From: Pseudaquabacterium terrae
GTDB taxonomy: Bacteria > Pseudomonadota > Gammaproteobacteria > Burkholderiales > Burkholderiaceae_C
Reading direction: 5' to 3'
Assembly (NCBI RefSeq): GCF_013266755.1
Contig: NZ_JABRWJ010000001.1
Span: 62,001 to 126,000 of the forward strand
DNA length: 64,000 nt
Position numbers and translations under genes: made by a program
The notes under the pieces: model-generated
Told to the model about the DNA's origin: nothing
Seen by the model: only the letters and a program-made list of their open reading frames with translations
The model's database searches: none
Part shown: piece after piece, positions 1 to 64,000 of the stretch
How the letters are laid out: the number at the start of each line of letters is the position of its first letter
Numbering within the stretch: position 1 is the stretch's first letter

Positions 1-2
1 GG

Positions 3-374
3 CAGCCGACGCACCTCATTCCCAGTGACGGCAAGGCGGCCGGCTTGCAGATGCTCGGCTACAGCGCCGAGTCCGGCGTGGGGCGGATCCTTCGCGCGAT
101 GAAGGGCCCTGAACTGGAACGCCTGCGTGCGCAGCAGGTGCTGACGGCGCACCTGGCCTCGGTGCTGAGAACCATGGCGCTCGATGGGCGCGGCCTCGCA
201 TGGCTGCCCGCCCTCCTGATCGGCGACGACATCGCAGCAGGCCGACTCGCCGTTGCCGCGCCCGACGCCTGGCGGATCGACCTGGAGGTCCGGTTGCACC
301 GCGACCACGCAGCGCTGGGCCGGGCTGCAGAAGGATTCTGGGAGGCTGCGAAGGCGGCTTCGGACGCTGCTTGA
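3..374 (+). CDS. LysR-family transcriptional regulator, C-terminal part
   Basis: The reading frame is open to the left edge of the window and ends at a TGA at 372-374, so the N-terminal DNA-binding half lies outside. The visible 120 or so residues have the look of the end of a LysR effector-binding domain: a segment in which a fully aromatic or hydrophobic strand (GLAWLPALLIGDDIAAGRL) precedes the typical 'weak strand plus helix' ending. That pattern, in which an invariant glycine-rich turn leads into LP..L....L..G.L, is what LysR substrate domains show near residue 220-250. What it regulates cannot be told from this fragment. It converges on nagR. Confidence 0.7.
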   Translation, partial: QPTHLIPSDGKAAGLQMLGYSAESGVGRILRAMKGPELERLRAQQVLTAHLASVLRTMALDGRGLAWLPALLIGDDIAAGRLAVAAPDAWRIDLEVRLHRDHAALGRAAEGFWEAAKAASDAA

Positions 375-422
375 AGCCGCTGCGGTGCTTTGAAGGCATC
401 AAAGCAAACAAGACAGGCATTG

Positions 423-436
423 GCCTTGGCCAAGGC
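423..436. other. 14-bp perfect palindrome between convergent genes
   Basis: GCCTTGGCCAAGGC lies in the 168-bp gap between the ends of the partial LysR gene and nagR. It could take part in termination on either strand, but there is no loop and no T-run, so this is only a possibility. Nothing else was recognised in the gap. Confidence 0.25.
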
Positions 437-542
437 GCCCCACGATCATTTGTCCATCCGCCAACACGGCTCGATCCTCATCAAGGCCGCGGGCGCCTAT
501 GCCGACTGAGCGGTCCTCCGGCAGCGTTTCGATCGGCTCCGA

Positions 543-1457
543 TCAGCCGCCGCCCTCGTCGACGAAGGTGTCGAACACCAGCGTGCGCAGCCAGTGGTTG
601 TCGGGCGCGCGGTGGAACTTGGCGTGCCAGAAGACGTTGATCGCCACCTCCGGCAGCTTGGCCGGATGCGTGTGGCTGGCCAGCCGGAACGGCTCGGTCA
701 TGCGCTGCGCGAGCCGCTCGGGCACCGTCGCCACCAGGTCGGTCGTCTGCAGGATGTGGCCGATCGCCACGTAGTGCGGCACCGTCAGGCGCACGTGGCG
801 GTGGATGCCGCTGCGCTCGAGCAGCTCGTCGACCTTGCCGTGCCCGGTGCCGGGTGACACGACGACCAGGTGCTCGGCCGCCGAGAACTCGGCCAGCGAG
901 ATCTTCTTCTTGTCGAGCCGGTGGCCCTGGCGCATCAGGCATACGTAGCGCTGCTTGAACAGTCGCCGCTGGAAGAAGCCGGCCTTCAGCTGCGGCAGCA
1001 GCCCGATCGCCAGGTCGACCTTGCCGGCCTCCATCTCGTCCTTCAGGTTGACCGCGGTGTTGCGCACCGTGCTCAGTGACACGCCCGGCGCCTGCTGCCG
1101 CAGGCGCTCCATCAGCGTGGGCAGGAAATAGATCTCGCCGATGTCGGTCATGCCGATGGTGAACGAGCGCGTGCTGCTCGCCGGCTCGAACGCACTGCGC
1201 TGGTTCAGCGCGCTGTGGATCATGCCGAGCGCGTAGGTCACCGGCTCGGCGAGCTGCTCGGCGAACGGCGTCGGCTGCATGCCGGTGGGCGTGCGCAGGA
1301 ACAGCTCGTCGCCGAGCAGCTTGCGCAGGCGCGCCAGCGCGTTGCTGACGGCCGGCTGCGTGAGCCCGAGGTTGTCCGCCACTTTCGACACCCGCCGCTC
1401 GACCAGGAGCTGGTTGAAAAGCACCAGCAGGTTGAGGTCGAGGTCGCGCAGCTCCAT
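543..1457 (-). CDS. nagR: NagR/NahR, LysR-type activator of salicylate catabolism
   Basis: A LysR regulator of 304 residues that closely follows NahR of Pseudomonas and NagR of Ralstonia. The start MELRDLDLNLLV and the helix-turn-helix segment LGLTQPAVSNALARLRKL are nearly the same as in NahR as I remember it. The effector-domain signatures MTDIGEIYF and VPHYVAIGHILQTTDLVATVP are shared too. NahR and NagR bind salicylate and activate the adjacent catabolic operon. I chose ATG 1457 because it matches the NahR start and has GGAG seven bases before it; a GTG at 1472 is in frame but lies inside the predicted binding site. The gene is divergent from nagAa. Salicylate as inducer is inferred from the family and the neighbours. 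Confidence 0.9.
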   Translation of the reverse strand: MELRDLDLNLLVLFNQLLVERRVSKVADNLGLTQPAVSNALARLRKLLGDELFLRTPTGMQPTPFAEQLAEPVTYALGMIHSALNQRSAFEPASSTRSFTIGMTDIGEIYFLPTLMERLRQQAPGVSLSTVRNTAVNLKDEMEAGKVDLAIGLLPQLKAGFFQRRLFKQRYVCLMRQGHRLDKKKISLAEFSAAEHLVVVSPGTGHGKVDELLERSGIHRHVRLTVPHYVAIGHILQTTDLVATVPERLAQRMTEPFRLASHTHPAKLPEVAINVFWHAKFHRAPDNHWLRTLVFDTFVDEGGG

Positions 1458-1466
1458 CGCCGCTCC

Positions 1467-1481
1467 ATTCACATCGGTGAT
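1467..1481. promoter_or_regulatory. NahR/NagR binding box
   Basis: ATTCACATCGGTGAT matches the published NahR consensus ATTCAC-N5-TGAT (remembered as ATTCACGCTNNTGAT) at all the flanking fixed positions. It also contains the LysR T-N11-A signature. It sits in the nagR-nagAa divergent promoter region, just upstream of the nagR start, where it could serve both activation of nagAa and autoregulation. Confidence 0.75.
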
Positions 1482-1494
1482 GTCATGTATTCAA

Positions 1495-1516
1495 GTCATT
1501 CTATTGGCTGAATGAC
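1495..1516. promoter_or_regulatory. Inverted repeat upstream of nagAa
   Basis: GTCATTC and GAATGAC are perfect 7-bp arms separated by 8 bases. The element ends 14-23 bases before the candidate nagAa starts. It may be a second operator or a leader hairpin; the sequence does not say which. Confidence 0.4.
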
Positions 1517-1539
1517 GGCCGGCGCCGATCATGCGGCTC

Positions 1540-2526
1540 ATGGAAGTCACGATCCACCCTCTGCAACGCGTGCTGCACGTGCAGCCGGGCGCCAACCTGC
1601 TCGAGGTGCTGCGCGAGCACCAGGTGCCGATGTCGTACAGCTGCATGGCGGGGCGTTGCGGCACCTGCCGCTGCAAGGTGCTCAGCGGCGACGTGCTCGA
1701 CGGCGGCCAGGCGATGCAGCGGCCGCTCGACGGCGAGGCGGCGTTCGTGCTGGCCTGCCAGACCTTTCTCACCGAGCCCTGCACGATCCAGATCCCGGAG
1801 CCCGACGAGATCGTCGTGCACCCCGCGCGCATCGTGAAGGCGACCGTGCTGTCGATCGAGGACATGACGCACGACATCAAGCGGCTGCGGCTGAAGCCGG
1901 CCAAGCCGCTGGTCTTCTCGCCGGGCCAGTACGCGCAGCTGCAGTTCACGCCCGAGTTTGTGCGGCCGTATTCGATGGCCGGGCTGGCGGATGACGACAC
2001 GCTGGAATTCCACGTCCGGCTGGTGCCCGACGGCCGCGTCACCGGCTACATCGCTAACACGCTGAAGGTCGGCGATGCGGTGCGCGTCAGCGGCCCGCTC
2101 GGCTCGGCCTACCTGCGCCGCAAGCACGACGGCCCGATGCTGTGCGTGGCCGGCGGCACCGGGCTCGCGCCGATCCTGTCGATCATCCGCGGCGCGGTTG
2201 CCGGCGGCATGGCCAACCCCATCCACCTGTACTTCGGCGTGCGCTCGCCGCGCGACGTTTATGGCCTGGCGTGGCTGGAGCACTTGCGCGGCCTGCACCC
2301 CGCGCTGCACCTGCACGTGGTGGTGACCGGCGGCGCCGACCCGCGCCGGCATCGCGCCGGCCTGGTCACCGATGCGATCGAAGCCGACCTGCCGCAGCTC
2401 GACGGCTGGCGCGCCTACCTCTGCGGCTCGCCGCCGATGGTGGAGGCGGCCACGCTGCTGGCCAAGCGCAAGGGCATCGCGCCCGAGCGCATGCATGCCG
2501 ACGCCTTCTACACCCAGGGAACCTGA
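1540..2526 (+). CDS. nagAa: Ferredoxin reductase of salicylate 5-hydroxylase
   Basis: A 328-residue electron-transfer flavoprotein. Residues 1-90 form a plant-type [2Fe-2S] ferredoxin domain with Cys35, Cys40, Cys43 and Cys73 (Cx4C, Cx2C, then a distant C). An FAD-binding reductase domain follows with RPYSMAG, and then an NAD(P)-binding domain with GGTGLAP. In the nag system this protein passes electrons from NADH to the Rieske ferredoxin NagAb, which feeds the NagGH oxygenase. I placed the start at ATG 1540 because [10 protein letters not shown] aligns with the start of NagAa; ATG 1531 is also in frame. It is first in the operon, and the next gene begins 5 bases after its stop. Confidence 0.88.
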
Positions 2527-2531
2527 ACACC

Positions 2532-3578
2532 ATGGCCACCACCGCCCATTCGCCCGCGGCGCTGCGCGAGCGCCGCGCCTACTACGAGCGCATCGGCCGC
2601 CACAGCATGACGCCGCTGTGGGAGGTGCTCGACGCGCTGGTGCCGCCGGCGCCGCGCTCGCCGGTCGTGCCCGCGCTCTGGCGTTATGCCGAGGTGCGTG
2701 AGCAGGTGCTCGAAGCCGGGCGCCTGATCAGCGCCGAGGAGGCCGAGCGCCGCGTGCTGATCCTCGAGAACCCGGCGCTGCGCGGCGAGTCGTGCATCAC
2801 GCAATCGCTCTACGCCGGCCTGCAACTGATCCTGCCCGGTGAAGTGGCCCCGGCGCACCGCCATGCGCAGTCGGCGCTGCGGCTGGTGCTCGATGGCCAG
2901 GGCGCCTACACCGCGGTCAACGGCGAGCGCACCACGATGCGCCGCGGCGACTTCATCATCACCCCGGCCTGGACCTGGCACGACCACGGCAACTTGGGGA
3001 ACGAGCCGGTGGTGTGGCTGGACGGCCTGGACATTCCGCTGCTGCGCTTTCTCGATGCCGGCTTCGCCGAGAAGACCGAGCAGGCGGTGCAGACCCCCCT
3101 GCGCCCGGAAGGCGACGCGCTGGCGCGCTACGGCGCCAACATGGTGCCGGTGGACTTTCACCAGACGCCGCAGGAGCCCACCCGCGTCTTCGTCTATCCG
3201 TACGAACGCACGCGCGCCGCGCTAACGGCCATTGCGAGCGGCACACCCGACCCGCACCTGGGCTTCAAGCAGCGCTTCGTCAATCCGGCCACCGGCGCCT
3301 CGCCGATGCCGACCATCGGTGCCTTCGCGCAGTGGCTGCCCGCCGGCTTCGAGACCCGGCCGCTGCGCAGCACCGACGGCACCGTCTGCGTCTGCCTGGA
3401 AGGCGAAGGCGAGGCGTTGGTCGGCGACGAGGTGCTGCGCTTCGCCGAGAACGATGTCTTCGTCGTGCCGTCGTGGCACACGCTGCGGCTGCACGCCAGC
3501 CGCGACACGCTGCTGTTCAGCTACTCCGACCGGCCGGTGCAGCAGGTGCTCGGCCTGTGGCGCGAGCAGCGGCTGTAG
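2532..3578 (+). CDS. nagI: Gentisate 1,2-dioxygenase
   Basis: A bicupin protein of 348 residues, the normal length for the family. It opens the gentisate ring with O2 and Fe(II) to give maleylpyruvate. The first cupin carries the iron-ligand motif PGEVAPAHRHAQSALR (His109, His111), followed by GDFIITPAWTWHDHGN, both hallmarks of gentisate dioxygenases. The second cupin (around residues 240-340) ends in DVFVVPSWHTLRLHA. Some relatives cleave salicylate directly, but the salicylate 5-hydroxylase genes next door make gentisate the expected substrate. Confidence 0.9.
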   Translation: MATTAHSPAALRERRAYYERIGRHSMTPLWEVLDALVPPAPRSPVVPALWRYAEVREQVLEAGRLISAEEAERRVLILENPALRGESCITQSLYAGLQLILPGEVAPAHRHAQSALRLVLDGQGAYTAVNGERTTMRRGDFIITPAWTWHDHGNLGNEPVVWLDGLDIPLLRFLDAGFAEKTEQAVQTPLRPEGDALARYGANMVPVDFHQTPQEPTRVFVYPYERTRAALTAIASGTPDPHLGFKQRFVNPATGASPMPTIGAFAQWLPAGFETRPLRSTDGTVCVCLEGEGEALVGDEVLRFAENDVFVVPSWHTLRLHASRDTLLFSYSDRPVQQVLGLWREQRL

Positions 3579-3613
3579 ATCTCCACGCCTTCTTCATCCG
3601 AACCAAAGCCCCC

Positions 3614-4309
3614 ATGAACTACGCCGTCCCCGTTCCGCCCGTTTTTTCGCTCAGCGTCGCCGGGCGCGACGAGCGCTTCCCGGTCAACCGCGTCTTCTGC
3701 GTCGGCCGCAACTACGCCGCGCATGCCCGCGAGATGGGCAAGGACCCGGACCGTGAGCCGCCGTTCTTCTTCATGAAGCCGGCCCACGCGGTGGTCGACG
3801 CGTCGCGGCCGGCGAGCGTGCCCTACCCGCCGAAGACCGCCAACTACCACCACGAGATCGAGCTCGTCATCGCCATCGGCGAGGGCGGCCGCGACATCGC
3901 CGTGGCGAATGCGCTGGCGCATGTCTACGGTTATGCCGTCGGCCTGGACATGACGCGGCGCGACCTGCAACTGGAAGCGCGTGACAAGGGCCGGCCCTGG
4001 GAGTTCGGCAAGTCGTTTGCGCGGTCGGCACCGATCGGGGCGCTGCGGCGCGCCGCGGATGGCGGCCACCCCGGCGACGGCGCCATCACGCTGACGGTCA
4101 ACGGCCAGCCGCGCCAGGCGTCCGACATCTCGAAGCTGATCTGGTCGGTGGCCGAATGCATCGCGACGCTGTCGCAGTACGAGGCACTCGAGCCCGGCGA
4201 CCTGATCATGACCGGCACGCCCGAGGGCGTGAACGCCGTCGTGCCGGGCGACGTGATGAAGGGCGCCATCGCCGGCCTCGGCGAGATCGAAGTCCGGGTC
4301 GACGCCTGA
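3614..4309 (+). CDS. nagK: Fumarylacetoacetate hydrolase-family fumaryl/maleylpyruvate hydrolase
   Basis: A 231-residue FAH-fold hydrolase. It shows the family signatures VFCVGRNYAAHAREMG near the N terminus, the metal-binding H.EIELV segment (NYHHEIELVIAIG) and the C-terminal DLIMTGTPEGV. In the gentisate pathway NagK splits fumarylpyruvate into fumarate and pyruvate. No maleylpyruvate isomerase (nagL) gene lies in the cluster, so this enzyme might act on maleylpyruvate directly, as a few homologues do. It sits between nagI and nagG on the same strand. Confidence 0.85.
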   Translation: MNYAVPVPPVFSLSVAGRDERFPVNRVFCVGRNYAAHAREMGKDPDREPPFFFMKPAHAVVDASRPASVPYPPKTANYHHEIELVIAIGEGGRDIAVANALAHVYGYAVGLDMTRRDLQLEARDKGRPWEFGKSFARSAPIGALRRAADGGHPGDGAITLTVNGQPRQASDISKLIWSVAECIATLSQYEALEPGDLIMTGTPEGVNAVVPGDVMKGAIAGLGEIEVRVDA

Positions 4310-4347
4310 TCCGCGTTCGAGCACGCACGCCAGCCAGGAGACACGCA

Positions 4348-5607
4348 ATGAGCGAGACATCCACCGTCTTTCCGTCGACTCCGCAGTGGGAGGGCGACGG
4401 CACGCACCGGATCCCGTTCCTGACCTACACCAGCGACGCGCTGTACCAGCGCGAGCTGGAGCGCTTCTTCTACAAGGGCCACTGGTGTTACGTCGGCCTG
4501 GAGGCCGAGGTGCCGAATGCCGGCGACTTCAAGCGCACGGTGGTCGGCGAGCGCTCGGTGATCATGGTTCGCGATGCCAGCGGCGCGATCAACGTCGTCG
4601 AGAATGTGTGCGCCCACCGCGGCATGCGCTTCTGCCGCGAGCGACACGGCAACCGCAAGGATTTCGTCTGCCCGTACCACCAGTGGAGCTACACGCTCAA
4701 GGGCGACCTGCAGGGCGTGCCGTTCCGCCGTGGCGTCAAGCAGGACGGGCAGGTGCATGGCGGCATGCCGGCAGACTTCAAGACCAGCGAGCACGGGCTG
4801 ACGAAGCTGCAGGTGGCGACGCGCGGCGGTGTGGTCTTCGCGTCGTTCGATCCCGAAGTCGAGTCTTTTGAAAGTTATCTCGGCCCGGCGATCCTCGGCT
4901 ACTTCGATCGGCTGTTCAACGGCCGCACGCTGAAGATCCTGGGCTACAACCGCCAGCGCATCCCCGGCAACTGGAAGCTGATGCAGGAGAACATCAAGGA
5001 CCCGTACCACCCGGGCCTGCTGCACACCTGGTTCGTCACCTACGGCCTCTGGCGCGCCGACAACAAGTCCCAGCTGCGCATGGATTCGAGGTTTCGCCAC
5101 GCGGCGATGATCTCCACGCGCGGCACCGCCGGCCAGGCCGGGCAGGTGACGCAGGTGTCGAGCTTCAAGGCCGACATGCAGCTCAACGACCCGAGCTTCC
5201 TCGACATCGTGCCCGAGCCGTGGTGGGGCGGACCGACCGCCGTGATGACCACCATCTTCCCGAGCGTGATCCTGCAGCAGCAGGTCAACAGCGTCTCGAC
5301 GCGCCACATCCAGCCCAGCGGCCACGGCAGCTTCGACTTCGTCTGGACGCACTTCGGCTTCGAGGACGACGACGAGGAGATGACGCAGCGCCGGCTGCGC
5401 CAGGCCAACCTGTTCGGCCCGGCCGGCTTCGTCTCGGCCGACGACGGCGAGGTGATCGAGTTCTCGCAGCAGGCCTTCGAGAGCAAGCCCTTCCACCGCA
5501 CGCTGGCCGAGCTGGGCGGCCACGCGGTGGAGGACACCGAGCACATGGTGACCGAGACGCTGATACGCGGCATGTACCGCTACTGGCGGGACGTGATGGA
5601 GGCCTGA
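4348..5607 (+). CDS. nagG: Salicylate 5-hydroxylase, oxygenase large subunit
   Basis: A 419-residue Rieske non-heme iron oxygenase alpha subunit. The Rieske cluster ligands are Cys88 and His90 (CAHRG) and Cys108 and His111 (CPYHQW). The mononuclear iron site is DPYHPGLLH, giving Asp218, His221 and His226 as bridge and ligands. With NagH, NagAb and NagAa it hydroxylates salicylate at C5 to gentisate. Related enzymes act on anthranilate or benzoate; the adjacent gentisate dioxygenase and NahR-type regulator favour salicylate. The ATG at 4348 follows a GGAG at a normal distance, and nagH starts 3 bases after the stop. Confidence 0.88.
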   Translation: MSETSTVFPSTPQWEGDGTHRIPFLTYTSDALYQRELERFFYKGHWCYVGLEAEVPNAGDFKRTVVGERSVIMVRDASGAINVVENVCAHRGMRFCRERHGNRKDFVCPYHQWSYTLKGDLQGVPFRRGVKQDGQVHGGMPADFKTSEHGLTKLQVATRGGVVFASFDPEVESFESYLGPAILGYFDRLFNGRTLKILGYNRQRIPGNWKLMQENIKDPYHPGLLHTWFVTYGLWRADNKSQLRMDSRFRHAAMISTRGTAGQAGQVTQVSSFKADMQLNDPSFLDIVPEPWWGGPTAVMTTIFPSVILQQQVNSVSTRHIQPSGHGSFDFVWTHFGFEDDDEEMTQRRLRQANLFGPAGFVSADDGEVIEFSQQAFESKPFHRTLAELGGHAVEDTEHMVTETLIRGMYRYWRDVMEA

Positions 5608-5610
5608 GCG

Positions 5611-6093
5611 ATGAGCACGACCCTGAACTTCGACGACTGGCTGGCGCTGACACAGCTGTACGCCGACTACGCCAGCGCGGTCGATTCCGGCCACTGGGCG
5701 CTGTGGCCCGAGTTCTTCATCGACGACTGCGTCTACCGGCTGCAGCCGCGCGAGAACCACGAACGTGGCTTCCCGCTGGCCACGTTGTCGTTCACCAGCA
5801 AGGGCATGCTGAAGGACCGTGTCTACGGCATCACCGAGACACTGTTCCACGACCCCTACTACCAGCGCCACGTGGTGGGCACGCCGGTGATCCGCAGCGT
5901 CGACGAGGATCGCATCCGCTGCGAAGCCAACTACGCGGTGTTCCGCACCAAGCTGTCGGAGGCCTCGACGGTGTTCAACGTCGGCCGCTACCTGGACACG
6001 GTGGTGCGCACGCCGCAAGGCCTGAAGTTCGCGTCGCGCGAGTGCATCTACGACAGCGAAATGATCCCCAACTCGATCATCTACCCGATATGA
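5611..6093 (+). CDS. nagH: Salicylate 5-hydroxylase, oxygenase small subunit
   Basis: A 160-residue ring-hydroxylating oxygenase beta subunit with the NTF2-like (cystatin) fold. The opening pattern, LYADYASAVDSGHWALWPEFFIDDCVYRL, is typical of this family, and ESNYAVF-like and ECIYDS segments follow later. Beta subunits are structural and hold the alpha3beta3 hexamer together. Its stop overlaps the nagAb start (ATGA at 6090-6093), which suggests translational coupling. Confidence 0.88.
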   Translation: MSTTLNFDDWLALTQLYADYASAVDSGHWALWPEFFIDDCVYRLQPRENHERGFPLATLSFTSKGMLKDRVYGITETLFHDPYYQRHVVGTPVIRSVDEDRIRCEANYAVFRTKLSEASTVFNVGRYLDTVVRTPQGLKFASRECIYDSEMIPNSIIYPI

Positions 6094-6407
6094 GCACCAC
6101 CACCTGGATCGACGCGCTGGCGACCGATGCGCTGCCCACCGACGACGTGATCGGCATCGAAGTCGATGGCCGCGACATCGCGCTCTACACCGTCGGCGAC
6201 GCGGTGTACGCCACCGACAACCTCTGCACGCACGGCCACGCCCGGCTGTGCGACGGCTTCCTCGAAGGCCATGAAATCGAATGCCCGCTGCACCAGGGCA
6301 AGTTCGACGTGCGCGACGGCAAGCCGACCTGCGAACCGGCGACCGAGCCGCTGCGCCACTACCCCGTGAAGATCGAAGGCTCGCGCGTGTTCGTGCGCCT
6401 CGACTGA
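6090..6407 (+). CDS. nagAb: Rieske ferredoxin of salicylate 5-hydroxylase
   Basis: A 105-residue single-domain Rieske ferredoxin. The [2Fe-2S] ligands are in CTHGHARLC and CPLHQGKFD (C-x-H ... C-x2-H). It carries electrons from NagAa to NagG. The start overlaps the nagH stop by four bases. Unlike the Ralstonia U2 nag operon as I recall it, no naphthalene dioxygenase genes (nagAc, nagAd) follow, so the set is dedicated to salicylate or a similar hydroxybenzoate. Confidence 0.88.
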   Translation: MSTTTWIDALATDALPTDDVIGIEVDGRDIALYTVGDAVYATDNLCTHGHARLCDGFLEGHEIECPLHQGKFDVRDGKPTCEPATEPLRHYPVKIEGSRVFVRLD

Positions 6408-6429
6408 CCCCGCCGCATTCCAGCCGCCA

Positions 6430-6451
6430 CGGCGTCTCCACCGGGACGCCG
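6430..6451 (+). other. Intercistronic hairpin between nagAb and the transporter genes
   Basis: CGGCGTC and GACGCCG form a perfect 7-bp stem around an 8-base loop. There is no T-run, so it is a poor intrinsic terminator. It may instead tune or protect mRNA between the enzyme and importer genes. A clear AAGGAG ribosome binding site (6471-6476) follows. Confidence 0.4.
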
Positions 6452-6483
6452 CTGAGCGGAGCTCACCCTGAAGGAGACAGACC

Positions 6484-7644
6484 ATGCGCCATGCCGTCAC
6501 CGCCCTCGCGCTCGCGCTCGCGGGCACCCTCATCACCGCCAACGCCGCCACCATCGGCCTGATGGCCCCGTTGTCCGGCCCGCAGGCCCTCGTCGGCCAG
6601 GACCAGGTCGACGGCTTCATGCTGGCGCTGGAGCAGCTCGGCGGCAAGCTCGGTGGCCAGCCCGCCAGCGTGCTGAAGGAGGACGACCAGCTCAAGCCCG
6701 AGACCGGCCAGCAGATCGTGCGCAAGTTCATCGACAAGGACAAGGTCGACGCGATCGTCGGCCTGAGCTTCTCGAACGTGCTGATGGGCAGCCTGCCGCG
6801 CCTGGCCGAATCGGGCACGGTTGCGATCGCCACCAATGCCGGCCCGTCGCCGATCGCCGGCGCCCAGTGCAAGGCCAACGTCTTCTCGGTGGCCTGGCAG
6901 AACGACGGCGCGGCCGAAGCGATGGGCACGTTCGCGCAGGAGCGCGGCGTCAAGCGCGTCTACCTGATGGCGCCGAACTACCAGGCCGGCAAGGACATGC
7001 TGGCCGGCTTCAAGCGCTTCTTCAAGGGCGAGGTCATCGGCGAGACCTACACGCAGGTCAACCAGGCCGACTACGCGGCCGAGCTGGCGCAGCTGCAGGC
7101 CGCCAAGCCCGACGCGGTGTTCGTCTTCTATCCCGGCGGCATGGGCGTCAACTTCGTCAAGCAGATGGGCCAGGCCGGCCTGTCGGCGAAGCTGCCGCTG
7201 TACTCGGTGTTCACCGTCGACGGCACGACGCTGCCTTCGCTGCGCGAAGCGGCCGCCGGTACGATCAGCGGCGCGATGTGGGATGCGGCGCTCGACACGC
7301 CCGGGAACCGCAAGTTCGTCACCGCCTTCGAGGCCAAGTACAAGCGCACGCCGAGCGAATACGCCGCCACCGGCTACGACGCGGCGAACCTGCTCGATGC
7401 GGCACTGCGCAAGCTCGGCGGCAAGTCGGGCGACGCCAAGGCGCTGGCCGCGGCGGTGAAGGCCGCGGGCAGCGAGTTCAGCTCGGTGCGCGGGCCCTTC
7501 CGCTTCAACAACAACAACCTGCCGGTGCAGAACTACTACGCCTTCGAAGCCGCGAAGGACAACGGCAAGCTCGCGGTGCGGCAGATCGGCACGCCGCTGA
7601 AGGCGCACGCCGACGCGTACCACGGCCAGTGCCCGTTGAAGTGA
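6484..7644 (+). CDS. ABC transporter periplasmic binding protein, branched-chain amino-acid type
   Basis: A 386-residue precursor with a clear Sec signal peptide ending near ANA (about residue 21), followed by the LivK-type opening TIGLMAPLSGPQALVGQDQVDGF. The family (Peripla_BP_6) delivers amino acids, amides or aromatic acids to LivHMGF-type permeases. Lying 76 bases behind nagAb on the same strand, it is most likely a binding protein for salicylate or a related aromatic acid; that ligand is inferred from context only. AAGGAG precedes the ATG. Confidence 0.82.
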   Translation: MRHAVTALALALAGTLITANAATIGLMAPLSGPQALVGQDQVDGFMLALEQLGGKLGGQPASVLKEDDQLKPETGQQIVRKFIDKDKVDAIVGLSFSNVLMGSLPRLAESGTVAIATNAGPSPIAGAQCKANVFSVAWQNDGAAEAMGTFAQERGVKRVYLMAPNYQAGKDMLAGFKRFFKGEVIGETYTQVNQADYAAELAQLQAAKPDAVFVFYPGGMGVNFVKQMGQAGLSAKLPLYSVFTVDGTTLPSLREAAAGTISGAMWDAALDTPGNRKFVTAFEAKYKRTPSEYAATGYDAANLLDAALRKLGGKSGDAKALAAAVKAAGSEFSSVRGPFRFNNNNLPVQNYYAFEAAKDNGKLAVRQIGTPLKAHADAYHGQCPLK

Positions 7645-7650
7645 GCGGCC

Positions 7651-8571
7651 ATGAGTCTGACGCTGCTCTTCGCGCAGCTGCTGAACGGCCTGCAGTACGG
7701 CGTGCTGCTGTTCCTGCTGGCGGCCGGGCTGACGCTGGTGTTCGGGATCATGAGCTTCGTGAACCTCGCGCACGGCTCGCTGTACATGCTGGGCGCCTAT
7801 GCGGGCGCGGTGGCCTACGGCGCCAGCGGATCGTTCGTGCTCGCGGTGCTGGCGGCGGCGGCCAGCGCGCTGCTGCTGGGACTTGTGCTCGAGCTGACGG
7901 TGGTGTCGCGGCTGTACCGGCGCGATCACCTCGACCACGTGCTGGCCACCTTCGGGCTGGTGCTGTTCTTCAACGAGCTGGTCCGCCTGGTCTGGGGGCC
8001 GCAGCCGTACTTCGTGCAGGTGCCGCAAGTGCTGTCGGGCACCGTCGAGCTGCTGGGCTTCAGCTATCCGTCGTACCGCTTCGCGATCATCGCGGTGGGG
8101 CTGCTGGTCGCGCTGGGCTCGTACGCGCTGATCCACAAGACGCGGCTGGGCATGCTGATCCGCGCCGGCGCGCAGAACCCGCAGATGGTGGGCGCGCTGG
8201 GCGTCAACATCCGCCTGCTCAATGCGCTGCTGTTCGGGCTCGGCGCGATGCTCGCCGGCGTGGCCGGCGCGATGGCCGGGCCGATCCTGTCGGTGCAGTC
8301 CGGCATGGGCGAGCCGGTGTTGATCACCACGCTGGTGGTCATCGTGATCGGCGGCATCGGCTCGGTCAGCGGCGCGTTCTATGCGTCGCTGATCGTCGGC
8401 CTGGTCGACACGCTGGGCCGCGCGTTCCTGCCGATGGCCTTGCGGCAGGTGGCCGAGCGCTCGCTCGCCGACGCGGCCGGCCCGGCGCTCGCATCGATGA
8501 GCGTGTACCTGCTGATGGCGCTCGTGCTGGCCTGGCGGCCGCAAGGGCTCTTTCCGGCGCACCGGGGGTGA
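7651..8571 (+). CDS. ABC transporter permease, LivH type
   Basis: A 306-residue inner-membrane permease with about eight hydrophobic segments. It has the LivH-type opening LLNGLQYGVLLFLLAAGLTLVFGIM and the loop GMLIRAGAQNPQMVGALGVN, which corresponds to the EAA-like coupling region. It is 6 bases downstream of the binding-protein gene and would form the heterodimeric channel with the LivM-type partner that follows. Confidence 0.85.
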   Translation: MSLTLLFAQLLNGLQYGVLLFLLAAGLTLVFGIMSFVNLAHGSLYMLGAYAGAVAYGASGSFVLAVLAAAASALLLGLVLELTVVSRLYRRDHLDHVLATFGLVLFFNELVRLVWGPQPYFVQVPQVLSGTVELLGFSYPSYRFAIIAVGLLVALGSYALIHKTRLGMLIRAGAQNPQMVGALGVNIRLLNALLFGLGAMLAGVAGAMAGPILSVQSGMGEPVLITTLVVIVIGGIGSVSGAFYASLIVGLVDTLGRAFLPMALRQVAERSLADAAGPALASMSVYLLMALVLAWRPQGLFPAHRG

Positions 8572-8572
8572 A

Positions 8573-9570
8573 GTGATGATGTCCAAGCTGATTCGACCCG
8601 GCACGCTGCTGCCGCTGCTGCTGCTCGCAGCGCTCGGCGTGCTGCCCTTCGCGGCCACGGCGCTCGAGCAGCCGTTCTGGATCGCGTTCTTCGCGCGCAT
8701 CGTGATCTACGCGATCGCCGCCACCGCGTTGAACCTCGCGCTCGGCTACGGCGGCCTCGTCAGCTTCGGCCACGCGCTGTTTCTCGGCCTCGGCGCTTAC
8801 GCGGTCGCGCTGCCGTCGTTCCACGAGGTCGGCAGCGGTGTCGTGCACCTGCTGGTCTGTCTGGCGGTGTGCGGCTTCGCGGCGCTGGTGACCGGGATCA
8901 TCAGCCTGCGCACCTCGGGCATCGCCTTCATCATGATCACGCTGGCCTTCGCGCAGATGGGCTACTTCCTGCTGGTCAGCCTGAAGCACTACGGCGGCGA
9001 CGATGGCCTGTCGATCACCCACACCAGCCGCTTCGGCGCGCTGAACCTCGGCTCGCCGCTGGCGGTGTACGGCGTGGCGTTCGTGGTGCTGGTGCTGGCC
9101 ACGTGGTGGTTCGCACGGCTGCGCATCGCACCGTTCGGCATGGCGCTGCGCGGTGCGCGCCAGAATCCGCGCCGCGTCAACGCCATCGGCCTGCAGGCGC
9201 TGCGCGTGCAGCTCGTCGCCTACGTGCTGTCGGGCATGTTGTGCGGCGTGGCCGGGCTGCTGCTGGCCAACTTGAACGCCTACGCCTCGCCCAGCACGCT
9301 GGCCTGGACGGTCTCCGGCGAGCTGATCGTGACGGTGGTGCTGGGCGGCATGGGCAGCGTGTGGGGGCCGCTGCTGGGCGCCCTGGTATTCCTCGGCCTC
9401 GAGGAGGTGCTCAAGGGCTGGACGGAGCACTGGATGATCGTGTTCGGGCCGCTGATCGTGCTGATGGCGCTGGCCGGCAAGCAGGGCCTCGCCGGCTGGC
9501 TGCAGCGGCTCGATGGGCTGCGGCCGGCGCCCCTGCCCGCCGCACCGGTCATCGCCCCGGGAGACGCGTG

Positions 9571-9571
<1 letters not shown>
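8573..9571 (+). CDS. ABC transporter permease, LivM type
   Basis: A 332-residue permease of the LivM family. It has the characteristic NLALGYGGLVSFGHALFLGLGAYA segment near residue 50 and RLRIAPFGMALRGARQNPRRVNAIG as the coupling loop. The first possible start is GTG 8573, with ATG 8576 and 8579 close behind; the exact choice does not change the protein. The C terminus is a proline- and alanine-rich tail. The stop overlaps the next start (9569-9571). Confidence 0.85.
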
Positions 9572-10317
<746 letters not shown>

Positions 10318-10327
10318 GGGCGCGACG

Positions 10328-11056
10328 ATGAGTGCCTTTCTTTCGGTGCAGGGGCTGCAGGCCGGCTATGGCCGCGCGCAGGTGCTGTTCGACGTCTCGC
10401 TCGAGGTCGAGCCGGGCCAGGTGGTGACGCTGCTGGGCCGCAACGGCATGGGGCGCTCGACGACGGTGAAGTGCCTGTTCGGCCTGCTCGCGGCGAGTGC
10501 CGGCCGGATCGTCGTCGGCGGCACGCAGGTGCTGGGCGAGGCACCGCACCGCGTCGCGCGGCGCGGCCTCGCGCTGGTGCCCGAAGGCCGGCAGATCTTC
10601 ACCGGCCTGACGGTCGAGGAGAACCTGGTCGCCACCGCGCGCGGCGCACAGCCGCGCGACTCGCGGCCCGGCGCCTTGCGGCCGTGGACGCTGGAGCGGA
10701 TCTACGGCTTCTTCCCCCGGCTGCAGGAGCGGCGCGGCAACCTGGGCTGGCAGCTGTCGGGGGGCGAGCAGCAGATGCTGGCGATCGGCCGCGCGTTGAT
10801 GACCAACCCGCGGCTGCTGGTGCTCGACGAGGCCACCGAGGGGCTGGCGCCGGTGATCCGCGAAGAGATCTGGCGCACGCTGGCGGAGCTCAAGCGGGAG
10901 GGCCTGGCGCTGATCGTCATCGACAAGAACATCGGCCATTTGCTGCGCCTGGCCGATCGGCACCACGTGATCGAGAAGGGCCGGATCGTCTGGCAGGGCG
11001 ACTCCGATGCGCTGCGGGCGCAGCCGCAGATCGTGCATCAATACCTCGGCGTCTAG
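10328..11056 (+). CDS. ABC transporter ATPase, LivF type, with Arg in Walker A
   Basis: A 242-residue LivF-type ATPase with signature LSGGEQQM and Walker B LLVLDEATEG. The Walker A loop reads GRNGMGRSTT, so the usual phosphate-binding lysine is arginine (codon CGC near 10455). The switch position reads LIVIDKNIGH, with Lys-Asn in place of the usual Glu-His. The partner LivG-type ATPase keeps its lysine and its switch histidine, so one site of the ATPase pair may be degenerate. Similar Arg variants may exist in other LivF proteins, so this need not be a defect. It closes the operon. Confidence 0.82.
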   Translation: MSAFLSVQGLQAGYGRAQVLFDVSLEVEPGQVVTLLGRNGMGRSTTVKCLFGLLAASAGRIVVGGTQVLGEAPHRVARRGLALVPEGRQIFTGLTVEENLVATARGAQPRDSRPGALRPWTLERIYGFFPRLQERRGNLGWQLSGGEQQMLAIGRALMTNPRLLVLDEATEGLAPVIREEIWRTLAELKREGLALIVIDKNIGHLLRLADRHHVIEKGRIVWQGDSDALRAQPQIVHQYLGV

Positions 11057-11110
11057 GGTGTCCCGGACCCGGCCTGCGGGGCGCCGGGCCGCGGTCCCCG
11101 ACAATCCCGC

Positions 11111-12514
11111 ATGACCGAACGTTCCCCTGCCCCACCCGCGGGCCGCGCTTTCCAGGACCTTCCCCTCTCCCCGGCCGTGCTGGAAAACCTGCAGCGGCTG
11201 GGTTACGAGCAGATGACGCCGATCCAGGCGGCCAGCCTGCCCTTGGCGCTGGCGGGCAAGGACCTGATCGCGCAGGCCAAGACCGGCAGTGGCAAGACGG
11301 CTGCCTTCGCACTGCCGCTGCTGGCCAACCTGAACCCGCGGCACTTCGCGGTGCAATCGCTCGTGCTCTGCCCCACGCGTGAGCTCGCCGAGCAGGTGAC
11401 GCAGGAGATCCGGCGCCTGGCCCGCGCCGAGGAGAACATCAAGATCATCACGCTGTGCGGCGGCGCGACGATGCGCCCGCAGCTCGCCAGCCTGGCGCAT
11501 GGCGCGCACGTGGTGGTGGGCACGCCGGGCCGCATCCTCGACCACCTGGCGCGCGCGAGCCTGGCGCTGGACGCGTTGAACACGCTGGTGCTCGACGAAG
11601 CCGATCGCATGCTGGACATGGGCTTCGCCGACGACATCGCCACCGTGATCGGCCACTGCCCGAAGCAGCGCCAGACGCTGCTGTTCTCGGCCACCTATCC
11701 CGACGACGTGATGAAGCTGGCCAGCCGCTACCTGCGCGAGCCGCAGGAAGTGAAGCTGGCCGAGCGTCACGCGGCCACCAAGATCCGCCAGCGCTTCTAC
11801 GAGGTGAAGGACAGCGAGCGCCTGCACGCCGTGGGCCTGCTGCTGAACCACTACCGGCCGGTCAGCACGCTGGCCTTCTGCAACACCAAGCAGCAGTGCC
11901 GCGACCTGGTGGCCGTGCTGCAGGCCGAGGGCATCGTCGCGCTCGAGCTGCACGGCGACCTGGAGCAGCGCGAGCGCGACCAGGTGCTGGTGCAGTTCGC
12001 CAACCGCAGCTGCAGCGTGCTGGTGGCCACCGACGTGGCCGCGCGCGGGCTCGACATCGCGCAGCTCGAAGCGGTGATCAACGTCGACATCACGCCCGAG
12101 GCCGAGCTGCACACGCACCGCGTCGGCCGCACCGGCCGCGCCGACGAAGCCGGCTGGGCCTTCAACCTGGCCAGCATGGACGAGATGGACCGCGTCGGCC
12201 GCATCGACCAGATGCAGGGCAGCGACAGCGTCTGGCACCACCTGAACGAGCTGACGCCGGCGGACGCCGAGCCGCTGCACCCGCCGATGACGACGCTGCA
12301 GATCCTCGGCGGCCGCAAGGAAAAGATCCGCCCCGGCGACGTGCTGGGCGCGCTGACCAAGGACCACGGCTTCCAGGTCGAGCAGATCGGCAAGATCAAC
12401 ATCAACGAGTTCTCGACCTACGTGGCCGTCGAGCGCGGCATTGCCAAGGAGGCGCTGCGCAAGCTGAACAACGGCAAGGTGAAGGGCAAGACGGTGAAGG
12501 CGAGGTTGCTTTGA
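11111..12514 (+). CDS. dbpA: ATP-dependent RNA helicase DbpA
   Basis: A 467-residue DEAD-box helicase. The Q motif is GYEQMTPIQ, motif I is AKTGSGKT, motif II is VLDEADRMLDMGF, motif III is SAT, motif V is ATDVAARGLD and motif VI is HRVGRTGRA. The C terminus (about residues 395-467) contains KIRPGDVLGAL, diagnostic of the DbpA RNA-recognition domain that targets hairpin 92 of 23S rRNA. DbpA assists late 50S ribosome assembly. A second DEAD-box gene overlaps its stop. Confidence 0.92.
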   Translation: MTERSPAPPAGRAFQDLPLSPAVLENLQRLGYEQMTPIQAASLPLALAGKDLIAQAKTGSGKTAAFALPLLANLNPRHFAVQSLVLCPTRELAEQVTQEIRRLARAEENIKIITLCGGATMRPQLASLAHGAHVVVGTPGRILDHLARASLALDALNTLVLDEADRMLDMGFADDIATVIGHCPKQRQTLLFSATYPDDVMKLASRYLREPQEVKLAERHAATKIRQRFYEVKDSERLHAVGLLLNHYRPVSTLAFCNTKQQCRDLVAVLQAEGIVALELHGDLEQRERDQVLVQFANRSCSVLVATDVAARGLDIAQLEAVINVDITPEAELHTHRVGRTGRADEAGWAFNLASMDEMDRVGRIDQMQGSDSVWHHLNELTPADAEPLHPPMTTLQILGGRKEKIRPGDVLGALTKDHGFQVEQIGKININEFSTYVAVERGIAKEALRKLNNGKVKGKTVKARLL

Positions 12515-13803
12515 CCGGAGCGGCCTTGACGACTTCGCCGTTCGCGGCGCTCGGGCTCTCACCCGCGCTGGTGCGCGCCGCGGGTGAGCGGGGTTACGCC
12601 GAGCCGACCGCGATCCAGGCGGCGGCGATTCCGGCGCTGCTCGAAGGCCGCGACGTGATCGCCTCGGCGCAGACCGGCTCGGGCAAGACGGCGGCGTTCG
12701 TGCTGCCGATGCTGCAGCAGCTGGAGAGCGCGCCGCGCGGCGCGCCGCGGCGCCTGCGCGCGCTGGTGCTGGTGCCGACGCGCGAGCTCGCGGCGCAGGT
12801 GGCCGAGTCGATCGACGGCCTCGCCGAACACATCGCTGTGCCGGCGCTGAAGCTGGCCTGCGTGTTCGGCGGCGTATCGATCAATCCGCAGATGATGGGC
12901 TTGCGCGGCGGCGCCGATGTGGTGGTCGCCACGCCAGGCCGCCTGTTGGACCTGATAACGCACAACGCGCTCGGCCTGGCCTGGGTCGAGATGCTCGTGC
13001 TCGACGAGGCCGATCGGCTGCTGGACGCGGGCTTTGCCGACGAGCTGGCGCGCATCGTCGCGCTGCTGCCGCGGCGGCGGCAGAACCTGCTGTTCTCGGC
13101 CACCTTCCCGCCCGCGGTGCAGGCGCTGGCGCAACGCCTGCTGCGCGATCCGGTGCGGATCGAGGTGGCGTCGCAGCCGGGGGGTGCGCCAGCCAGTGCG
13201 CCGGCCGTGACGCAGCATGCGGTGGAAGTGGACGCGGCGCGGCGCACGGCCTTGTTGCGCCACCTGATTCAGAAGGGACAGTGGACGCGCGTGCTGGTCT
13301 TCGTCGCCACCCGGTACGCCACCGAACACGTGGCCGACAAGCTGTGCCGCACCGGCCTGGCGGCGGCGGCTTTCCATGGCGACCTGAGCCAGGGCGCGCG
13401 CACGCAGGCGCTGGCGGACTTCAAGGCCGGCCGGCTGCAGGTGGTCGTCGCCACCGACATGGCCGCGCGCGGCCTGCACATCGAGCAGTTGCCGGTGGTC
13501 GTCAACTACGACCTGCCGCGCTCGGCGGTGGACTACGTGCACCGCATCGGCCGCACCGCGCGCGCGGGAGAGAGCGGGCTCGCGGTGAGCTTCGTCAGCG
13601 CCGACACCGAAGCGCATTTCCGGCTGATCGAGAAGCGCCAGGGCCAGCGCGTCGAGCGCGAGCGCATCGCCGGCTTCGAGCCGACGGAGCCCACCGAGGC
13701 GGCCGCGCCGGTGGCCGATCCCGCCGGCGGCATCAAGGGCAAACGCAAGAGCAAGAAGGACAAGCTGCGCGAGTCGGCGGCGCGCGCGATTCAACAGCCG
13801 TAG
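12511..13803 (+). CDS. DEAD-box RNA helicase, RhlE-like
   Basis: About 430 residues with a complete DEAD-box core: GYAEPTAIQ, AQTGSGKT, VLDEADRLLDAGF, SAT, ATDMAARGL and HRIGRTARA. The lysine-rich tail (KGKRKSKKDKL) is typical of RhlE and related ribosome-assembly helicases. No ATG precedes the Q motif. The likely start is TTG 12511, which overlaps the dbpA stop as TTGA; a second TTG is at 12526. This arrangement suggests translation coupled to dbpA. Substrate RNA is unknown. Confidence 0.85.
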   Translation: MTGAALTTSPFAALGLSPALVRAAGERGYAEPTAIQAAAIPALLEGRDVIASAQTGSGKTAAFVLPMLQQLESAPRGAPRRLRALVLVPTRELAAQVAESIDGLAEHIAVPALKLACVFGGVSINPQMMGLRGGADVVVATPGRLLDLITHNALGLAWVEMLVLDEADRLLDAGFADELARIVALLPRRRQNLLFSATFPPAVQALAQRLLRDPVRIEVASQPGGAPASAPAVTQHAVEVDAARRTALLRHLIQKGQWTRVLVFVATRYATEHVADKLCRTGLAAAAFHGDLSQGARTQALADFKAGRLQVVVATDMAARGLHIEQLPVVVNYDLPRSAVDYVHRIGRTARAGESGLAVSFVSADTEAHFRLIEKRQGQRVERERIAGFEPTEPTEAAAPVADPAGGIKGKRKSKKDKLRESAARAIQQP

Positions 13804-13862
13804 CTTGTTTTAGGCAATTACAAGGCAGGTGTTATATTCGGCCAATACAAGCGGAGACTTGT
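13804..13862. promoter_or_regulatory. hipBA promoter with four CTTGT/ACAAG operator half-sites
   Basis: Half-sites lie at 13804-13808 (CTTGT), 13820-13824 (ACAAG), 13847-13851 (ACAAG) and 13858-13862 (CTTGT). A -10-like TATATT at 13833-13838 lies between the second and third. HipB-type antitoxins repress their own operon by binding inverted repeats around the promoter, so these are candidate HipB operators. The pattern is directly visible; binding is inferred. Confidence 0.55.
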
Positions 13863-13864
13863 TC

Positions 13865-14128
13865 ATGGACTACCCGCTGAAGATGGCCGACCAGCTGCGC
13901 CCGCAGCTGCGCGCGCTGCGCAAGCAGCGCGGCATGACGCAGGCCCGGCTCGGCGAGGCGATCGGCGTCACGCAGGCGCGCATCGTCGAGATCGAGGCCA
14001 ACCCCGGCGTCGTCAACCTGCAGCAGATCATGCAGGTGCTCAATGCGCTGGGCGCCGCGCTGGTGATTCGCGACACCGACGAGCCCGCCGCGAAGGCCGA
14101 GCCCGGGGCCCGGCAGGGTCAGTGGTGA
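13865..14128 (+). CDS. hipB: HipB-like antitoxin, XRE-family DNA-binding protein
   Basis: A small protein of 87 residues with one XRE helix-turn-helix (LRALRKQRGMTQARLGEAIG to about residue 60). It should neutralise HipA and repress the operon. It ends in Trp (GQW), as E. coli HipB ends in a tryptophan that contacts HipA. ATG 13865 is chosen because GGAGA precedes it at a normal distance; an upstream GTG at 13829 would place the promoter inside the gene. The stop overlaps the hipA start (GTGA). Confidence 0.85.
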   Translation: MDYPLKMADQLRPQLRALRKQRGMTQARLGEAIGVTQARIVEIEANPGVVNLQQIMQVLNALGAALVIRDTDEPAAKAEPGARQGQW

Positions 14129-15453
14129 GCGCCAGCCTCGCCGCCTGGATGAACGGCCAGCTCGTCGGCACCTGGACCGTCGACCGCGGCGCGCATCGAT
14201 TCACCTATCACCGGTCGTGGCTCGATTCGCCGAAGCGGCGCGCCCTGTCGCTGTCGCTGCCGATCACGCCGGCGCTCGAGATCCGCGGCGCGGCGGTGGC
14301 GAACTACTTCGACAACCTGCTGCCCGACAACGAGAAGATCCGCGAACGGCTCGGGCGGCGCTTCAAGACCCGCTCCACCGATGCCTTCGCGCTGCTCGAG
14401 GCGATCGGCCGCGACTGCGTCGGCGCGGTGCAGTTGCTGCCCGAAGGCGCCGAGCCCGCGGGTTGGGACCGCATCCACAGCGAGCCGCTGAGCGAAGCGC
14501 AGGTGGCCGGCCTCCTGCGCGCGGTGCCCTCCGATTCGGTGCTCGGCCAGGAGGCGGACGACGATCTGTTTCGCATCTCGCTCGCCGGCGCGCAGGAGAA
14601 GACCGCGCTGCTGTTCCGGGACGGTGCGTGGCACCAACCGCACGGCGCCACGCCGACGACGCACATCCTCAAGCTGCCGCTGGGTCTGGTCGGCGGCTCG
14701 CGGCGCGTCGACCTCGGCGACTCGGTGGCCAACGAGTGGCTGTGCGCGCAGATCCTCTACCAGCTCGGCTTGGCCGTCGCGCGCACGGAGATGTGGCGCT
14801 TCGAGGACCAGCAGGCGCTGGTCGTGACCCGCTTCGACCGCGCCTGGCAGAAACACTCCGACGGGCACCCCGACGGCCGCGACTGGATCGCGCGCCTGCC
14901 GCAGGAAGACCTCTGCCAGGCGCTGGGCTACCCGCCGAACCGCAAGTACGAGAAGGACGGCGGCCCCGGCATCGCCGATTGCATGCGCCTGCTCGCCGGC
15001 GGCGATCCGGGCGACCGCGGCTTGTTCGCGCTGGCCCAGCTGACCTTCTGGCTGATGGCCGCCACCGACGGTCACGCCAAGAACTTCTCGATCTTCCTGC
15101 AGCCGGGCGATGCCTACGTCGCGACGCCGCTGTACGACGTGCTGTCGATCTTCCCGTACATCGGCGACGCGCCGAACCAGTTCCGCTGGCGCCGCGCCGA
15201 GCTGGCCTTCGCGCTGCGCGCGAAGAACGTGCACTACGACCTGCACGGTATCCACGCCCGGCACTGGCACGCGCTGGCGCTGCAGCATGGCGGCGCGCCC
15301 GTGTGGCAGCGGATGCTCGGGCATGTCGACGGCGTGGAGGCCGCGCTGCAGCGTGTGGAAAACGATCTGCCGGCGGACTTTCCGCGGCGCACGTGGCTCG
15401 CGATTTCGCGCGGGATGCGCGAACAGGTGAAGCGCTTTCGCGGCGGGCCCTGA
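14125..15453 (+). CDS. hipA: HipA-like serine/threonine kinase toxin
   Basis: A 442-residue protein, the same length class as E. coli HipA (440), a kinase that phosphorylates glutamyl-tRNA synthetase and causes dormancy. The glycine-rich segment ISLAGAQEKTAL includes Ser152, equivalent to the autophosphorylated Ser150 of HipA. The catalytic loop is ATDGHAKN (Asp315, Asn320) and the metal-binding aspartate is Asp338 in PLYDVLSIFP. All key residues are present, so it should be active. The start is GTG 14125 or 14122, overlapping hipB. No short HipS-like gene is present, so this is a two-gene system. Confidence 0.9.
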   Translation: MSASLAAWMNGQLVGTWTVDRGAHRFTYHRSWLDSPKRRALSLSLPITPALEIRGAAVANYFDNLLPDNEKIRERLGRRFKTRSTDAFALLEAIGRDCVGAVQLLPEGAEPAGWDRIHSEPLSEAQVAGLLRAVPSDSVLGQEADDDLFRISLAGAQEKTALLFRDGAWHQPHGATPTTHILKLPLGLVGGSRRVDLGDSVANEWLCAQILYQLGLAVARTEMWRFEDQQALVVTRFDRAWQKHSDGHPDGRDWIARLPQEDLCQALGYPPNRKYEKDGGPGIADCMRLLAGGDPGDRGLFALAQLTFWLMAATDGHAKNFSIFLQPGDAYVATPLYDVLSIFPYIGDAPNQFRWRRAELAFALRAKNVHYDLHGIHARHWHALALQHGGAPVWQRMLGHVDGVEAALQRVENDLPADFPRRTWLAISRGMREQVKRFRGGP

Positions 15454-15456
15454 GCC

Positions 15457-17121
15457 TCAGCCGGCCGGCGCGCTGGCGGCGTGCGCCAGGAACTGGTGCA
15501 CGAAGGCGATGGCCATGCTGCCTTCGCCGACCGCCGCGGCGACGCGCTTGACCTGGCTGGAGCGCACGTCGCCACAGGCAAAGATGCCGGGCACGCTGGT
15601 CTCCAGCAGGTAGGGGTCACGCGCCAGCGGCCAGCGGCCCGCCTTGGCCGCCGCCTCGCCGGTCAGCACGTAGCCGCTCCGGTCGCGCAGGATCGCGTCG
15701 GGCAGCCAGCCGGTCTCGGCATCGGCGCCGATGAAGACGAACACGCCGCCACTGTCGACGCGCCGGACCTCGCCGCTGGTCCGGTTCACCAGGTCGATGG
15801 CCGTCAGCAGCTTGTCGCCATGCGCCGCGCGCACCTCGTGCTGCAGCTCGACCCGGATGTTGGGCTTGCTGCGGATCTGCTCGATCAGGTAGTGCGACAT
15901 GCTGGCCTCGAGGCGGCCGCCCCGCACGATCAGCGAGACCGTGCGTGCGTGGCTGGCGAAGAACATCGCCGCCTGGCCGGCCGAGTTGCCGGCGCCGATC
16001 AGGTGGATGTCCTGCCCTTGCGTGGCGCCGGCCTCGCTGCGCGAAGCGCCGTAGTAGACGCCCTTGCCCAGCAGGCGATCGAACCCTTCGGTGTCCAGCC
16101 GGCGCCAGCTGACACCGGTGGCCACGATGAGCGAGCGGCCACGCACCGGCTCGCCGCCATCGAGGATCACGACCTTGGCCGCCGGATCGATGCCGACCGC
16201 GTTGCGCGTGACCATGATCTCGGCACCCAGGCGGCGCGCCTGCTGCAGCGCACGGCGCGCCAGCTCTTCGCCCGATACGCCCGTCGGGAAGCCGAGGTAG
16301 TTCTCGATGCGCGACGAGGTTTCCGCCTGGCCGCCCGGTGCCTCGCGCTCGATCACCAGCGTGCGCAGGCCTTCGGAGGCGCCGTAGACCGCCGCGGCCA
16401 GGCCGGCAGGGCCGCCGCCGATGATGATGGTGTCGTACTCGGTGCCGCGGGCATGCGTCTGCAGGCCGAGCTTGTCGGCGACGTCGCGTATGCAGGCGTG
16501 CAGCAGCACGCTGCCGTCGTCGCAGGCCAGCGCCGGCAGGTCGGCCTCGGCCAGCGCCGGCCCGGGCCAGCGCTGCGCCAGGTCGGGCGCATCCGGCGCG
16601 AGCCAGTCGTGCGAGATCTGGTTGCGGGTGAGGAAGGTCCGCAGCGCCCGCGCCCCGTCGTCCCATTGCTGCCCGACCAGCAGCGCGCGCACCTTGGTCG
16701 GCGCGGTGGCGATGCCGCGCAGCCCGCCGATGCGCTCGCTGGCCACCGCGGCCACATGGGTCAGCACCGCGGGCGACGCGGCGGCCAGCGTGTGGAACTG
16801 GCGTGCCGAGATCTCCATCACGCGCGAGGGCTCGGTCGCGCGGTAGCTGCCCTGGAACGGCGTGCCGAAGGTGATCGGCACCTCGCCGAACATCTGGCCG
16901 GGCTGCCGCACGCCGATGGCCCGCTCGACGCCGTCGATCAGCTTGGTGACTTCGATGTGGCCGGACAGCACGACGAACAGCGCCCGTTCGGCGCCTTCGT
17001 GCACGGCGTACTCGCCCGGGGCCAGCCGCAGGTCACCGGCCCCTTGCGTCAGGCGCACCAGGTCGTCGCGGGCCACCGAGGCCAGGAAGGGAATCGTCTC
17101 GAGGTCGTGAAGCGAGATCAT
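15457..17121 (-). CDS. Cyclic nucleotide-binding domain fused to a thioredoxin reductase-like flavoprotein
   Basis: A 554-residue fusion. Residues 1-125 form a cyclic nucleotide-binding domain of the CRP/FNR type (PGEYAVHEGAERALFVVLSGHIEV, GQMFGEVPI). After a linker, residues 235-550 form a thioredoxin reductase fold with FAD motif IIGGGPAGLAAAVYGA, NADP motif LIGAGNSAGQAAMF and closing FACGDVR. The redox-active CxxC between the NADP motifs is missing; the position reads YYGASRSEAG. It is therefore probably not a thioredoxin reductase but an NAD(P)H oxidoreductase with a ligand-sensing domain. ATG 17121 is chosen because the domain begins there. It follows the next gene by 13 bases and converges on hipA. 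Confidence 0.8.
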   Translation of the reverse strand: MISLHDLETIPFLASVARDDLVRLTQGAGDLRLAPGEYAVHEGAERALFVVLSGHIEVTKLIDGVERAIGVRQPGQMFGEVPITFGTPFQGSYRATEPSRVMEISARQFHTLAAASPAVLTHVAAVASERIGGLRGIATAPTKVRALLVGQQWDDGARALRTFLTRNQISHDWLAPDAPDLAQRWPGPALAEADLPALACDDGSVLLHACIRDVADKLGLQTHARGTEYDTIIIGGGPAGLAAAVYGASEGLRTLVIEREAPGGQAETSSRIENYLGFPTGVSGEELARRALQQARRLGAEIMVTRNAVGIDPAAKVVILDGGEPVRGRSLIVATGVSWRRLDTEGFDRLLGKGVYYGASRSEAGATQGQDIHLIGAGNSAGQAAMFFASHARTVSLIVRGGRLEASMSHYLIEQIRSKPNIRVELQHEVRAAHGDKLLTAIDLVNRTSGEVRRVDSGGVFVFIGADAETGWLPDAILRDRSGYVLTGEAAAKAGRWPLARDPYLLETSVPGIFACGDVRSSQVKRVAAAVGEGSMAIAFVHQFLAHAASAPAG

Positions 17122-17134
17122 GCGGACTGAGCGG

Positions 17135-18265
17135 CTACAGCCCGAACCAGCGCGCGCTGCGGCTCGCGCCGAACCGGACCTTGTCCTCGCGCAGGGCCAC
17201 GTCCGGTTCGTGATAGGTGCCGGTGGGCTTGGGGCCGGAGAAGAAGTCGACATCGACGCGCCCGATCCGCCCGGCACCGAACTCGATGTAGCAGGTGCCC
17301 TTGCCGTCGTAGAGGCCAAGGTCGCTCTCGCCGCGGATGCGCGAGATCAGCGTGGTGGCCACCGCCCTGGCCTCGCCCTCGGCGAAGACGCCGGCTTTCG
17401 GCGTGCCGGTATTGGCCAGGTCGCCGACGGCATAGACGTTCTCGAACTTGGTCTCCAGCGTCCGGGGATTGACGGTCACCCAGCCGTCTTCGGTCAGGCC
17501 GCTGGCCACGACCACGGCCGGCGCGCGGTGCTTGGGCACACCCAGGAACAGGTCGTAGGGCAGTTCGCTGCCGTCGTCGAGCGACGCGACGCGCCGACCC
17601 GCGTCGACAGCGGTCACGCGGCGGTTCGGCATGAACGTGATGCCGCGCTCGGCAAACGCGGCCATCAAGGCCTTGGAGGTCTCCGGCGAGGGCGGCACCG
17701 GGCTCGGCAAGGGCAGCACGAACGTGATCTCGCACTGTTCACGAACACCGCGGGTGAGCAGCATGTCATGCAGCATCAGTGCGCATTCGCTCGGCGCGGG
17801 CGGGCACTTGTACGGCGCCCCGCACACACCGACGAGCGCGCGGCCCTTCGAGAACGTGGGCAGGACCTCGCGCAGGCGCAGCGCACCGGCGACCGAGTAG
17901 AACTCGTTGGCATCGGCGAGCCCGGGGGTGGCGGCGATGTGGTAATCGGCGCCCAGCGCGACCACCAGGTAGTCAGCGTCGTGGGTGCCGGCATCGGTGG
18001 TCACGCGCCGGGTGGCGGGGTCGATGGCCTGCACGGTCTCCCGCAGCAGCCGCACGCCCGGCTTGGCGAAGTGACGGTACGGCAGGCGCACCGCGTCCAG
18101 CGTCGTGCGGCCGAACATCACATCGAGCTTCGAGTAGCCGAAGACGAAGGCATCGCTCTGGTCGATCAGCGTCACCTCGACATCCTGGCCAAGTGACTCC
18201 GACAGGATCGTGCTCAGTTCCAGACCGGCGAAGCCGGCGCCCAGGACGGTGATCCTTGCTTTCAT
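17135..18265 (-). CDS. Sulfide:quinone reductase-like FAD/NAD-binding oxidoreductase
   Basis: A 376-residue flavoprotein with N-terminal FAD motif VLGAGFAGLELS and a second nucleotide motif, AVGDLANTGTPKAG, near residue 290. The segment GVCGAPYKCPPAPSECALML has the cysteine pattern found in the sulfide:quinone reductase/flavocytochrome c sulfide dehydrogenase group. The real acceptor and donor are unknown. It is first in a two-gene operon with the cNMP-binding flavoprotein. Confidence 0.75.
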   Translation of the reverse strand: MKARITVLGAGFAGLELSTILSESLGQDVEVTLIDQSDAFVFGYSKLDVMFGRTTLDAVRLPYRHFAKPGVRLLRETVQAIDPATRRVTTDAGTHDADYLVVALGADYHIAATPGLADANEFYSVAGALRLREVLPTFSKGRALVGVCGAPYKCPPAPSECALMLHDMLLTRGVREQCEITFVLPLPSPVPPSPETSKALMAAFAERGITFMPNRRVTAVDAGRRVASLDDGSELPYDLFLGVPKHRAPAVVVASGLTEDGWVTVNPRTLETKFENVYAVGDLANTGTPKAGVFAEGEARAVATTLISRIRGESDLGLYDGKGTCYIEFGAGRIGRVDVDFFSGPKPTGTYHEPDVALREDKVRFGASRSARWFGL

Positions 18266-18421
18266 GGTTCCCTCCGCGCCGGTGACGAACCAGCGTCGGC
18301 GATCGTAACTCTCGAGCAGTCATTGCAGCGGCATCAGCCGCCGCCGGGCTGCGCCCCGATTGCCCTGCGATCGATGCAGCCCTAGGATGCCGCGCGACCT
18401 GTCGTCGCGCGGAGTCCGGCC

Positions 18422-20203
18422 ATGCGCAAAGTGCCACTGTGCCACTGGATCGACCAGGTGAAGCAGGGTGCATGGCCTCGCCGCGCCTTCATCGAACGCA
18501 TGACCGGCCTGGGCCTGACGCTGCCGATGGCCGGCTTCCTGCTGCTGAACGCCGGCGTGGCGCAGTCGCAGCCCGCGGCCTACAAGCCCACTCGGCGCGG
18601 CGGCGGCGGTACGCTGCGCATGCTGGAGTCGCAAGGCCCCACGCTGCTGAACCCGCACTTCGCCACCGGGCTGAAGGACAACACCGGCTCGCGGATCTTC
18701 TATGAACCGCTGGCGGAATGGGACGCCGAAGGCAACCTCGAAGCGGTGCTGGCGGCCGAGATTCCCAGCCGCGCCAACGGTGGCCTGGCGGCCGATGGCC
18801 GCAGCGTCGTCTGGAAGCTGAAGAAGGGTGTCACCTGGCACGACGGCCAGCCCTTCACCGCCGACGACGTCCTCTTCAACTGGCAATACGCCACCGACCC
18901 CAACACCGCCAGCGTCACGCTGGGCAGCTACGGCAACCTGAAGATGGAGAAGGTCGACTCGCACACCGTGCGCGTGGTGTTCGACAAACCTTCGCCGTTC
19001 TGGCCCGGGCAATACAGCCAGGTGATGCTGATTCCGAAGCACCTGTTCGGACCCTACATCGGCGCCAGGTCGCGCGAGGCGCCGCACAACAACCGGCCGG
19101 TCGGCACGGGCGCCTACAGCTTCGTCGAGTTCCAGCCCGGCGACCTGCTGCGCGCCGCAATCTACGCCAAATACCACCTCCCGCTGCGGCCGCACTTCGA
19201 CGCCATCGAGATGAAGTCCGGCGGCGATGCCGTCTCGGCCGCGCGGGCCGTGCTGCAGACCGGCGACTACGACTTCGCCGGCAGCCTGGTCCTCCCCGAG
19301 GACGTGGCCGAACGCCTGGAAGCCACGGGCAAAGGCCGCCTGCAGGTAATGAGCGGCAGCGCCACGGCAGCCATCTACCTGAACTTCACCGACCCGAATA
19401 CCGTGGTCGACGGCGAACGCTCGCACCCCAGCACGCGCCACCCGCTGTTCAGCGACCCGGCCGTGCGCCGCGCCGTCGGGCTGCTGATCGACCGCGAGAG
19501 CCTGCAGCGCCATGTCTACGGCCGACAGGGCCAGGCCACCACCAACTTCATCAACAACCCGTCGCGTTATCGCAGCCCGAACACGAAGGCCGAATACAGC
19601 GTCGAAAAGGCCAAGGCCGTGCTCGACGCTGCGGGCTGGAAGCCCGGCCCCGACGGCGTGCGCGCGAAAGACGGCAAGAAGCTGACGCTGCTGTTCCAGG
19701 GCAGCGTGGGTGCGGTGGGCCAGAAGCTGCAGGCGGTGGTGAAGCAGGCGGCGCAACAGGCCGGCATTCAGATGGAACTGAAGGCGGTGGTACCGAGCGT
19801 CTTCTTCTCGTCGGACATCGGCAACCCCGACACCTACGGCAAGTTCTACGCCGACATGCAGACCTACAACTGGACCAACACCAGCCCCGACCCCGAAAAC
19901 CTGATGCAATGCTTCCTGTCGACGCAAGTCGCCTCGAAAGCCAACAAGTGGCTGGGCCAGAACATGGTGCGCTGGCAGAACAGCGAATTCGACGCCGCCT
20001 TTCGCGCCGCGGAAACGGAGCTCGACCCGGTCAAGCGCGCGGCGCTCTTCATCCGCATGAACGACCTGGTGGTGGCTGACGGCTACGTGATTCCGGTGCT
20101 GGCGCGCACGTCGATGCGCGCACTGGCGAAGAACCTGGTGGCACCGCTTTCGCCGTGGCGCAACGACATGGCGTCGTTGCCCCATTGGTACCGAGACAGC
20201 TGA
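18422..20203 (+). CDS. ABC transporter substrate-binding protein, oligopeptide (SBP_bac_5) type
   Basis: A 593-residue binding protein. The N terminus has a twin-arginine-like signal (PRRAFIERMTGLGLTLPMAGF). The mature part shows the DppA/OppA pattern, including WKLKKGVTWHDGQPFTADDV and RPVGTGAYSF. It probably binds peptides, opines or another amine-containing solute in the periplasm. No permease or ATPase genes flank it, so the partners must be elsewhere. It converges, with no gap, on the SDR gene. Confidence 0.82.
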   Translation: MRKVPLCHWIDQVKQGAWPRRAFIERMTGLGLTLPMAGFLLLNAGVAQSQPAAYKPTRRGGGGTLRMLESQGPTLLNPHFATGLKDNTGSRIFYEPLAEWDAEGNLEAVLAAEIPSRANGGLAADGRSVVWKLKKGVTWHDGQPFTADDVLFNWQYATDPNTASVTLGSYGNLKMEKVDSHTVRVVFDKPSPFWPGQYSQVMLIPKHLFGPYIGARSREAPHNNRPVGTGAYSFVEFQPGDLLRAAIYAKYHLPLRPHFDAIEMKSGGDAVSAARAVLQTGDYDFAGSLVLPEDVAERLEATGKGRLQVMSGSATAAIYLNFTDPNTVVDGERSHPSTRHPLFSDPAVRRAVGLLIDRESLQRHVYGRQGQATTNFINNPSRYRSPNTKAEYSVEKAKAVLDAAGWKPGPDGVRAKDGKKLTLLFQGSVGAVGQKLQAVVKQAAQQAGIQMELKAVVPSVFFSSDIGNPDTYGKFYADMQTYNWTNTSPDPENLMQCFLSTQVASKANKWLGQNMVRWQNSEFDAAFRAAETELDPVKRAALFIRMNDLVVADGYVIPVLARTSMRALAKNLVAPLSPWRNDMASLPHWYRDS

Positions 20204-20908
20204 TCAGGCGCCCTGCGGCAGATAGCTCGGCCTGGCCGCCGTCATCCCGCGCTTGACCTGCAGCGTCAGCTCATCGGCCAGCACCTCGTCGAGGCCCGCT
20301 TCGAGTCCGTCGAGCGCACGCCCGACGATCTGCTCGGGGCTGGTCTTCGGGACATCGAATCCGCGCGTCAGGTCGGTATCGACGTAGGCCATGTGCAGTG
20401 CCAGCACCTGCGTCTTCTGCGCCGCCAGTTCATTGCGCAACGCATTCGTGAGCGACCACGCCGCGGACTTGCTGGCCGAATAGGCGGCCAGCTCGCCGCC
20501 GTTCACCCACGAGGCGACCGACAGCACATTGAGCAATGCGCCGCCGCCATTGGCCTTGAGAACCGGCGCAAAGGCCTTGCTCAGGCGCAACATCGCGAAG
20601 AAGTTGGTCTCGAAGATGCGCCGCGTCACGTCTTCGCTGTCCGGCGCCAGGAATCCCCCGGGTTGGGCGATGCCGGCGTTGTTGATCACCAGTGTCACGT
20701 CCGACGCCAGCGCTGCGGCGGCCGACACGTCGTCGGGCTTGGTCACGTCGAGTCGCAGCGGCTGAACACCGGATTCGATGACAGTGACGGGGTCGCGTGC
20801 GCCGGCGTAGACCTTGCGGGCACCGCGGGCGAGCAACTCGCGCGCGAATGCCAGGCCGATGCCACGATTGGCACCGGTGACGAGGACAACGGCATTCTCG
20901 ATCTTCAT
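20204..20908 (-). CDS. Short-chain dehydrogenase/reductase
   Basis: A 234-residue classical SDR with cofactor motif TGANRGIGLAF, the structural NNAG motif and a catalytic Tyr-x-x-x-Lys (YSASK), preceded by the active-site serine region LNVLSVAS. Substrate is unknown. ATG 20908 is chosen because GGAG lies about seven bases upstream; longer frames lack a site. It is 44 bases downstream of the zinc-free alcohol dehydrogenase-like gene and is likely co-transcribed with it under TetR control. Confidence 0.85.
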   Translation of the reverse strand: MKIENAVVLVTGANRGIGLAFARELLARGARKVYAGARDPVTVIESGVQPLRLDVTKPDDVSAAAALASDVTLVINNAGIAQPGGFLAPDSEDVTRRIFETNFFAMLRLSKAFAPVLKANGGGALLNVLSVASWVNGGELAAYSASKSAAWSLTNALRNELAAQKTQVLALHMAYVDTDLTRGFDVPKTSPEQIVGRALDGLEAGLDEVLADELTLQVKRGMTAARPSYLPQGA

Positions 20909-20952
20909 AACAAACTCCAAGAGTGTGTGTGGGTGGGGGGTGGGAACCAGAT

Positions 20953-21954
20953 TCACTTGATCTTGACGATCACCTTGCCCTTTGCGCGGCCGGCTTCCAC
21001 GTAGGCCAGGGCCTCGTTGGTCGACTCGAATGGAAAGACCCGATCGATCACCGGGCGGATGGCCCCGGCCTCGATGAGGCGCGTGATCTCGCGCAGTTGG
21101 CTGCCATTCGCCTTCATGAAGAGGAACGAGTAGCCAATGCCTCGACCATTCGCCTTTCGCCTGACACCTGCGCTCAATAGCCGAATGACCAGTTTCACGA
21201 ACCAGGGTGCCGCGATTTGCCGGCCGAATGCCGGATCGGGCGGCCCGGAAATGGAGATGAGCTTTCCGCCACGCTGGAGCACGCGAAGGGATTTATCGAG
21301 CGTCTTGCCGTCCTGGCTGTTCAGGACGACGTCGTAATCTCGCAGCACATCCTCGAAGTCCTGCGTCTTGTAGTCGATGACGACGTCTGCACCCAGGCTC
21401 TTCACGAGTGCGGCATTGGCAGCGCTCGTCGTCGTGGCGACCGTTGCCCCCAGATGCTTGGCCAACTGGATGGCGAAGGTGCCGACGCCGCCGGAGCCGG
21501 CCTGGATGAAGACCGTCTGCCCCTTCTGCAGGTCGGCCCGCTCGACCAGCGCCTGCCACGCCGTCAAGCCCACCAGCGGGATGGAGGCAGCTTCCTCCAT
21601 CGTGAGGCCCTTGGGCTTGAGCGCCAGCGATGCCTCCCGGACCGGGACGAATTGCGCGAACGTGCCGATGCGGAAGTCATCGGGCCGCGCATAGACCTCG
21701 TCACCCGGCTTGAACTGCCGCACCCGGGGTCCCGCCTTGACCACGACGCCGGCCACGTCGTGGCCCAGGATGAGCGGCAGGCGATACGGCAGGATGAGCT
21801 TGAATTCGCCGTCCCTGATCTTCGCGTCCAACAGGTTCACACCCGCGGCATGGACCTCGACCAGCACCTCGTCGTCACGCAGTTCCGGCATCGGCACGTC
21901 TGCCGACCGCAACGCGCGCTTCTTTCCATAGCGTTCGAGGACAACTGCTTTCAT
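20953..21954 (-). CDS. Zinc-independent MDR-family quinone oxidoreductase/alcohol dehydrogenase
   Basis: A 333-residue medium-chain dehydrogenase/reductase. It has GHDVAGVVV and PGDEVYARP in the catalytic domain and the NADP motif GSGGVGTFAIQLAKHLGA. Structural zinc cysteines are absent, as in quinone oxidoreductase and enoyl-reductase types. It reduces an unknown carbonyl or quinone substrate. It lies between tetR and sdr on the same strand, and a palindromic operator sits in its promoter. Confidence 0.84.
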   Translation of the reverse strand: MKAVVLERYGKKRALRSADVPMPELRDDEVLVEVHAAGVNLLDAKIRDGEFKLILPYRLPLILGHDVAGVVVKAGPRVRQFKPGDEVYARPDDFRIGTFAQFVPVREASLALKPKGLTMEEAASIPLVGLTAWQALVERADLQKGQTVFIQAGSGGVGTFAIQLAKHLGATVATTTSAANAALVKSLGADVVIDYKTQDFEDVLRDYDVVLNSQDGKTLDKSLRVLQRGGKLISISGPPDPAFGRQIAAPWFVKLVIRLLSAGVRRKANGRGIGYSFLFMKANGSQLREITRLIEAGAIRPVIDRVFPFESTNEALAYVEAGRAKGKVIVKIK

Positions 21955-21987
21955 GGGTCTTCCTTGGGCTGTCAGGCCGTTTTTCGC

Positions 21988-22001
21988 ATGATGCTCATCA
22001 T
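21988..22001. promoter_or_regulatory. TetR-type operator upstream of the dehydrogenase pair
   Basis: ATGATGCTCATCAT forms 6-bp inverted arms around two bases. The surrounding TTTCGCATGATGC is repeated at the tetR start (22632-22642), so both promoters carry almost the same site. Confidence 0.65.
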
Positions 22002-22043
22002 GTGTAAAGACGAGCGACGGGGCGGCAGTGTCCATCACAGGAT

Positions 22044-22637
22044 TCAGTGACCGGCGCGGGTCAGGTGTTCGAGCGCGGCCTCGCGCAGGCTGTCCGACAG
22101 GCCCGGCTCGTCGACTGCGCGCGCCAACAGCAAGGCGCCCACCATCGTGGCGATCGTCACGAGGGCCCGCCGGTGAGCGCCGGGCTGTCCCCAGTCCGGC
22201 GACTGGCGCGCCACGAGGTCGATCATTTCCTTGATGTGCCGGGTCGCCACGCGACGCACTTCGGGCGCCTGGCGCGCCGTTTCGGAACCCAGCGCGGCCA
22301 GCGGGCATCCGACCTCGGCGTGCTCGACGTGCTCCCGGGAGAGGTAGGCCGCCAGCAGCGTGGCCAGTGCCCTGTCGGGGGGCGCGCTGGCCACGGCCTC
22401 GGCGACCGCGGCAGCGGACTCCGCGCACGCCTTGCCCGCCGCTTCGGCCAGCATCGCCTCGCGCGATCCGAAGTGCGAATAGAAGGCGCCATGCGTCAGG
22501 CCGGCCTCCTTCATGATGTCCGCGACCCCCGTGCCCTCGTAGCCGCTGCGACGGATCGCCCGCGCCGCCACCGACACGATGCGCTCATGCGTCGCATCCT
22601 TGGCCGCGGCTCGGGCGTTGAGCTTCGTGTTTCGCAT
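22044..22637 (-). CDS. TetR-family repressor of the adh-sdr unit
   Basis: A 197-residue TetR regulator. The DNA-binding domain covers residues 14-62 and ends in the typical GLTHGAFYSHFGSREAML. The C-terminal ligand domain resembles the AcrR/NemR group, but the ligand cannot be predicted. ATG 22637 (MRNTKLNARAAAK) is chosen because the upstream in-frame ATGs lie within the predicted operator. The same palindrome occurs before the downstream dehydrogenase genes, which makes this protein their probable regulator. Confidence 0.83.
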   Translation of the reverse strand: MRNTKLNARAAAKDATHERIVSVAARAIRRSGYEGTGVADIMKEAGLTHGAFYSHFGSREAMLAEAAGKACAESAAAVAEAVASAPPDRALATLLAAYLSREHVEHAEVGCPLAALGSETARQAPEVRRVATRHIKEMIDLVARQSPDWGQPGAHRRALVTIATMVGALLLARAVDEPGLSDSLREAALEHLTRAGH

Positions 22638-22649
22638 GATGCGCATCAT
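22636..22649. promoter_or_regulatory. TetR operator overlapping the tetR start
   Basis: ATGATGCGCATCAT is a perfect 14-bp palindrome covering part of the chosen tetR start codon. It matches the site at 21988-22001 at 13 of 14 positions, the pattern expected for autoregulation plus control of the target genes. Confidence 0.65.
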
Positions 22650-22693
22650 ACTGGATTTCCCAGCACGGCGCACCGGGCTCACGGGTCGTGGAC

Positions 22694-24982
22694 CTAACGT
22701 GCCATCGCCCGCTTCAAGCGCTGCGCGCGCGTATCGCCGGGAAGCGGGCCGGGCGCGAGCCGCCAGCGGTCCAGCGCCTGCATCGCCGACAGCACGACAT
22801 CGGCTGCCAGCAGCGAGGCGTGGGGCGCCAGCACCGCCGTGACGGCGGCATCGTGCGCCCCGTCGATCCGCACGTTGACCCAGTGCGCGAAGACGAGCCA
22901 GGCCATGTCCTCGTCGAGGCCGAGCGCGCGCAGCACGTCGATGGCCCGCAGCAGGTCATCGTCCGGATCCTGGCGGCCGAGCTGCACCGCGAGGCCGTCC
23001 GGCGCGCCGGTCGCCCGCACATGCTCAACGACGGCGCGAGCGAAATCCTCCGGCGTGATGGCGGGGGGTGGCCCGGCGTCGTAGGGCGTCTCAGCTTCGG
23101 AGCACATCAATGAATCGAAGGCCACGGCCGGCTTGCCGCCCGCGGCCGCGATCGGTGCCGGCATCGCCGCGCAGAAATCCATCATCGGCGCTGCGGCGGC
23201 CATCGGCGTTGCGGCGGCCATCGGCATCGCGACGGATCGAACCGAGCCGGTCGCGCCCCAGCCGGCGGCCAGCATCGAGGGCACGCGCACGAGCTGCGTC
23301 TCGCCCTGCGCGCGCTGGCCTTCGGCGCGCCGGTGCACCAGCACGCAATGCGTCTGGTCCGAGATCAACTGGTGGTCGAGCGCGAGCTGCAAGGCTTCGG
23401 CGCGCTCGACCAGCGGCAGCCGCGCGGCGGCGGCCAGCCGCGGCAGCATGTCGCCGGCCAGCGCCGCATCGGTCGCGGTGCAACCCAGCTCGACCCCGCG
23501 GCCGCTCACATCGCAGGCCAGCAGCCGCAGCGGCTGCGCCGCCGCGCCGGCCGGCATCCCGGCGAACACCGTGACTGTGTCGCCCGCGAACACCGCCGCG
23601 GGCAGGGGCGTCTGCCACAGCGGCGAGCCGCCGTCGACGCGCACCTCCCGCCACGCCTGCTGGCGGATGCGCGCGAGCATGCGTTGCGCGGCCGCCTCGA
23701 GCGCCTCGCCCGGCGTCGCGAGCTCGCAGGCGCCGCCGGTGGCACCGGCCAGCCGGCGCAGCACGCTCTCGGCCGGCGACGCGCCGACACCGATCACGAA
23801 CACGCGCTGGCCGGAGCGCTTCGCGAGTGCGATCAGCGTTTCGACCTCCCAGATCTCGCCATCGGTCAGCAGCAGCACGTCGGCCGCTGCGGCATCGCGC
23901 GTGAGCGGCAACGCGAACACGCCACGCAGCGCGGCGGCCATCTCGGTGCCGCCCAGCGTCGCGTCGGTCGCGTCGATCTGCGCCTGCAGCCCCCGCAGCG
24001 CCTGCGGCGTGCAGCGCATCGGTGCCATCACGTGCTGCACCGTCGAGCCGAAGCGGCTGAAAGCCACGTGGTCGGCGTCGCCCAGAGCCCGCGCGATGCC
24101 GTGCAGCGCGGCGCGCGCCGAAACGATGCTGTCGCCGCCCATCGAGCCCGAGCAGTCGACCAGCAGCTTCAGCGCAATGTGGTCGCGCTGCGGTGCCGGC
24201 GGCGGCACGAAGCTGGCCATCACGACGGTCGGCGCAAGCGTCGACGTCGCATCGCGCGCGTGCAGCGAGAACGCCGGCCGCTCTTCGCGCGGCGTGACGA
24301 TCACCACGACGTCACGATCGAGCCGCGCGGTGGCGTCGAGCGTGAGGCAGACCCCGTCTGCCGTGTCGCTGCGAACCGTGCGGTGCGTCGGGCATTCGAT
24401 CGCCGCGCCGGCCAGGCTGCGGCCGACCGTCACGGTCAATGCGAGCGGATAGTCCGCGAGCATCGAGACCTCCGGCACCTGCTGCGGCTGCAGGCCGCCG
24501 TGCGCCGGATCGCCGTAGCGCGGCGCGATCGTCGACGGGATCGCGATCCGCAGCCGGCCCTGCTCGAAGACGAGCAGCTGCGCGGTGCGCACTTCGAGCT
24601 CGACCTCGTCGCCGGGCTTCAGGTTGCCGAGGTTGGCGGTCACGAGGCCGTCGTGCGCCTCCAGCAGCACCGGCGCGTCGCCGTCGGCCAGCGCCTGCTC
24701 GTAGGTCGCCTCGGCCGCGGCCTTGGGCGTGATGCAACCCTCGAGCCGCGCGCCGTTGAGCGTCGACGCAAAGCCGAGCAGCACCGCGCGCGGCGGCAGC
24801 GGGAAGGTGTAGACCACCTCCAGCGTGCGCGCGCCGGTGTTGCGATAGGTCTGCCGCAGCACCAGTTCGCAGCAGATGCTGTCGAGCCGCACGTTCGCCT
24901 GCACACCGGTCAACACGGGCATGCCGGCCTCGGGATCGTGGCTCGCCAGCGTCCAGGCGGGGCTCGGTTCGTTGAGTGTCAT
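22694..24982 (-). CDS. VIT and von Willebrand factor A domain protein
   Basis: A 762-residue protein resembling inter-alpha-trypsin inhibitor heavy chains. The VIT domain spans about residues 10-140 (VVYTFPLPPRAVLLGF, GDEVELEV). The VWA domain begins near residue 270 with a complete MIDAS motif DCSGS (Asp276, Ser278, Ser280), so it should bind a divalent metal and a partner protein. A Met/Ala-rich linker (about 605-645) precedes a helical C-terminal domain. No signal peptide is visible, so it is likely cytoplasmic. It sits 36 bases behind a merR gene and is probably regulated by it. Its role is unknown. Confidence 0.8.
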   Translation of the reverse strand: MTLNEPSPAWTLASHDPEAGMPVLTGVQANVRLDSICCELVLRQTYRNTGARTLEVVYTFPLPPRAVLLGFASTLNGARLEGCITPKAAAEATYEQALADGDAPVLLEAHDGLVTANLGNLKPGDEVELEVRTAQLLVFEQGRLRIAIPSTIAPRYGDPAHGGLQPQQVPEVSMLADYPLALTVTVGRSLAGAAIECPTHRTVRSDTADGVCLTLDATARLDRDVVVIVTPREERPAFSLHARDATSTLAPTVVMASFVPPPAPQRDHIALKLLVDCSGSMGGDSIVSARAALHGIARALGDADHVAFSRFGSTVQHVMAPMRCTPQALRGLQAQIDATDATLGGTEMAAALRGVFALPLTRDAAAADVLLLTDGEIWEVETLIALAKRSGQRVFVIGVGASPAESVLRRLAGATGGACELATPGEALEAAAQRMLARIRQQAWREVRVDGGSPLWQTPLPAAVFAGDTVTVFAGMPAGAAAQPLRLLACDVSGRGVELGCTATDAALAGDMLPRLAAAARLPLVERAEALQLALDHQLISDQTHCVLVHRRAEGQRAQGETQLVRVPSMLAAGWGATGSVRSVAMPMAAATPMAAAAPMMDFCAAMPAPIAAAGGKPAVAFDSLMCSEAETPYDAGPPPAITPEDFARAVVEHVRATGAPDGLAVQLGRQDPDDDLLRAIDVLRALGLDEDMAWLVFAHWVNVRIDGAHDAAVTAVLAPHASLLAADVVLSAMQALDRWRLAPGPLPGDTRAQRLKRAMAR

Positions 24983-25018
24983 CGTGGGGTCTCCGTGCGG
25001 ACGTGTTGGGGGAGTGGC

Positions 25019-25498
25019 TCAGCTCGCACCGTTGCCGGTGTCGCCAGCGCCGCTGCTGTCCGACTGGCGCACGCGCCGGTAGGCCGCGTGGATCTCGCGC
25101 ACGAGCGCGCGCACCTGCTCCGGGGCCAGGCCGGCGCGGCCCGGCTCGACATGCAGCTCGAGCCCGTCTGCCAGCGTCACGCGGCTCCACACCTCGACGC
25201 TGCCGGGCTTCGCCGGGCGCGGCGCGGGATCTTCCGGTGCGCCGGCGGTCAGCTCGCGAATGCGCTCGAGGCTCAGGCCGGCGTCGGCCCAGCGGCGGAT
25301 CAGCAGCAGTTGCTCGACGTGGCGCCGGTGGTAGAACGCGCCGCGCGTCGTGCCCTCGGGCCGGCTGACCAGGCCCTGCTGCACGTAGTACCGGACGGTG
25401 CGCGGCGTCAGGCCGGTCAGCGTCGAGAGCTCGTCGAGCGACAGGCGGTCGTCGGCGGGAACGTCGGCAGCGGCAGCAGGGTCATCGGTCGCGGGCAT
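25019..25498 (-). CDS. MerR-family transcriptional regulator
   Basis: A 159-residue regulator. The MerR winged helix (LSLDELSTLTGLTPRTVRYYVQQGLV) starts near residue 18, followed by the second helix pair and a short C-terminal region without a metal-binding cysteine pattern. ATG 25498 is chosen because a sigma70-like promoter ends just upstream. It precedes the VIT/VWA gene, its likely target. Confidence 0.82.
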   Translation of the reverse strand: MPATDDPAAAADVPADDRLSLDELSTLTGLTPRTVRYYVQQGLVSRPEGTTRGAFYHRRHVEQLLLIRRWADAGLSLERIRELTAGAPEDPAPRPAKPGSVEVWSRVTLADGLELHVEPGRAGLAPEQVRALVREIHAAYRRVRQSDSSGAGDTGNGAS

Positions 25499-25504
25499 GC
25501 CGCC

Positions 25505-25533
25505 ATTTAACGGCAGTAATTTACGACAGTCAA
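25505..25533 (-). promoter_or_regulatory. Promoter of merR with a direct repeat
   Basis: On the minus strand, TTGACT (25528-25533) and TTAAAT (25505-25510) are spaced by exactly 17 bases. On the plus strand the interval reads as two near-repeats, TTTAACGGCAGT and TTTACGACAGT, which may be the regulator's own site. Confidence 0.55.
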
Positions 25534-25544
25534 GTGTCTCAAAG

Positions 25545-26084
25545 TCAGGACGGACGGTTCGGGGCTGCAGCCGGCGTCGGCGGGTCGAGCGCCGTGAGCC
25601 ACAGCCGCAGGTCGAATTCCAGTTGGTGATAGTCGGGCGCCATGTGCAGGCACAGGGCATAGAACGCCTTGCCGTGCTCGCGCTCCTTCAGGTGCGCCAG
25701 CTCGTGCACGACGATCATGCGCAGGAAGTCGGCCGGGGCGTCCTTGAACAGCGCGGCGATGCGGATCTCGCGCTTGGCCTTGAGCTGGCTGCCCTGCACG
25801 CGCGAGACGGCGCTGTGCGTGCCCAGCGCGTTCATCACGAGATGGAGCCTGGCGTCGTAAGCCACCTTGGCCAGCGGCGGCGCGCTCTTCATGTGGCGCG
25901 ACTTCAGCGTGTTGACGTAGTCGTACAGCGCACGATCGGTGCGCACGGCATGGGGCTCCGGATGGCGCCGCGCCACCGCCTGCGCCAGGCTGCCGTCATC
26001 GATCAGGCGCTGCACCTGGGCCAGCAGCGCGGGCGGGTAGCCCTGCAGGTAGCGGCCGGTCAGCGGCATGTCGGAGGGTTTCAT
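25545..26084 (-). CDS. YgjP-like (DUF45) metal-dependent hydrolase
   Basis: A 179-residue protein with the YgjP-type zinc site HELAHLKEREHGKAFY (His127, Glu128, His131 and the additional His137). Members of this SprT/WLM-like group are presumed metallopeptidases, and the E. coli homologue is associated with restriction loci. The protein is shorter than some relatives because the N terminus is abbreviated. Function here is unknown. Confidence 0.75.
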   Translation of the reverse strand: MKPSDMPLTGRYLQGYPPALLAQVQRLIDDGSLAQAVARRHPEPHAVRTDRALYDYVNTLKSRHMKSAPPLAKVAYDARLHLVMNALGTHSAVSRVQGSQLKAKREIRIAALFKDAPADFLRMIVVHELAHLKEREHGKAFYALCLHMAPDYHQLEFDLRLWLTALDPPTPAAAPNRPS

Positions 26085-26254
26085 CGCGCGATTCTCGGCC
26101 CGGGGCGATGGTGGGGAGTGGTCCTACGAACGTTCGCGCAGCGGGCTGACCGACAGGCCGTGCGTGTGGCTGCAGGCTGGCGATGGGTGCCTTTGCCCGG
26201 AGGCTCGGCTGCTCGGCGCGGGCCATGCGCCCAGCGCATTGAAAGGAGATGGCC

Positions 26255-26656
26255 GTGAAGCACACCGTGATAGGTCTCTTCGACCGATCGGCAGACGCGC
26301 GGAGTGCCGCGGAGGTCTTGAAGGGCCGCGGCTTCGACGCATCCGCCGTGAACGTCGCCCAGGACGGCGAATCGCCGGACGCCGAAGCGATCCCCCCTGC
26401 CGCCGAAATCGAGAGCGGGCCACTGACCGGTCTGCTGCATCGCGTGTCAGCCTTGTTCGGCGTGGAGGACCCCCACATCGCTCACTACGAGGAAGCCGTC
26501 CGCCGGGGCGGCAGCATTGTCCGGATCGACGCCTCCGATGAAGTGCAGGCGGCCGCGGCCCGGGACACGCTGCTCGAGCTGGGCGCCGTCAACATCGACG
26601 ACCGCGTCGAGGAGTGGCAGCGAGCGGGGTGGCGCAAGCCCGAAGCAGGCGATTGA
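26255..26656 (+). CDS. Small YflT-like (general stress protein 17M) domain protein
   Basis: A 133-residue acidic protein starting MKHTVIGLFDRSADARSAAEVLKGRGF, which resembles the ferredoxin-like YflT/GSP17M domain, found in stress-induced proteins. I chose GTG 26255 because AAGGAG (26243-26248) is 6 bases before it; the in-frame ATG at 26249 touches the Shine-Dalgarno sequence and would be too close. No partner is obvious. Confidence 0.6.
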   Translation: MKHTVIGLFDRSADARSAAEVLKGRGFDASAVNVAQDGESPDAEAIPPAAEIESGPLTGLLHRVSALFGVEDPHIAHYEEAVRRGGSIVRIDASDEVQAAAARDTLLELGAVNIDDRVEEWQRAGWRKPEAGD

Positions 26657-26805
26657 CGCAGGCGGGCAGCCTCCAGGTACTTCAGGATCAACAGCATTGC
26701 CCCATTCTCGGCCCCCGGGTGCGGCGCGGCTGAGTACTTCTCTCGGTGGATGCTTCACCGACAAACCCATGGCAAATCTGCAGCCGTGCTCATAGCATCC
26801 GGCTC

Positions 26806-29800
26806 ATGCAGGAGATTCGCGTCCTCTTCACGGCGTCGGCAGGCAACGGCCTGCTTGGCTCGCTCACTGACGCCGACGGCAAGCGCATCGGCACCGAGGT
26901 GCCCTTCACGCTGTCCCTGCCCGATGACGACTACGTCGACCTCCGCTGGTATCTGGAGGAATACATGGAGTTGCCCGATGGCGGGGCCGTCGTCCGGGCG
27001 GAGCGTATCGAGGCGAACCTGTCGAAGTGGGGCCGTCAACTGCACGACGCCCTCTTCTCCGCTCCTGAGAACAAGGCCGCGCTGAAGCTCCTGCTCGATG
27101 CCGAAGAGCCGCGCCAGCTGACCATCGCCACCAGCGACCCCGCTTTGCTGCGCCTGCCGTGGGAGCTCATGGCGGATGACGCCGGCAGCCTCGCCCTGCG
27201 CGTCTCCATCCGGCGCCAGCTCAGCACGCCGGAAAGTCTCATCCCGCGCGAAGTCCAGCTGCCGCTGCGCATCCTCTACATCGTCAGCCGCCCCGAGGAC
27301 GCGGGCTTCATCGATCCGCGTGTCACGACGAAGGCCCTCGTCGCGGCGCTCGACCCGCTCGGGGCGGCCGTGAAGCTCGACTTCTGCCGCCCGCCCACGC
27401 TGAAGCGCATGGGCGAAATGCTGCGCGCGGCGCAGCAGGAAGGCGACAGCTACGACGTCGTCCACTTCGACGGCCACGGCACGTTCATGCAGCAGCAGCA
27501 GCTCGGCGCCTTGTGCTTCGAGCAGAGCGACGACGGCAGCGGCGACTCCAAGACCGACCTCGTGCCCGCCGACCAACTCGGCAACCTGCTCGCGCAGCAC
27601 AAGATCCCGCTCGTCGTGCTGGAGGCCTGCCGCAGTGCGGAGATGAAATCCATCGTCTTTCGCTCGGTCGCCCCGCGCCTCATTCAGGCGGGCGTCGGCA
27701 GCGTGCTGTCGATGGGCCATGCCGTGCATGTCCAGGCGGCGACGATCCTGCTCGATCGCTTCTACCGCGAGCTGGTGCGCGGCACCACCATCGGCCACGC
27801 CGTCGCGCAGGGCCGCAGCGCGCTCGTGTCTTCACCTACGCGCTGGCTGGAATACGGCCCCGGGGCCCGCACGCTCCGGCTTCAGGACTGGTTCCTGCCG
27901 CATCTGTACCAGCGAGGTACGGACGATGCGCTGCTGCCGCCCGACCTCGCGAAGCAGCAGGCCGTGCGGCAATTCGACCTCTTCCTCAGCCACAACCACA
28001 ACGACTCCACCCGCGTCGAAGCGCTTGCCCGCACGCTGTCGGAAAAGCACGGCCTGCGCGTCTGGCTGGACAAGTGGGAGTGCGATCCCGGCAAGCTCGA
28101 GCCGCAGTGCGAAGCGGGCATCCGCCACAGCCGGTTCACCGTCGTCGCCGGCTCGCAGTCGGCACTGAACTCGAACTGGGTCGAGTGGGAAATCGGCAAG
28201 CACCTCGCACTCAATCCCGAGGCTGACCACTTGCTGCCGATCAAGCTGGAGCCGCTGACTCTACCGCCCCATCTGGGCGACAACCTCTGGGTGGACTTCA
28301 CCGATCCCGCGCAGGATGCGGCGAATGCCGCGCTGCTTGCCCGGCTCATCCGCACCACCGACGCGGCGGACGCGCGCAAGCGGCGTGGTTTCCGGCCACC
28401 GGCACGCCAGCGCGACGAGCACGGGCCGTTCCCACCGGCGCCGACCTACGGTTTTCATGGCCGTGCGCGGGAGTTGTTGATGCTGGAGCGGCAGTTCCGC
28501 AGCCAACGCGGCATCGTGCTGCATGCGATGGGCGGCATGGGCAAGACCACGTTGGCCACCGAGGCGGCGGACTGGTGGACGCGCAGCGGGCTCTTCCGCG
28601 ACGGCGCGTGCTTCGCGAGCTTCGAGCAGTTCACCAGCGCCGAGCGCGTGGTGCAGGTGCTGGGGTGCTATGTGGCGGGGGAAAAGTTCAACCAGCTCCC
28701 CGCCGGTGAGCAGCGCAAGCGCGCGGTCGAGTTCATGCGGCAACACGCCGTGCTGCTCGTCTGGGACAACTACGAGAGCGCCCTGCCGCAGTTCAATGAC
28801 GGCGCGGCGGCCATCGGCAGCCCCTACACCGACGAAGAACGCACCCGCCTCGCTGAGCTGTTCCGCGATCTCACCACCGGGCCGGGTCGCGGCGCGGTGC
28901 TCGTCACCTGCCGCCCCGGCGATACCGGCCTGCCGGGTGCCCGGCGGCACGAACTGCACGGCCTCGCCCGCGCCGACAGCCTGTGGCTGCTGGCGGAGAT
29001 CCTCCAGAAACACGACCTCAAGCTCAGTGATGCGCGATTCACGCGGGAAAAGTTGGATCCCCTCCTGCGCGACCTTGCGGACCATCCGTTGTCGCTGGAA
29101 CTCGTCGGCCCGCACCTGAAGACGCTGACTCCGGAAGCCATCCGCGCGGACTTCGGCACCCTGCTCACCCTTTTTCAGCAGGACGCGTCGCCGGGGCCGG
29201 ATGGCAAACCGGGGCGCAACTCATCGCTGCTCGCGTCCCTCGAATTCTCACGCCGGCACCTCAGCCCCGCCGCCCGCGAGGCGCTGCCGTGGCTCGGCCT
29301 GTTCAGCGGTGGCGTGTTCGAGGACTTGCTGCTCGATGTCAGCCAGATCACCCCGGAAGCCTTGGCCCCGATCCGCCGCGAGTTGCAGAGCATCGCACTC
29401 GTGCGCCCGGAGGATGAGATTCAAATTGGTGGCCGCCCATTCCTCCGCTTTCACCCCACGCTCGCCTCAGCTGCGGCGGCCGGTGCCCTCGCGCAACAGC
29501 CGCAGACCCGGCAGCGCCTCATCCACGTCTATCTGGCCCTCAGTCAGGCGCTGGACAAGGCGATGAATGGCTCGCAATCCCGCGCAGCGCTGGCGATTCT
29601 CGATCGCGAGGAGGCTAACTACCGCACCGCCGTGCATCTAGCCATCCGCGATGGGCTGATCCGCGAGGCCGCTGCGCTGGGGATCACTCTCAAGAACTAT
29701 CTCGAAAGATCCAGCCGCCTGCGCGAGCGAGATGCTTGGGTGACCATGCTGAGAGATGCCACTGCTCAGGGGACTCTCACGCCGGAAGCGGCGCTCTACG

Positions 29801-31257
29801 AGCAGGAAGATGCCTACCGGCGTTTCCAGCAGGGCGACCCCGAAGGTGCAGTGGAGCAACTTCAGACTCTGATCGACCGGCTCCGCTCGACCTCGGAGTT
29901 CGACTCGGCGTTCCACTTGGCACTGGCCGTTGGCGCCTTGGGCGACCTGCTCAACGACCGCGGCGCTGGGAGCCAGGCGGTCCCTTTTCTCCAGGAAGCC
30001 GTAAGCCTCTGGGAGGCTCTGATCGAGAAAGCATGGGGCCGGCCATGGGAGTCACTGCTAGCCACTGGCGATCACGTCAAAGCCTTCAAACAGCTTGGCA
30101 ACCTCTCGGCGGCCATGGGCAATCTGGCGAACGCACTGTGCGACACCGGCCGGCACGATGAAGCGCTGAAGGTGGCAGAGGAGGCCCTCCAGATCGATAT
30201 TCAGTACGGGAACCAACGTGAGATCGGCGTCGGCCACGGCCAATGCGCCAACATCCTCATGGCCGCCGGCCGCCATGATGAGGCCGATGCGCGCTATGAG
30301 CTCGCCGTCGCCGCCGCCCGCCAGACCGGAGACAAGGCAATTGAGGGATCACTGCTCCAGCATCAGGGTGGCCTAGCATCGAAACGCAATGAGCTCACCC
30401 GAGCCGCCCTCCTCTACCAGCAAGCGCTCCTGCGTTTTCAGGAGGCAGGCAATCCAGGCTCGATGATGCGAACCTACAACCTCCTCGGCGTTGTGGAACG
30501 TAAAGCTAGCCGTCTGGCCGAGGCCCGAGCGTGGTATGAGAAGTCCCGGAAACTAGCAGTGGACTTGAAAGACCAGGCCTGCCTCGGCCAAGCTGCCCAG
30601 AACATCAGCGTCGTCTGCCTACTGGAAGGCGAAGCCGCCCGCGAGCAGGGAGACGAGCCAGCTGCCAAGCACAGCTTTCAAATCGCCCTCCGCTCTGCGG
30701 AAGAAGGACTTCGGATCATGCAAGCCCTAGCCAATCAGCCAGACGAAGCCGGTGCCCTGAGCCAACTCGCCCTCATCCACCGCTGCCTCGGTGACCTCGC
30801 CGCCGCCGAGCACCACGCTCATGCCGCCCGCCAGATCCGCGAATCCCTCGGCTTGAAAGAAGTCTTCAAAGACTACAACACCCTGTCCCAAATCGCCGAA
30901 GCTCGTGGCGATACCGCCGCCGCCGAGTGGGCGCAGAAGCGCGATGCCATGCTCGAAGAACTCAGACGCCTTGCCGGAGGCGGTGGCGGCGTGCCGCTGA
31001 AGGCCCTGCAAGCCCTGGCCATCGCCTGCGCCCAGGCCGGCCTCAGCGGCGCCCCTCCGGGCCCTGCCGAAGCCGAAGCCCTCGCCACCCTCGACGGAAT
31101 GCCTGCGCCCTTCCCCGACTTCTCCGCCACCCTCTGTCGACTGGCCAGTGGTGAGATGCCGCCCATCCCTGACGGTTTACCGACGGAGTTGCGCGACCTG
31201 CTCACGGCGACCCTGAAGGCCATGCGCGACGCAACCCAACCTCCCGGCATGCAGTGA
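26806..31257 (+). CDS. CHAT-TIR-NB-ARC-TPR protein, NLR-like candidate immune receptor
   Basis: A single protein of about 1483 residues with four recognisable parts. Residues 100-370: CHAT caspase-like peptidase with catalytic His224 (VVHFDGHGTF) and Cys275 (VVLEACRSAE). Residues 388-515: TIR domain (QFDLFLSHNHND) with the probable NADase glutamate Glu462 in NWVEWEIG, which lines up with SARM1 WVHKEIV. Residues 545-900: NB-ARC/STAND ATPase with Walker A AMGGMGKTT (574-582), Walker B LLVWDN (Asp654) and the downstream sensor VLVTCRPG. Residues 930 to about 1400: helical TPR repeats, the likely sensor. The design is that of bacterial NLR-like anti-phage proteins, but with two effector domains, a protease and an NADase. 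ATG 26806 is chosen because the conserved part starts there; no strong ribosome binding site is seen, and GTG 26746 is an alternative. No partner gene is adjacent. Confidence 0.82.
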   Translation: MQEIRVLFTASAGNGLLGSLTDADGKRIGTEVPFTLSLPDDDYVDLRWYLEEYMELPDGGAVVRAERIEANLSKWGRQLHDALFSAPENKAALKLLLDAEEPRQLTIATSDPALLRLPWELMADDAGSLALRVSIRRQLSTPESLIPREVQLPLRILYIVSRPEDAGFIDPRVTTKALVAALDPLGAAVKLDFCRPPTLKRMGEMLRAAQQEGDSYDVVHFDGHGTFMQQQQLGALCFEQSDDGSGDSKTDLVPADQLGNLLAQHKIPLVVLEACRSAEMKSIVFRSVAPRLIQAGVGSVLSMGHAVHVQAATILLDRFYRELVRGTTIGHAVAQGRSALVSSPTRWLEYGPGARTLRLQDWFLPHLYQRGTDDALLPPDLAKQQAVRQFDLFLSHNHNDSTRVEALARTLSEKHGLRVWLDKWECDPGKLEPQCEAGIRHSRFTVVAGSQSALNSNWVEWEIGKHLALNPEADHLLPIKLEPLTLPPHLGDNLWVDFTDPAQDAANAALLARLIRTTDAADARKRRGFRPPARQRDEHGPFPPAPTYGFHGRARELLMLERQFRSQRGIVLHAMGGMGKTTLATEAADWWTRSGLFRDGACFASFEQFTSAERVVQVLGCYVAGEKFNQLPAGEQRKRAVEFMRQHAVLLVWDNYESALPQFNDGAAAIGSPYTDEERTRLAELFRDLTTGPGRGAVLVTCRPGDTGLPGARRHELHGLARADSLWLLAEILQKHDLKLSDARFTREKLDPLLRDLADHPLSLELVGPHLKTLTPEAIRADFGTLLTLFQQDASPGPDGKPGRNSSLLASLEFSRRHLSPAAREALPWLGLFSGGVFEDLLLDVSQITPEALAPIRRELQSIALVRPEDEIQIGGRPFLRFHPTLASAAAAGALAQQPQTRQRLIHVYLALSQALDKAMNGSQSRAALAILDREEANYRTAVHLAIRDGLIREAAALGITLKNYLERSSRLRERDAWVTMLRDATAQGTLTPEAALYEQEDAYRRFQQGDPEGAVEQLQTLIDRLRSTSEFDSAFHLALAVGALGDLLNDRGAGSQAVPFLQEAVSLWEALIEKAWGRPWESLLATGDHVKAFKQLGNLSAAMGNLANALCDTGRHDEALKVAEEALQIDIQYGNQREIGVGHGQCANILMAAGRHDEADARYELAVAAARQTGDKAIEGSLLQHQGGLASKRNELTRAALLYQQALLRFQEAGNPGSMMRTYNLLGVVERKASRLAEARAWYEKSRKLAVDLKDQACLGQAAQNISVVCLLEGEAAREQGDEPAAKHSFQIALRSAEEGLRIMQALANQPDEAGALSQLALIHRCLGDLAAAEHHAHAARQIRESLGLKEVFKDYNTLSQIAEARGDTAAAEWAQKRDAMLEELRRLAGGGGGVPLKALQALAIACAQAGLSGAPPGPAEAEALATLDGMPAPFPDFSATLCRLASGEMPPIPDGLPTELRDLLTATLKAMRDATQPPGMQ

Positions 31258-31297
31258 GCGCAGTCAGGATCGGCGACCGCGGCAGCAACGCACACCC

Positions 31298-31651
31298 TCA
31301 CCCCATCTTCACCGCCGTCCCACTCACCGCCACCATCATCATCCCGTTCGCCTCGCCCAGCACTTCGTAGTCGAAGTCGATGCCGACGATCCCGTCCGCG
31401 CCCATTTCACGCGCCGCCTCGATCATGTCCTGCAGCGCCGCGTCGCGCGCCCCGGACAGCGCGCGCTCATAACCACCGGCGCGGCCGCCGACGACGTCGC
31501 GGATCGAGCTGAACATGTCGCGGAAGATGTTGGCGCCGATGATCGCCTCACCGTTCACGACGCCCAGAAAGCGCTCGACGCGCGCGCCTTCACCATTCGG
31601 TACCACGGTGGCGAGGAAGAAGCCTTCGTCGGTCTTCGAGAACCAGCCCAT
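31298..31651 (-). CDS. YbjQ-family protein
   Basis: A 117-residue YbjQ (UPF0145) domain. The signature EAIIGANIFRDMFSSIRDVVGGRAGGYE is highly conserved in this pentamer- or decamer-forming family, once called a heavy-metal-binding domain. Its biochemical role is not established. ATG 31651 follows GAGGAGA at a good distance. It converges on the CHAT-TIR gene. Confidence 0.82.
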   Translation of the reverse strand: MGWFSKTDEGFFLATVVPNGEGARVERFLGVVNGEAIIGANIFRDMFSSIRDVVGGRAGGYERALSGARDAALQDMIEAAREMGADGIVGIDFDYEVLGEANGMMMVAVSGTAVKMG

Positions 31652-31687
31652 GTGAATCTCCTCGGTTGAACGCACGACGATAACGCG

Positions 31688-33217
31688 TCACACCGCGGTG
31701 CGCCCCTCGCGCGCCGCCCCGTCGTCGCCCCCCACCAGCGGCGGATGCGTCACGATCGACTTCAACTCCGGCCGACCGGTGCGCAGCGCATCCAGGTCCG
31801 GCCGCGGCCGGCACCAGGTCGGCGACGCGGCGAAGGCCTGCTCCAGCGCCCGCGCGGCCGACAGCAGCGCCGCATCACCGCGCAGCCGGCCGATCAGCTG
31901 CAGCCCGAACGGCATGCCGTGCTCGTCGCGGCCGCAGGGCAGCGACAGCGCCGGGTTGGTGGCCAGCGTGACGACATAGGTCAGCGCCAGCCAGTGGTAG
32001 TAGTTGCGCGTCGGCTGGTCGTCGATGCGTTCGGCGAACAGCTGCTGCCACGGGAACGGCGTCATCGGCGTGGTCGGCGCGAGGATCAGGTCGAAGCGCT
32101 CGAAGGCCTGCGCGAAACGGCGCGCGATGCGCGTCTGCTCCAGGTGCGCCCAGGCGCGGTCGGCCAGCGTGATGGCGGCGGCCATCTCGACGTTGGCGCG
32201 CACGTTCGGGCCCAGCGTCTGCGGCGCCGTGCGGTACACGTCGGCGAAGGCGGCGACGAAGCTCTCCGCGCGCAGCGTGTCGAAGGCGCGGTCGGCGTCG
32301 CCGAGCTGCAGGTTCACCGGCTCGCAGGCCGCGACCCACGGGCGGATCGCCTCGACACGGTCGCGGAAGGTGCGCCGCACCTCGGGCTCGACGAGGCACA
32401 GGCCGAAGTCTTCGGTGAATCCCACGCGCAGGGTCGACAGGTCGGTGCCGGCCAGCGGCCAGAAGGACGCGCCGTTTGCAGGGTAGGACATCGGATCGTT
32501 CGGATCGAAGCCGACGCTGGCCGCCAGCTGCAGCGCGGTGTCCTCGACCGTGCGGCCCATCGGCCCCAGCACCGAGATCACCGACCAGCCGAGCGGCCGC
32601 GCGTCGTTCGCGACCAGGCCCGGCGAGGGCCGCAGCCCGACGACGCCGCACAGCGCGGCCGGAATGCGCAGCGATCCCCCCGTGTCGGAGCCGGTGGCGA
32701 TCGGCAGCATGTCCACCGCCAGCGCGGCGGCCGAGCCGCCCGACGAGCCGCCCGCGTTCAGCGCCGGGTCGAACGGGTTGCCGGTGGCGCCCCACACCGG
32801 GTTGCGCGTATTGGCGCCCGCGCCCATGTCGGGCACGTTGGTCTTGGCCGTCACGATGGCGCCGGATGCGCGCAGCCGCGCCACTAACGAGTTATCACGC
32901 GCCGGCACGTTGCCTCGTTGGCCGGCGTTGCCGTAGGTCGTCAGCAGGCCGGCGGTGTCCTGCAGGTCCTTCACGCCCAGCGGCAAGCCGTGCAGCAGGC
33001 CGAGCGGCGCGCCGCGCATCACGTCGGCCTCGGCGGCGCGTGCGCTTTGGCGTGCGCGCTCGAAGTCGGTCGCGGCGATCGCATTGATCGCGGGATTGAA
33101 GGCTTCGATGCGTGCGATGCACGCGTCCATCAACTCCACCGGCGAGAGCTCGCGGCGGCCGATGAGTCTTCGCAATTCGACGGCGGATTGCTCCGGCAGG
33201 TGGGGGTCATGCGCCAT
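31688..33217 (-). CDS. Amidase (amidase-signature family)
   Basis: A 509-residue amidase with the Ser-cisSer-Lys triad: Lys83 (GVKDLQDTAG), Ser158 (GGSSGGS) and Ser182 (DTGGSLRIPA), spaced 24 residues as in FAAH. It hydrolyses an amide to acid plus ammonia. It ends an operon whose first genes are a D-amino-acid-oxidase-like flavoenzyme and a TctC/Bug binding protein, so the substrate may be an amide taken up or made by them. Substrate unknown. Confidence 0.85.
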   Translation of the reverse strand: MAHDPHLPEQSAVELRRLIGRRELSPVELMDACIARIEAFNPAINAIAATDFERARQSARAAEADVMRGAPLGLLHGLPLGVKDLQDTAGLLTTYGNAGQRGNVPARDNSLVARLRASGAIVTAKTNVPDMGAGANTRNPVWGATGNPFDPALNAGGSSGGSAAALAVDMLPIATGSDTGGSLRIPAALCGVVGLRPSPGLVANDARPLGWSVISVLGPMGRTVEDTALQLAASVGFDPNDPMSYPANGASFWPLAGTDLSTLRVGFTEDFGLCLVEPEVRRTFRDRVEAIRPWVAACEPVNLQLGDADRAFDTLRAESFVAAFADVYRTAPQTLGPNVRANVEMAAAITLADRAWAHLEQTRIARRFAQAFERFDLILAPTTPMTPFPWQQLFAERIDDQPTRNYYHWLALTYVVTLATNPALSLPCGRDEHGMPFGLQLIGRLRGDAALLSAARALEQAFAASPTWCRPRPDLDALRTGRPELKSIVTHPPLVGGDDGAAREGRTAV

Positions 33218-33222
33218 GGTGC

Positions 33223-34185
33223 TCACTCCGTCGGGATCTTCGCCTTGTGCACGTAGGCACGCAACAGCGGCAGTTCCTTCGCGACGCGGGCCTCGTAGAA
33301 CGAGCCCGGCTGCCAGGCCACGTCGACGCCGGTCTTTTCCAGGTCGCCGCGCACGCTGGCATCGGCCAGCGTATCGGCGAGCGCCTTGCCGAGCACCTGC
33401 TGCACCGCGGCGGGCAGCCCGCGCGGCGCGACGATGGTGATCCACGGCACCATCTCGTAGTCGGGGAAACCGGCTTCGGCCACCGTCGGCACGCTGGGCA
33501 TCGACGGCGAGCGCTTCGCCGACGTCACGGCCAAGGCCTTCACCTTGCGCGACTGGATCATCGGCAGCGCCGCGACATTGGTGTCGAAGGTCAGCTGCAC
33601 CTGGCCGCCGATCAGGTCGGTCATTGCCGGCGCGCTGCCCTTGTAGGGCACGTGCAGGAGGTCGGCGCCGGTCACCAGCTTGAACATCTCGCCTGCCAGG
33701 TGCGAGGTGGTGCCGTTGCCGAACGAGCCGTAGGCCAGCGTGCCCGGCTTGGCGCGCGCCAGCGCCACCAGCTCCTTGACGCTGTTGGCCGGAAAGGCGG
33801 GGTTCGCCAGCAGCACCAGCGGCGAGGTGCCGATGAGGCCGATCGACTCGAAGCTCTTCTGCGCGTCGTACGGCAGCTTGCTCTTCAGCGCCGGGTTGAC
33901 CGTGAAGGTGGTGTTGGAGCTGATCAGCAGCGTGTAGCCGTCGGGCAGCGCCTGCGCCACCGCGCCCGCGCCGATGGCGGTGCCGGCACCCGCCTTGTTG
34001 TCGACGATCACCGTCTGGCCCAGGCGCTGCCCCATGCCCTTGGCGAGGATGCGGGCCAGGGTGTCGGTGGCACCGCCGGGGGGATAAGGCACGACGAGCG
34101 TGACCGGCTTGTCGGGAAAACCGGCCGCAGCGGCCGTGGCCGTGGTGAGCGCGGCCGCGAGCAGCAGCGTGGCACGTTTGATCAT
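33223..34185 (-). CDS. Bug/TctC-family periplasmic solute-binding protein
   Basis: A 320-residue Bug protein with a Sec signal peptide ending in AAAAG near residue 21 and the family opening FPDKPVTLVVPYPPGGATDTLAR. Bug proteins bind carboxylates, often amino or aromatic acids, and work with TctAB membrane partners, which are not present here. The expansion of such orphans is typical of Burkholderiales. The stop is 5 bases before the amidase start. Confidence 0.87.
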   Translation of the reverse strand: MIKRATLLLAAALTTATAAAAGFPDKPVTLVVPYPPGGATDTLARILAKGMGQRLGQTVIVDNKAGAGTAIGAGAVAQALPDGYTLLISSNTTFTVNPALKSKLPYDAQKSFESIGLIGTSPLVLLANPAFPANSVKELVALARAKPGTLAYGSFGNGTTSHLAGEMFKLVTGADLLHVPYKGSAPAMTDLIGGQVQLTFDTNVAALPMIQSRKVKALAVTSAKRSPSMPSVPTVAEAGFPDYEMVPWITIVAPRGLPAAVQQVLGKALADTLADASVRGDLEKTGVDVAWQPGSFYEARVAKELPLLRAYVHKAKIPTE

Positions 34186-34196
34186 GAGGGGTCCTT

Positions 34197-35324
34197 TCAA
34201 CGCAGGCGGTGAGGTGACGAGGCGAGCGGGTCGACGCCGTGGCTTGTCAGTGCGGAGGGCACCGGCTCGCCGCAGAGCAGCGCCGCGGCGAGCTCGGCGG
34301 CGCCGGCGGCGCTCTGGATGCCGTAGCCGCCTTGCGCCGCGAGCCAGAAGAAGGCCGGGCAGGCATCGTCCCAGCCGATCACCATCTCGCCATCGTGCAC
34401 GAAGGAGCGCAGTCCCGCCCAGGTGCTGGCCGGGCGGCGGATGGTGAGCGTGGTGACGGCTTCGATCTGGTGGATGCCGAGGGCGATGTCGAGCTCCTCG
34501 GGCACCACGTCGTGCGGCAGCGTGGGGTCGGCGTTGGCCGGGGACCCCAGCAGGCGGCCGGCGTCGGGCTTGAAGTACCAGCTCTCGTCGACACCGACGA
34601 CGGCGGGCCAGCCGGACACATCCACATCGGCGGGGCCGTTGAAGGTGAAGGCGCTGCGGCGGCGCGGCTCGAGGCCGACCGGGGCGGCGCCGCAGCGGGT
34701 CGCGACCTCGTCGGCCCAGGCGCCGGCGGCGTCGACGAGGGTCTGCGCCCGCACCACTTCGCCATCGGCCAGGCGCACGGTCCAGCGCGCGCCGTCGTGC
34801 GTCGCGGCGGCCAGCTCGGCGCCGCAGCGCAGCTCGCCGCCCTGCGCCCGCACTCCGCGCAGGAAGCCCTGGTGCAGGGCATGCACATCGATGTCTTGCG
34901 CGTCGCCGTCGAACAGCGCGCCGTGCACCCTGTCCGCCCGCAGGCAGGGCACGCGCGCCAGCGCGGCGGTGGCGTCCAGCGTCTGCAGCTGCGTGCCGCT
35001 GGCGGACAGCGTCTCGTGTGTCTCGCGCAGCAGCGCCTCCTGGCCGGGCGTGGCCAGGTACAGCACGCCGCGCGGCGCGAGCAGCGGCGTTTCGGTGAAG
35101 CCGCGCGGCGGGTGCTCGTAGAAGACGCGGCTGGCGCGGGTCAGCGCGCGCACGCCGGGCGGGCCGTAGCTCTCCATGAACATCGCGGCCGAGCGGCCGG
35201 TGGCGTGGTAGCCCGGCTGCGCCTCGCGCTCCAGCAGCAGCACGCTGCGGCGGCCGGCGAGGCGGTACGCGAGTGAAGCACCCGCGATGCCGGCACCGAT
35301 GATGACGAGGTCGAATTCTCTCAT
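34197..35324 (-). CDS. FAD-dependent oxidase, DAO family
   Basis: A 375-residue flavoenzyme of the glycine/D-amino-acid oxidase type, with N-terminal FAD motif VIIGAGIAGASLAYRL and, near the C terminus, GYGIQSAAGAAELAA. It should oxidise an amine or amino acid. It starts an operon with the Bug and amidase genes (11-base gap) and faces the XRE-cupin regulator across two palindromes, one of which covers its start codon. Confidence 0.83.
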   Translation of the reverse strand: MREFDLVIIGAGIAGASLAYRLAGRRSVLLLEREAQPGYHATGRSAAMFMESYGPPGVRALTRASRVFYEHPPRGFTETPLLAPRGVLYLATPGQEALLRETHETLSASGTQLQTLDATAALARVPCLRADRVHGALFDGDAQDIDVHALHQGFLRGVRAQGGELRCGAELAAATHDGARWTVRLADGEVVRAQTLVDAAGAWADEVATRCGAAPVGLEPRRRSAFTFNGPADVDVSGWPAVVGVDESWYFKPDAGRLLGSPANADPTLPHDVVPEELDIALGIHQIEAVTTLTIRRPASTWAGLRSFVHDGEMVIGWDDACPAFFWLAAQGGYGIQSAAGAAELAAALLCGEPVPSALTSHGVDPLASSPHRLR

Positions 35325-35348
35325 ACGAGAATTCTCGCATGCGAGAAT
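35315..35348. promoter_or_regulatory. Two tandem 18-bp palindromic operators
   Basis: ATTCTCTCATACGAGAAT at 35315-35332 and the perfect palindrome ATTCTCGCATGCGAGAAT at 35331-35348 share a consensus and overlap by 2 bases, giving a 16-bp spacing. The first covers the start codon of the oxidase (35322-35324); the second is near the promoter of the divergent regulator. They are good candidates for sites of the XRE-cupin protein. Confidence 0.7.
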
Positions 35349-35373
35349 CGTGTTTGTATATCGGGGACAAGCG

Positions 35374-36000
35374 ATGAGTGTTTCTGCATCCGGCCGCCGC
35401 GGCCGCGGCCGCGGCCAGGCGCCCGCCGCGCTCGACCGCGTGCGCATGGGCGAGCGGCTGCGCGCCATCCGCAAGACGCAGGACCTGACGCTGAAGGCGC
35501 TGGCCGCGCGATCGGGCGTGGCCTTGTCGACGCTGTCGAAGATCGAGCTGGGGCAGATCAGCGTCAGCTACGAGAAGCTGGCCGCCGTGGCGCGGGCGCT
35601 GGCCGTCGACACCGGGGCCCTGTTCGACCCGCGCGCCGGCGCGGTGCCGGGTGCCGGGCAGCCGGTAGTCGTGCGCTCGACGCTGGACACGGCGCCCAGC
35701 TACGAGAGCGAGCACTACGACTACCGCATGCTCGCCACCGAGTTTCCGGGCAAGCGCATGACGCCGCTGCACGGCATCATCGTCGCGCGCGATCTCGCGC
35801 AGTTCCCCGACTTCGTCCGCCACCCGGGTCAGGAGTTCGTCATGGTCCTCTCAGGGCGCGTGCGCATTCACTTCGAGACTGGCGACGTGATCGAGCTCGG
35901 ACGCCAGGAGTCGGCGTATTTCGACAGTGGCGTGGGGCATGCCTACGTGTCGCTCGGCAAGGCCGACGCGCAGGTGATGGTGGTGATGTCGGAACGGTGA
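35374..36000 (+). CDS. XRE-cupin transcriptional regulator
   Basis: A 208-residue regulator with an XRE helix-turn-helix at about residues 28-83 (LTLKALAARSGVALSTLSKIELGQ) and a C-terminal cupin (HGIIVARDL to HAYVSLG), the layout of PuuR-like regulators. Such proteins often sense an amine or amino acid and control its catabolic genes. It is divergent from the oxidase-Bug-amidase operon. ATG 35374 lies 25 bases after the second palindrome. The part from about residue 96 onward is repeated at 46284-46630 with an identical protein sequence. Confidence 0.87.
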   Translation: MSVSASGRRGRGRGQAPAALDRVRMGERLRAIRKTQDLTLKALAARSGVALSTLSKIELGQISVSYEKLAAVARALAVDTGALFDPRAGAVPGAGQPVVVRSTLDTAPSYESEHYDYRMLATEFPGKRMTPLHGIIVARDLAQFPDFVRHPGQEFVMVLSGRVRIHFETGDVIELGRQESAYFDSGVGHAYVSLGKADAQVMVVMSER

Positions 36001-36033
36001 GCGGGGTGCTGCCTGCGTGAATGCGATGCGTCG
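35986..36033. repeat. Direct repeat A flanking the chemoreceptor gene
   Basis: This 48-bp segment runs from the last codons of the XRE-cupin gene (ATGTCGGAAC...) to GATGCGATGCGTCG. It is repeated imperfectly at 38006-38054 and also occurs in the second cupin/phosphatase copy (46616-46665), where the two halves are contiguous. Confidence 0.8.
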
Positions 36034-36043
36034 TTAGATTGGA

Positions 36044-37768
36044 CTAGAAGCGCGCCCACTCGTCGGTCCCATTGCGCGCGGCAGTCGACATGGATGCCGG
36101 CTGCGTCGTCGCCAGCGCGGCAGCATGCGGCACGGCTGATCTGGCCTTGCCGACAGCCGTGCGCACCACGTTCCTCGCTGGATCAGCGTGGGTGGCCTGC
36201 ACGAGCTTGAACACCGCAACCGCCTGCACGAGTTGCTGCGCCTGCTGCTTCAAACTCTCGGCCGCCGCCGCGCCTTCTTCGACAAGTGCCGCGTTCTGCT
36301 GCGTGGTCTGGTCCATCTGGCTGACGGCCTCGCCGACCTGTGCCACGCCAGCGCTCTGCTCCGTGTTGGCCGCACTGATTTCGCCCATGATGTCGGTCAC
36401 GCGCCTGATCGACGTCACGATCTCGGTCATCGTCATGCCCGCCTGGTCGACCAGGACAGTGCCGTGCTCGACGCGCTCGACGCTGGCGGTGATCAGGCTC
36501 TTGATCTCCTTGGCGGCTTCGGCGCTGCGCTGCGCGAGGTTACGCACCTCGCCGGCCACGACCGCGAAGCCGCGACCCTGTTCGCCGGCACGAGCCGCTT
36601 CCACGGCCGCGTTGAGCGCCAGGATATTGGTCTGGAAGGCGATGCCGTCGATCACGCCGATGATGTCGGCAATCTTCTTGCTGCTCTCGTTGATGCCCTT
36701 CATCGTATCGACGACCTGGGTAACGACTTCGCCGCCCTGAGTAGCGATCGCCGAAGCGCTCAATGCCAGTTGGTTGGCCTGTCTGGCGTTGTCGGCGTTC
36801 TGTCTGACGGTCGAGCCCAGTTGCTCCATGGACGCAGCGGTCTCCTCGAGCGCGGATGCCTGCTCTTCGGTGCGGCTGGACAGATCGTTGTTGCCTTGAG
36901 CGATCTGGGCCGATGCGGTGGCCACGCCTTCGGCGTTCTCTCGCACGCCCGAGACGACGCGCGACAAGCTATCGCGCATGCTACTCAGCGACACCATCAG
37001 GCTGGTCGTGTCGCCGGGACGCAGATCGATGCTGACGCTGAGGTCTCCGTCGGCAACGCTTTGAGCCAGCGCAGCAGCCGTTGCCGGTTCAGTGCCCAGT
37101 TGCCGCACCAGGCTGCGCGTGATGGCCCACGCCAACGCGACACCCACCACGACGGCCAACGTGGCCGCGGCGAGCATCGCGTGCCAAGCCGTCGAATAGG
37201 ACTGTCCTGCCGTCTGTTTGGCGCCTTCCGCAATCTCGTAGTTGTATCGGTCGACAACCCGCAGCGCATCGTGCACTTCATCGAGGGCCCTCAGGCTTGC
37301 GCCCAGCAAGTACGCGGACGCCGCCTCCTGCTGGAGCGGGTCACCGGCCGCCGCGTTGGAAAGCTCGATCAACCTGCGGTGCGTTTCCAGATAGGCGCGA
37401 AATTTGGCCGCCAGCACGGCCATGTTGGTCTTGTCACGTTCGTCGGTGAGCAGGGTCTTGACGTAGCGCTCACTGGCCTTGTTGTAGGTTTCCAGGCCCC
37501 GCTCGAACAAGGACTCCTGTTCGAGCTTGCTCTGCGGTGTCCGCTCCACCAGGTGGCGCAACTCAGCCCGACGCATCGTTTCCAGGCCGCGGCCGACGTC
37601 GGCCACCGTGTCGAGCGATGGCAGCGTGTTGAGCGAGATGTACTCGAACGCGGTCTTCATCTGACCCATCTGCCAGATCCCGACAGACGCCAGGGCCAAG
37701 GTCATGGCCAACACGATCGCAAAGCCCGCGCCGAGCCTCGTTCCGACCTTCAAATTCGACAACTTCAT
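36044..37768 (-). CDS. Methyl-accepting chemotaxis protein
   Basis: A 574-residue chemoreceptor. TM1 is near residues 10-30, a four-helix-bundle periplasmic sensor spans about 35-190 and TM2 is near 195-215. A HAMP domain follows, then a cytoplasmic signalling domain with the hairpin tip [29 protein letters not shown]. Ligand unknown. Base composition looks lower in GC than the neighbours (about 60% in a sampled line). The block is bracketed by direct repeats made of cupin-end and phosphatase-start sequence, so it seems to have been inserted. A sigma28-like TTATCGGT (minus strand ACCGATAA) lies at 37872-37879, without a clear -35. Confidence 0.87.
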
Positions 37769-37937
37769 GGTGTGCACTCTCAGCGGAAGGTAATGAACGG
37801 GCCTAAGTCTGCCCAGCCACCCCGGTTGAAACACTCGCTTCGTCAGACAGCAAACTACCGAAGACGATCATTTATCGGTGCCGTTTGATGTTTCATGATC
37901 ATTTCTGACCGCACAAATCATGAACACCGGAGGAGGT

Positions 37938-37968
37938 CGTGAAAGCTGCCTCACTTGTGGCTTTCACG
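37938..37968. repeat. Inverted repeat upstream of the chemoreceptor gene
   Basis: CGTGAAAGC and GCTTTCACG are perfect 9-bp arms around 13 bases. The element lies within the inserted block, near its right end. It may be a hairpin or a binding site; no T-run follows. Confidence 0.45.
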
Positions 37969-38005
37969 GGGGTGCGAACTGGCGCCGCTGGTTTACACCT
38001 GCGGC

Positions 38006-38054
38006 ATGTCGGAACCCTGAGCGGGCTGCCGCGGGGAGTGGATGCGATGCGTCG
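38006..38054. repeat. Direct repeat B flanking the chemoreceptor gene
   Basis: Partner of the repeat at 35986-36033. It still contains a remnant of the end of the cupin gene (ATGTCGGAAC, then CCTGA) ahead of the phosphatase start, so it marks the other edge of an insertion or duplication. Confidence 0.8.
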
Positions 38055-38613
38055 ACGTGCACTGATGATCGTGGCCGCGGCCACACCCTGGCCCGCCCGC
38101 GCCACCACCGAGGACGACATCGCCGCGCGGCTGGCGGCCGGCGGCGCCGTCATGGCGTTCCGCCACGCGCTGGCACCGGGAACCTACGATCCACCCGGCT
38201 TCCGCCTCGACGACTGCAGCACCCAGCGCAACCTCAATGATCAGGGGCGCGCGCAGGCGCAGCGCATCGGCGAGTGGTTCCGCCGCCGCGGCCTCGTGCC
38301 GGCGGCGGTGCGATCGAGCCCGTGGTGCCGCTGCCTCGACACCGCGCGCCTCGCGTTCGGCCGCGCCGACCCGTGGGCGGCGCTCGGGTCGCCGCGTGCC
38401 GCTGCCGATGCGGCGAGTGACGCCAGCGGGGACGGATTGCGGCGCGCGCTCGTCGCAGCGACGGCGCGGCGCGGCCGCTTCGAGGTCTGGGTGTCGCACC
38501 AGTTCGTGCTGTCGGCGCTCGTCGGTGGCGCCACGGCGTCGGGCGAGGGGCTGCTGCTGGACGCCGCATCGGACGGCACGCCGCGGATCCTGGGCCGCCT
38601 GGCGATCGAGTGA
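38047..38613 (+). CDS. Histidine phosphatase-family protein
   Basis: A 188-residue histidine phosphatase with an N-terminal leader (MRRRALMIVAAATPWPARA) that looks like a signal peptide. The catalytic motif is FRHALAPGT, with alanine in place of the usual glycine of RHG, and the second active-site histidine is in WVSHQFVLSAL. Substrate unknown; proteins of this group dephosphorylate small molecules or proteins in the periplasm. ATG 38047 is the start shared with the damaged copy at 46658. Confidence 0.78.
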   Translation: MRRRALMIVAAATPWPARATTEDDIAARLAAGGAVMAFRHALAPGTYDPPGFRLDDCSTQRNLNDQGRAQAQRIGEWFRRRGLVPAAVRSSPWCRCLDTARLAFGRADPWAALGSPRAAADAASDASGDGLRRALVAATARRGRFEVWVSHQFVLSALVGGATASGEGLLLDAASDGTPRILGRLAIE

Positions 38614-38659
38614 CCACAGCGGGCGCAGGCCAAGCGGGCTCCGTCGGCGGGAGCGCCGC

Positions 38660-38726
38660 TCATCGCAGATGCCAGCGCAACGGCTTGGTCGTCTCCCGCG
38701 TGATGACGCCTTTCGCCTCCAGATCG
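38660..38726 (-). pseudogene. Remnant of the small wHTH-like gene found at 46984-47202
   Basis: The minus strand encodes only the last 22 codons (DLEAKGVITRETTKPLRWHLR then stop), matching the end of the 72-residue protein at 46984-47202. Homology stops abruptly at about 38726, just before the LysR promoter. It shows that the duplicated segment extends past the phosphatase gene. Confidence 0.75.
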
Positions 38727-38763
38727 GCGGTCGCTCGGGCCCTATCATCGACTGCCTGGCCTG

Positions 38764-39738
38764 ATGGGCTCCTGTCGCGACCCAGGCATGATTGCGTCCA
38801 TGACGCCTGCACCCGCATCAACTGGTCTGGACTGGGACGACTTGCGCATCGCCCTGGCCATTGCTGAAAGCGGCACTCTCTCAGGGGCGGCGATCTCGCT
38901 CCACATCAGCCATCCGACGCTGTCGCGGCGGCTGCAGCGGATGGAGCGCAGGCTTGGCACGCGTCTCTTTGAGCGCATGCCCATTGGCTTGCGGCCTACC
39001 ACCGCAGGTGAAGAGGTGAGAGAGCTTGCATTGCGGCTGCGTGATGACATTGCCGCACTCGAGCGCCACATCGGTGGACGCGATGAAGGGAACGTCGGCA
39101 CTGTCCGGCTGACGGCGCCCGACGCTGTGTCGGAGTACCTCCTGCCGAATGTCCTGCGGACACTGTGCAGCACTCACCCACAACTGCAGATCGATCTCTT
39201 GGTCTCCAATGATGTCCTGCCGCTGGCACGGCGAACTGCCGACATCGCGTTGCGCGTGACCAGCAAGCCAGCGGAATCGCTGCGTGGGCGCCAGGTGGGC
39301 GCGGTCGCGATGGCTGTGTATGCCTCGCGTCAGCTGTTGCCTCGAGACAGACAAGCTCTCCCTGGCGCGCCGTGGATCGGATTCGACGCCAGCCTCGCCT
39401 GCAGCGGTCCTGGTGTCTGGCTCGCTCGGAATGTCCCCGAGAGCGCCGTACGATTTCGGGCCAACACGCTGCTCGGAGCAGCGCAGGCGGTCAAGTCGGG
39501 GATCGGCTTTGGCGTTCTGCCTTGCTTTGTTGGGCAGTCCCTTGCAGGTGTGGACCAGGTGGGTGAGCCCATTTCCGAGCTCTCTCAGCCGCTCTGGTTG
39601 CTCATGCACGCAGACACCGCAAGCATTCCCCGTGTGCGGGCGGCAAGCGCCGCGCTTGCCGCCGAGATCAAGAAGGCGTCAGGCCTTCTGACCGGCTACG
39701 GCAGTAGCGAGAGGGACCAGGCTGCTCAGCACGCGTGA
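38764..39738 (+). CDS. LysR-family transcriptional regulator
   Basis: About 310-324 residues. The N-terminal helix-turn-helix is standard (LSGAAISLHISHPTLSRRLQ), followed by the effector domain, VRLTAPDAVSEYLLPNVL onward. Possible starts are ATG 38764, 38788 and 38800; the last is closest to the usual spacing before the helix-turn-helix. The end overlaps the end of the GST gene by 60 bases tail to tail. Target unknown; the GST gene is one possibility. Confidence 0.85.
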   Translation: MGSCRDPGMIASMTPAPASTGLDWDDLRIALAIAESGTLSGAAISLHISHPTLSRRLQRMERRLGTRLFERMPIGLRPTTAGEEVRELALRLRDDIAALERHIGGRDEGNVGTVRLTAPDAVSEYLLPNVLRTLCSTHPQLQIDLLVSNDVLPLARRTADIALRVTSKPAESLRGRQVGAVAMAVYASRQLLPRDRQALPGAPWIGFDASLACSGPGVWLARNVPESAVRFRANTLLGAAQAVKSGIGFGVLPCFVGQSLAGVDQVGEPISELSQPLWLLMHADTASIPRVRAASAALAAEIKKASGLLTGYGSSERDQAAQHA

Positions 39739-40383
39739 GAGGTGAGACCCGTGCTCGAGAAGGTACCGCCTGAAGACATGCCCGTAGTTCGGCACCACGG
39801 CATGGCGAACCGAGGGGCGCTCGGCCAGCGCGCGACGGTACGACGGCACCGCGCCGAGGCCGGCGAAGATGCCGAAGTCCCCGATGTCATCGAATGTGTC
39901 GAAGAGCCTGAAGACAGGGGCGAATGCCGCGTCGACCAGGCCGAAGCGAGTGCCGCAGAAATACGGACCGGCGCCGAGGTGCTGTTCCAACCGCCGAAAC
40001 CGTCCGGCCAGATCCGCGCACTTGCGATCGAAGGCAGCGGCGTCCGGCGCCGTGTAGAAACCGAACACATCGGCGATGACGGCTGAGGCGAACTCTGCCC
40101 AGGCGCGCTCGCGTGCCCGTTCCAGCGGACCCGACGACCACATCGGGGTCGCGGGCACGACGTCTTCGATGTACTCGCAGATCACAGCAGTCTCGAAGAG
40201 CGCCTCGTCGCCGACCCGGAGGACGGGCACCTTGCCGAGCGGGGACAGCTGAACGAACCAGGCCGGCTTGGCTGCCAAGTCGATGTAGGTGCGCTCGTAC
40301 GGCAGGCCCTTCTCGGTGAGCTGAATGGCGGCGCGTTGGGTGTACGGGCACAGCAGGTTGCTGATGAGTTCGAAGCGGGTCAT
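39679..40383 (-). CDS. Glutathione S-transferase-family protein
   Basis: A 234-residue GST. The thioredoxin-fold domain starts ELISNLLCPYTQRAA, with the CPYT cysteine seen in omega-like and glutathionyl-transferring groups. SPLGKVPVL and the ETAVICEYIE glutathione site follow. It does not look like a maleylpyruvate isomerase (zeta class). Conjugation or glutathione-lyase activity is plausible; substrate unknown. Confidence 0.85.
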   Translation of the reverse strand: MTRFELISNLLCPYTQRAAIQLTEKGLPYERTYIDLAAKPAWFVQLSPLGKVPVLRVGDEALFETAVICEYIEDVVPATPMWSSGPLERARERAWAEFASAVIADVFGFYTAPDAAAFDRKCADLAGRFRRLEQHLGAGPYFCGTRFGLVDAAFAPVFRLFDTFDDIGDFGIFAGLGAVPSYRRALAERPSVRHAVVPNYGHVFRRYLLEHGSHLSRVLSSLVPLATAVAGQKA

Positions 40384-40521
40384 GAAAAGGTCCGGGTCAA
40401 TGAAGGCCCCGACGGTAGGCGCTCGCGGGCGCACGCAACATCGAAAAGATGCTCAGGCTGCTGTGCAGGAACGTTCAGCCGCCGTCGGGTTTCGCGAGCA
40501 GTAGGGTCAAGCCATGACGAC

Positions 40522-40806
40522 AACGCTCAACGCGCGCTGGAGTTGATCCAGGCCGAACGGTCGCTGGCTGCCTTCGTGTGGCGCTACGAGTCGCCGAACA
40601 ACGAGGGTGTGCCGCAGACGGCCTCGACGTCGGCGCAGTCCATTGCGCTGTCCAAGGCGTTGAAGGCGCGCGGATGGAAGTTCGTCGGGCCCACCACCGT
40701 CTTCGCCTTCATGCAAGCCATAGGCCTGCTGAACGATCATGCGGAGGCTTGCGTGATCAGGGACGAGGTGCGCGCGGCTCGCGCCGCCTTCGAGCCGCCC
40801 TGCTAG
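40522..40806 (+). pseudogene. tag: C-terminal fragment of DNA-3-methyladenine glycosylase I
   Basis: The frame encodes only the last 95 or so residues of a Tag-family protein: NAQRALELIQAERSLAAFVW, then SIALSKALKARGWKFVGPTT and VFAFMQAIGLLNDHAE. Intact Tag is about 190 residues and begins with zinc-binding cysteines; that half is missing and no suitable start precedes the fragment. The gene is therefore a truncated remnant. Confidence 0.8.
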
Positions 40807-41057
40807 GCCGTGCCGCGCGAAACGCGCTTTTTCTTCTGCTTGGCCACAGGCAGCGGTGCGTTGTGCTCGAGCGAAAGGTCGATCCAGAATTTCAACGCTT
40901 CAGCGATCGAAGGGGTGGCGCTCAAGAAGCCTCCGCGGTGTGCGTCTGGCCGTATTCTCGGGCTGCAGAGGGCGCCTCGCCGACGCCGGCCGCACGGGCT
41001 GGGCTCTCGCGGCCCCCCTAGAATTTCGGCTTCATCAGCACCCCGAGAACCCCGCCC

Positions 41058-43769
41058 GTGACAACCGAGCCAGCCGCCCTGCCAATGCCAACGGGTGTCG
41101 CGCTGACCAAGTTCCGGGTGCCGCGACCGCGGCGTGATTTCGTGCGCCGCGATGCCCTGCTGGCCCACCTGCGCCAGCTCACGCTGGACACGCCGGTGAC
41201 CTTGATATGCGCGCCGGCGGGCTCGGGCAAGACCACCTTGATGGTGCAGCTCGCCGCAGCGGATGCGCCGGGCGAACTGGCGGTCTGGGTGGCGCTGGAC
41301 GACAGCGACAACAACCCGGCCCGGCTGCTGGCGACGCTGGTGCAGTCGCTGCTGCCGCTCGACATGGCCTGGGAGATGGACCCGCGCGCGCTGGTGGCCA
41401 ACGTCACGGGCAGCGGCCCCGAGGCGCGCGCCGTGCTGGCCGGCATCGTCAACGCGCTGTGCACCGTGCCGGCCCAGCGCGTGGTCTGGCTGCTCGACGA
41501 CCTGCACCGCATCACCGACCCGAACGCCGTCAGCCTGCTCGATTCGTTGATCGAGCGCCTGCCCGAGCACGTGGCGCTGGTGCTGGGCTCACGCACCGAG
41601 CCGGCCCTGCCGCTGGCCCGGCTGCGCGCCCACGGTGAGCTGGGCGAGATCGACGCCAGCCCGCTGCGCTTCGACGAACCCACCGTCATCGCGTTGGCAC
41701 AGCACCGCTGGGGCAGCGCGCCGGCGCTCGAGGTCGTGCGCGACACGCTGGCGCGCACCGGTGGCTGGGCGGTCGGCGTGAATCTGATGCTGGCCTCCAG
41801 CACCGGCACGGGCATCGTGCGGCCAGCCCTGCAGCACGAGACGCCGCGGCGGGCCCTGTTCGACTTTCTGGCCCAGGAGGTCCTCGATGAGCTGCCGCCG
41901 GACTTGCGCGACTTCGCGGTCGACTGTGCCGTGCTGCCCGAGCTGAACCCGGCCCGCTGCCAGGCCGTGACGCTGCGCAGCGACAGCCGCGACGCGCTCG
42001 ACGCCCTGCTGCGCCGCCACTTGTTCCTGAGCGTGGTCGAAGACAGCCAGCCGGTGCTGCGCTTCCATGACCTGTTTCGCGACTTCCTGCTGGCGCAACT
42101 GGCGCGCAAGCCGGCGGCCCATGTGCGCCTGCTGCACGAGCGCGCTGCGGCGGCCGAAGAGCTGCCGGAGCGCGCGATCAGCCACTGGCTGGATGCCGGG
42201 CGCTGGATCGCAGCGGCCGACCTGATCGTGCACCATGGGCTGCGCCTGGCCAGCGAAGGGGCGTATGCAACGCTGGAGCGCTGGGTCGAACGGCTGCCGG
42301 CCGACGTCGTGGCGGCCGATCCGCGGCTGGCCTTGCTGCGCACCGAATGCGCCTGGTCGCGCTGGGACTGGGAGCAGGTGCTGCTGCATGCGGCACCGGC
42401 AGCCGTTGGCCTGGAGCAGTCGGGCGACCTGCCCGGCCAGCTGCGGGCCCAGCTGCTGTTGGCTGCCACGCTCGGCGCGCTGGGCCACCTGGAAGAACGC
42501 GCGGCGCTGACCGAGCGCACCTTGCGCCTGGACCTGCCTGCCAGCGACGCGGCGCAGTTCCATCTGCAGCGGGCGTGGAGCGATTTTTCGCTCGGCCACA
42601 GCGGGCAGGTCGGCAAGCACCTGGCGACGATGAACGCGCTGGTGGCCGAGGACCCGGCGCGTTATGCACCGCAGGTGGCGCCCACCCTCAACTGCCACTT
42701 CGGCGGCCTGCCCGGCGTGACCGAGGCCTACCTGCAGTTTGCGGCGCTGTGCGACTCGGTGCCCAAGCCGGCCGCGATGCCCTGGCATTCGACGCCCGTG
42801 GTGCTCGGTGCCTGGGCTGCCCTGTGGCAGGCGCGCCGCGGCGGTGCCACGCAGGCGCTGCGGCGTGCCGAGGAGATCCAGCATCGCTTCGGCAAGGTGC
42901 GCTACGTGCTGCTCGACGCCACCCACCTGCAGGCGCTGCTGCTGGCGGCGACCGGCGAATTCGACGCCGCACGCCAGGTCCTCGAGGCCCTGCTGGCGGA
43001 CCTGGCGTCCAGCGATGCCGAAGGCCTGCGCCGCGTGTGGCAGCGGCCCTACCGCAGCGTGCTGGCCCGCACGCTGTGGATGGCGCAGGATGGCCCCGGG
43101 CTGGCGGCCCAGGCCGCCTGGCTCGAAGGGCCGCTGCGCCACCGCGAATGGCCGCTGACCGCGGGCGCGGTGGACAGCGTTCGCGGCCAGGCCGCCCTGC
43201 TGGCCGGTGCGCTGGACGCTGCGCAGGACGCACTGGAGACAGCGGTCGCGCACCACGCCCGCTACCCGGCGCCGGCGTTTTATGCCGACCCCCGGGTGGC
43301 GCTCGCCGGCGTCCACCTGCGGCGCCACGATCCGGCCCTCGCCTGGGCCACGGTGGCGCCCGTGCTGCAGGAGATCGCTCGCGATGGCACGCCCGGCCGC
43401 TTGCTGCTGGAACCCGCTCCGCTGGTCGACAGCCTGCTGGCGCTGTGCCCGGCCAAGGCGCCCCACGCCGCCCAGGTGGCGGGGCTGCAGCAGACGCTGG
43501 CCGGTTGGCGCGCGGCAGCCGCGCACACGGCCGCCGACACGACCCCTCGGGCCGAGCCGGCGCCGCTGGGCCCGCCGGGGTTACGGCTGACCGAACGCGA
43601 GCGCGAAGTGCTCGAGCTGGTGGCGCAGGGCCTGTCCAACAAGCTGCTGGCGCGGCAGCTCTCGCTGAGCGCGCACACCGTCAAGCGCCATCTCGCCAAC
43701 ATCCTCGACAAGCTCGACTGCGACAACCGGGTCCAGGCGGCAGCGCTGTGGCGGCGCGACACAAACTGA
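41058..43769 (+). CDS. MalT-type LuxR regulator with STAND ATPase
   Basis: A 903-residue regulator of the large MalT class. An N-terminal ATPase has P-loop CAPAGSGKTT (51-60) and Walker B VVWLLDDLH. Long helical TPR-like repeats fill the middle. The C terminus (about 835-903) is a LuxR DNA-binding domain (LTEREREVLELVAQGLSNKLLARQL). Such proteins switch on target genes when a small inducer and ATP are bound. The start is GTG 41058. The small NTF2-like gene downstream is a possible target; the inducer is unknown. Confidence 0.87.
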   Translation: MTTEPAALPMPTGVALTKFRVPRPRRDFVRRDALLAHLRQLTLDTPVTLICAPAGSGKTTLMVQLAAADAPGELAVWVALDDSDNNPARLLATLVQSLLPLDMAWEMDPRALVANVTGSGPEARAVLAGIVNALCTVPAQRVVWLLDDLHRITDPNAVSLLDSLIERLPEHVALVLGSRTEPALPLARLRAHGELGEIDASPLRFDEPTVIALAQHRWGSAPALEVVRDTLARTGGWAVGVNLMLASSTGTGIVRPALQHETPRRALFDFLAQEVLDELPPDLRDFAVDCAVLPELNPARCQAVTLRSDSRDALDALLRRHLFLSVVEDSQPVLRFHDLFRDFLLAQLARKPAAHVRLLHERAAAAEELPERAISHWLDAGRWIAAADLIVHHGLRLASEGAYATLERWVERLPADVVAADPRLALLRTECAWSRWDWEQVLLHAAPAAVGLEQSGDLPGQLRAQLLLAATLGALGHLEERAALTERTLRLDLPASDAAQFHLQRAWSDFSLGHSGQVGKHLATMNALVAEDPARYAPQVAPTLNCHFGGLPGVTEAYLQFAALCDSVPKPAAMPWHSTPVVLGAWAALWQARRGGATQALRRAEEIQHRFGKVRYVLLDATHLQALLLAATGEFDAARQVLEALLADLASSDAEGLRRVWQRPYRSVLARTLWMAQDGPGLAAQAAWLEGPLRHREWPLTAGAVDSVRGQAALLAGALDAAQDALETAVAHHARYPAPAFYADPRVALAGVHLRRHDPALAWATVAPVLQEIARDGTPGRLLLEPAPLVDSLLALCPAKAPHAAQVAGLQQTLAGWRAAAAHTAADTTPRAEPAPLGPPGLRLTEREREVLELVAQGLSNKLLARQLSLSAHTVKRHLANILDKLDCDNRVQAAALWRRDTN

Positions 43770-43874
43770 AGCGCCCAGCGGCACGTCAGCCGACGGGCAT
43801 GGCTCTTTCGGGCGATGAGGCGGCCGGCTGCGCTGCCGATACTGGCAGCCTCGACTCCTGGCCGACGGCCGCCG

Positions 43875-44288
43875 ATGGAAGATCACGCTGCGACCGATCC
43901 CCTCTCGCTGGCCCTGCAGTGGCTGCAGCGGCCCGCGGACTGGCCCCAGACGGCCGCTGCGCTCTACGACGCCGCGGTTTGCTGGCGGGCGCCGGCGCGC
44001 GGCCTGCTGATCGAGGGCCGTGACGCGGTGCTGGCGCACCTTTGCGAGGATGCCCGGCGCTTCGCTGCGGCCGAGCAGGTGGTGCTGCGGCGCGTGGTGG
44101 CCGGCACGCGGCTGATCGACGAGTCGGCGCTGACCTTCATCTGCCCCGCCGACGGTATTGCCGGCGTCGAGCTGACGGCGGGCGACCGCATCGAACTCAA
44201 GCGCACCCGGCTGCTCAGCTTCGCCGGCGGCTTGATCGTCGACGAGCTGAACCTGGAAACCTGGACGGTGCTGCAACGCGCCGGCTGA
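43875..44288 (+). CDS. Small SnoaL/NTF2-like protein
   Basis: A 137-residue protein whose pattern (ALYDAAVCWRAPARGLLIEGRDAVLAHL near the start, ESALTFICPADG and VELTAGDRIELKRTRLLSF later) resembles the SnoaL-like NTF2 fold used by isomerases and hydroxylases. The active site cannot be assigned. ATG 43875 is the first start with the fold intact. It follows the MalT-type gene by about 105 bases on the same strand. Confidence 0.55.
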   Translation: MEDHAATDPLSLALQWLQRPADWPQTAAALYDAAVCWRAPARGLLIEGRDAVLAHLCEDARRFAAAEQVVLRRVVAGTRLIDESALTFICPADGIAGVELTAGDRIELKRTRLLSFAGGLIVDELNLETWTVLQRAG

Positions 44289-44307
44289 CGCGCCGGTCGG
44301 GCCGACG

Positions 44308-45012
44308 TCAGGCGCTGGGACCCTCCACGTTCAGCACCCGCCTGCCCAGCGAACGCCCCGCCGGCCGGTCGAGCACCTGCACCGTCGTCTGGCGCGGCGT
44401 GAAGTCGTCGGGCAGGCGCATCGAGCCGCTGACGATCTCGTGGCCTTCGACCGACAGGATCACCGGCTCCATCGTCAGCGTCGTCGGCTTGCCGCCGGCC
44501 GATGCCCCGGCGACGACGATCTGCATCACGCCGGCCAGCGGCTTCGCGGCCTTGCGCCGCGTCAGCACGACCTCGTAGTCCAGGCTGCCGCGGCGCGCCG
44601 TGAAGCGGCCGATGCGCACTTCGACGGCATTCTGCGCGGCCCGCGGGTCGGGCGGCAAGGTCGCCAGCAGCGCCGCCAGATCGGCGCGCGCGCGTTCGGC
44701 AGCGCCCTGCGCAGCGCCCAGCGCCGTGTCGCGTTTGCGCGCCTCGGCGTTCGTCTTGTCGAGTTGCTGCTGCAAGCTGTCGCGCTCGTGCAGCAGCCGC
44801 TCACGTTCGGCGTCAGCCTTCGTGAACGACTCGCGCAGTGCATGCGAGTCGGCGGCGCTCAGCCGCGGCGGCAGCAGCTTGTGCTGCACCGTGACCACGG
44901 CGGCGATGCCGAGCGCGATGCCCAGCATCAACAGCAGCAGCCAGGCCGGCACGCTGCGACGGCGCCGGCCGCGGTAGGGGTCGAAGACGATGGCTTTGCG
45001 CGATCCAAACAC
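44308..45012 (-). CDS. Membrane-anchored coiled-coil protein (DUF6776-like)
   Basis: A 234-residue protein. It has a basic N terminus, then a transmembrane helix (AWLLLLMLGIALGIAAVVTV), a coiled coil (about 55-115, including ERLLHERDSLQQQLDKTN) and a beta-rich C-terminal domain. The overall plan fits a DUF6776-type protein of Burkholderiales. Function unknown. It is separate from its neighbours. Confidence 0.6.
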   Translation of the reverse strand: MFGSRKAIVFDPYRGRRRRSVPAWLLLLMLGIALGIAAVVTVQHKLLPPRLSAADSHALRESFTKADAERERLLHERDSLQQQLDKTNAEARKRDTALGAAQGAAERARADLAALLATLPPDPRAAQNAVEVRIGRFTARRGSLDYEVVLTRRKAAKPLAGVMQIVVAGASAGGKPTTLTMEPVILSVEGHEIVSGSMRLPDDFTPRQTTVQVLDRPAGRSLGRRVLNVEGPSA

Positions 45013-45063
45013 CGGGGCAGCTTAAGCGGCCTTGCGACACCCGCTGCAACACGATGTGAGCGT

Positions 45064-46071
45064 TCAGACACTCCCATCCGCAACGACCTCCGTCGCCTGC
45101 AGCAGGAGTTCATCGGGCATCCGCCACCCCGCCTGGTTGGCCAGGCGCCGGTTCAGGACCAGGTCGAAACGGGTCGGCCGCATGATCGGGATCTCGGCCG
45201 GTCGCACGCCGCGCAGGACTTGGTCGAGTTGATGCACGGCCATGCCGACGACTTCCGTCATGCTGGGGCCGAATGCCAGCATCGTCGCGCCGCTGTCACT
45301 GATCGCGCCCAGGGTGACGGCACGCTGGGCCACTGCCCAGGCCTGTATTCGTGACCAGTCGGTCGGAATGAGGAACGGCAGGTTCGGCACGACCAGCGCC
45401 TGAATGTGTTCCTGCCGCGCCGCAGCCAGCATCGCGCCGATGTCCTCGGAACGCAGCACGCGGGGCAGCGCAGTGACCTCGATGCCGATCGGCGCAGCGA
45501 CTCTGGCCCAGCTTTGATACCAGGCCTCGCCCAGCAACAGCCCGCGGGTCAGAGGCAACCCGATGTGGGTGAGGCCTGGCCTGAGCGCGCGCAGATGGCT
45601 CAGACCCTTGCCGCACGAGTCGTACGCCAGGAGATCGATCCCGGTGACGTGTCCACCGGGCCGAGCCAGCGACTGGGCCATGCCCAACTCGACGATGCCG
45701 GCCCCTTGCATCACGATCGGCAGTGCGCTGGTCGCCTTCACGGCCTGCAATGCGGCGCTGTTGCCATCGGCATACAGCACATCGACAGGGGCCGCGATGA
45801 GCTCTTCCGCGGCGCGGCGCAATGCGGCAGCGTCAGCGCCCACCCTGACCTCGAGCGACAGGTTGTCACCTACCGTCCAGCCGCGCTGTTGCAGCAGCGC
45901 GAGGGCACGCAGCCACCACCGCGCCATCGTCGGAAGCTCGGGCCGCGTGCGAGTCAGCACGCCCAGTCGCACCTTGCGCAAAGGCGTCAGTGGCGCGGCG
46001 CTCGACCAGCGCGTTGCAAGGCCGAGCAGTGCGCAAGCCCCCGCCACCTGAACCAGTTGGCGCCGTCTCAT
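45064..46071 (-). CDS. ABC transporter substrate-binding protein (TrpX-like, PF04392 type)
   Basis: A 335-residue protein with a signal peptide (MRRRQLVQVAGACALLGLAT) and the ABC_sub_bind pattern (RKVRLGVLTRTRPE, VDVLYADGNSAALQAVK, PIVMQGAGIVELGMAQSLARPGGHVTG). Such proteins bind amino acids or urea-like ligands. It is an orphan, without permease or ATPase genes. The upstream 212-bp gap holds a palindrome and the truncated cupin copy. Confidence 0.75.
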   Translation of the reverse strand: MRRRQLVQVAGACALLGLATRWSSAAPLTPLRKVRLGVLTRTRPELPTMARWWLRALALLQQRGWTVGDNLSLEVRVGADAAALRRAAEELIAAPVDVLYADGNSAALQAVKATSALPIVMQGAGIVELGMAQSLARPGGHVTGIDLLAYDSCGKGLSHLRALRPGLTHIGLPLTRGLLLGEAWYQSWARVAAPIGIEVTALPRVLRSEDIGAMLAAARQEHIQALVVPNLPFLIPTDWSRIQAWAVAQRAVTLGAISDSGATMLAFGPSMTEVVGMAVHQLDQVLRGVRPAEIPIMRPTRFDLVLNRRLANQAGWRMPDELLLQATEVVADGSV

Positions 46072-46228
46072 GCTGATGGCCCTCCAGCGAGATTGACGGC
46101 GTCATGGTGCGACGCCTCTCAGGGAACATCACGCCAATGGCGACGAATGGCGGTTGGCGGGCGTTGGGACACGGCCTGGGCCGATGAACGCGCCTGTGGC
46201 TCGCGATTCGGGGGCAAGCGGAAGCCAT

Positions 46229-46248
46229 CGGCATGGGGCCCCATGCCG
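46229..46248. repeat. Perfect 20-bp palindrome next to the duplicated segment
   Basis: CGGCATGGGGCCCCATGCCG is fully self-complementary. It lies about 35 bases left of the point where homology to the 35.6-36.0 kb region begins. It has no T-run on either side. It may be a recombination hotspot, a terminator-like structure or a binding site. Confidence 0.6.
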
Positions 46249-46283
46249 AGCCCTTTGTAGGTTATTTCATTGGGTTGCTCAAG

Positions 46284-46630
46284 CGGGGCAGCCGGTGGTC
46301 GTGCGTTCGACGCTGGACACGGCGCCCAGCTACGAGAGCGAGCACTACGACTACCGCATGCTGGCCACCGAGTTTCCGGGCAAGCGCATGACGCCGCTGC
46401 ACGGCATCATCGTGGCGCGCGATCTCGCGCAGTTCCCCGACTTCGTCCGCCATCCGGGTCAGGAGTTCGTCATGGTCCTCTCAGGGCGCGTGCGCATTCA
46501 CTTCGAGACCGGCGACGTGATCGAGCTCGGGCGCCAGGAGTCGGCGTATTTCGACAGTGGCGTGGGGCATGCCTACGTGTCGCTCGGCAAGGCCGACGCG
46601 CAGGTGATGGTGGTGATGTCGGAACGGTGA
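46284..46630 (+). pseudogene. 5'-truncated second copy of the XRE-cupin gene
   Basis: The sequence is collinear with 35654-36000, with about 7 base differences in 345. All seven are in third codon positions, so the encoded cupin domain is identical. The helix-turn-helix (first 96 or so residues) is absent, and the upstream sequence is unrelated. A short chimeric frame could start at ATG 46184 and give a cupin-only protein. It may thus be a pseudogene, or a functional cupin without DNA-binding ability. Confidence 0.8.
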
Positions 46631-46657
46631 GCGGGGTGCCGCGGGGGAGTGGAAACG

Positions 46658-46939
46658 ATGCGTCGACGTGTCCTGATGATCGTGGCCGCGGCGACACCGT
46701 GGGCGACGCTCGGGTCGCCGCGGGCCGCTGCCGAGGCGGCGAGTGACGCCAGCTCGGACGGGCTGCGGCGCGCGCTCGTGGCGGCCACGGCGCGACATAG
46801 GCGGTTCGAGGTGTGGGTGTCGCACCAGTTCGTGCTGTCTGCGCTCGCCGGAGGCAGCACGGCGTCGGGCGAGGGATTGTCGCTGGAGGCGGCGTCGGAC
46901 GGCACGCCGCGGATCCTGGGCCGCCTGGCTATCGAGTGA
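46658..46939 (+). pseudogene. Histidine phosphatase copy with an internal 285-bp deletion
   Basis: This copy matches the gene at 38047-38613 at both ends but lacks 95 internal codons (copy-one positions about 38092-38376). The deletion is in frame and joins TPW to the later region at a short TGG repeat. The lost part carries the catalytic RH motif, while the second active-site His (VWVSHQFVLSAL) remains, so the protein cannot be active. About ten amino-acid changes show that it is decaying. Confidence 0.82.
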
Positions 46940-46983
46940 TCAGCGGGCGCGGGCCAAGCGGGCTCAGCCGGCAGGCGCGCCGC

Positions 46984-47202
46984 TCATCGCAGCAGGTGCC
47001 AGCACAACGGCTTGGTCTTCTCCGGCGTGATGAGACCTTTGGCCTCCAGATCGAGCTGCACGCCCTTCTTCCACCAACCGGCCTTGGCGCCTTGCGGAAA
47101 CAGCGCCTGCGGCAGATGGGGCAGCACGCGCTCGCCGATCTCCGCGGCCGTCAAGCCCGGTGAGGTGGCCGGCAGGACCTTCAGGAAGGCCTGATTTTTC
47201 AT
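46984..47202 (-). CDS. Small winged-helix-like protein
   Basis: A 72-residue basic protein: MKNQAFLKVLPATSPGLTAA at the start, WWKKGVQLDLEAKGLITPEK near the end. The spacing resembles a winged-helix fold with a wing at the end (KPLCWHLLR). I know similar short proteins in Burkholderiales but no function. ATG 47202 is the likely start. Only its end survives in the other copy at 38660-38726, so this is the intact version. Confidence 0.55.
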   Translation of the reverse strand: MKNQAFLKVLPATSPGLTAAEIGERVLPHLPQALFPQGAKAGWWKKGVQLDLEAKGLITPEKTKPLCWHLLR

Positions 47203-47314
47203 CGCTTCGGCCTTACTGACTTGACTACGTTCTGAGTGTCCACAAGACTGGGGATGCGCCGGCTCGAACGAACGGCGCAGACTCGACATGGCTGTGGAAT
47301 GAGGGCGCCCAGAG

Positions 47315-47343
47315 TTGACGTTTCTGGGTACAACGCATAGCTG
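47315..47343 (+). promoter_or_regulatory. Possible promoter of the TIR-like/macro-SIR2 operon
   Basis: TTGACG at 47315-47320 is followed after 17 bases by TAGCTG, a weak -10. A strong Shine-Dalgarno AGGAGG (47376-47381) lies 5 bases before ATG 47387, which fits efficient translation of the first gene. Confidence 0.4.
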
Positions 47344-47386
47344 AGTCACCGTCCCTCCAAGCCAGAGCGCGGCACAGGAGGATCCA

Positions 47387-48685
47387 ATGAAGTACTTGGA
47401 ACGCAAGCGCAGGTGTTTCGTCGTAATGCCGTTCGGCGAAAAGAAGGATCCGGACGGCAAAGAAATCGACTTTGACGACATCTATCGATTCTTCTTCAAG
47501 AGGGCGATCGAGGACCTCGGCATTGAGTGCATCCGATGCGACGAGATCGAGGAAGCTGGCTCAATCCACGAGAAGATGTTTGAGCACATCTATCAGGACG
47601 ACATCGTTGTTGTGGACATCACGACGTCGAATGCCAACGTCTACTACGAGCTCGGCATCCGGCACGCGCTGGCAAAGGGCGTAACGGTGTTGATTCGCCG
47701 GAAGGGAACGGTGATACCGTTCAATATTCAAGGCCTACAAGTCATCGAATACGATCAGGACAGGTTCGCGAGCATTGAGCAGGCCAAGAGCCGTATTCGC
47801 GAAATCATTCGCAATGGCCTCCTGCAGCGGCGCAACGACAGCCCGGTTCATTCAGTGCTGGATCTGAACATCGAACCGGAAGGCAATCCTGTCGACAGCA
47901 CCGTGATCCTCGAGTGGTGCCTGAAGGATAGGGAGGACATTCGCGTCGGCCTGGTCACAGGAGACATTCAGAACGTGACGGGAATCGACGTCTGGGTGAA
48001 TCCCGAGAACACGAACATGCAAATGGCGCGGCCGTTCGAAAACTCGATTTCCGGCATCATTCGTTATCTGGGGGCCGAGAAGGATCTGGACAACGGGCAA
48101 GTCAGGACCGATACGATCGCTTTAGCGCTGGCAGCCAAGATGAATGGCAGAACGACGGTCGATCCTGCCACCGTGCTAACAACGACTTCCGGCGCGATGG
48201 AGAGTACGCATCGCGTCAAGCTGATCTTTCATGCGGCTGCCAACTACGGCCAGGTAGGCCAGGGCTACATACCAATCGACCAGGTGTCTCGCTGTATCGT
48301 GAACGCACTCAAGGCGCCAGTGGAAGACACTAGATTGGGGGACAATTCGTCGATCCTCTTCCCGCTCATGGCCACACGGTCGCGGAAGGGCGCCGTTCTT
48401 GAAGACCGGGTCAGACCATTGTTGAATGCTGCCATCGAGTTCTTTGTGAGGAACCCGGGGGGTACGTTCCGCAGGGCCTACTTTCTCACCTACACCGACA
48501 AGGAACTCGACGTGTGTCAGGAACTCCTGACCTCCGACGAGCGCTTGATTGCGCAACCCGAGCTTCGGACCAAAGTAGTTGACCTGGCCGCCGATACGCC
48601 CGTGTCCCGAAGGCCGGGCTTGGGAAGGGTCGCCGGAGTGGAGATCGAAATGCCAGGAGTCGCGCCGGACACGGAGACGGCGTGA
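47387..48685 (+). CDS. TIR-like/deoxyribosyltransferase-like plus macro domain protein
   Basis: A 432-residue two-domain protein. Residues 8-110 are a Rossmann-like domain of the MPFG family (CFVVMPFGEKKD, then IHEKMFEHIYQDDIVVVDIT with Asp77, then NANVYYELGIRHAL with Glu88), as found in TIR-like, NDT-like and ASK1-associated proteins. Residues 185-350 look like a macro domain: VTGDIQN, WVNPENTNMQMA, VLTTTSGAM and VKLIFHAAA. Such domains bind or hydrolyse ADP-ribose derivatives. The gene overlaps the SIR2 gene downstream (GTGA), so the two proteins probably act together. Lower GC than the flanks suggests transfer. Family placement of the macro part is by eye only. Confidence 0.68.
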   Translation: MKYLERKRRCFVVMPFGEKKDPDGKEIDFDDIYRFFFKRAIEDLGIECIRCDEIEEAGSIHEKMFEHIYQDDIVVVDITTSNANVYYELGIRHALAKGVTVLIRRKGTVIPFNIQGLQVIEYDQDRFASIEQAKSRIREIIRNGLLQRRNDSPVHSVLDLNIEPEGNPVDSTVILEWCLKDREDIRVGLVTGDIQNVTGIDVWVNPENTNMQMARPFENSISGIIRYLGAEKDLDNGQVRTDTIALALAAKMNGRTTVDPATVLTTTSGAMESTHRVKLIFHAAANYGQVGQGYIPIDQVSRCIVNALKAPVEDTRLGDNSSILFPLMATRSRKGAVLEDRVRPLLNAAIEFFVRNPGGTFRRAYFLTYTDKELDVCQELLTSDERLIAQPELRTKVVDLAADTPVSRRPGLGRVAGVEIEMPGVAPDTETA

Positions 48686-50871
48686 AGCATCAATCTCCAT
48701 GTCCAGGCACGAGCCTAGGTATCGAGCTAAGTGAAGACGCTCTTGCCGTCGATACGTGGCCAGCGCTACTTGAGCGACTCCGGAAGTCGGAGCCATATGC
48801 CATCCTGTGTGGTTCGGGAATCTCCTTCCGGTCTGGCCTGCCTACGGGCCACTCCTTCAACGAGACGTTTCTGCAGGATTTGGTCCTGCCCCAGTATCGC
48901 TCACGGGTCTCTGAGCATCTCAAGCCCGATGCCTCGGTATCGCTTCGCTTCGAAGGCATTCTAGACGTATGGTCTAGATTCGACCCGGCGTTACGAGTCC
49001 TCGACACATACCGGCTCGGCACGCCGACCAGCGAACATCGTGCTCTGGCGCGGCTCGCCGAATCACATGCCATTGTGACGACAAACTTCGACGGGCTCAT
49101 CGAGCGCTCATGGGCCTGCCCGCGGGACCTCCCGGTGGCGTGCACTGATGAGCAGTTTCTGCCTGAGCCAGGCGATGGTGGACTTTACAAGATCCATGGG
49201 ACGGTTCAGCGCGTTGTGAATGGATGCCCTCAGGACGTCGCAAGTCTCGATGGATCGTTTTGTATCGCCACGCTTGGCACGATCTCCAGCAACATGGAGT
49301 CCATTCCACGGCGCAATTTTCTTCACTGTCTGCGTCGGTCGCGACCACTCGTCGTCGTCGGTTACTCCGGCATGGACGACTTCGATGTTTGCCGCTGGTT
49401 GTTCGACACCGACTCGCCGAAGGCATTGGTGTGGATCGCTTATGACGAGAATGCCGAGAGCACGACGGTGCTCTCGGGACGAGAAGCCATCGATCTGAAG
49501 GTCGCGCCACGTCCAATCATGCGTCGCAAAGCGGACCGCAACGTCGTCAATACATCAACTATCGTTCGGACTCGCAGCCCGGCCAAGCTGCTTGCTGACC
49601 TGTCGGGCGAACCGTACGACGACAAGAGCTGGGGCAGCAAAAAGTTGGAATGGGGCGCGACATGTCTGTGGCAGCGGTCACTCGCTACTGCGCTGCTGCT
49701 GCTTCAGCTATCGTTGTTCCATGAGGCAGAGAACCTGTTGCGCGGTCTCCTCCAAAACGTCGAAGGCCCGCTGCGCGGCCATGATGACGACCTTGCGCTG
49801 TCACCTGCCCAGCAAACCTGCGCGCAGGTATACCTCGCACAGGCACTGATGCCAACCGGAGAACGGCGCAAGCGCCGGGAGGCGTTGGAGATCGCCGAAG
49901 CCGCTGCCGACTCCGGCCTCCTTGAGCCCGCGCTACTCTTGCGAGCAAGGTTCCTCGCGACGCAGGCCCGCTTCCACACGAGCCACATGTCTGCGAGTGC
50001 CCTGGGTGATTCTTTGGCAAATCTCTACGTGCAGGCCAAAGCGTGTGACGCTCCGGCGCTCGCCGCCGAGCTTGCTGCGGACATCGCCGTTTTTGGCCGG
50101 CAGCAGGCACGCACGCATCGCGCGATGTACTCAGCGTTTGAGGCTGCACTGGATGGAGGCAGCCTTTCCGCCAAGGGCACCAGGCTCCACGAAGACGCGC
50201 GCCGCAAGTGGTCTGCCTGCGGGAGTCCTGAAGAGCTCTCCCTGGCAATCAGTGACATGGAGGAAGTGGTCACCTTTCGCCGCGACCTTGGGCAGTTGGA
50301 TGGCCTGTGCGCGAGCCTCAACGTCTGCGGCGGTATGCGGCAGCGCTTGGCAGAATGGACTTCGCCGATGGAGCCAGACTACGGTGCAGCGATCCAGTAC
50401 CACAACGAGAGTCTCCGCTTAGCCGCCAATGCCCACCTTTTCTGGCATCAATCACAGGCTCTGATCGATCTTGGGTACATTCATGCGAAGAGTGCCGATG
50501 CCGCTCGACTCAAGGCCACAATCGAGGAACTGAACGTTCTATGCGAAATCCTGGATGAATCGGACCGACACCACATGGAGTTCCTTGCCGCCTATGCTCG
50601 CGTCATCGCCAAAGATCTCACGGCCGCGAAAAGGAGGTTCGAGAAGCTCATCGACTTGCCTGAATCGGCCAAGCTCGGCGCTCGCATGAGAGACGCGGCG
50701 AGATTCAATGCAGCAGTTTGCCGGGCCGCGCTGACCGCCGGTCTTCCGGGCCCACCGGAATTGCCACCTTCCCACCGTTGTGTTCGTTTCTGGGAGGATC
50801 GTTTCGTCCGCCATACCCTGTACGTGCCGATTGTGTCGACGCTGATCGATCCGCTTCCGCCTTCGAACTAA
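48682..50871 (+). CDS. SIR2-domain protein with helical C-terminal domain
   Basis: A 729-residue protein. Residues 30-240 form a SIR2 NAD-binding fold: GSGIS (44-48), TTNFD (133-137, Asn135), the catalytic His172 in KIHGTV and GYSGMDD (227-233). The remaining 450 residues are alpha-helical and TPR-like. Defence SIR2 proteins (ThsA, DSR2) use the Asn and His to hydrolyse NAD and stop phage growth. Both residues are present, so NADase activity is expected. GTG 48682 overlaps the stop of the upstream gene. GC in a sampled line is about 57%, against about 72% in a neighbouring gene. Confidence 0.8.
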   Translation: MKHQSPCPGTSLGIELSEDALAVDTWPALLERLRKSEPYAILCGSGISFRSGLPTGHSFNETFLQDLVLPQYRSRVSEHLKPDASVSLRFEGILDVWSRFDPALRVLDTYRLGTPTSEHRALARLAESHAIVTTNFDGLIERSWACPRDLPVACTDEQFLPEPGDGGLYKIHGTVQRVVNGCPQDVASLDGSFCIATLGTISSNMESIPRRNFLHCLRRSRPLVVVGYSGMDDFDVCRWLFDTDSPKALVWIAYDENAESTTVLSGREAIDLKVAPRPIMRRKADRNVVNTSTIVRTRSPAKLLADLSGEPYDDKSWGSKKLEWGATCLWQRSLATALLLLQLSLFHEAENLLRGLLQNVEGPLRGHDDDLALSPAQQTCAQVYLAQALMPTGERRKRREALEIAEAAADSGLLEPALLLRARFLATQARFHTSHMSASALGDSLANLYVQAKACDAPALAAELAADIAVFGRQQARTHRAMYSAFEAALDGGSLSAKGTRLHEDARRKWSACGSPEELSLAISDMEEVVTFRRDLGQLDGLCASLNVCGGMRQRLAEWTSPMEPDYGAAIQYHNESLRLAANAHLFWHQSQALIDLGYIHAKSADAARLKATIEELNVLCEILDESDRHHMEFLAAYARVIAKDLTAAKRRFEKLIDLPESAKLGARMRDAARFNAAVCRAALTAGLPGPPELPPSHRCVRFWEDRFVRHTLYVPIVSTLIDPLPPSN

Positions 50872-50934
50872 GCCGATGACCTCAATGTGGCCGGCACTGC
50901 GCCGGCCCTGCTGTCCATGGCGGCAGTCTCCCGA

Positions 50935-53508
50935 TTACGGCCGCTGCACAGCCCCCAACCCAAGTTCCGCCACCTCCCCATCCGCCAACGATCTCCCCTG
51001 CTCCATCAGCGCCTCCAGCGCCGCCGCATCCCACACCGTGCGCAACAGCTCGAGCGTGTGCTCGTGCGCACGCTGCTCGTTGACCTGCCGCTGCTCGTCC
51101 GCCGCTTCGTAGCGCGCCGTGGTGGCCCCGACGAGCCGCGCCGCGGCTTCGTGGCGGCCTTCCAGCGCGGCCAGTTGAGCCAGATAGCCGACGCACCAGG
51201 CGTGCAGCGGAACACGCATTGCGGCCGGCAAGGCCTCCTGCAGCAGCAGCCGCGCGGGCTGCGTCTGGTGAAGCATCAAATGCGCCGCGGCCAGGTTGAC
51301 GCGCGCGAAGACCATCAGGTTCTCGTTGCGCATGCTGCGTATCAGCGCCACCAGCCGCGTGCCGCTGGCCACTGCCGCCGCGGCGTCGCCGGAACTCAGC
51401 TCGGCGTTGGCGATGTTCAACTGCGTTGTCAGGCCGGAGTCGCCGGCGGCGTGGCCCACGTCGAGCAGGCGGCGGTACAGGCGCAGCGCCTCCTGCACTT
51501 CGCCGCGCGCGGTCGCGATGCTCGCCTGCACGCGCAGGCCTGGCAGCAGCCGCACCGGCGGCCAGTTCGGGTCCTCGAGCGTGCGCGCTTCCTGCACCAG
51601 CCGCTCGGCCGCCGCCGCATCGTCGTCAACGAGCATCTGGCCGGCGGCGCACAGCGCGTCGTATAGCGCGTAGCGGTCAGGCCGGGTGGCATCCAGCGTG
51701 CGCGCCAGCGCCAGCGCGTGCTGCGCCGCCACCAGGCTGCGGTGGGGCCGCATGTTGGCCAAGGACACGCTGATCTCGCGCCAGGCCTCGTACAGCGTGA
51801 CGGAGTCCAGCGGCTCGCCGGCTTCACCGCTGGCCGCGATCAGGTGCTCGCAGCGGTCCGCCAGGGCCAGGCGCTCGCCATTCAAGGCGGCCGGCATCAT
51901 CGCGCTGGCCAATGCCAGTTCCAGGGCCGGCATCCCGGCCCGGTTCACGTGGGCCAGCGCGGCGCGGGCGTTGTCCATCTCCAGCTCGCCCTGGCGCCGC
52001 CGATCCTGTACGCCGAGCTTGCCGGCATGCAAGGCCGCACGGGCAGCACCCAACTCGGCCAGCACGCCTTGTGCGAAGCGCAAGTGCAGGTCGCCTTCTT
52101 CACCCGCGGCGGCCAGTTGCTCGAGCGCCAAGGCACGCGGCGACTCGAGCAGCCGATAGCGCGACGGGCTGCGTCCTTCGGCATGCACCACTTCGACCAG
52201 CGAGCGCTGGATCAGCTGGTCCAGCGCGTCGACGATGGCCCACGGATCAGCGGACGGGTCGCCATCCGCCCCGGTGCCCACGTGCTGCACCAGGCTCAAC
52301 GAAGCGCTGCCGGCGACCACGGCGAGCCGCCGAAACAGCTGCTGCTCGAACGGTGCCAGCAGGCCCACGCTCCAGGCCAGCGCCGCGCGCAGGCTTTGCT
52401 GTCGTGCCGGCGCCAGGCGGTTGCGGTTGGTGTTGAAGACTTGCAGGCGATCGGTGAGTGAATGCAGCAGCTGCGCCATGCCCAGTGCGGGCGCCCGCGC
52501 CGCGGCCAGCTCGATGGCCAGCGCCACGCCGTCCAGGTGCTGGCACAGCTCGATCACGGCGGGCACCTCGGCATCGTCCAGCACGAAGCGGTGGTCGGCC
52601 GCCGCTGCGCGCTCGCAGAACAGGGCCACGGCGCCGAAGGCCTGGGCCTGCTGCGCGGGCAGCGTGCCTTGCGGAATCGCCAGCGGGCCCAGACGGAACA
52701 CGCGTTCGGGCGCCAGCCGCAGCGGCGCCTGGCTGGTGGCCACCAGGCGCAGCCCCGGTTCCGCGTCCAGCAGGGCCTGCGCCAGGCGGGCCACGTCGTC
52801 GAGCAGGTGCTCGGCGTTGTCCAGCGCAATGAGCATCTGCAGCCCGACCACCGACCGCGCCAGGTGGGCCAGCGCGTCGCCGGGCGCCGACTGCAGGCCC
52901 AGCGCCGCCGCCACGGCCAGCGGCAAGGCTTCGGGCGTGGTGACGTTGCCCAGCTCGACCCAGCACACGCCTTGCGGATAGGCGTTTGCTCGCATCTGCA
53001 TCAGGGCCTGCACCAGGCGCGTCTTGCCCATGCCGCCGGCCCCCACCACCGTGACCAGCCGGTGCTGGTCGATCAAGGTGCCCAATGCCGCCAGGTCGTC
53101 GCTGCGGCCGATCAGCAGCGGCTGCAGCGTGGGCAGGTTGGTGCGCGGCCGGGAAGGCACTGCCTCCGCCACGGCCGCGGCGGCAGGCCCGGTCGGCGCA
53201 TGCGGCGCGACAAAGCGGTAGCCGCGCCCCGGCACGGTCACCAGCCAGTCGCTGCCCAGCACCTTGCGCAAGGCGTTGACCTGCACGGTCAGGTTGTTCT
53301 CTTCGACCACGCGACTCGGCCAGACCTGCTCGATCAGCTCGTTGCGGGTGATCAGTTGCCCTGGGCGTTGCACGAGGGCCAGCAACAGGTCGAAAGCGCG
53401 GCCGCCCAGCGGCACGGGGTGCCCGTCGGCCAGCAGGCGGTGCTCGTGCGGCCGAAGCTCGAAACGGCCAAAGCGCAGGCCCTCGGGCAGCGGTGTGGTG
53501 TTCGACAT
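50935..53508 (-). CDS. Winged-helix DNA-binding regulator with STAND ATPase and TPR
   Basis: An 857-residue regulator. Residues 10-100 are an OmpR-type winged helix (AFDLLLALVQRPGQLITRNEL, then VNALRKVLGSDWLVTVPGRGYRF). An ATPase follows with P-loop GAGGMGKTR (155-163), Walker B MLIALDN and, later, a helical TPR-like tail. Such proteins resemble CadC-HTH/AfsR-type regulators. ATG 53508 is chosen because the winged helix starts there. It is divergent from the globin operon and is its probable regulator. Confidence 0.85.
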   Translation of the reverse strand: MSNTTPLPEGLRFGRFELRPHEHRLLADGHPVPLGGRAFDLLLALVQRPGQLITRNELIEQVWPSRVVEENNLTVQVNALRKVLGSDWLVTVPGRGYRFVAPHAPTGPAAAAVAEAVPSRPRTNLPTLQPLLIGRSDDLAALGTLIDQHRLVTVVGAGGMGKTRLVQALMQMRANAYPQGVCWVELGNVTTPEALPLAVAAALGLQSAPGDALAHLARSVVGLQMLIALDNAEHLLDDVARLAQALLDAEPGLRLVATSQAPLRLAPERVFRLGPLAIPQGTLPAQQAQAFGAVALFCERAAAADHRFVLDDAEVPAVIELCQHLDGVALAIELAAARAPALGMAQLLHSLTDRLQVFNTNRNRLAPARQQSLRAALAWSVGLLAPFEQQLFRRLAVVAGSASLSLVQHVGTGADGDPSADPWAIVDALDQLIQRSLVEVVHAEGRSPSRYRLLESPRALALEQLAAAGEEGDLHLRFAQGVLAELGAARAALHAGKLGVQDRRRQGELEMDNARAALAHVNRAGMPALELALASAMMPAALNGERLALADRCEHLIAASGEAGEPLDSVTLYEAWREISVSLANMRPHRSLVAAQHALALARTLDATRPDRYALYDALCAAGQMLVDDDAAAAERLVQEARTLEDPNWPPVRLLPGLRVQASIATARGEVQEALRLYRRLLDVGHAAGDSGLTTQLNIANAELSSGDAAAAVASGTRLVALIRSMRNENLMVFARVNLAAAHLMLHQTQPARLLLQEALPAAMRVPLHAWCVGYLAQLAALEGRHEAAARLVGATTARYEAADEQRQVNEQRAHEHTLELLRTVWDAAALEALMEQGRSLADGEVAELGLGAVQRP

Positions 53509-53544
53509 GGCGGCGGGCAGTTTAGGAGCTGCTGCCGGCTCACG

Positions 53545-53560
53545 CTTAATCATTTTTAAG
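53545..53560. promoter_or_regulatory. Inverted repeat in the regulator-globin divergent promoter
   Basis: CTTAA and TTAAG (TTAAG at 53556-53560) flank 6 bases. It is AT-rich in an otherwise GC-rich gap and is a candidate site for the winged-helix regulator or for polymerase. Confidence 0.45.
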
Positions 53561-53632
53561 TCCGCCTGAAGGTGCTTTCCCGGCTGCGTCGGAACACTGG
53601 CTTCACCTTCACCCCCCTCGCGGAGCCGTTCG

Positions 53633-54091
53633 ATGCAAGTCGCCATGACCCCCCAGCAGATCCAGCTCGTGAAATCCACCTGGCAGCAGGTGCTGCCGAT
53701 CCAGGCCGCCGCAGCGGATCTTTTCTACGGCCGCCTGTTCGAGCTGGCGCCAGACACCCGGCCGCTGTTCAAGCGCGACATCCACGCCCAGGGCGCCATG
53801 CTGATGAGCACGCTGGACACGGTGGTGCGCAGCCTGCACGACCTGGGCGCCGTGTTGCCCACGGCCCGACAGCTGGCGCGGCGCCACGTCGGCTACGGCG
53901 TGCAGCCGCAGCACTACGACAGCGTCGGCACGGCCCTGGTCTGGACCCTGGAACAAGGCCTGGGCGCGGCGCTGACGCCGGCCGCCCGCGATGCCTGGCG
54001 CATGGCCTACGAGGCGCTGGCCGATGCGATGAAGGCCGCGGCCTATCCCGCCGATGTGGCTGACTCCGCTGCCGTTCGGGAGGCCGCATGA
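53633..54091 (+). CDS. Single-domain globin
   Basis: A 152-residue globin of the flavohaemoglobin/neuroglobin-like group, without reductase domain. The proximal haem ligand is His85 in ARRHVGYGVQPQHYD, and the E-helix region is HAQGAMLMSTLDTVV. It may bind O2 or NO. ATG 53633 is chosen, and 53645 is also possible. It is first in an operon with a Spy-like and a serine hydrolase gene. Confidence 0.87.
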   Translation: MQVAMTPQQIQLVKSTWQQVLPIQAAAADLFYGRLFELAPDTRPLFKRDIHAQGAMLMSTLDTVVRSLHDLGAVLPTARQLARRHVGYGVQPQHYDSVGTALVWTLEQGLGAALTPAARDAWRMAYEALADAMKAAAYPADVADSAAVREAA

Positions 54092-54510
54092 AGCCCGCCC
54101 GTTCTTCCTGGGCCCAAGTGGTGTATGCCACCGTCGTCGCGACGCTGGCATTGGCCCAACCGGCCCTGGCCGATGAATCGCTGGAGACCGCGCTGGGCCT
54201 GAGCCGGGACCAGGCGCATGCGGTCATGGCCATCGAGAAGACTTACCGCCTCGAATTCGCCGCCAAGCGTGGCGACTTCAACCGCGAGAGCCGCGTCTTG
54301 CGCCGCGCGCACATCGCCCGCGACAGCAGCGCCATCGCCAAGCAGGAGCCTGTCGTGGCTGCGCTGCAGCAGGAGCTGCGCAAGATCCACGCGGCCGAGA
54401 ACGAAAAGATCCGCGCCGTGCTCACGCCCGCTCAACGCACGCGGTTCGAGACCGTGCTCGAGCAGCGCAAGGCCATGCACGGCAGTTCACGCGACGAGCG
54501 GCTGTTCTGA
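54088..54510 (+). CDS. Spy/CpxP-like periplasmic protein
   Basis: A 140-residue protein with a signal peptide ending in ALADE (about residue 29) and a mature all-helical part that includes the LTPAQRTRFETVLEQR motif typical of Spy/CpxP LTxxQ proteins. Members act as periplasmic chaperones or metal-linked sensors. The start overlaps the globin stop (ATGA). Confidence 0.7.
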   Translation: MKPARSSWAQVVYATVVATLALAQPALADESLETALGLSRDQAHAVMAIEKTYRLEFAAKRGDFNRESRVLRRAHIARDSSAIAKQEPVVAALQQELRKIHAAENEKIRAVLTPAQRTRFETVLEQRKAMHGSSRDERLF

Positions 54511-54568
54511 AAGCCGTCGCCCCATGAACGCCCACCCGCACTCAACCATTGCTTCGGGAGCTCCCGAC

Positions 54569-56431
54569 ATGTCTTCGCCCACGCATCCCACCCGCGCGCC
54601 GATCGGCAGCAAACGCCTGTGGACCGGCCTTGCCGCGGCCGCCGCGCTGGCCGTCACGCTGCCGGCCCACGCCTCCGATCTGGTCGGCAGCGACCCGATC
54701 GCACTGACCCGCACGTACCACGGCTCCGACGGCAGCGTGTTCTCGACACGCGCCATCGGCAACACCGTGGTCGGTTTCAGCCAGGATGCGAGCGGCCAGC
54801 GCGCGTTCGTCTTCAACGGCACGCGCTCCGGCATGACGATCACCGGCCAGGTCTACGGCCTGCCCAAGGGCGCCAGCACGCAGCAGGGCCCGCTGAATCT
54901 GACGCTGTCCAACGGCGGCTCGACGCTGCAGCGCACCAGCGGCGAGAACGTCGGTGCGACGACCTGGATCGCCAAGCTGCCGAGCTCGTTCGCCTTTCCG
55001 CACGGCCGCGAGGCGAAATTCCAGTCCACGATGGCCGACGACCTCGACGGCGCCTACCAGGGCTCCGACGGCAGCCGGGCCTACGTGCGCCAGTACGGCG
55101 CGACCGTGGTGACGATGACCGAGCGCTTCGCTGACGCCGATGCGACGCGTCCGGTCTATGCCACCGTCGGCATCGCCACGCGCACGGGCAACGGCCTGGT
55201 CGGCAGCTTCTTCGACCTGCCGCACCAGACCGCCAACCTCAGCGCCGGCCAGTTCATCGGTCAGAAGTCGCCCGCCGCGCGCGACTTCCTGCAGACGCTG
55301 AGCATCCCGGTGCCGGGCTACCCGCCGTTGCGGCAGGTGGTCTATACCGCCGATTACGCGGTGGATCTCGACCGCTTCGCGCAGGAGATCGAGACCCGGC
55401 TGACGCCCTTCGTCGTCGGTTTCAGCTACGCCATCGCGCAGAACGGCCAGGTGCGGCGCACCGGCGCCGGCGGGGCGCGCCGCGCGGTGACCGCCACGAA
55501 TGGCCTGTTGGGGCCGCTGCCGTTCACCGACAACACGCTCAGCGTGATGGCCAGCACCACGAAGACGGTGACGCTGGTCGCGATGCTGCGCGCGCTGCGC
55601 GATCGTGGCGTGTCGGTGGATGCTGCCGTCGGGCCCTACCTGCCGCAGCCCTGGGCGCGTGGACCGGGCATGAACACCGTCACCTTCCGCCAGCTGCTGT
55701 CGCACGGGCTGACGCCCACGGTCGGCAAAGGCCTGCACTACCCGGCCAGCTGCGCGAACAGCCCGTACCTCTGCCTGCGCGACGCGGTGGCCGGCGGCAT
55801 GGTGCGTGATGCCGGCTACCACAACATCCACTACGCGCTGATGCGCTACCTGCTGCCCTACGTGCTGGATCCGGTCGGCGTGACGAACCTGTTCCTGTAC
55901 GAGCCGAGCGAGACGGCACGCAACGAGGAGATGAGCAAGCGCTTCCGCAAATACATGCTCGACATGCTGAAGGAGGTCGGCGTCGATGCCGACTTCAAGT
56001 ACGTCTACGGCGACGGCGAGAACGGTGCCTACCGCTACCAGTGGGGCACGCCGCCGACCGACGAGATCTATCCCTGGATCGCCGACAGCGAGGACGACTA
56101 CCTGGAAGCCGGCCCGGGCGGGCTGAAGATGACGTCCAAGGAGTACGCGCGCTTCCTGTCCAAGCTGGTCAACGGCGCGCTGCTGACGCCCGCGGACCTG
56201 GCCGCCGCGAAGGCCATCGGCTTCGGCGGCGAGGCGCCGGCGATGAACGGCCCCGACGGCGTCGGCCCGCTGTACACGAAGAACGGCGGGGCCGGTGGCG
56301 CGGCGACGCAACTCGTGGTGTACCCAGGCACCGAGGTGTTCATCTCGCAGAACTCGACGGGCAACGAGGCGCAGACCAACAACGCGGCGATGCTGCGGGC
56401 GGCGTGGAAGGCGTCGCTGATCGGGCAATGA
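54569..56431 (+). CDS. Exported serine hydrolase, beta-lactamase class C-like
   Basis: About 620 residues. A signal peptide (LWTGLAAAAALAVTLPAHAS) is followed by a beta-rich N-terminal region (about 30-270) and a beta-lactamase/DD-peptidase-like domain with the catalytic SxxK (MASTTKTVTLV, Ser-Thr-Thr-Lys). The third motif region reads KNGGAGG. The usual second Tyr-x-Asn motif is not clear (HYALMRYLL may take its place), so a true beta-lactamase is unlikely; an esterase or peptidase role is possible. ATG 54569 follows GGGAG, and ATG 54524 is an alternative. Confidence 0.72.
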   Translation: MSSPTHPTRAPIGSKRLWTGLAAAAALAVTLPAHASDLVGSDPIALTRTYHGSDGSVFSTRAIGNTVVGFSQDASGQRAFVFNGTRSGMTITGQVYGLPKGASTQQGPLNLTLSNGGSTLQRTSGENVGATTWIAKLPSSFAFPHGREAKFQSTMADDLDGAYQGSDGSRAYVRQYGATVVTMTERFADADATRPVYATVGIATRTGNGLVGSFFDLPHQTANLSAGQFIGQKSPAARDFLQTLSIPVPGYPPLRQVVYTADYAVDLDRFAQEIETRLTPFVVGFSYAIAQNGQVRRTGAGGARRAVTATNGLLGPLPFTDNTLSVMASTTKTVTLVAMLRALRDRGVSVDAAVGPYLPQPWARGPGMNTVTFRQLLSHGLTPTVGKGLHYPASCANSPYLCLRDAVAGGMVRDAGYHNIHYALMRYLLPYVLDPVGVTNLFLYEPSETARNEEMSKRFRKYMLDMLKEVGVDADFKYVYGDGENGAYRYQWGTPPTDEIYPWIADSEDDYLEAGPGGLKMTSKEYARFLSKLVNGALLTPADLAAAKAIGFGGEAPAMNGPDGVGPLYTKNGGAGGAATQLVVYPGTEVFISQNSTGNEAQTNNAAMLRAAWKASLIGQ

Positions 56432-56450
56432 CAGGGATGTGGATTGTCGG

Positions 56451-57251
56451 CTACCGACTCCTTGAATTGGGCGTCCGCACGCCACAATCCACGATCTCCT
56501 GCTGCATCGCTTCTGCCAGCAGTTCATCGTCGCCGCGCGCAATGACGCCGACGAGGTGCTTCTCGATGGGGCCCAGAAGCCTTCTCATCGAGTCCTCACT
56601 CGCACGTTCCATCGCGAAGAGCGGCGCCGATATCCGGCTGTAGAGTGCGGCAGGCACGTAGTCGCCTTTCGTTTTCGGGAGTTGCTCGCGGGTGTGCTCG
56701 ACCGTTGCCAGCACCTTTGCATACCCTTCGCGAAGCTCTCGCTCTATGAGGTCGATCGCACCGTCAATGCACAATTTCGTGCTTGGGCTGAATGTGTAGA
56801 ACGTGAGATAGCTCGGATCCGTTTGCAGGCTTGAAACCCGTTGGAGCGTCTTGACTTGACTGTCGAGCAGCGCTCCCCACAGCGCGTGCATCTCGTTGCG
56901 GGGCTCGTAGTTCGTCAGCAGCCGCAATTTCGTCTCGACGATGCGTTGCTGCGCCTCCAGGACGGAGCTTGGCACGGAGGTGCGCAATGCATTGGTCTTG
57001 CCCAACAGCTGCGCAGCAGTCACGCGAACCTTGTCGGCGTGCTCGCCCTTCCTGAGCTCCCGGTCCTTGTAGGCACTTGCGCTGAACGAAGCCACTGCAC
57101 CAATGAGCGTGAGGGCCGTGAACGTGTCACTCAGCTTCCATTCCGAGCCCTTCGCCGCAGGACTGGGAATTCGCTGCTTGTGCCACCAGTCTTCCGACCC
57201 ACCAGGCGAGCCCGAAGCCTTGACGATGCGCGGTCCACGTCTGACAAGCAT
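56451..57251 (-). CDS. Membrane-anchored protein of unknown function
   Basis: A 266-residue protein with one hydrophobic helix near residues 47-65 (FTALTLIGAVASFSASAY), then a helical soluble part. No family was recognised. ATG 57251 is chosen because GGGGAA precedes it; an upstream ATG at 57290 is in frame. The neighbours give no hint. Confidence 0.55.
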   Translation of the reverse strand: MLVRRGPRIVKASGSPGGSEDWWHKQRIPSPAAKGSEWKLSDTFTALTLIGAVASFSASAYKDRELRKGEHADKVRVTAAQLLGKTNALRTSVPSSVLEAQQRIVETKLRLLTNYEPRNEMHALWGALLDSQVKTLQRVSSLQTDPSYLTFYTFSPSTKLCIDGAIDLIERELREGYAKVLATVEHTREQLPKTKGDYVPAALYSRISAPLFAMERASEDSMRRLLGPIEKHLVGVIARGDDELLAEAMQQEIVDCGVRTPNSRSR

Positions 57252-57296
57252 GAGTTCCCCCTGGGTGTTCGCAGAGACTGACGATGCCACAGGTCG

Positions 57297-58742
57297 TCAA
57301 TACAGCCGCACCGCCACGTCGAAGTGCCACGTCCGGCGAATCTCGATCACGTCGAAGTCGTGGGCCAATGCCGGCGAGAAGGCCTGGTAGGGCGTCTGGC
57401 TCTGCACGATGCGCCGGACCGCGTCATCGATCTCGGGCACGCCGCTGGACACCACGAAGGTCACCGACTCCACGGACCCGTCGCGCCGGATGGCCACCGT
57501 CACGACGGGATCGATGTGCGGCCGCCTGGCCGCTTCGCGGACCATGTCGATGGTCATGTTCTGATGGATCTTGCGGGCCCAGGCTTCCGCGTACAGCACG
57601 AGCTCGGCGTTGGGGTCGGTGCGCCCGAACAGCCGGCCGCGGCGTGCGCTGCTCCACGAGTACGGCAGGTTGCTGGTCGGGGGCGCTTCTTTCGCGGCCG
57701 CCTCGCGCCGGGCGGCGGCTTCCTCGTCCAGCTGGCGTCCCATCGCGCGACGCGCGGCTTCCCGCCTTGCGTTGTCATCTTCTGCGGCCTGAACGCGCGC
57801 GGCCTCTTGCCGCGCCGCGGCCTGCTGTGCGGCCTTCTGGCGTTCAGCCTCCTGCCGAGCGGCCTCGGCCTGCGCAGCTTTCTGGCGCGCCGCCTCCTGC
57901 TGCTCGGCCTCCTGCCGGGCTGCGGCCTGCTGCGCGGCCTTCTGGCGTTCGGCCTCCAGCCGAGTGGCCTCGATCTGCGCAGCCTTCTGGCGAGCCGCTT
58001 CCTGCAGCTCAGCCTCCTGCCGGGCAGCGGCCTGTTGCGCGGCCTTCTGGCGTTCGGCCTCCTGGCGCGCGATCTCGATGCGTGCCGCTTCCTGGCGCGC
58101 AGCCTCTTGCAGCGCGGCCTCTTGCCGGGCTGCCGCCTGCCGCGCCGCCTGCTGGCGTTCGGTCTCCAGGCGCGCGGCCTCCACCCGCGCCGCTTCCAAC
58201 TGCTCGGCCTGCCGCTCCCGCGCTTCATCAGCGTTATCTCGAGGCGCCGGCAGCGCGCGCTCCGGACTCGAGGCGCTGGGCGCTGCCGCGATGACGGGCG
58301 TCGGCACGGGCGGCGCGGGCGGCACGATCAGCGTGGGCTCGTTCGGTGGTGCCAAGGCGATCACCGCGGGCGGCGGGATCGGTACGGGCGCCGCGTCATC
58401 GGGCGCAACGACGCGCAACGGCGCGTTCGCATCGGCCGCTGGGGGCACGACGATCGGCGCACCGAGAACCGCTTGCTCGACCAGCGCCTGCTGCCGCGGC
58501 TGCACGACCGGCGCGATCGCCGGCGCCGCCGGGGCGATGCGCGGCGGCACGATCACCACGCGCAGCTCGGGCACCTCGATCCGCCGCTCTTGCCACGGGA
58601 AGCCGAGCCCCGGAAGTCCCAGGCCGCCACCGAAGGTCAGGCTCAACAGCAGCGCGTGAATCAGGAGGGAGAGCAGCAGCGCAACGCCCAATCGCTTGCG
58701 TTCCGCGCCCTCGGATCCGTTCGTGAACCGCATCCGGTCCAT
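57297..58742 (-). CDS. TolA/TonB-like envelope protein with repeat
   Basis: A 481-residue protein of the TolA/TonB type. It has a short N terminus, one TM helix (VALLLSLLIHALLLSLTFG), a Pro-rich linker (about 60-165), a long Ala/Glu/Gln/Arg coiled-coil rod (170-350) and a C-terminal domain ending in a TonB-like fold (about 390-481, PVVTVAIRRDGSVESV, GVPEIDDAVRRIV). It likely spans the periplasm and couples inner to outer membrane. The rod contains a 35-residue repeat. Confidence 0.75.
   Translation of the reverse strand: MDRMRFTNGSEGAERKRLGVALLLSLLIHALLLSLTFGGGLGLPGLGFPWQERRIEVPELRVVIVPPRIAPAAPAIAPVVQPRQQALVEQAVLGAPIVVPPAADANAPLRVVAPDDAAPVPIPPPAVIALAPPNEPTLIVPPAPPVPTPVIAAAPSASSPERALPAPRDNADEARERQAEQLEAARVEAARLETERQQAARQAAARQEAALQEAARQEAARIEIARQEAERQKAAQQAAARQEAELQEAARQKAAQIEATRLEAERQKAAQQAAARQEAEQQEAARQKAAQAEAARQEAERQKAAQQAAARQEAARVQAAEDDNARREAARRAMGRQLDEEAAARREAAAKEAPPTSNLPYSWSSARRGRLFGRTDPNAELVLYAEAWARKIHQNMTIDMVREAARRPHIDPVVTVAIRRDGSVESVTFVVSSGVPEIDDAVRRIVQSQTPYQAFSPALAHDFDVIEIRRTWHFDVAVRLY
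57795..58154 (-). repeat. 105-bp tandem repeat encoding the coiled-coil rod
   Basis: Units at residues 197-231, 232-266 and 267-301, plus a partial fourth, share the pattern QKAAQQAAARQEAE...QEAARQKAAQ. The 35-residue period equals five heptads, so units can be added or lost without breaking the coiled coil. Confidence 0.75.
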
Positions 58743-58872
58743 TGTCCATGCCGGGATGACCGGGGACCGCGGCGCGCCCGGCGCCATGTCGTCTTGGCCG
58801 GCGCGGCGCGATACTGCGCGCCGTACGCCCACGCCGGGCCGGGCACCGGCCCGCGGCGCTCGGCTCTCCGCC

Positions 58873-60612
58873 ATGCCCTTGCTGTGTCGCCTGCTGCTGA
58901 TCCTCGTTCTCGCCTGCGGAGCGGCACCGGACGTTCGGGCCCAGGCGCCGCTGGCGCTCGATGACGCGGCCGGCCGCGTCGACGCCTGGCCCGCAATCAC
59001 GGTGCTCGTCGAGCCCGCCGGGCCGCTCGGCCTGGAGCAGGCGCGTGCCGCGGCCGCGCAGTTCAAGCCACCCGGGGGCGCGCGCGGCTCGCTGGGCTTA
59101 AGCAAGGCGGGCGTGTGGCTGCGGCTGCCGCTGCGCGTGGCGCCCGGCTCCGATGGCCGCTGGGTGCTGGACATCGACTACCCGCCTTTGAACCGCGTCG
59201 ACGTGCACCTGGTGACGGGCGGGCGCGCCGTGCGCAGCGTGACGCTGGGCAACCTGCAGCGCTTCGCCGATCGCCCGCTGGGCAGCCGAACGCTGGCCGT
59301 GCCGCTGGACCTGCCGCCGGACATGTCGCAAGGAGCAGAGGCTGAGCTGTGGCTGCGCGTGCAGGCCAGCGGCGGGCTGATCCTGCCGATCACGCTGTCG
59401 AAACCCGCCACCTTCCATGCCCTCGCGCTGCGCGAGCAATTGCTGCAGGGTCTGCTCGGCGGGCTGGGCCTGTTTCTCGTTCTCTACAGCCTGATGCAGT
59501 GGCTGACGCTGCGCGAGCACCTGTTCGGCAAGTACGCGCTGCTGACCAGCGCCAGCGTGATGTTCTCGGTGTTCCAGTTCGGCATCGGTGCGCAGGTGCT
59601 GTGGCCCGATCGGCCCTGGGTCGAGCTGCATGCCGGCGGGCTGTGTGCGCTGCTGGCCTCGGCCGGCTCGGCGCTGTTCGTCGAGCATGCGCTGCGGCCG
59701 CATCGCTGGCGCGGCTTCGCAGCGCTGATGAAGGGCGTGGCCGCGCTGCTGGTCACCGCCGCGGCCGCGTTTGCGCTGGACCTGCTCGACGTGCACCAGG
59801 TCAGCGCCGTCATCGGCACCTTGGGGCTCGCGCCGGCGCTGCTGGGCCTGCCCGGCGCGGTGGTGCTGGCGCGCCGCGGTGATGGCGTCGGCTGGGCGTT
59901 GCTGGCGGCGTGGCTGGGCTACTTCGTGGCGACCGCGGTGATGGTCGGCCTGATCCGCGGCCGCATCGACGCCGGTTTCTGGAGCCTGCATTCCTTTCAG
60001 CTCGGCGCCACGCTCGACATCCTGCTGTTCATGCGCGTGATCGCCCTGCGGCTGAAGGCGGTGCAGCTGGCCGCCCAGCGCGCGACGCGAGAGCGCGAGG
60101 CGCTGCTGTCGATGGCCCACGCCGATCCGCTGACCGGGCTGGCCAACCGCCGTGGCCTGCATGCGGCACTCGACCACGCGCTGCCGCGGGCCACGCCGCA
60201 GCGGCAGGTGGCGGTGTTCCTGCTCGACCTGGACGGCTTCAAGGCGGTCAACGACCAGCACGGCCACGAGGCCGGCGACGAGCTGCTCGTCGCGGTGGCG
60301 CGCCGCCTGCAGGCCAGCGTGCGCAGCGATGCCGGCGACCTGGTGGCGCGGCTGGGCGGCGACGAGTTCGTCATCGTCGTCGGCGGCCTGCGCGAAGAGC
60401 GTCAGGCGCGCGAGGTGGCCGATCACCTGCTGCGTTGTTTCACCGAACCCTTCGCGCTCGCCGGCGGCACGCCCTGCCGGCTCGGCACGACGATCGGCTT
60501 TGCGCTGGCGCCGGCGGACGGCGCCGAGACCGCGCTGCTGCTCAAGCGCGCCGATGCGGCGATGTACCGCGGCAAGCAAGGTGGGGCCAGCGTCGTCGCG
60601 CATGCGGGGTGA
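58873..60612 (+). CDS. Diguanylate cyclase with 7TMR-DISM-type sensor
   Basis: A 579-residue membrane protein. It has a signal peptide (MPLLCRLLLILVLACGAAPD), a periplasmic 7TMR-DISMED2-like domain (about 30-180), seven TM helices (about 190-400) and a GGDEF domain with intact motif GGDEF (495-499). It should make cyclic di-GMP in response to a periplasmic signal. The usual inhibitory RxxD site reads DAGD, so product inhibition may be absent. ATG 58873 is chosen because the signal peptide begins there. Confidence 0.85.
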   Translation: MPLLCRLLLILVLACGAAPDVRAQAPLALDDAAGRVDAWPAITVLVEPAGPLGLEQARAAAAQFKPPGGARGSLGLSKAGVWLRLPLRVAPGSDGRWVLDIDYPPLNRVDVHLVTGGRAVRSVTLGNLQRFADRPLGSRTLAVPLDLPPDMSQGAEAELWLRVQASGGLILPITLSKPATFHALALREQLLQGLLGGLGLFLVLYSLMQWLTLREHLFGKYALLTSASVMFSVFQFGIGAQVLWPDRPWVELHAGGLCALLASAGSALFVEHALRPHRWRGFAALMKGVAALLVTAAAAFALDLLDVHQVSAVIGTLGLAPALLGLPGAVVLARRGDGVGWALLAAWLGYFVATAVMVGLIRGRIDAGFWSLHSFQLGATLDILLFMRVIALRLKAVQLAAQRATREREALLSMAHADPLTGLANRRGLHAALDHALPRATPQRQVAVFLLDLDGFKAVNDQHGHEAGDELLVAVARRLQASVRSDAGDLVARLGGDEFVIVVGGLREERQAREVADHLLRCFTEPFALAGGTPCRLGTTIGFALAPADGAETALLLKRADAAMYRGKQGGASVVAHAG

Positions 60613-60633
60613 CCTGCGGACTGGCCTGCGCGA

Positions 60634-60653
60634 TACTGATGTTTTGTACAGTC
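60634..60653. promoter_or_regulatory. LexA (SOS) box upstream of umuDC
   Basis: TACTG, ten bases, CAGT: the element TACTGATGTTTTGTACAGTC fits the CTG-N10-CAG LexA consensus. It ends 14 bases before the umuD start, as expected for an SOS-regulated umuDC operon. Confidence 0.75.
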
Positions 60654-60666
60654 TCCGGAGACTTCC

Positions 60667-61041
60667 ATGGGCAGCAGCGTCGCCATCAGCTTCGGCTCGC
60701 CGGCCAGCGAAAGCGGCGTCACGCGGCTGGATCTCAACGACATCCTGATCCGCCATCCGCAGGCGGCCTTCCTGATGCGCATCGTCGGCGGCTCGATGCG
60801 CGATGCCGGTGTCGACGATGGTGACCTGGCCCTGATCGACCGGGCGATGAACGCGGCACACGGCCAGGTGGTGGTGGCCATCGTCGGCGACGAGTTGATC
60901 TGCCGCCGCCTGCACCAGCGCGGCGCCGACGTGCGCCTCCAAGCCGCCGATCCCGCCTGCCCCGACTGGGTGGCCGGTGATGGCGAAGAGCTGCAGATCT
61001 GGGGCGTCGTCACCCATGTGATCCGGCCGCTCGCGGCTTGA
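60667..61041 (+). CDS. umuD: UmuD-like protein lacking the cleavage site and catalytic Lys
   Basis: A 124-residue S24-family protein. It aligns with E. coli UmuD from about residue 20 onward, so the N-terminal arm and the Cys24-Gly25 cleavage site are missing. The nucleophile Ser43 is kept (GGSMRDAGVDDGD), but the general-base Lys97 is Arg80 here (GDELICRRL). It therefore resembles a ready-made UmuD' that cannot self-cleave. It would pair with the UmuC that follows. The SOS box lies just upstream. Confidence 0.8.
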   Translation: MGSSVAISFGSPASESGVTRLDLNDILIRHPQAAFLMRIVGGSMRDAGVDDGDLALIDRAMNAAHGQVVVAIVGDELICRRLHQRGADVRLQAADPACPDWVAGDGEELQIWGVVTHVIRPLAA

Positions 61042-61051
61042 GGGGCGGCCC

Positions 61052-62371
61052 GTGTTCGCACTCGTCGACGTCAACAACATGTACGTCAGCTGCGAGCGGG
61101 TGTTTCGCCCGTCGCTGAACGCGCGCCCGGTGGTCGTGCTGTCGAACAACGACGGCGCCTGCATCGCCCGCAGCAACGAGGCCAAGGAGCTGGGCGTGCG
61201 CATGGCCCAGCCGTGGTTCGAGGTGCGGCATCTGGAGCGCACGGCCGGGCTGATCGCGCTGTCGGCCAACTTCGAGCTGTACGGCGACATGTCCGCCCGC
61301 ATGATGGCGCTGGCCGCCGAGTTCGCGCCGCGGCAGGAGATCTACAGCATCGACGAATGCTTCCTCGACTTCGACGGCGTGCCGGGCGACCTGGCGGCGA
61401 TCGGCCGCGCGCTGCGCAGCAAGGTGCTGCAATGGACCGGCCTGCCGACGAGCGTGGGCTTCGCGCCGACGAAGACGCTGGCGAAGCTGGCCAACCACGT
61501 CGCGAAGACGGCCGAGCGCAAGCCGGGCAGCTACCCGCGCGCGCTGGCCCAGGTGTGCAACTTCGGTGAGCTCACCGCGCCGCAGCTCGAGGCGGTGATG
61601 CGCGCCACCGAGGTCGGCGCCGTCTGGGGCATCGGGCGCAAGACCACCGCGCGTCTGAACGAGGGCGGCATCACCACCGTGCTCGACCTGCTGCGCGCCG
61701 ACGCCTCGGCGCTGCGGCGCCAGTTCAGCGTCGTCATCGAGAAGACGGTGCGTGAGCTGCGCGGCACCGCGTGCATGAGCGTCGACGACGCGCCCGATGC
61801 CAATCAGCAGATCATGTGCTCGCGCTCGTTCGGCGCGCCGGTGACCGACCTGCCCACGCTGATCGAGGTGGCCAGCCAGTTCACGACCCAGGTGGCACGC
61901 AAGCTGCGCGACCAGCGCAGTGTGGCCGGTGCGGTGCAGGTGTTCATCGCCACCAGTCCGTACCGCCAGAACGACCGCCAGCACGCGCCGAGCGCGACGC
62001 TGCCCCTGCCCCGGCCCAGCGCCGACACCCGCGTGCTGATCGCGGCGGCCGTGCGCGCGCTGCGCAGCATCCATCGCCCCGGCTTCAACTACGTCAAGGC
62101 GGGCGTGATGCTGGTCGACCTGCAGCCGGAGGGCCAGCCGGACGCGACGCCGGATCTGTTCGGCTTCGATCCGCCGACCGACGCACCGCAGCGCAGCGCC
62201 GAGAAGCTGATGACCGCGCTCGATGCGCTGAACCAGCGCTTCGGGCGCGATGCCGTCACCGTCGCCAGCGCGGCACGCCACGGCGGACCCAGCGCGCACG
62301 CCTCGCGGCAGGAGCGGCGCTCGCCGCGCTACACGACGCGGCTCGACGAGATCGCCACGGCGCGCGCGTAG
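61052..62371 (+). CDS. umuC: DNA polymerase V catalytic subunit
   Basis: A 439-residue Y-family polymerase. It starts FALVDVNNMYVSCERVF and contains the catalytic YSIDECFLDF and the palm/thumb segment GLPTSVGFAPTKTLAKLANHVAK. The C-terminal domain ends with SPRYTTRLDEIA. It performs translesion synthesis with UmuD'. The start is GTG 61052, 10 bases after the umuD stop. Confidence 0.92.
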   Translation: MFALVDVNNMYVSCERVFRPSLNARPVVVLSNNDGACIARSNEAKELGVRMAQPWFEVRHLERTAGLIALSANFELYGDMSARMMALAAEFAPRQEIYSIDECFLDFDGVPGDLAAIGRALRSKVLQWTGLPTSVGFAPTKTLAKLANHVAKTAERKPGSYPRALAQVCNFGELTAPQLEAVMRATEVGAVWGIGRKTTARLNEGGITTVLDLLRADASALRRQFSVVIEKTVRELRGTACMSVDDAPDANQQIMCSRSFGAPVTDLPTLIEVASQFTTQVARKLRDQRSVAGAVQVFIATSPYRQNDRQHAPSATLPLPRPSADTRVLIAAAVRALRSIHRPGFNYVKAGVMLVDLQPEGQPDATPDLFGFDPPTDAPQRSAEKLMTALDALNQRFGRDAVTVASAARHGGPSAHASRQERRSPRYTTRLDEIATARA

Positions 62372-62422
62372 CCCTGCCACTACGATCGGCTCTCGAAACG
62401 TTGACCCCGGACCAGAAAGACG

Positions 62423-63469
62423 ATGCACATCACCCGACGACTGCTCGCACGGCTGCATGCCTGCCTCGCCCTGCTCGCCCTGGCATCGCTGCTGCTCGCC
62501 GCCGGCCCGGCAGCGGCGCAGTTCACGCCGTCACCGCATGCCATCGACATCCCGCGCTGGTTCTCCAACAGCCTGCTCGACTTCAAGGACGAGATCCCGG
62601 AGGCGGCCCGCGAGGGCAAGCGCGTGCTGGTCTACTTCGGCCAGGACGGCTGCCCTTACTGCAAGGCGCTGATGAAGGCCAGCTTCGGGCCCGGTGCGAT
62701 CACCGACAAGACGCGCAAGCACTTCGTCGCCATCGCGATCAACATCTGGGGCGATGCCGACGTCACCTGGATCGACGGCACGAAGACCACCGAGAAGGCG
62801 CTGGCGCGGATGCTCAAAGTGCAGTTCACGCCCACGCTGCTGTTCTTCGAGACCGACGGCAAGCTGGTGCTGCGCCTGAACGGCTACCTGCCGCCCGAGC
62901 GCTTCACGCACGTGCTGGACTACGTGATCCAGCGCCGCGACCGCGAGCAATCGCTGGCCGAGTACCTCAGCGCCCAGATGAAGGAGCCCGAGATCGCCGT
63001 CGACGGCCCGCGCCCCTACCTGATGCGCAACCCCGCCAACCTGGCGCGCGCCGGCCGCGGCCGGCCGCTGGCGGTGCTGTTCGAGTCCCCGTCGTGCAAG
63101 GCCTGCGCCGAGATGCACGCCGAGGCCTTCGCGCGCCCGTCGCTGCGCAGCCTGCTCGGCGGCTTCGACGTGGCGCGGTTGCTGCCCGGCGCGCCCGCCA
63201 CGCTCATCACGCCCGACGGCCGCCGCACCGAGACGCGCAGCTGGGCCCGCGACCTGAACATCATGCTGTACCCGACGGTGGTCTTCTTCGACGCGCAGGG
63301 CCGCGAGGCCTTCCGCTTCGATGGCCACATGCGGCCGTTCCACATCGAGAGTGCGTTCGACTACGTCGCCAGCGGCGCGCACGCCCGCGAGCCGCAGTTC
63401 CAGCGCTTCGTGCAGGCGCGTGCCGAGAAGCTGCGCGAGCAAGGCAAGGCCGTGGATCTGTGGCGTTAG
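62423..63469 (+). CDS. Exported protein with two thioredoxin domains
   Basis: A 348-residue precursor with a signal peptide ending near AAAQ (residue 33). Two thioredoxin-like domains follow: the first with Cys77-Pro-Tyr-Cys80 (DGCPYC, DsbA/C- or SoxW-like), the second with Cys225-Lys-Ala-Cys228. Both keep redox cysteines. A role in periplasmic disulfide exchange or thiol oxidation is likely; its partner is unknown. Confidence 0.8.
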   Translation: MHITRRLLARLHACLALLALASLLLAAGPAAAQFTPSPHAIDIPRWFSNSLLDFKDEIPEAAREGKRVLVYFGQDGCPYCKALMKASFGPGAITDKTRKHFVAIAINIWGDADVTWIDGTKTTEKALARMLKVQFTPTLLFFETDGKLVLRLNGYLPPERFTHVLDYVIQRRDREQSLAEYLSAQMKEPEIAVDGPRPYLMRNPANLARAGRGRPLAVLFESPSCKACAEMHAEAFARPSLRSLLGGFDVARLLPGAPATLITPDGRRTETRSWARDLNIMLYPTVVFFDAQGREAFRFDGHMRPFHIESAFDYVASGAHAREPQFQRFVQARAEKLREQGKAVDLWR

Positions 63470-63501
63470 CAGGTTCCTGACGAGGCCGCTGCCGGGCCCG
63501 G

Positions 63502-64000
63502 TCACTCCGGCCACTGCACCCGCGCGTCGAGCCCCTGCACCGCCCCGTCGGCGGCGACACGATTGACGAGCTCGATGCGTGCCTGCATCGACTGCGCAAT
63601 CTCCAGGCAGATCGACAGCCCGAGTCCGCTGCCGCCAATGCCGTGCGCGGCCGCAAACGGTTGGAACAGCCACGCGCGCATGTCCTCGCTGATGCCCGGG
63701 CCGCTGTCCCAGACGGTCAGCTCGGCGCCCTGCGCTGCGTCGTGGCGCAATCGGATGCCCAGCGCACCGCCGGCCGGGGTGTGGCGGATCGCATTGCTCA
63801 GCAGGTTGCGCACCAGCTCGCCGGCCATCCAGCCGTTGCCGCGCACGATCACCGCGCTGCCGGTGTCGAGCGAACAGTCGATGTGCTTGGCGGCCAGCAG
63901 CGGCGACATCTCGATCACCGCTTCCTGCGCGATCTGATTCATGTCCAGCGGCTGCGCCTGCTCGGCACTGCGCATCGTTTCCAGCCGCACCTTGTTGAGC
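63502..64000 (-). CDS. Sensor histidine kinase, C-terminal part
   Basis: The frame is open to the right edge of the window. It shows a HATPase_c domain with N box LVRNLLSNAIRHTP, G1 box DSGPGI and G2 box GSGLGL, which fits a two-component kinase such as the TctE/QseC group. The phosphoacceptor histidine and sensor lie beyond 64000, so the signal cannot be inferred. Confidence 0.82.
   Translation of the reverse strand, partial: LNKVRLETMRSAEQAQPLDMNQIAQEAVIEMSPLLAAKHIDCSLDTGSAVIVRGNGWMAGELVRNLLSNAIRHTPAGGALGIRLRHDAAQGAELTVWDSGPGISEDMRAWLFQPFAAAHGIGGSGLGLSICLEIAQSMQARIELVNRVAADGAVQGLDARVQWPE

Follow-up and report, generated by a model that had tools for sequence, protein, structure and literature searches.

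The question raised by this locus is whether two overlapping genes, one for a TIR-like/macro-domain protein and one for a SIR2 protein, form an NAD-based defence operon, and how such an operon would relate to Thoeris. The genes lie in a window of 64,000 nucleotides from Pseudaquabacterium terrae, the whole stretch of DNA that was analysed. Gene 1 (47387..48685, + strand) encodes a TIR/DrHyd-like plus macro protein of 432 aa from an ATG start, with AGGAGG just 5' of the ATG; gene 2 (48682..50871, + strand) encodes a SIR2 protein of 729 aa from a GTG start. An earlier note on this DNA had reported both reading frames with an overlap of four bases, and this is what we find: stop and start share the GTGA at 48682..48685 (+ strand), through which the two genes may be translationally coupled. 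The lower GC content that the note had remarked upon is equally evident, since gene 1 (0.567) and gene 2 (0.601) both lie under the lowest value (0.606; mean 0.696) of the other 41 window genes of at least 150 aa. Their GC3 values are 0.73 and 0.67, respectively, versus a mean of 0.88 for the other window genes, the lowest of which is 0.72, so that gene 1 is not outside that range. The overlap and the low GC common to both genes suggest co-transcription and co-transfer, and the base composition fits acquisition as a unit. A promoter and terminator scan gave nothing beyond chance.

The N-terminal part of gene 1 is an MPFG TIR/DrHyd-like domain (47411..47827, + strand; residues 9-147) with Glu88 at the putative catalytic site; the term DrHyd (deoxyribohydrolase-like) is adopted from the literature. 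Its assignment to the TIR and DrHyd classes comes from sequence matches (PADLOC ‘Effector, TIR’, 1.6e-9; Rcl/DNPH1 as the nearest solved sequences, 0.0015) and from the conserved glutamate, and it agrees with the former description of an MPFG-type TIR-like/NDT-like domain. Two Pfam families, CAP12-PCTIR_TIR (0.029) and Nuc_deoxyrib_tr (0.21), match under their cut-offs. Glu88, correctly positioned before, is invariant in all 19 aligned proteins, the window protein included. Hydropathy reveals no transmembrane (TM) stretch in gene 1.

Next in the chain is a divergent macro domain (47903..48574, + strand; residues 173-396). The window sequence itself has no Pfam or PADLOC match in this part; the gene 1 family profile matches macroH2A (9.5e-8), the relative L044 exceeds the Pfam Macro cut-off (1.1e-6), and the AlphaFold2 model of gene 1 (pLDDT 76.7, pTM 0.60) has macroH2A1.1 as its best PDB match by Foldseek (E 1.8e-9, TM by target 0.73). 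Structure prediction and profile searches thus place gene 1 in the macro domain superfamily, as had been proposed. Judged by these best matches, the domain is probably of the ADP-ribose-binding (macroH2A-like) type and not of the MacroD hydrolase type. Its presumed second ADP-ribose-binding loop (48371..48379, + strand; residues 329-331) aligns with the GSG of macroH2A in the profile alignment, and from this alignment and the description of ThsA it may be regarded as a putative phosphate-binding loop. At this position 21 of 24 aligned members keep GxG, a common though not absolute macro feature, while the window protein, L040 and L041 (the latter on the same contig as G380/L036) read ATR. The conserved GxG that is described after the second strand of macro domains (PMC9503650) possibly belongs to another loop. 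The idea that the macro domain senses or edits an ADP-ribose product fits the gene 1 family, but with GxG lost its role in the window's clade may be altered.

Gene 2 contains a SIR2_2-type domain (48772..49461, + strand; about residues 31-260, boundaries approximate) that carries GSGIS at 44 and, as the note had it, intact Asn135 and His172. The SIR2_2 (PF13289) match, at residues 130-236, reaches 1.7e-8 and scores 35.1 bits where the curated cut-off is 24.5, and PADLOC relates the protein to SIR2 defence families: PDC-S65 (6.3e-9), SIR2-pAgo (1.1e-5), and ThsA (1.5e-4). SLOG, already described as missing, gave no match in a Pfam scan to E 10. The C-terminal region (49621..50844, + strand; residues 314-721) is probably all-helical and falls into no assigned family, its DAHL match (0.028) being under the cut-off. 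The large helical, sensor-like tail envisaged previously is not confirmed as sensor-like: the sole gene 2 model, predicted from a single sequence with a pLDDT of 40, goes no further than a helical trend.

Outside the window, the gene 1 family was recovered in bacteria and archaea at 23 loci in nine phyla. The search relied on two peptide patterns taken from the macro domain, so that members lacking them are missed, and genes at the loci were called with a home-made caller. Counting the window's own genome, and with the best seven candidates scored per genome, the family occurs in 1 of 399 genomes of the taxonomic family and in 2 of 398 of the phylum (one of these a distant TM-macro protein); the samples of the separate family and phylum searches overlap, and scoring so few candidates would miss distant relatives. 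No member of the macro family turned up in the phages, plasmids and viral contigs searched, unlike what is seen for many mobile defence systems. At 3 of the 23 loci two TM helices take the place of the TIR-like domain (2TM-macro). The recurrent partner is a NudF-like Nudix protein, encoded directly upstream of the gene 1 family member at 11 of the 23 loci (six phyla) with gaps of -14 to +55 bases, depending on the starts chosen; the nearest match of its profile is the ADP-ribose pyrophosphatase of E. coli (3.8e-43). A Pfam TIR gene lies at most four genes away at eight loci (L040, L044, L048, L051, L053, L060, L061, and L062), twice on the opposite strand, and among the families listed an isochorismatase-family (nicotinamidase-like) neighbour appears at two of the 23. 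PADLOC was applied to 88 neighbour proteins, a selection that as a rule takes in one to four genes on either side and excludes the +2 gene of L040 and a few others. Among the 25 commonest families listed, ThsB (1.2e-42), Septu PtuA (3.9e-169), a type IV restriction enzyme (3e-62) and PD-T4-6 (9.4e-106) are each matched by single members; some loci therefore sit among defence-like genes.

A relative of gene 2 was found at none of the 23 loci; the family listings of the neighbours comprise the 25 commonest families, and a lone SIR2 neighbour could go unseen in them. Searches of moderate sensitivity likewise found none in 298 family genomes (best three candidates per genome) and 397 phylum genomes (best two). 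With none at the 23 loci, a conserved DrHyd-macro plus SIR2 pair is rejected, and the operon suggested in the earlier note is not supported as a recurrent one; what recurs beside the gene 1 family is the Nudix gene. One match to the SIR2 region of gene 2 (32.7% over 26% of the query) lies on a Thioclava plasmid, where the macro, TIR-like and Nudix profiles match nothing in the surrounding 12.6 kb.

The window's own clade has three members (window, L040, L041), lacks the Nudix gene and differs in its neighbours: SIR2 in the window, a CHAT protease in Variovorax, and an alpha/beta hydrolase (DUF900) in a Burkholderiaceae MAG. No SIR2 gene stands beside the two closest relatives of gene 1, one of which is G380/L041, and their neighbours are 217 and 86 bases away, which makes these weaker partners than the overlapping SIR2. 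In the window, a rearranged duplicate (38033-38668 vs 46644-46992) bears out the earlier remark on such duplicates nearby. A Pfam scan of the ten flanking genes detected no TIR or other obvious defence family, and no CD-NTase that would indicate CBASS. Synteny with G371 is limited to 50995-56424 of the window and breaks off 124 bases from the stop codon of the SIR2 gene, while the left flank of the gene pair has no alignment within 19 kb of G371; the insertion therefore cannot be bounded, and the idea of an exact empty site was dropped.

The reading that we prefer, to which we would give somewhat less than an even chance, is that the two genes form an NAD-based conflict system that follows a Thoeris-like logic and whose effector can be exchanged. 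Upon infection, the DrHyd/TIR-like domain with its invariant Glu88 would cleave NAD or a related nucleotide, and the fused macro domain would bind or gate the product. Gene 2 would be a SIR2 NADase, restrained by its own C-terminal region, and may serve as the terminal effector, depleting NAD and thereby aborting the infection. Where relatives carry the Nudix gene, its pyrophosphatase would remove the ADP-ribose product and also define the threshold. In the window's clade, this arrangement would have given way to gene 1 combined with an effector particular to each lineage: SIR2 in the window, the CHAT protease in Variovorax and, possibly, the alpha/beta hydrolase of the Burkholderiaceae MAG. 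The specificity of the macro pocket would have changed as well. From sequences and models, the overlap, low GC, macro fold, Glu88, the Nudix, TIR, isochorismatase and defence-like neighbours, the 2TM swap, the differing clade neighbours and the SIR2 defence matches all point this way. Against it, the pair is seen in one genome only, the closest relatives of gene 1 have no adjacent SIR2, the Pfam scan of ten flanking genes shows neither a TIR nor an obvious defence family, and the macro family is absent from the phage, plasmid and viral contigs searched; the loss of GxG in the presumed binding loop also argues against simple ADP-ribose sensing. Of the original interpretation, the domain identities, macro fold, NAD theme, Thoeris likeness without SLOG and a composition fitting acquisition as a unit are retained, and a recurrent pair is not supported.

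That 2TM and DrHyd alternate at one N-terminal position, followed each time by the same macro domain, would also suit a different division of labour, which we consider rather unlikely: the macro domain as sensor and the DrHyd/TIR-like domain as effector. Gene 1 would then be complete in itself, an NADase or nucleotide hydrolase gated by a ligand much as the membrane effector TM-macro ThsA is, with SIR2 supplying the signal or a second effector. The potential signal makers among the Pfam TIR genes near 8 of 23 loci and the macroH2A-like (binding) best structural match favour this, whereas the ten flanking window genes scanned include no TIR and the window's macro domain has lost GxG from its presumed binding loop; the Nudix gene, found beside both 2TM-macro and DrHyd-macro, does not discriminate. 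That gene 2 relatives are missing from all 23 loci and that G380/L041 has gene 1 without SIR2 could also mean that the two genes lie together as an isolated case, gene 1 acting alone or with trans-encoded partners and SIR2 being an independent single-gene defence protein acquired alongside by chance. Some SIR2 proteins do function alone; we nevertheless hold this to be improbable, as the overlap of four bases and the low GC of both genes point to their being transcribed and transferred together. Least probable, and in our view very doubtful, is housekeeping salvage or repair of NAD and ADP-ribose, in which NudF-like pyrophosphatase, macro and DrHyd would dispose of damaged nucleotides or ADP-ribose adducts and take no part in defence. 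The ADP-ribose pyrophosphatase partner, the isochorismatase-family neighbours (two of 23 loci, among families listed) and the macro family being unmatched in the phages, plasmids and viral contigs searched are in its favour. The very patchy distribution (two of 398 and one of 399 genomes, the window's own included in both), the associations with CHAT, TIR, SIR2 and TM and the defence-like genes near some loci speak against it, as do DrHyd domains reported in conflict systems (PMC9503650, PMC7159879, PMC8195603).

A broader and distinctly speculative reading, which we deem unlikely, is that DrHyd-macro proteins stand at the centre of an NAD-signalling family, undescribed so far, that bacteria and archaea share: a single chain would make and bind an NAD-derived signal, a NudF-type pyrophosphatase would reset it, and a Burkholderiales branch would have swapped the reset enzyme for suicide effectors (SIR2, CHAT) and a re-shaped macro pocket. 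DrHyd-macro with its pyrophosphatase would then show how a single compact locus can produce an NAD signal, read it and turn it off. The window's clade would be a natural experiment in which receiver pocket and neighbour genes change together, and the re-shaped pocket, if real, predicts a new signal molecule.

How does the pair compare with known systems? Macro-sirtuin (SirTM) operons are characterized by an ADP-ribosyltransferase sirtuin and a GcvH-like gene, and the GGG loop is a MacroD feature. The window pair shares with them that macro and sirtuin are encoded together, a combination also named in PMC9503650; it differs in that gene 2 matches SIR2_2, the macro domain is fused to DrHyd without a GGG loop, and no GcvH-like gene was detected by Pfam among the ten flanking genes. 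Proteins joining DrHyd/MPFG to TPR-S or MAP3K TRAFs-binding regions have a homologous MPFG domain (plasmid copies are about 42% identical to gene 1 across 35% of its length) and differ in their C-terminal part, which in gene 1 is the macro domain. A TPR-S protein was observed in the neighbourhood of L055.

Published Thoeris effectors comprise SIR2 (type I), TM-macro (type II) and caspase-like (type IV) proteins (PMC12847820). Assignment to Thoeris I or II is rejected, because the SIR2 protein has no SLOG match in the Pfam scan to E 10 and gene 1 shows neither a TM stretch by hydropathy nor a ThsA match. Type I (SIR2-SLOG ThsA plus TIR ThsB) is approached by the TIR-like gene adjoining a SIR2 gene with intact Asn and His; unlike in type I, gene 2 is without a SLOG match and only distantly ThsA-like (1.5e-4), and the macro domain resides in the TIR-like partner. 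Type II (TM-macro ThsA plus TIR ThsB, signalling by His-ADPR, IAD or ADPR) differs in having TIR and macro on separate chains, whereas gene 1 unites both without a TM helix; moreover, the PADLOC ThsA macro models miss gene 1 and match two relatives weakly (0.0012, 0.0025), and the window pair has no separate ThsB, a SIR2 partner and no loop-2 GxG. In type II ThsA as in gene 1, another domain is fused N-terminally to the macro domain, and three gene 1 relatives are 2TM-macro proteins like ThsA. Some type II ThsB subfamilies are described with an NDT/DNPH1-like active site (PMC11204291), and the N-terminal domain of gene 1 is likewise nearest to Rcl/DNPH1. Thoeris relies on separate signal makers and receivers, while the gene 1 family brings enzyme and macro receiver together in one chain.

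Two overlapping plus-strand genes, proposed in the earlier note as a candidate NAD-based defence operon resembling Thoeris but without SLOG, lie at 47387-48685 (gene 1, 432 aa, with AGGAGG just 5' of its ATG) and 48682-50871 (gene 2, 729 aa, GTG start); the four-base overlap is seen as GTGA. The lower GC content reported for them is borne out: gene 1 (0.567) and gene 2 (0.601) both fall below the lowest value (0.606) among the 41 remaining genes in the window that encode 150 aa or longer, whose mean is 0.696. Their GC3 values are 0.73 and 0.67, the mean of the same 41 genes being 0.88 and the value of gene 1 not lying under the lowest of them (0.72). The nearby duplicate was also recovered: 38033-38668 recurs at 46644-46992, just upstream of the pair, as a direct, shorter copy about 86-90% identical. 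A genome of the same genus (G371) is syntenic with window 50995-56424; this synteny ends 124 bases past the SIR2 stop and the pair therefore sits at a synteny break.

Three lines place a macro domain in the C-terminal part of gene 1, as the earlier note had supposed: its relative at locus L044 passes the Pfam Macro cut-off (1.1e-6); the 24-member family profile matches macroH2A (9.5e-8); and the AlphaFold2 model (alignment of 19 sequences; pLDDT 76.7, pTM 0.60) has macroH2A1.1 as its nearest structure (E 1.8e-9, TM by target 0.73), with TM reaching 0.79 for a further macroH2A entry. The model is poor at residues 212-218 and 332-335, which lie at the presumed first and second binding loops, and for the window sequence alone Pfam and PADLOC give nothing in this part up to E 10. 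The N-terminal MPFG (TIR/DrHyd-like) domain is matched by PADLOC 'Effector, TIR' (1.6e-9), by Pfam CAP12-PCTIR_TIR and Nuc_deoxyrib_tr below threshold, and among solved structures by Rcl/DNPH1 (0.0015); it fits the TIR-DrHyd-SLOG class as described in PMC9503650. This domain is common and is joined elsewhere to other C-termini. At E 1e-5 gene 1 is matched in 25 of 369 genomes of the class sample (window's own counted), all others within the N-terminal part; in 78 plasmid records, with a TRAFs-binding annotation in 37 of the 40 matches listed; and in 44 phage records, the 30 matches listed all covering the N-terminal part. Among the matches listed, the phage records are hypothetical, unannotated or without feature; the plasmid and phage records are of Staphylococcus, Klebsiella, Streptococcus and others. 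The macro part has no match in the plasmids, phages or viral contigs searched.

In one scan of genome contigs the family of gene 1 turned up at 23 loci, spread over nine phyla (Pseudomonadota, Cyanobacteriota, Chloroflexota, Bacteroidota, Acidobacteriota, Planctomycetota, Actinomycetota, Myxococcota and the archaeal phylum of Methanothrix), as MPFG-macro (18), TPR-MPFG-macro (2; L057, L059) or two-TM-macro proteins (3; L044, L045, L046). It is rare: counting the window's own, it occurs in 2 of 21 genus, 1 of 399 family-level and 2 of 398 phylum-level genomes, the other phylum-level match being a distant TM-macro. At L080:5120-6593, in a genome of the same class, a distant TM-macro protein (3.6e-15) precedes a gene judged by eye to be nucleotidyltransferase-like.

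At 11 of the 23 loci, in six phyla (L043, L044, L045, L047, L048, L049, L051, L052, L053, L055, L058), the gene directly upstream is a same-strand Nudix gene, with a gap of -14 to +55 depending on the starts chosen; the one at L055 escaped the gene caller and was recovered by six-frame translation. A profile of ten of these Nudix proteins has E. coli ADP-ribose pyrophosphatase as its closest match (1g0s, 3.8e-43); among the 323 called genes of these loci it has 12 matches, ten directly upstream and two elsewhere. No account of a DrHyd-macro plus NudF family appeared among the literature listings and passages searched, and an earlier description is possible. In the part of the neighbours scanned, a Pfam TIR gene lies at most four genes away at eight of 23 loci (L040, L044, L048, L051, L053, L060, L061, L062; L060 and L062, of one genus, both counted), on the opposite strand at L040 and L048. 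An isochorismatase-family gene is directly 3' at L060 (Pfam) and L062 (81% identity); the scan of neighbour proteins gave two members of this family. L044 is a dense conflict-type locus: at L044:6540-12459 TIR-EAD11, FRG-domain and Nudix genes lie upstream of the two-TM-macro gene and a gene for a patatin-like phospholipase downstream. PADLOC (E 1e-5) on 88 neighbour proteins gave, among the 25 commonest of 172 families, single members of ThsB (1.2e-42), PtuA (3.9e-169) and PD-T4-6 (9.4e-106) and one type IV restriction enzyme (3e-62); viperin models matched four of the 88. A radical SAM gene and then a TIR-FGE-sulfatase fusion adjoin the DrHyd-macro gene at L051:6455-8518, L053:6390-8458 and L061:2089-4157, and at L055:4418-6874 a DrHyd/MPFG protein bearing TPR-S and MAP3K TRAFs-binding domains shares its locus with a DrHyd-macro protein.

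Within the family, gene 1 forms a clade (support 100/100; long stem, 0.92 changes per column) with the relatives at L040 (Variovorax) and L041 (Burkholderiaceae MAG, contig of G380). The Nudix neighbour is absent at all three loci. The SIR2 gene follows and overlaps gene 1 in the window; a CHAT protease and a calcineurin-like phosphoesterase precede the relative at L040 (217-base gap), and a DUF900 alpha/beta hydrolase that at L041 (86-base gap). All three members carry ATR, versus GxG in the other 21 of 24 aligned family proteins, where macroH2A has GSG. For ThsA, Shi et al. 2024 (PMC11204291) describe two loops that bind ADPR, of which the second has residues in contact with the pyrophosphate, and they report NDT/DNPH1-like active sites in ThsB subfamilies tied to TM-macro ThsA; we infer that the ATR position is part of the loop equivalent to the second.

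Gene 2 exceeds the SIR2_2 cut-off, retains Asn135 and His172, and has no SLOG match in the Pfam scan, all as expected; its tail is helical in a model, as had been claimed, but that model is poor. In PADLOC, gene 2 matches best to SIR2 families known from defence or proposed as candidates for it. Gene 2 is nearly an orphan: at the thresholds used, and with the top two or three candidates of each genome scored, no relative appeared in 298 other family genomes or 397 other phylum genomes, and one distant plasmid match was found. Two more SIR2_2 matches in the window's genome (G000:C1:459322-460746; L001 and L002; 8.8e-18 and 7.2e-12), each in a 701-aa open frame, are perhaps one tandem double-SIR2 protein; MPFG, macro and Nudix profiles have no match in the 18 kb around them.

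These facts fit an NAD/ADP-ribose conflict module with the DrHyd-macro chain as its core. The pairing itself did not recur: none of the 23 loci carries a gene 2 relative by phmmer at E 0.01. That the SIR2 gene adjoins gene 1 by chance, to be read beside this count and the four-base overlap, seems improbable to us. Housekeeping salvage is less probable again. Gene 1 might instead be a macro-gated effector; this we consider rather unlikely. Our tentative preference is that gene 1 would handle a signal and the SIR2 protein would act as effector, with presumed catalysis, ligand, activation and phage protection.

The comparison with Thoeris favours this preferred reading. Its effectors are, by type, SIR2, TM-macro or caspase-like (PMC12847820); here SIR2 and CHAT stand beside clade members, and in some gene 1 relatives two TM helices replace the DrHyd domain, as in the Thoeris TM-macro effector.
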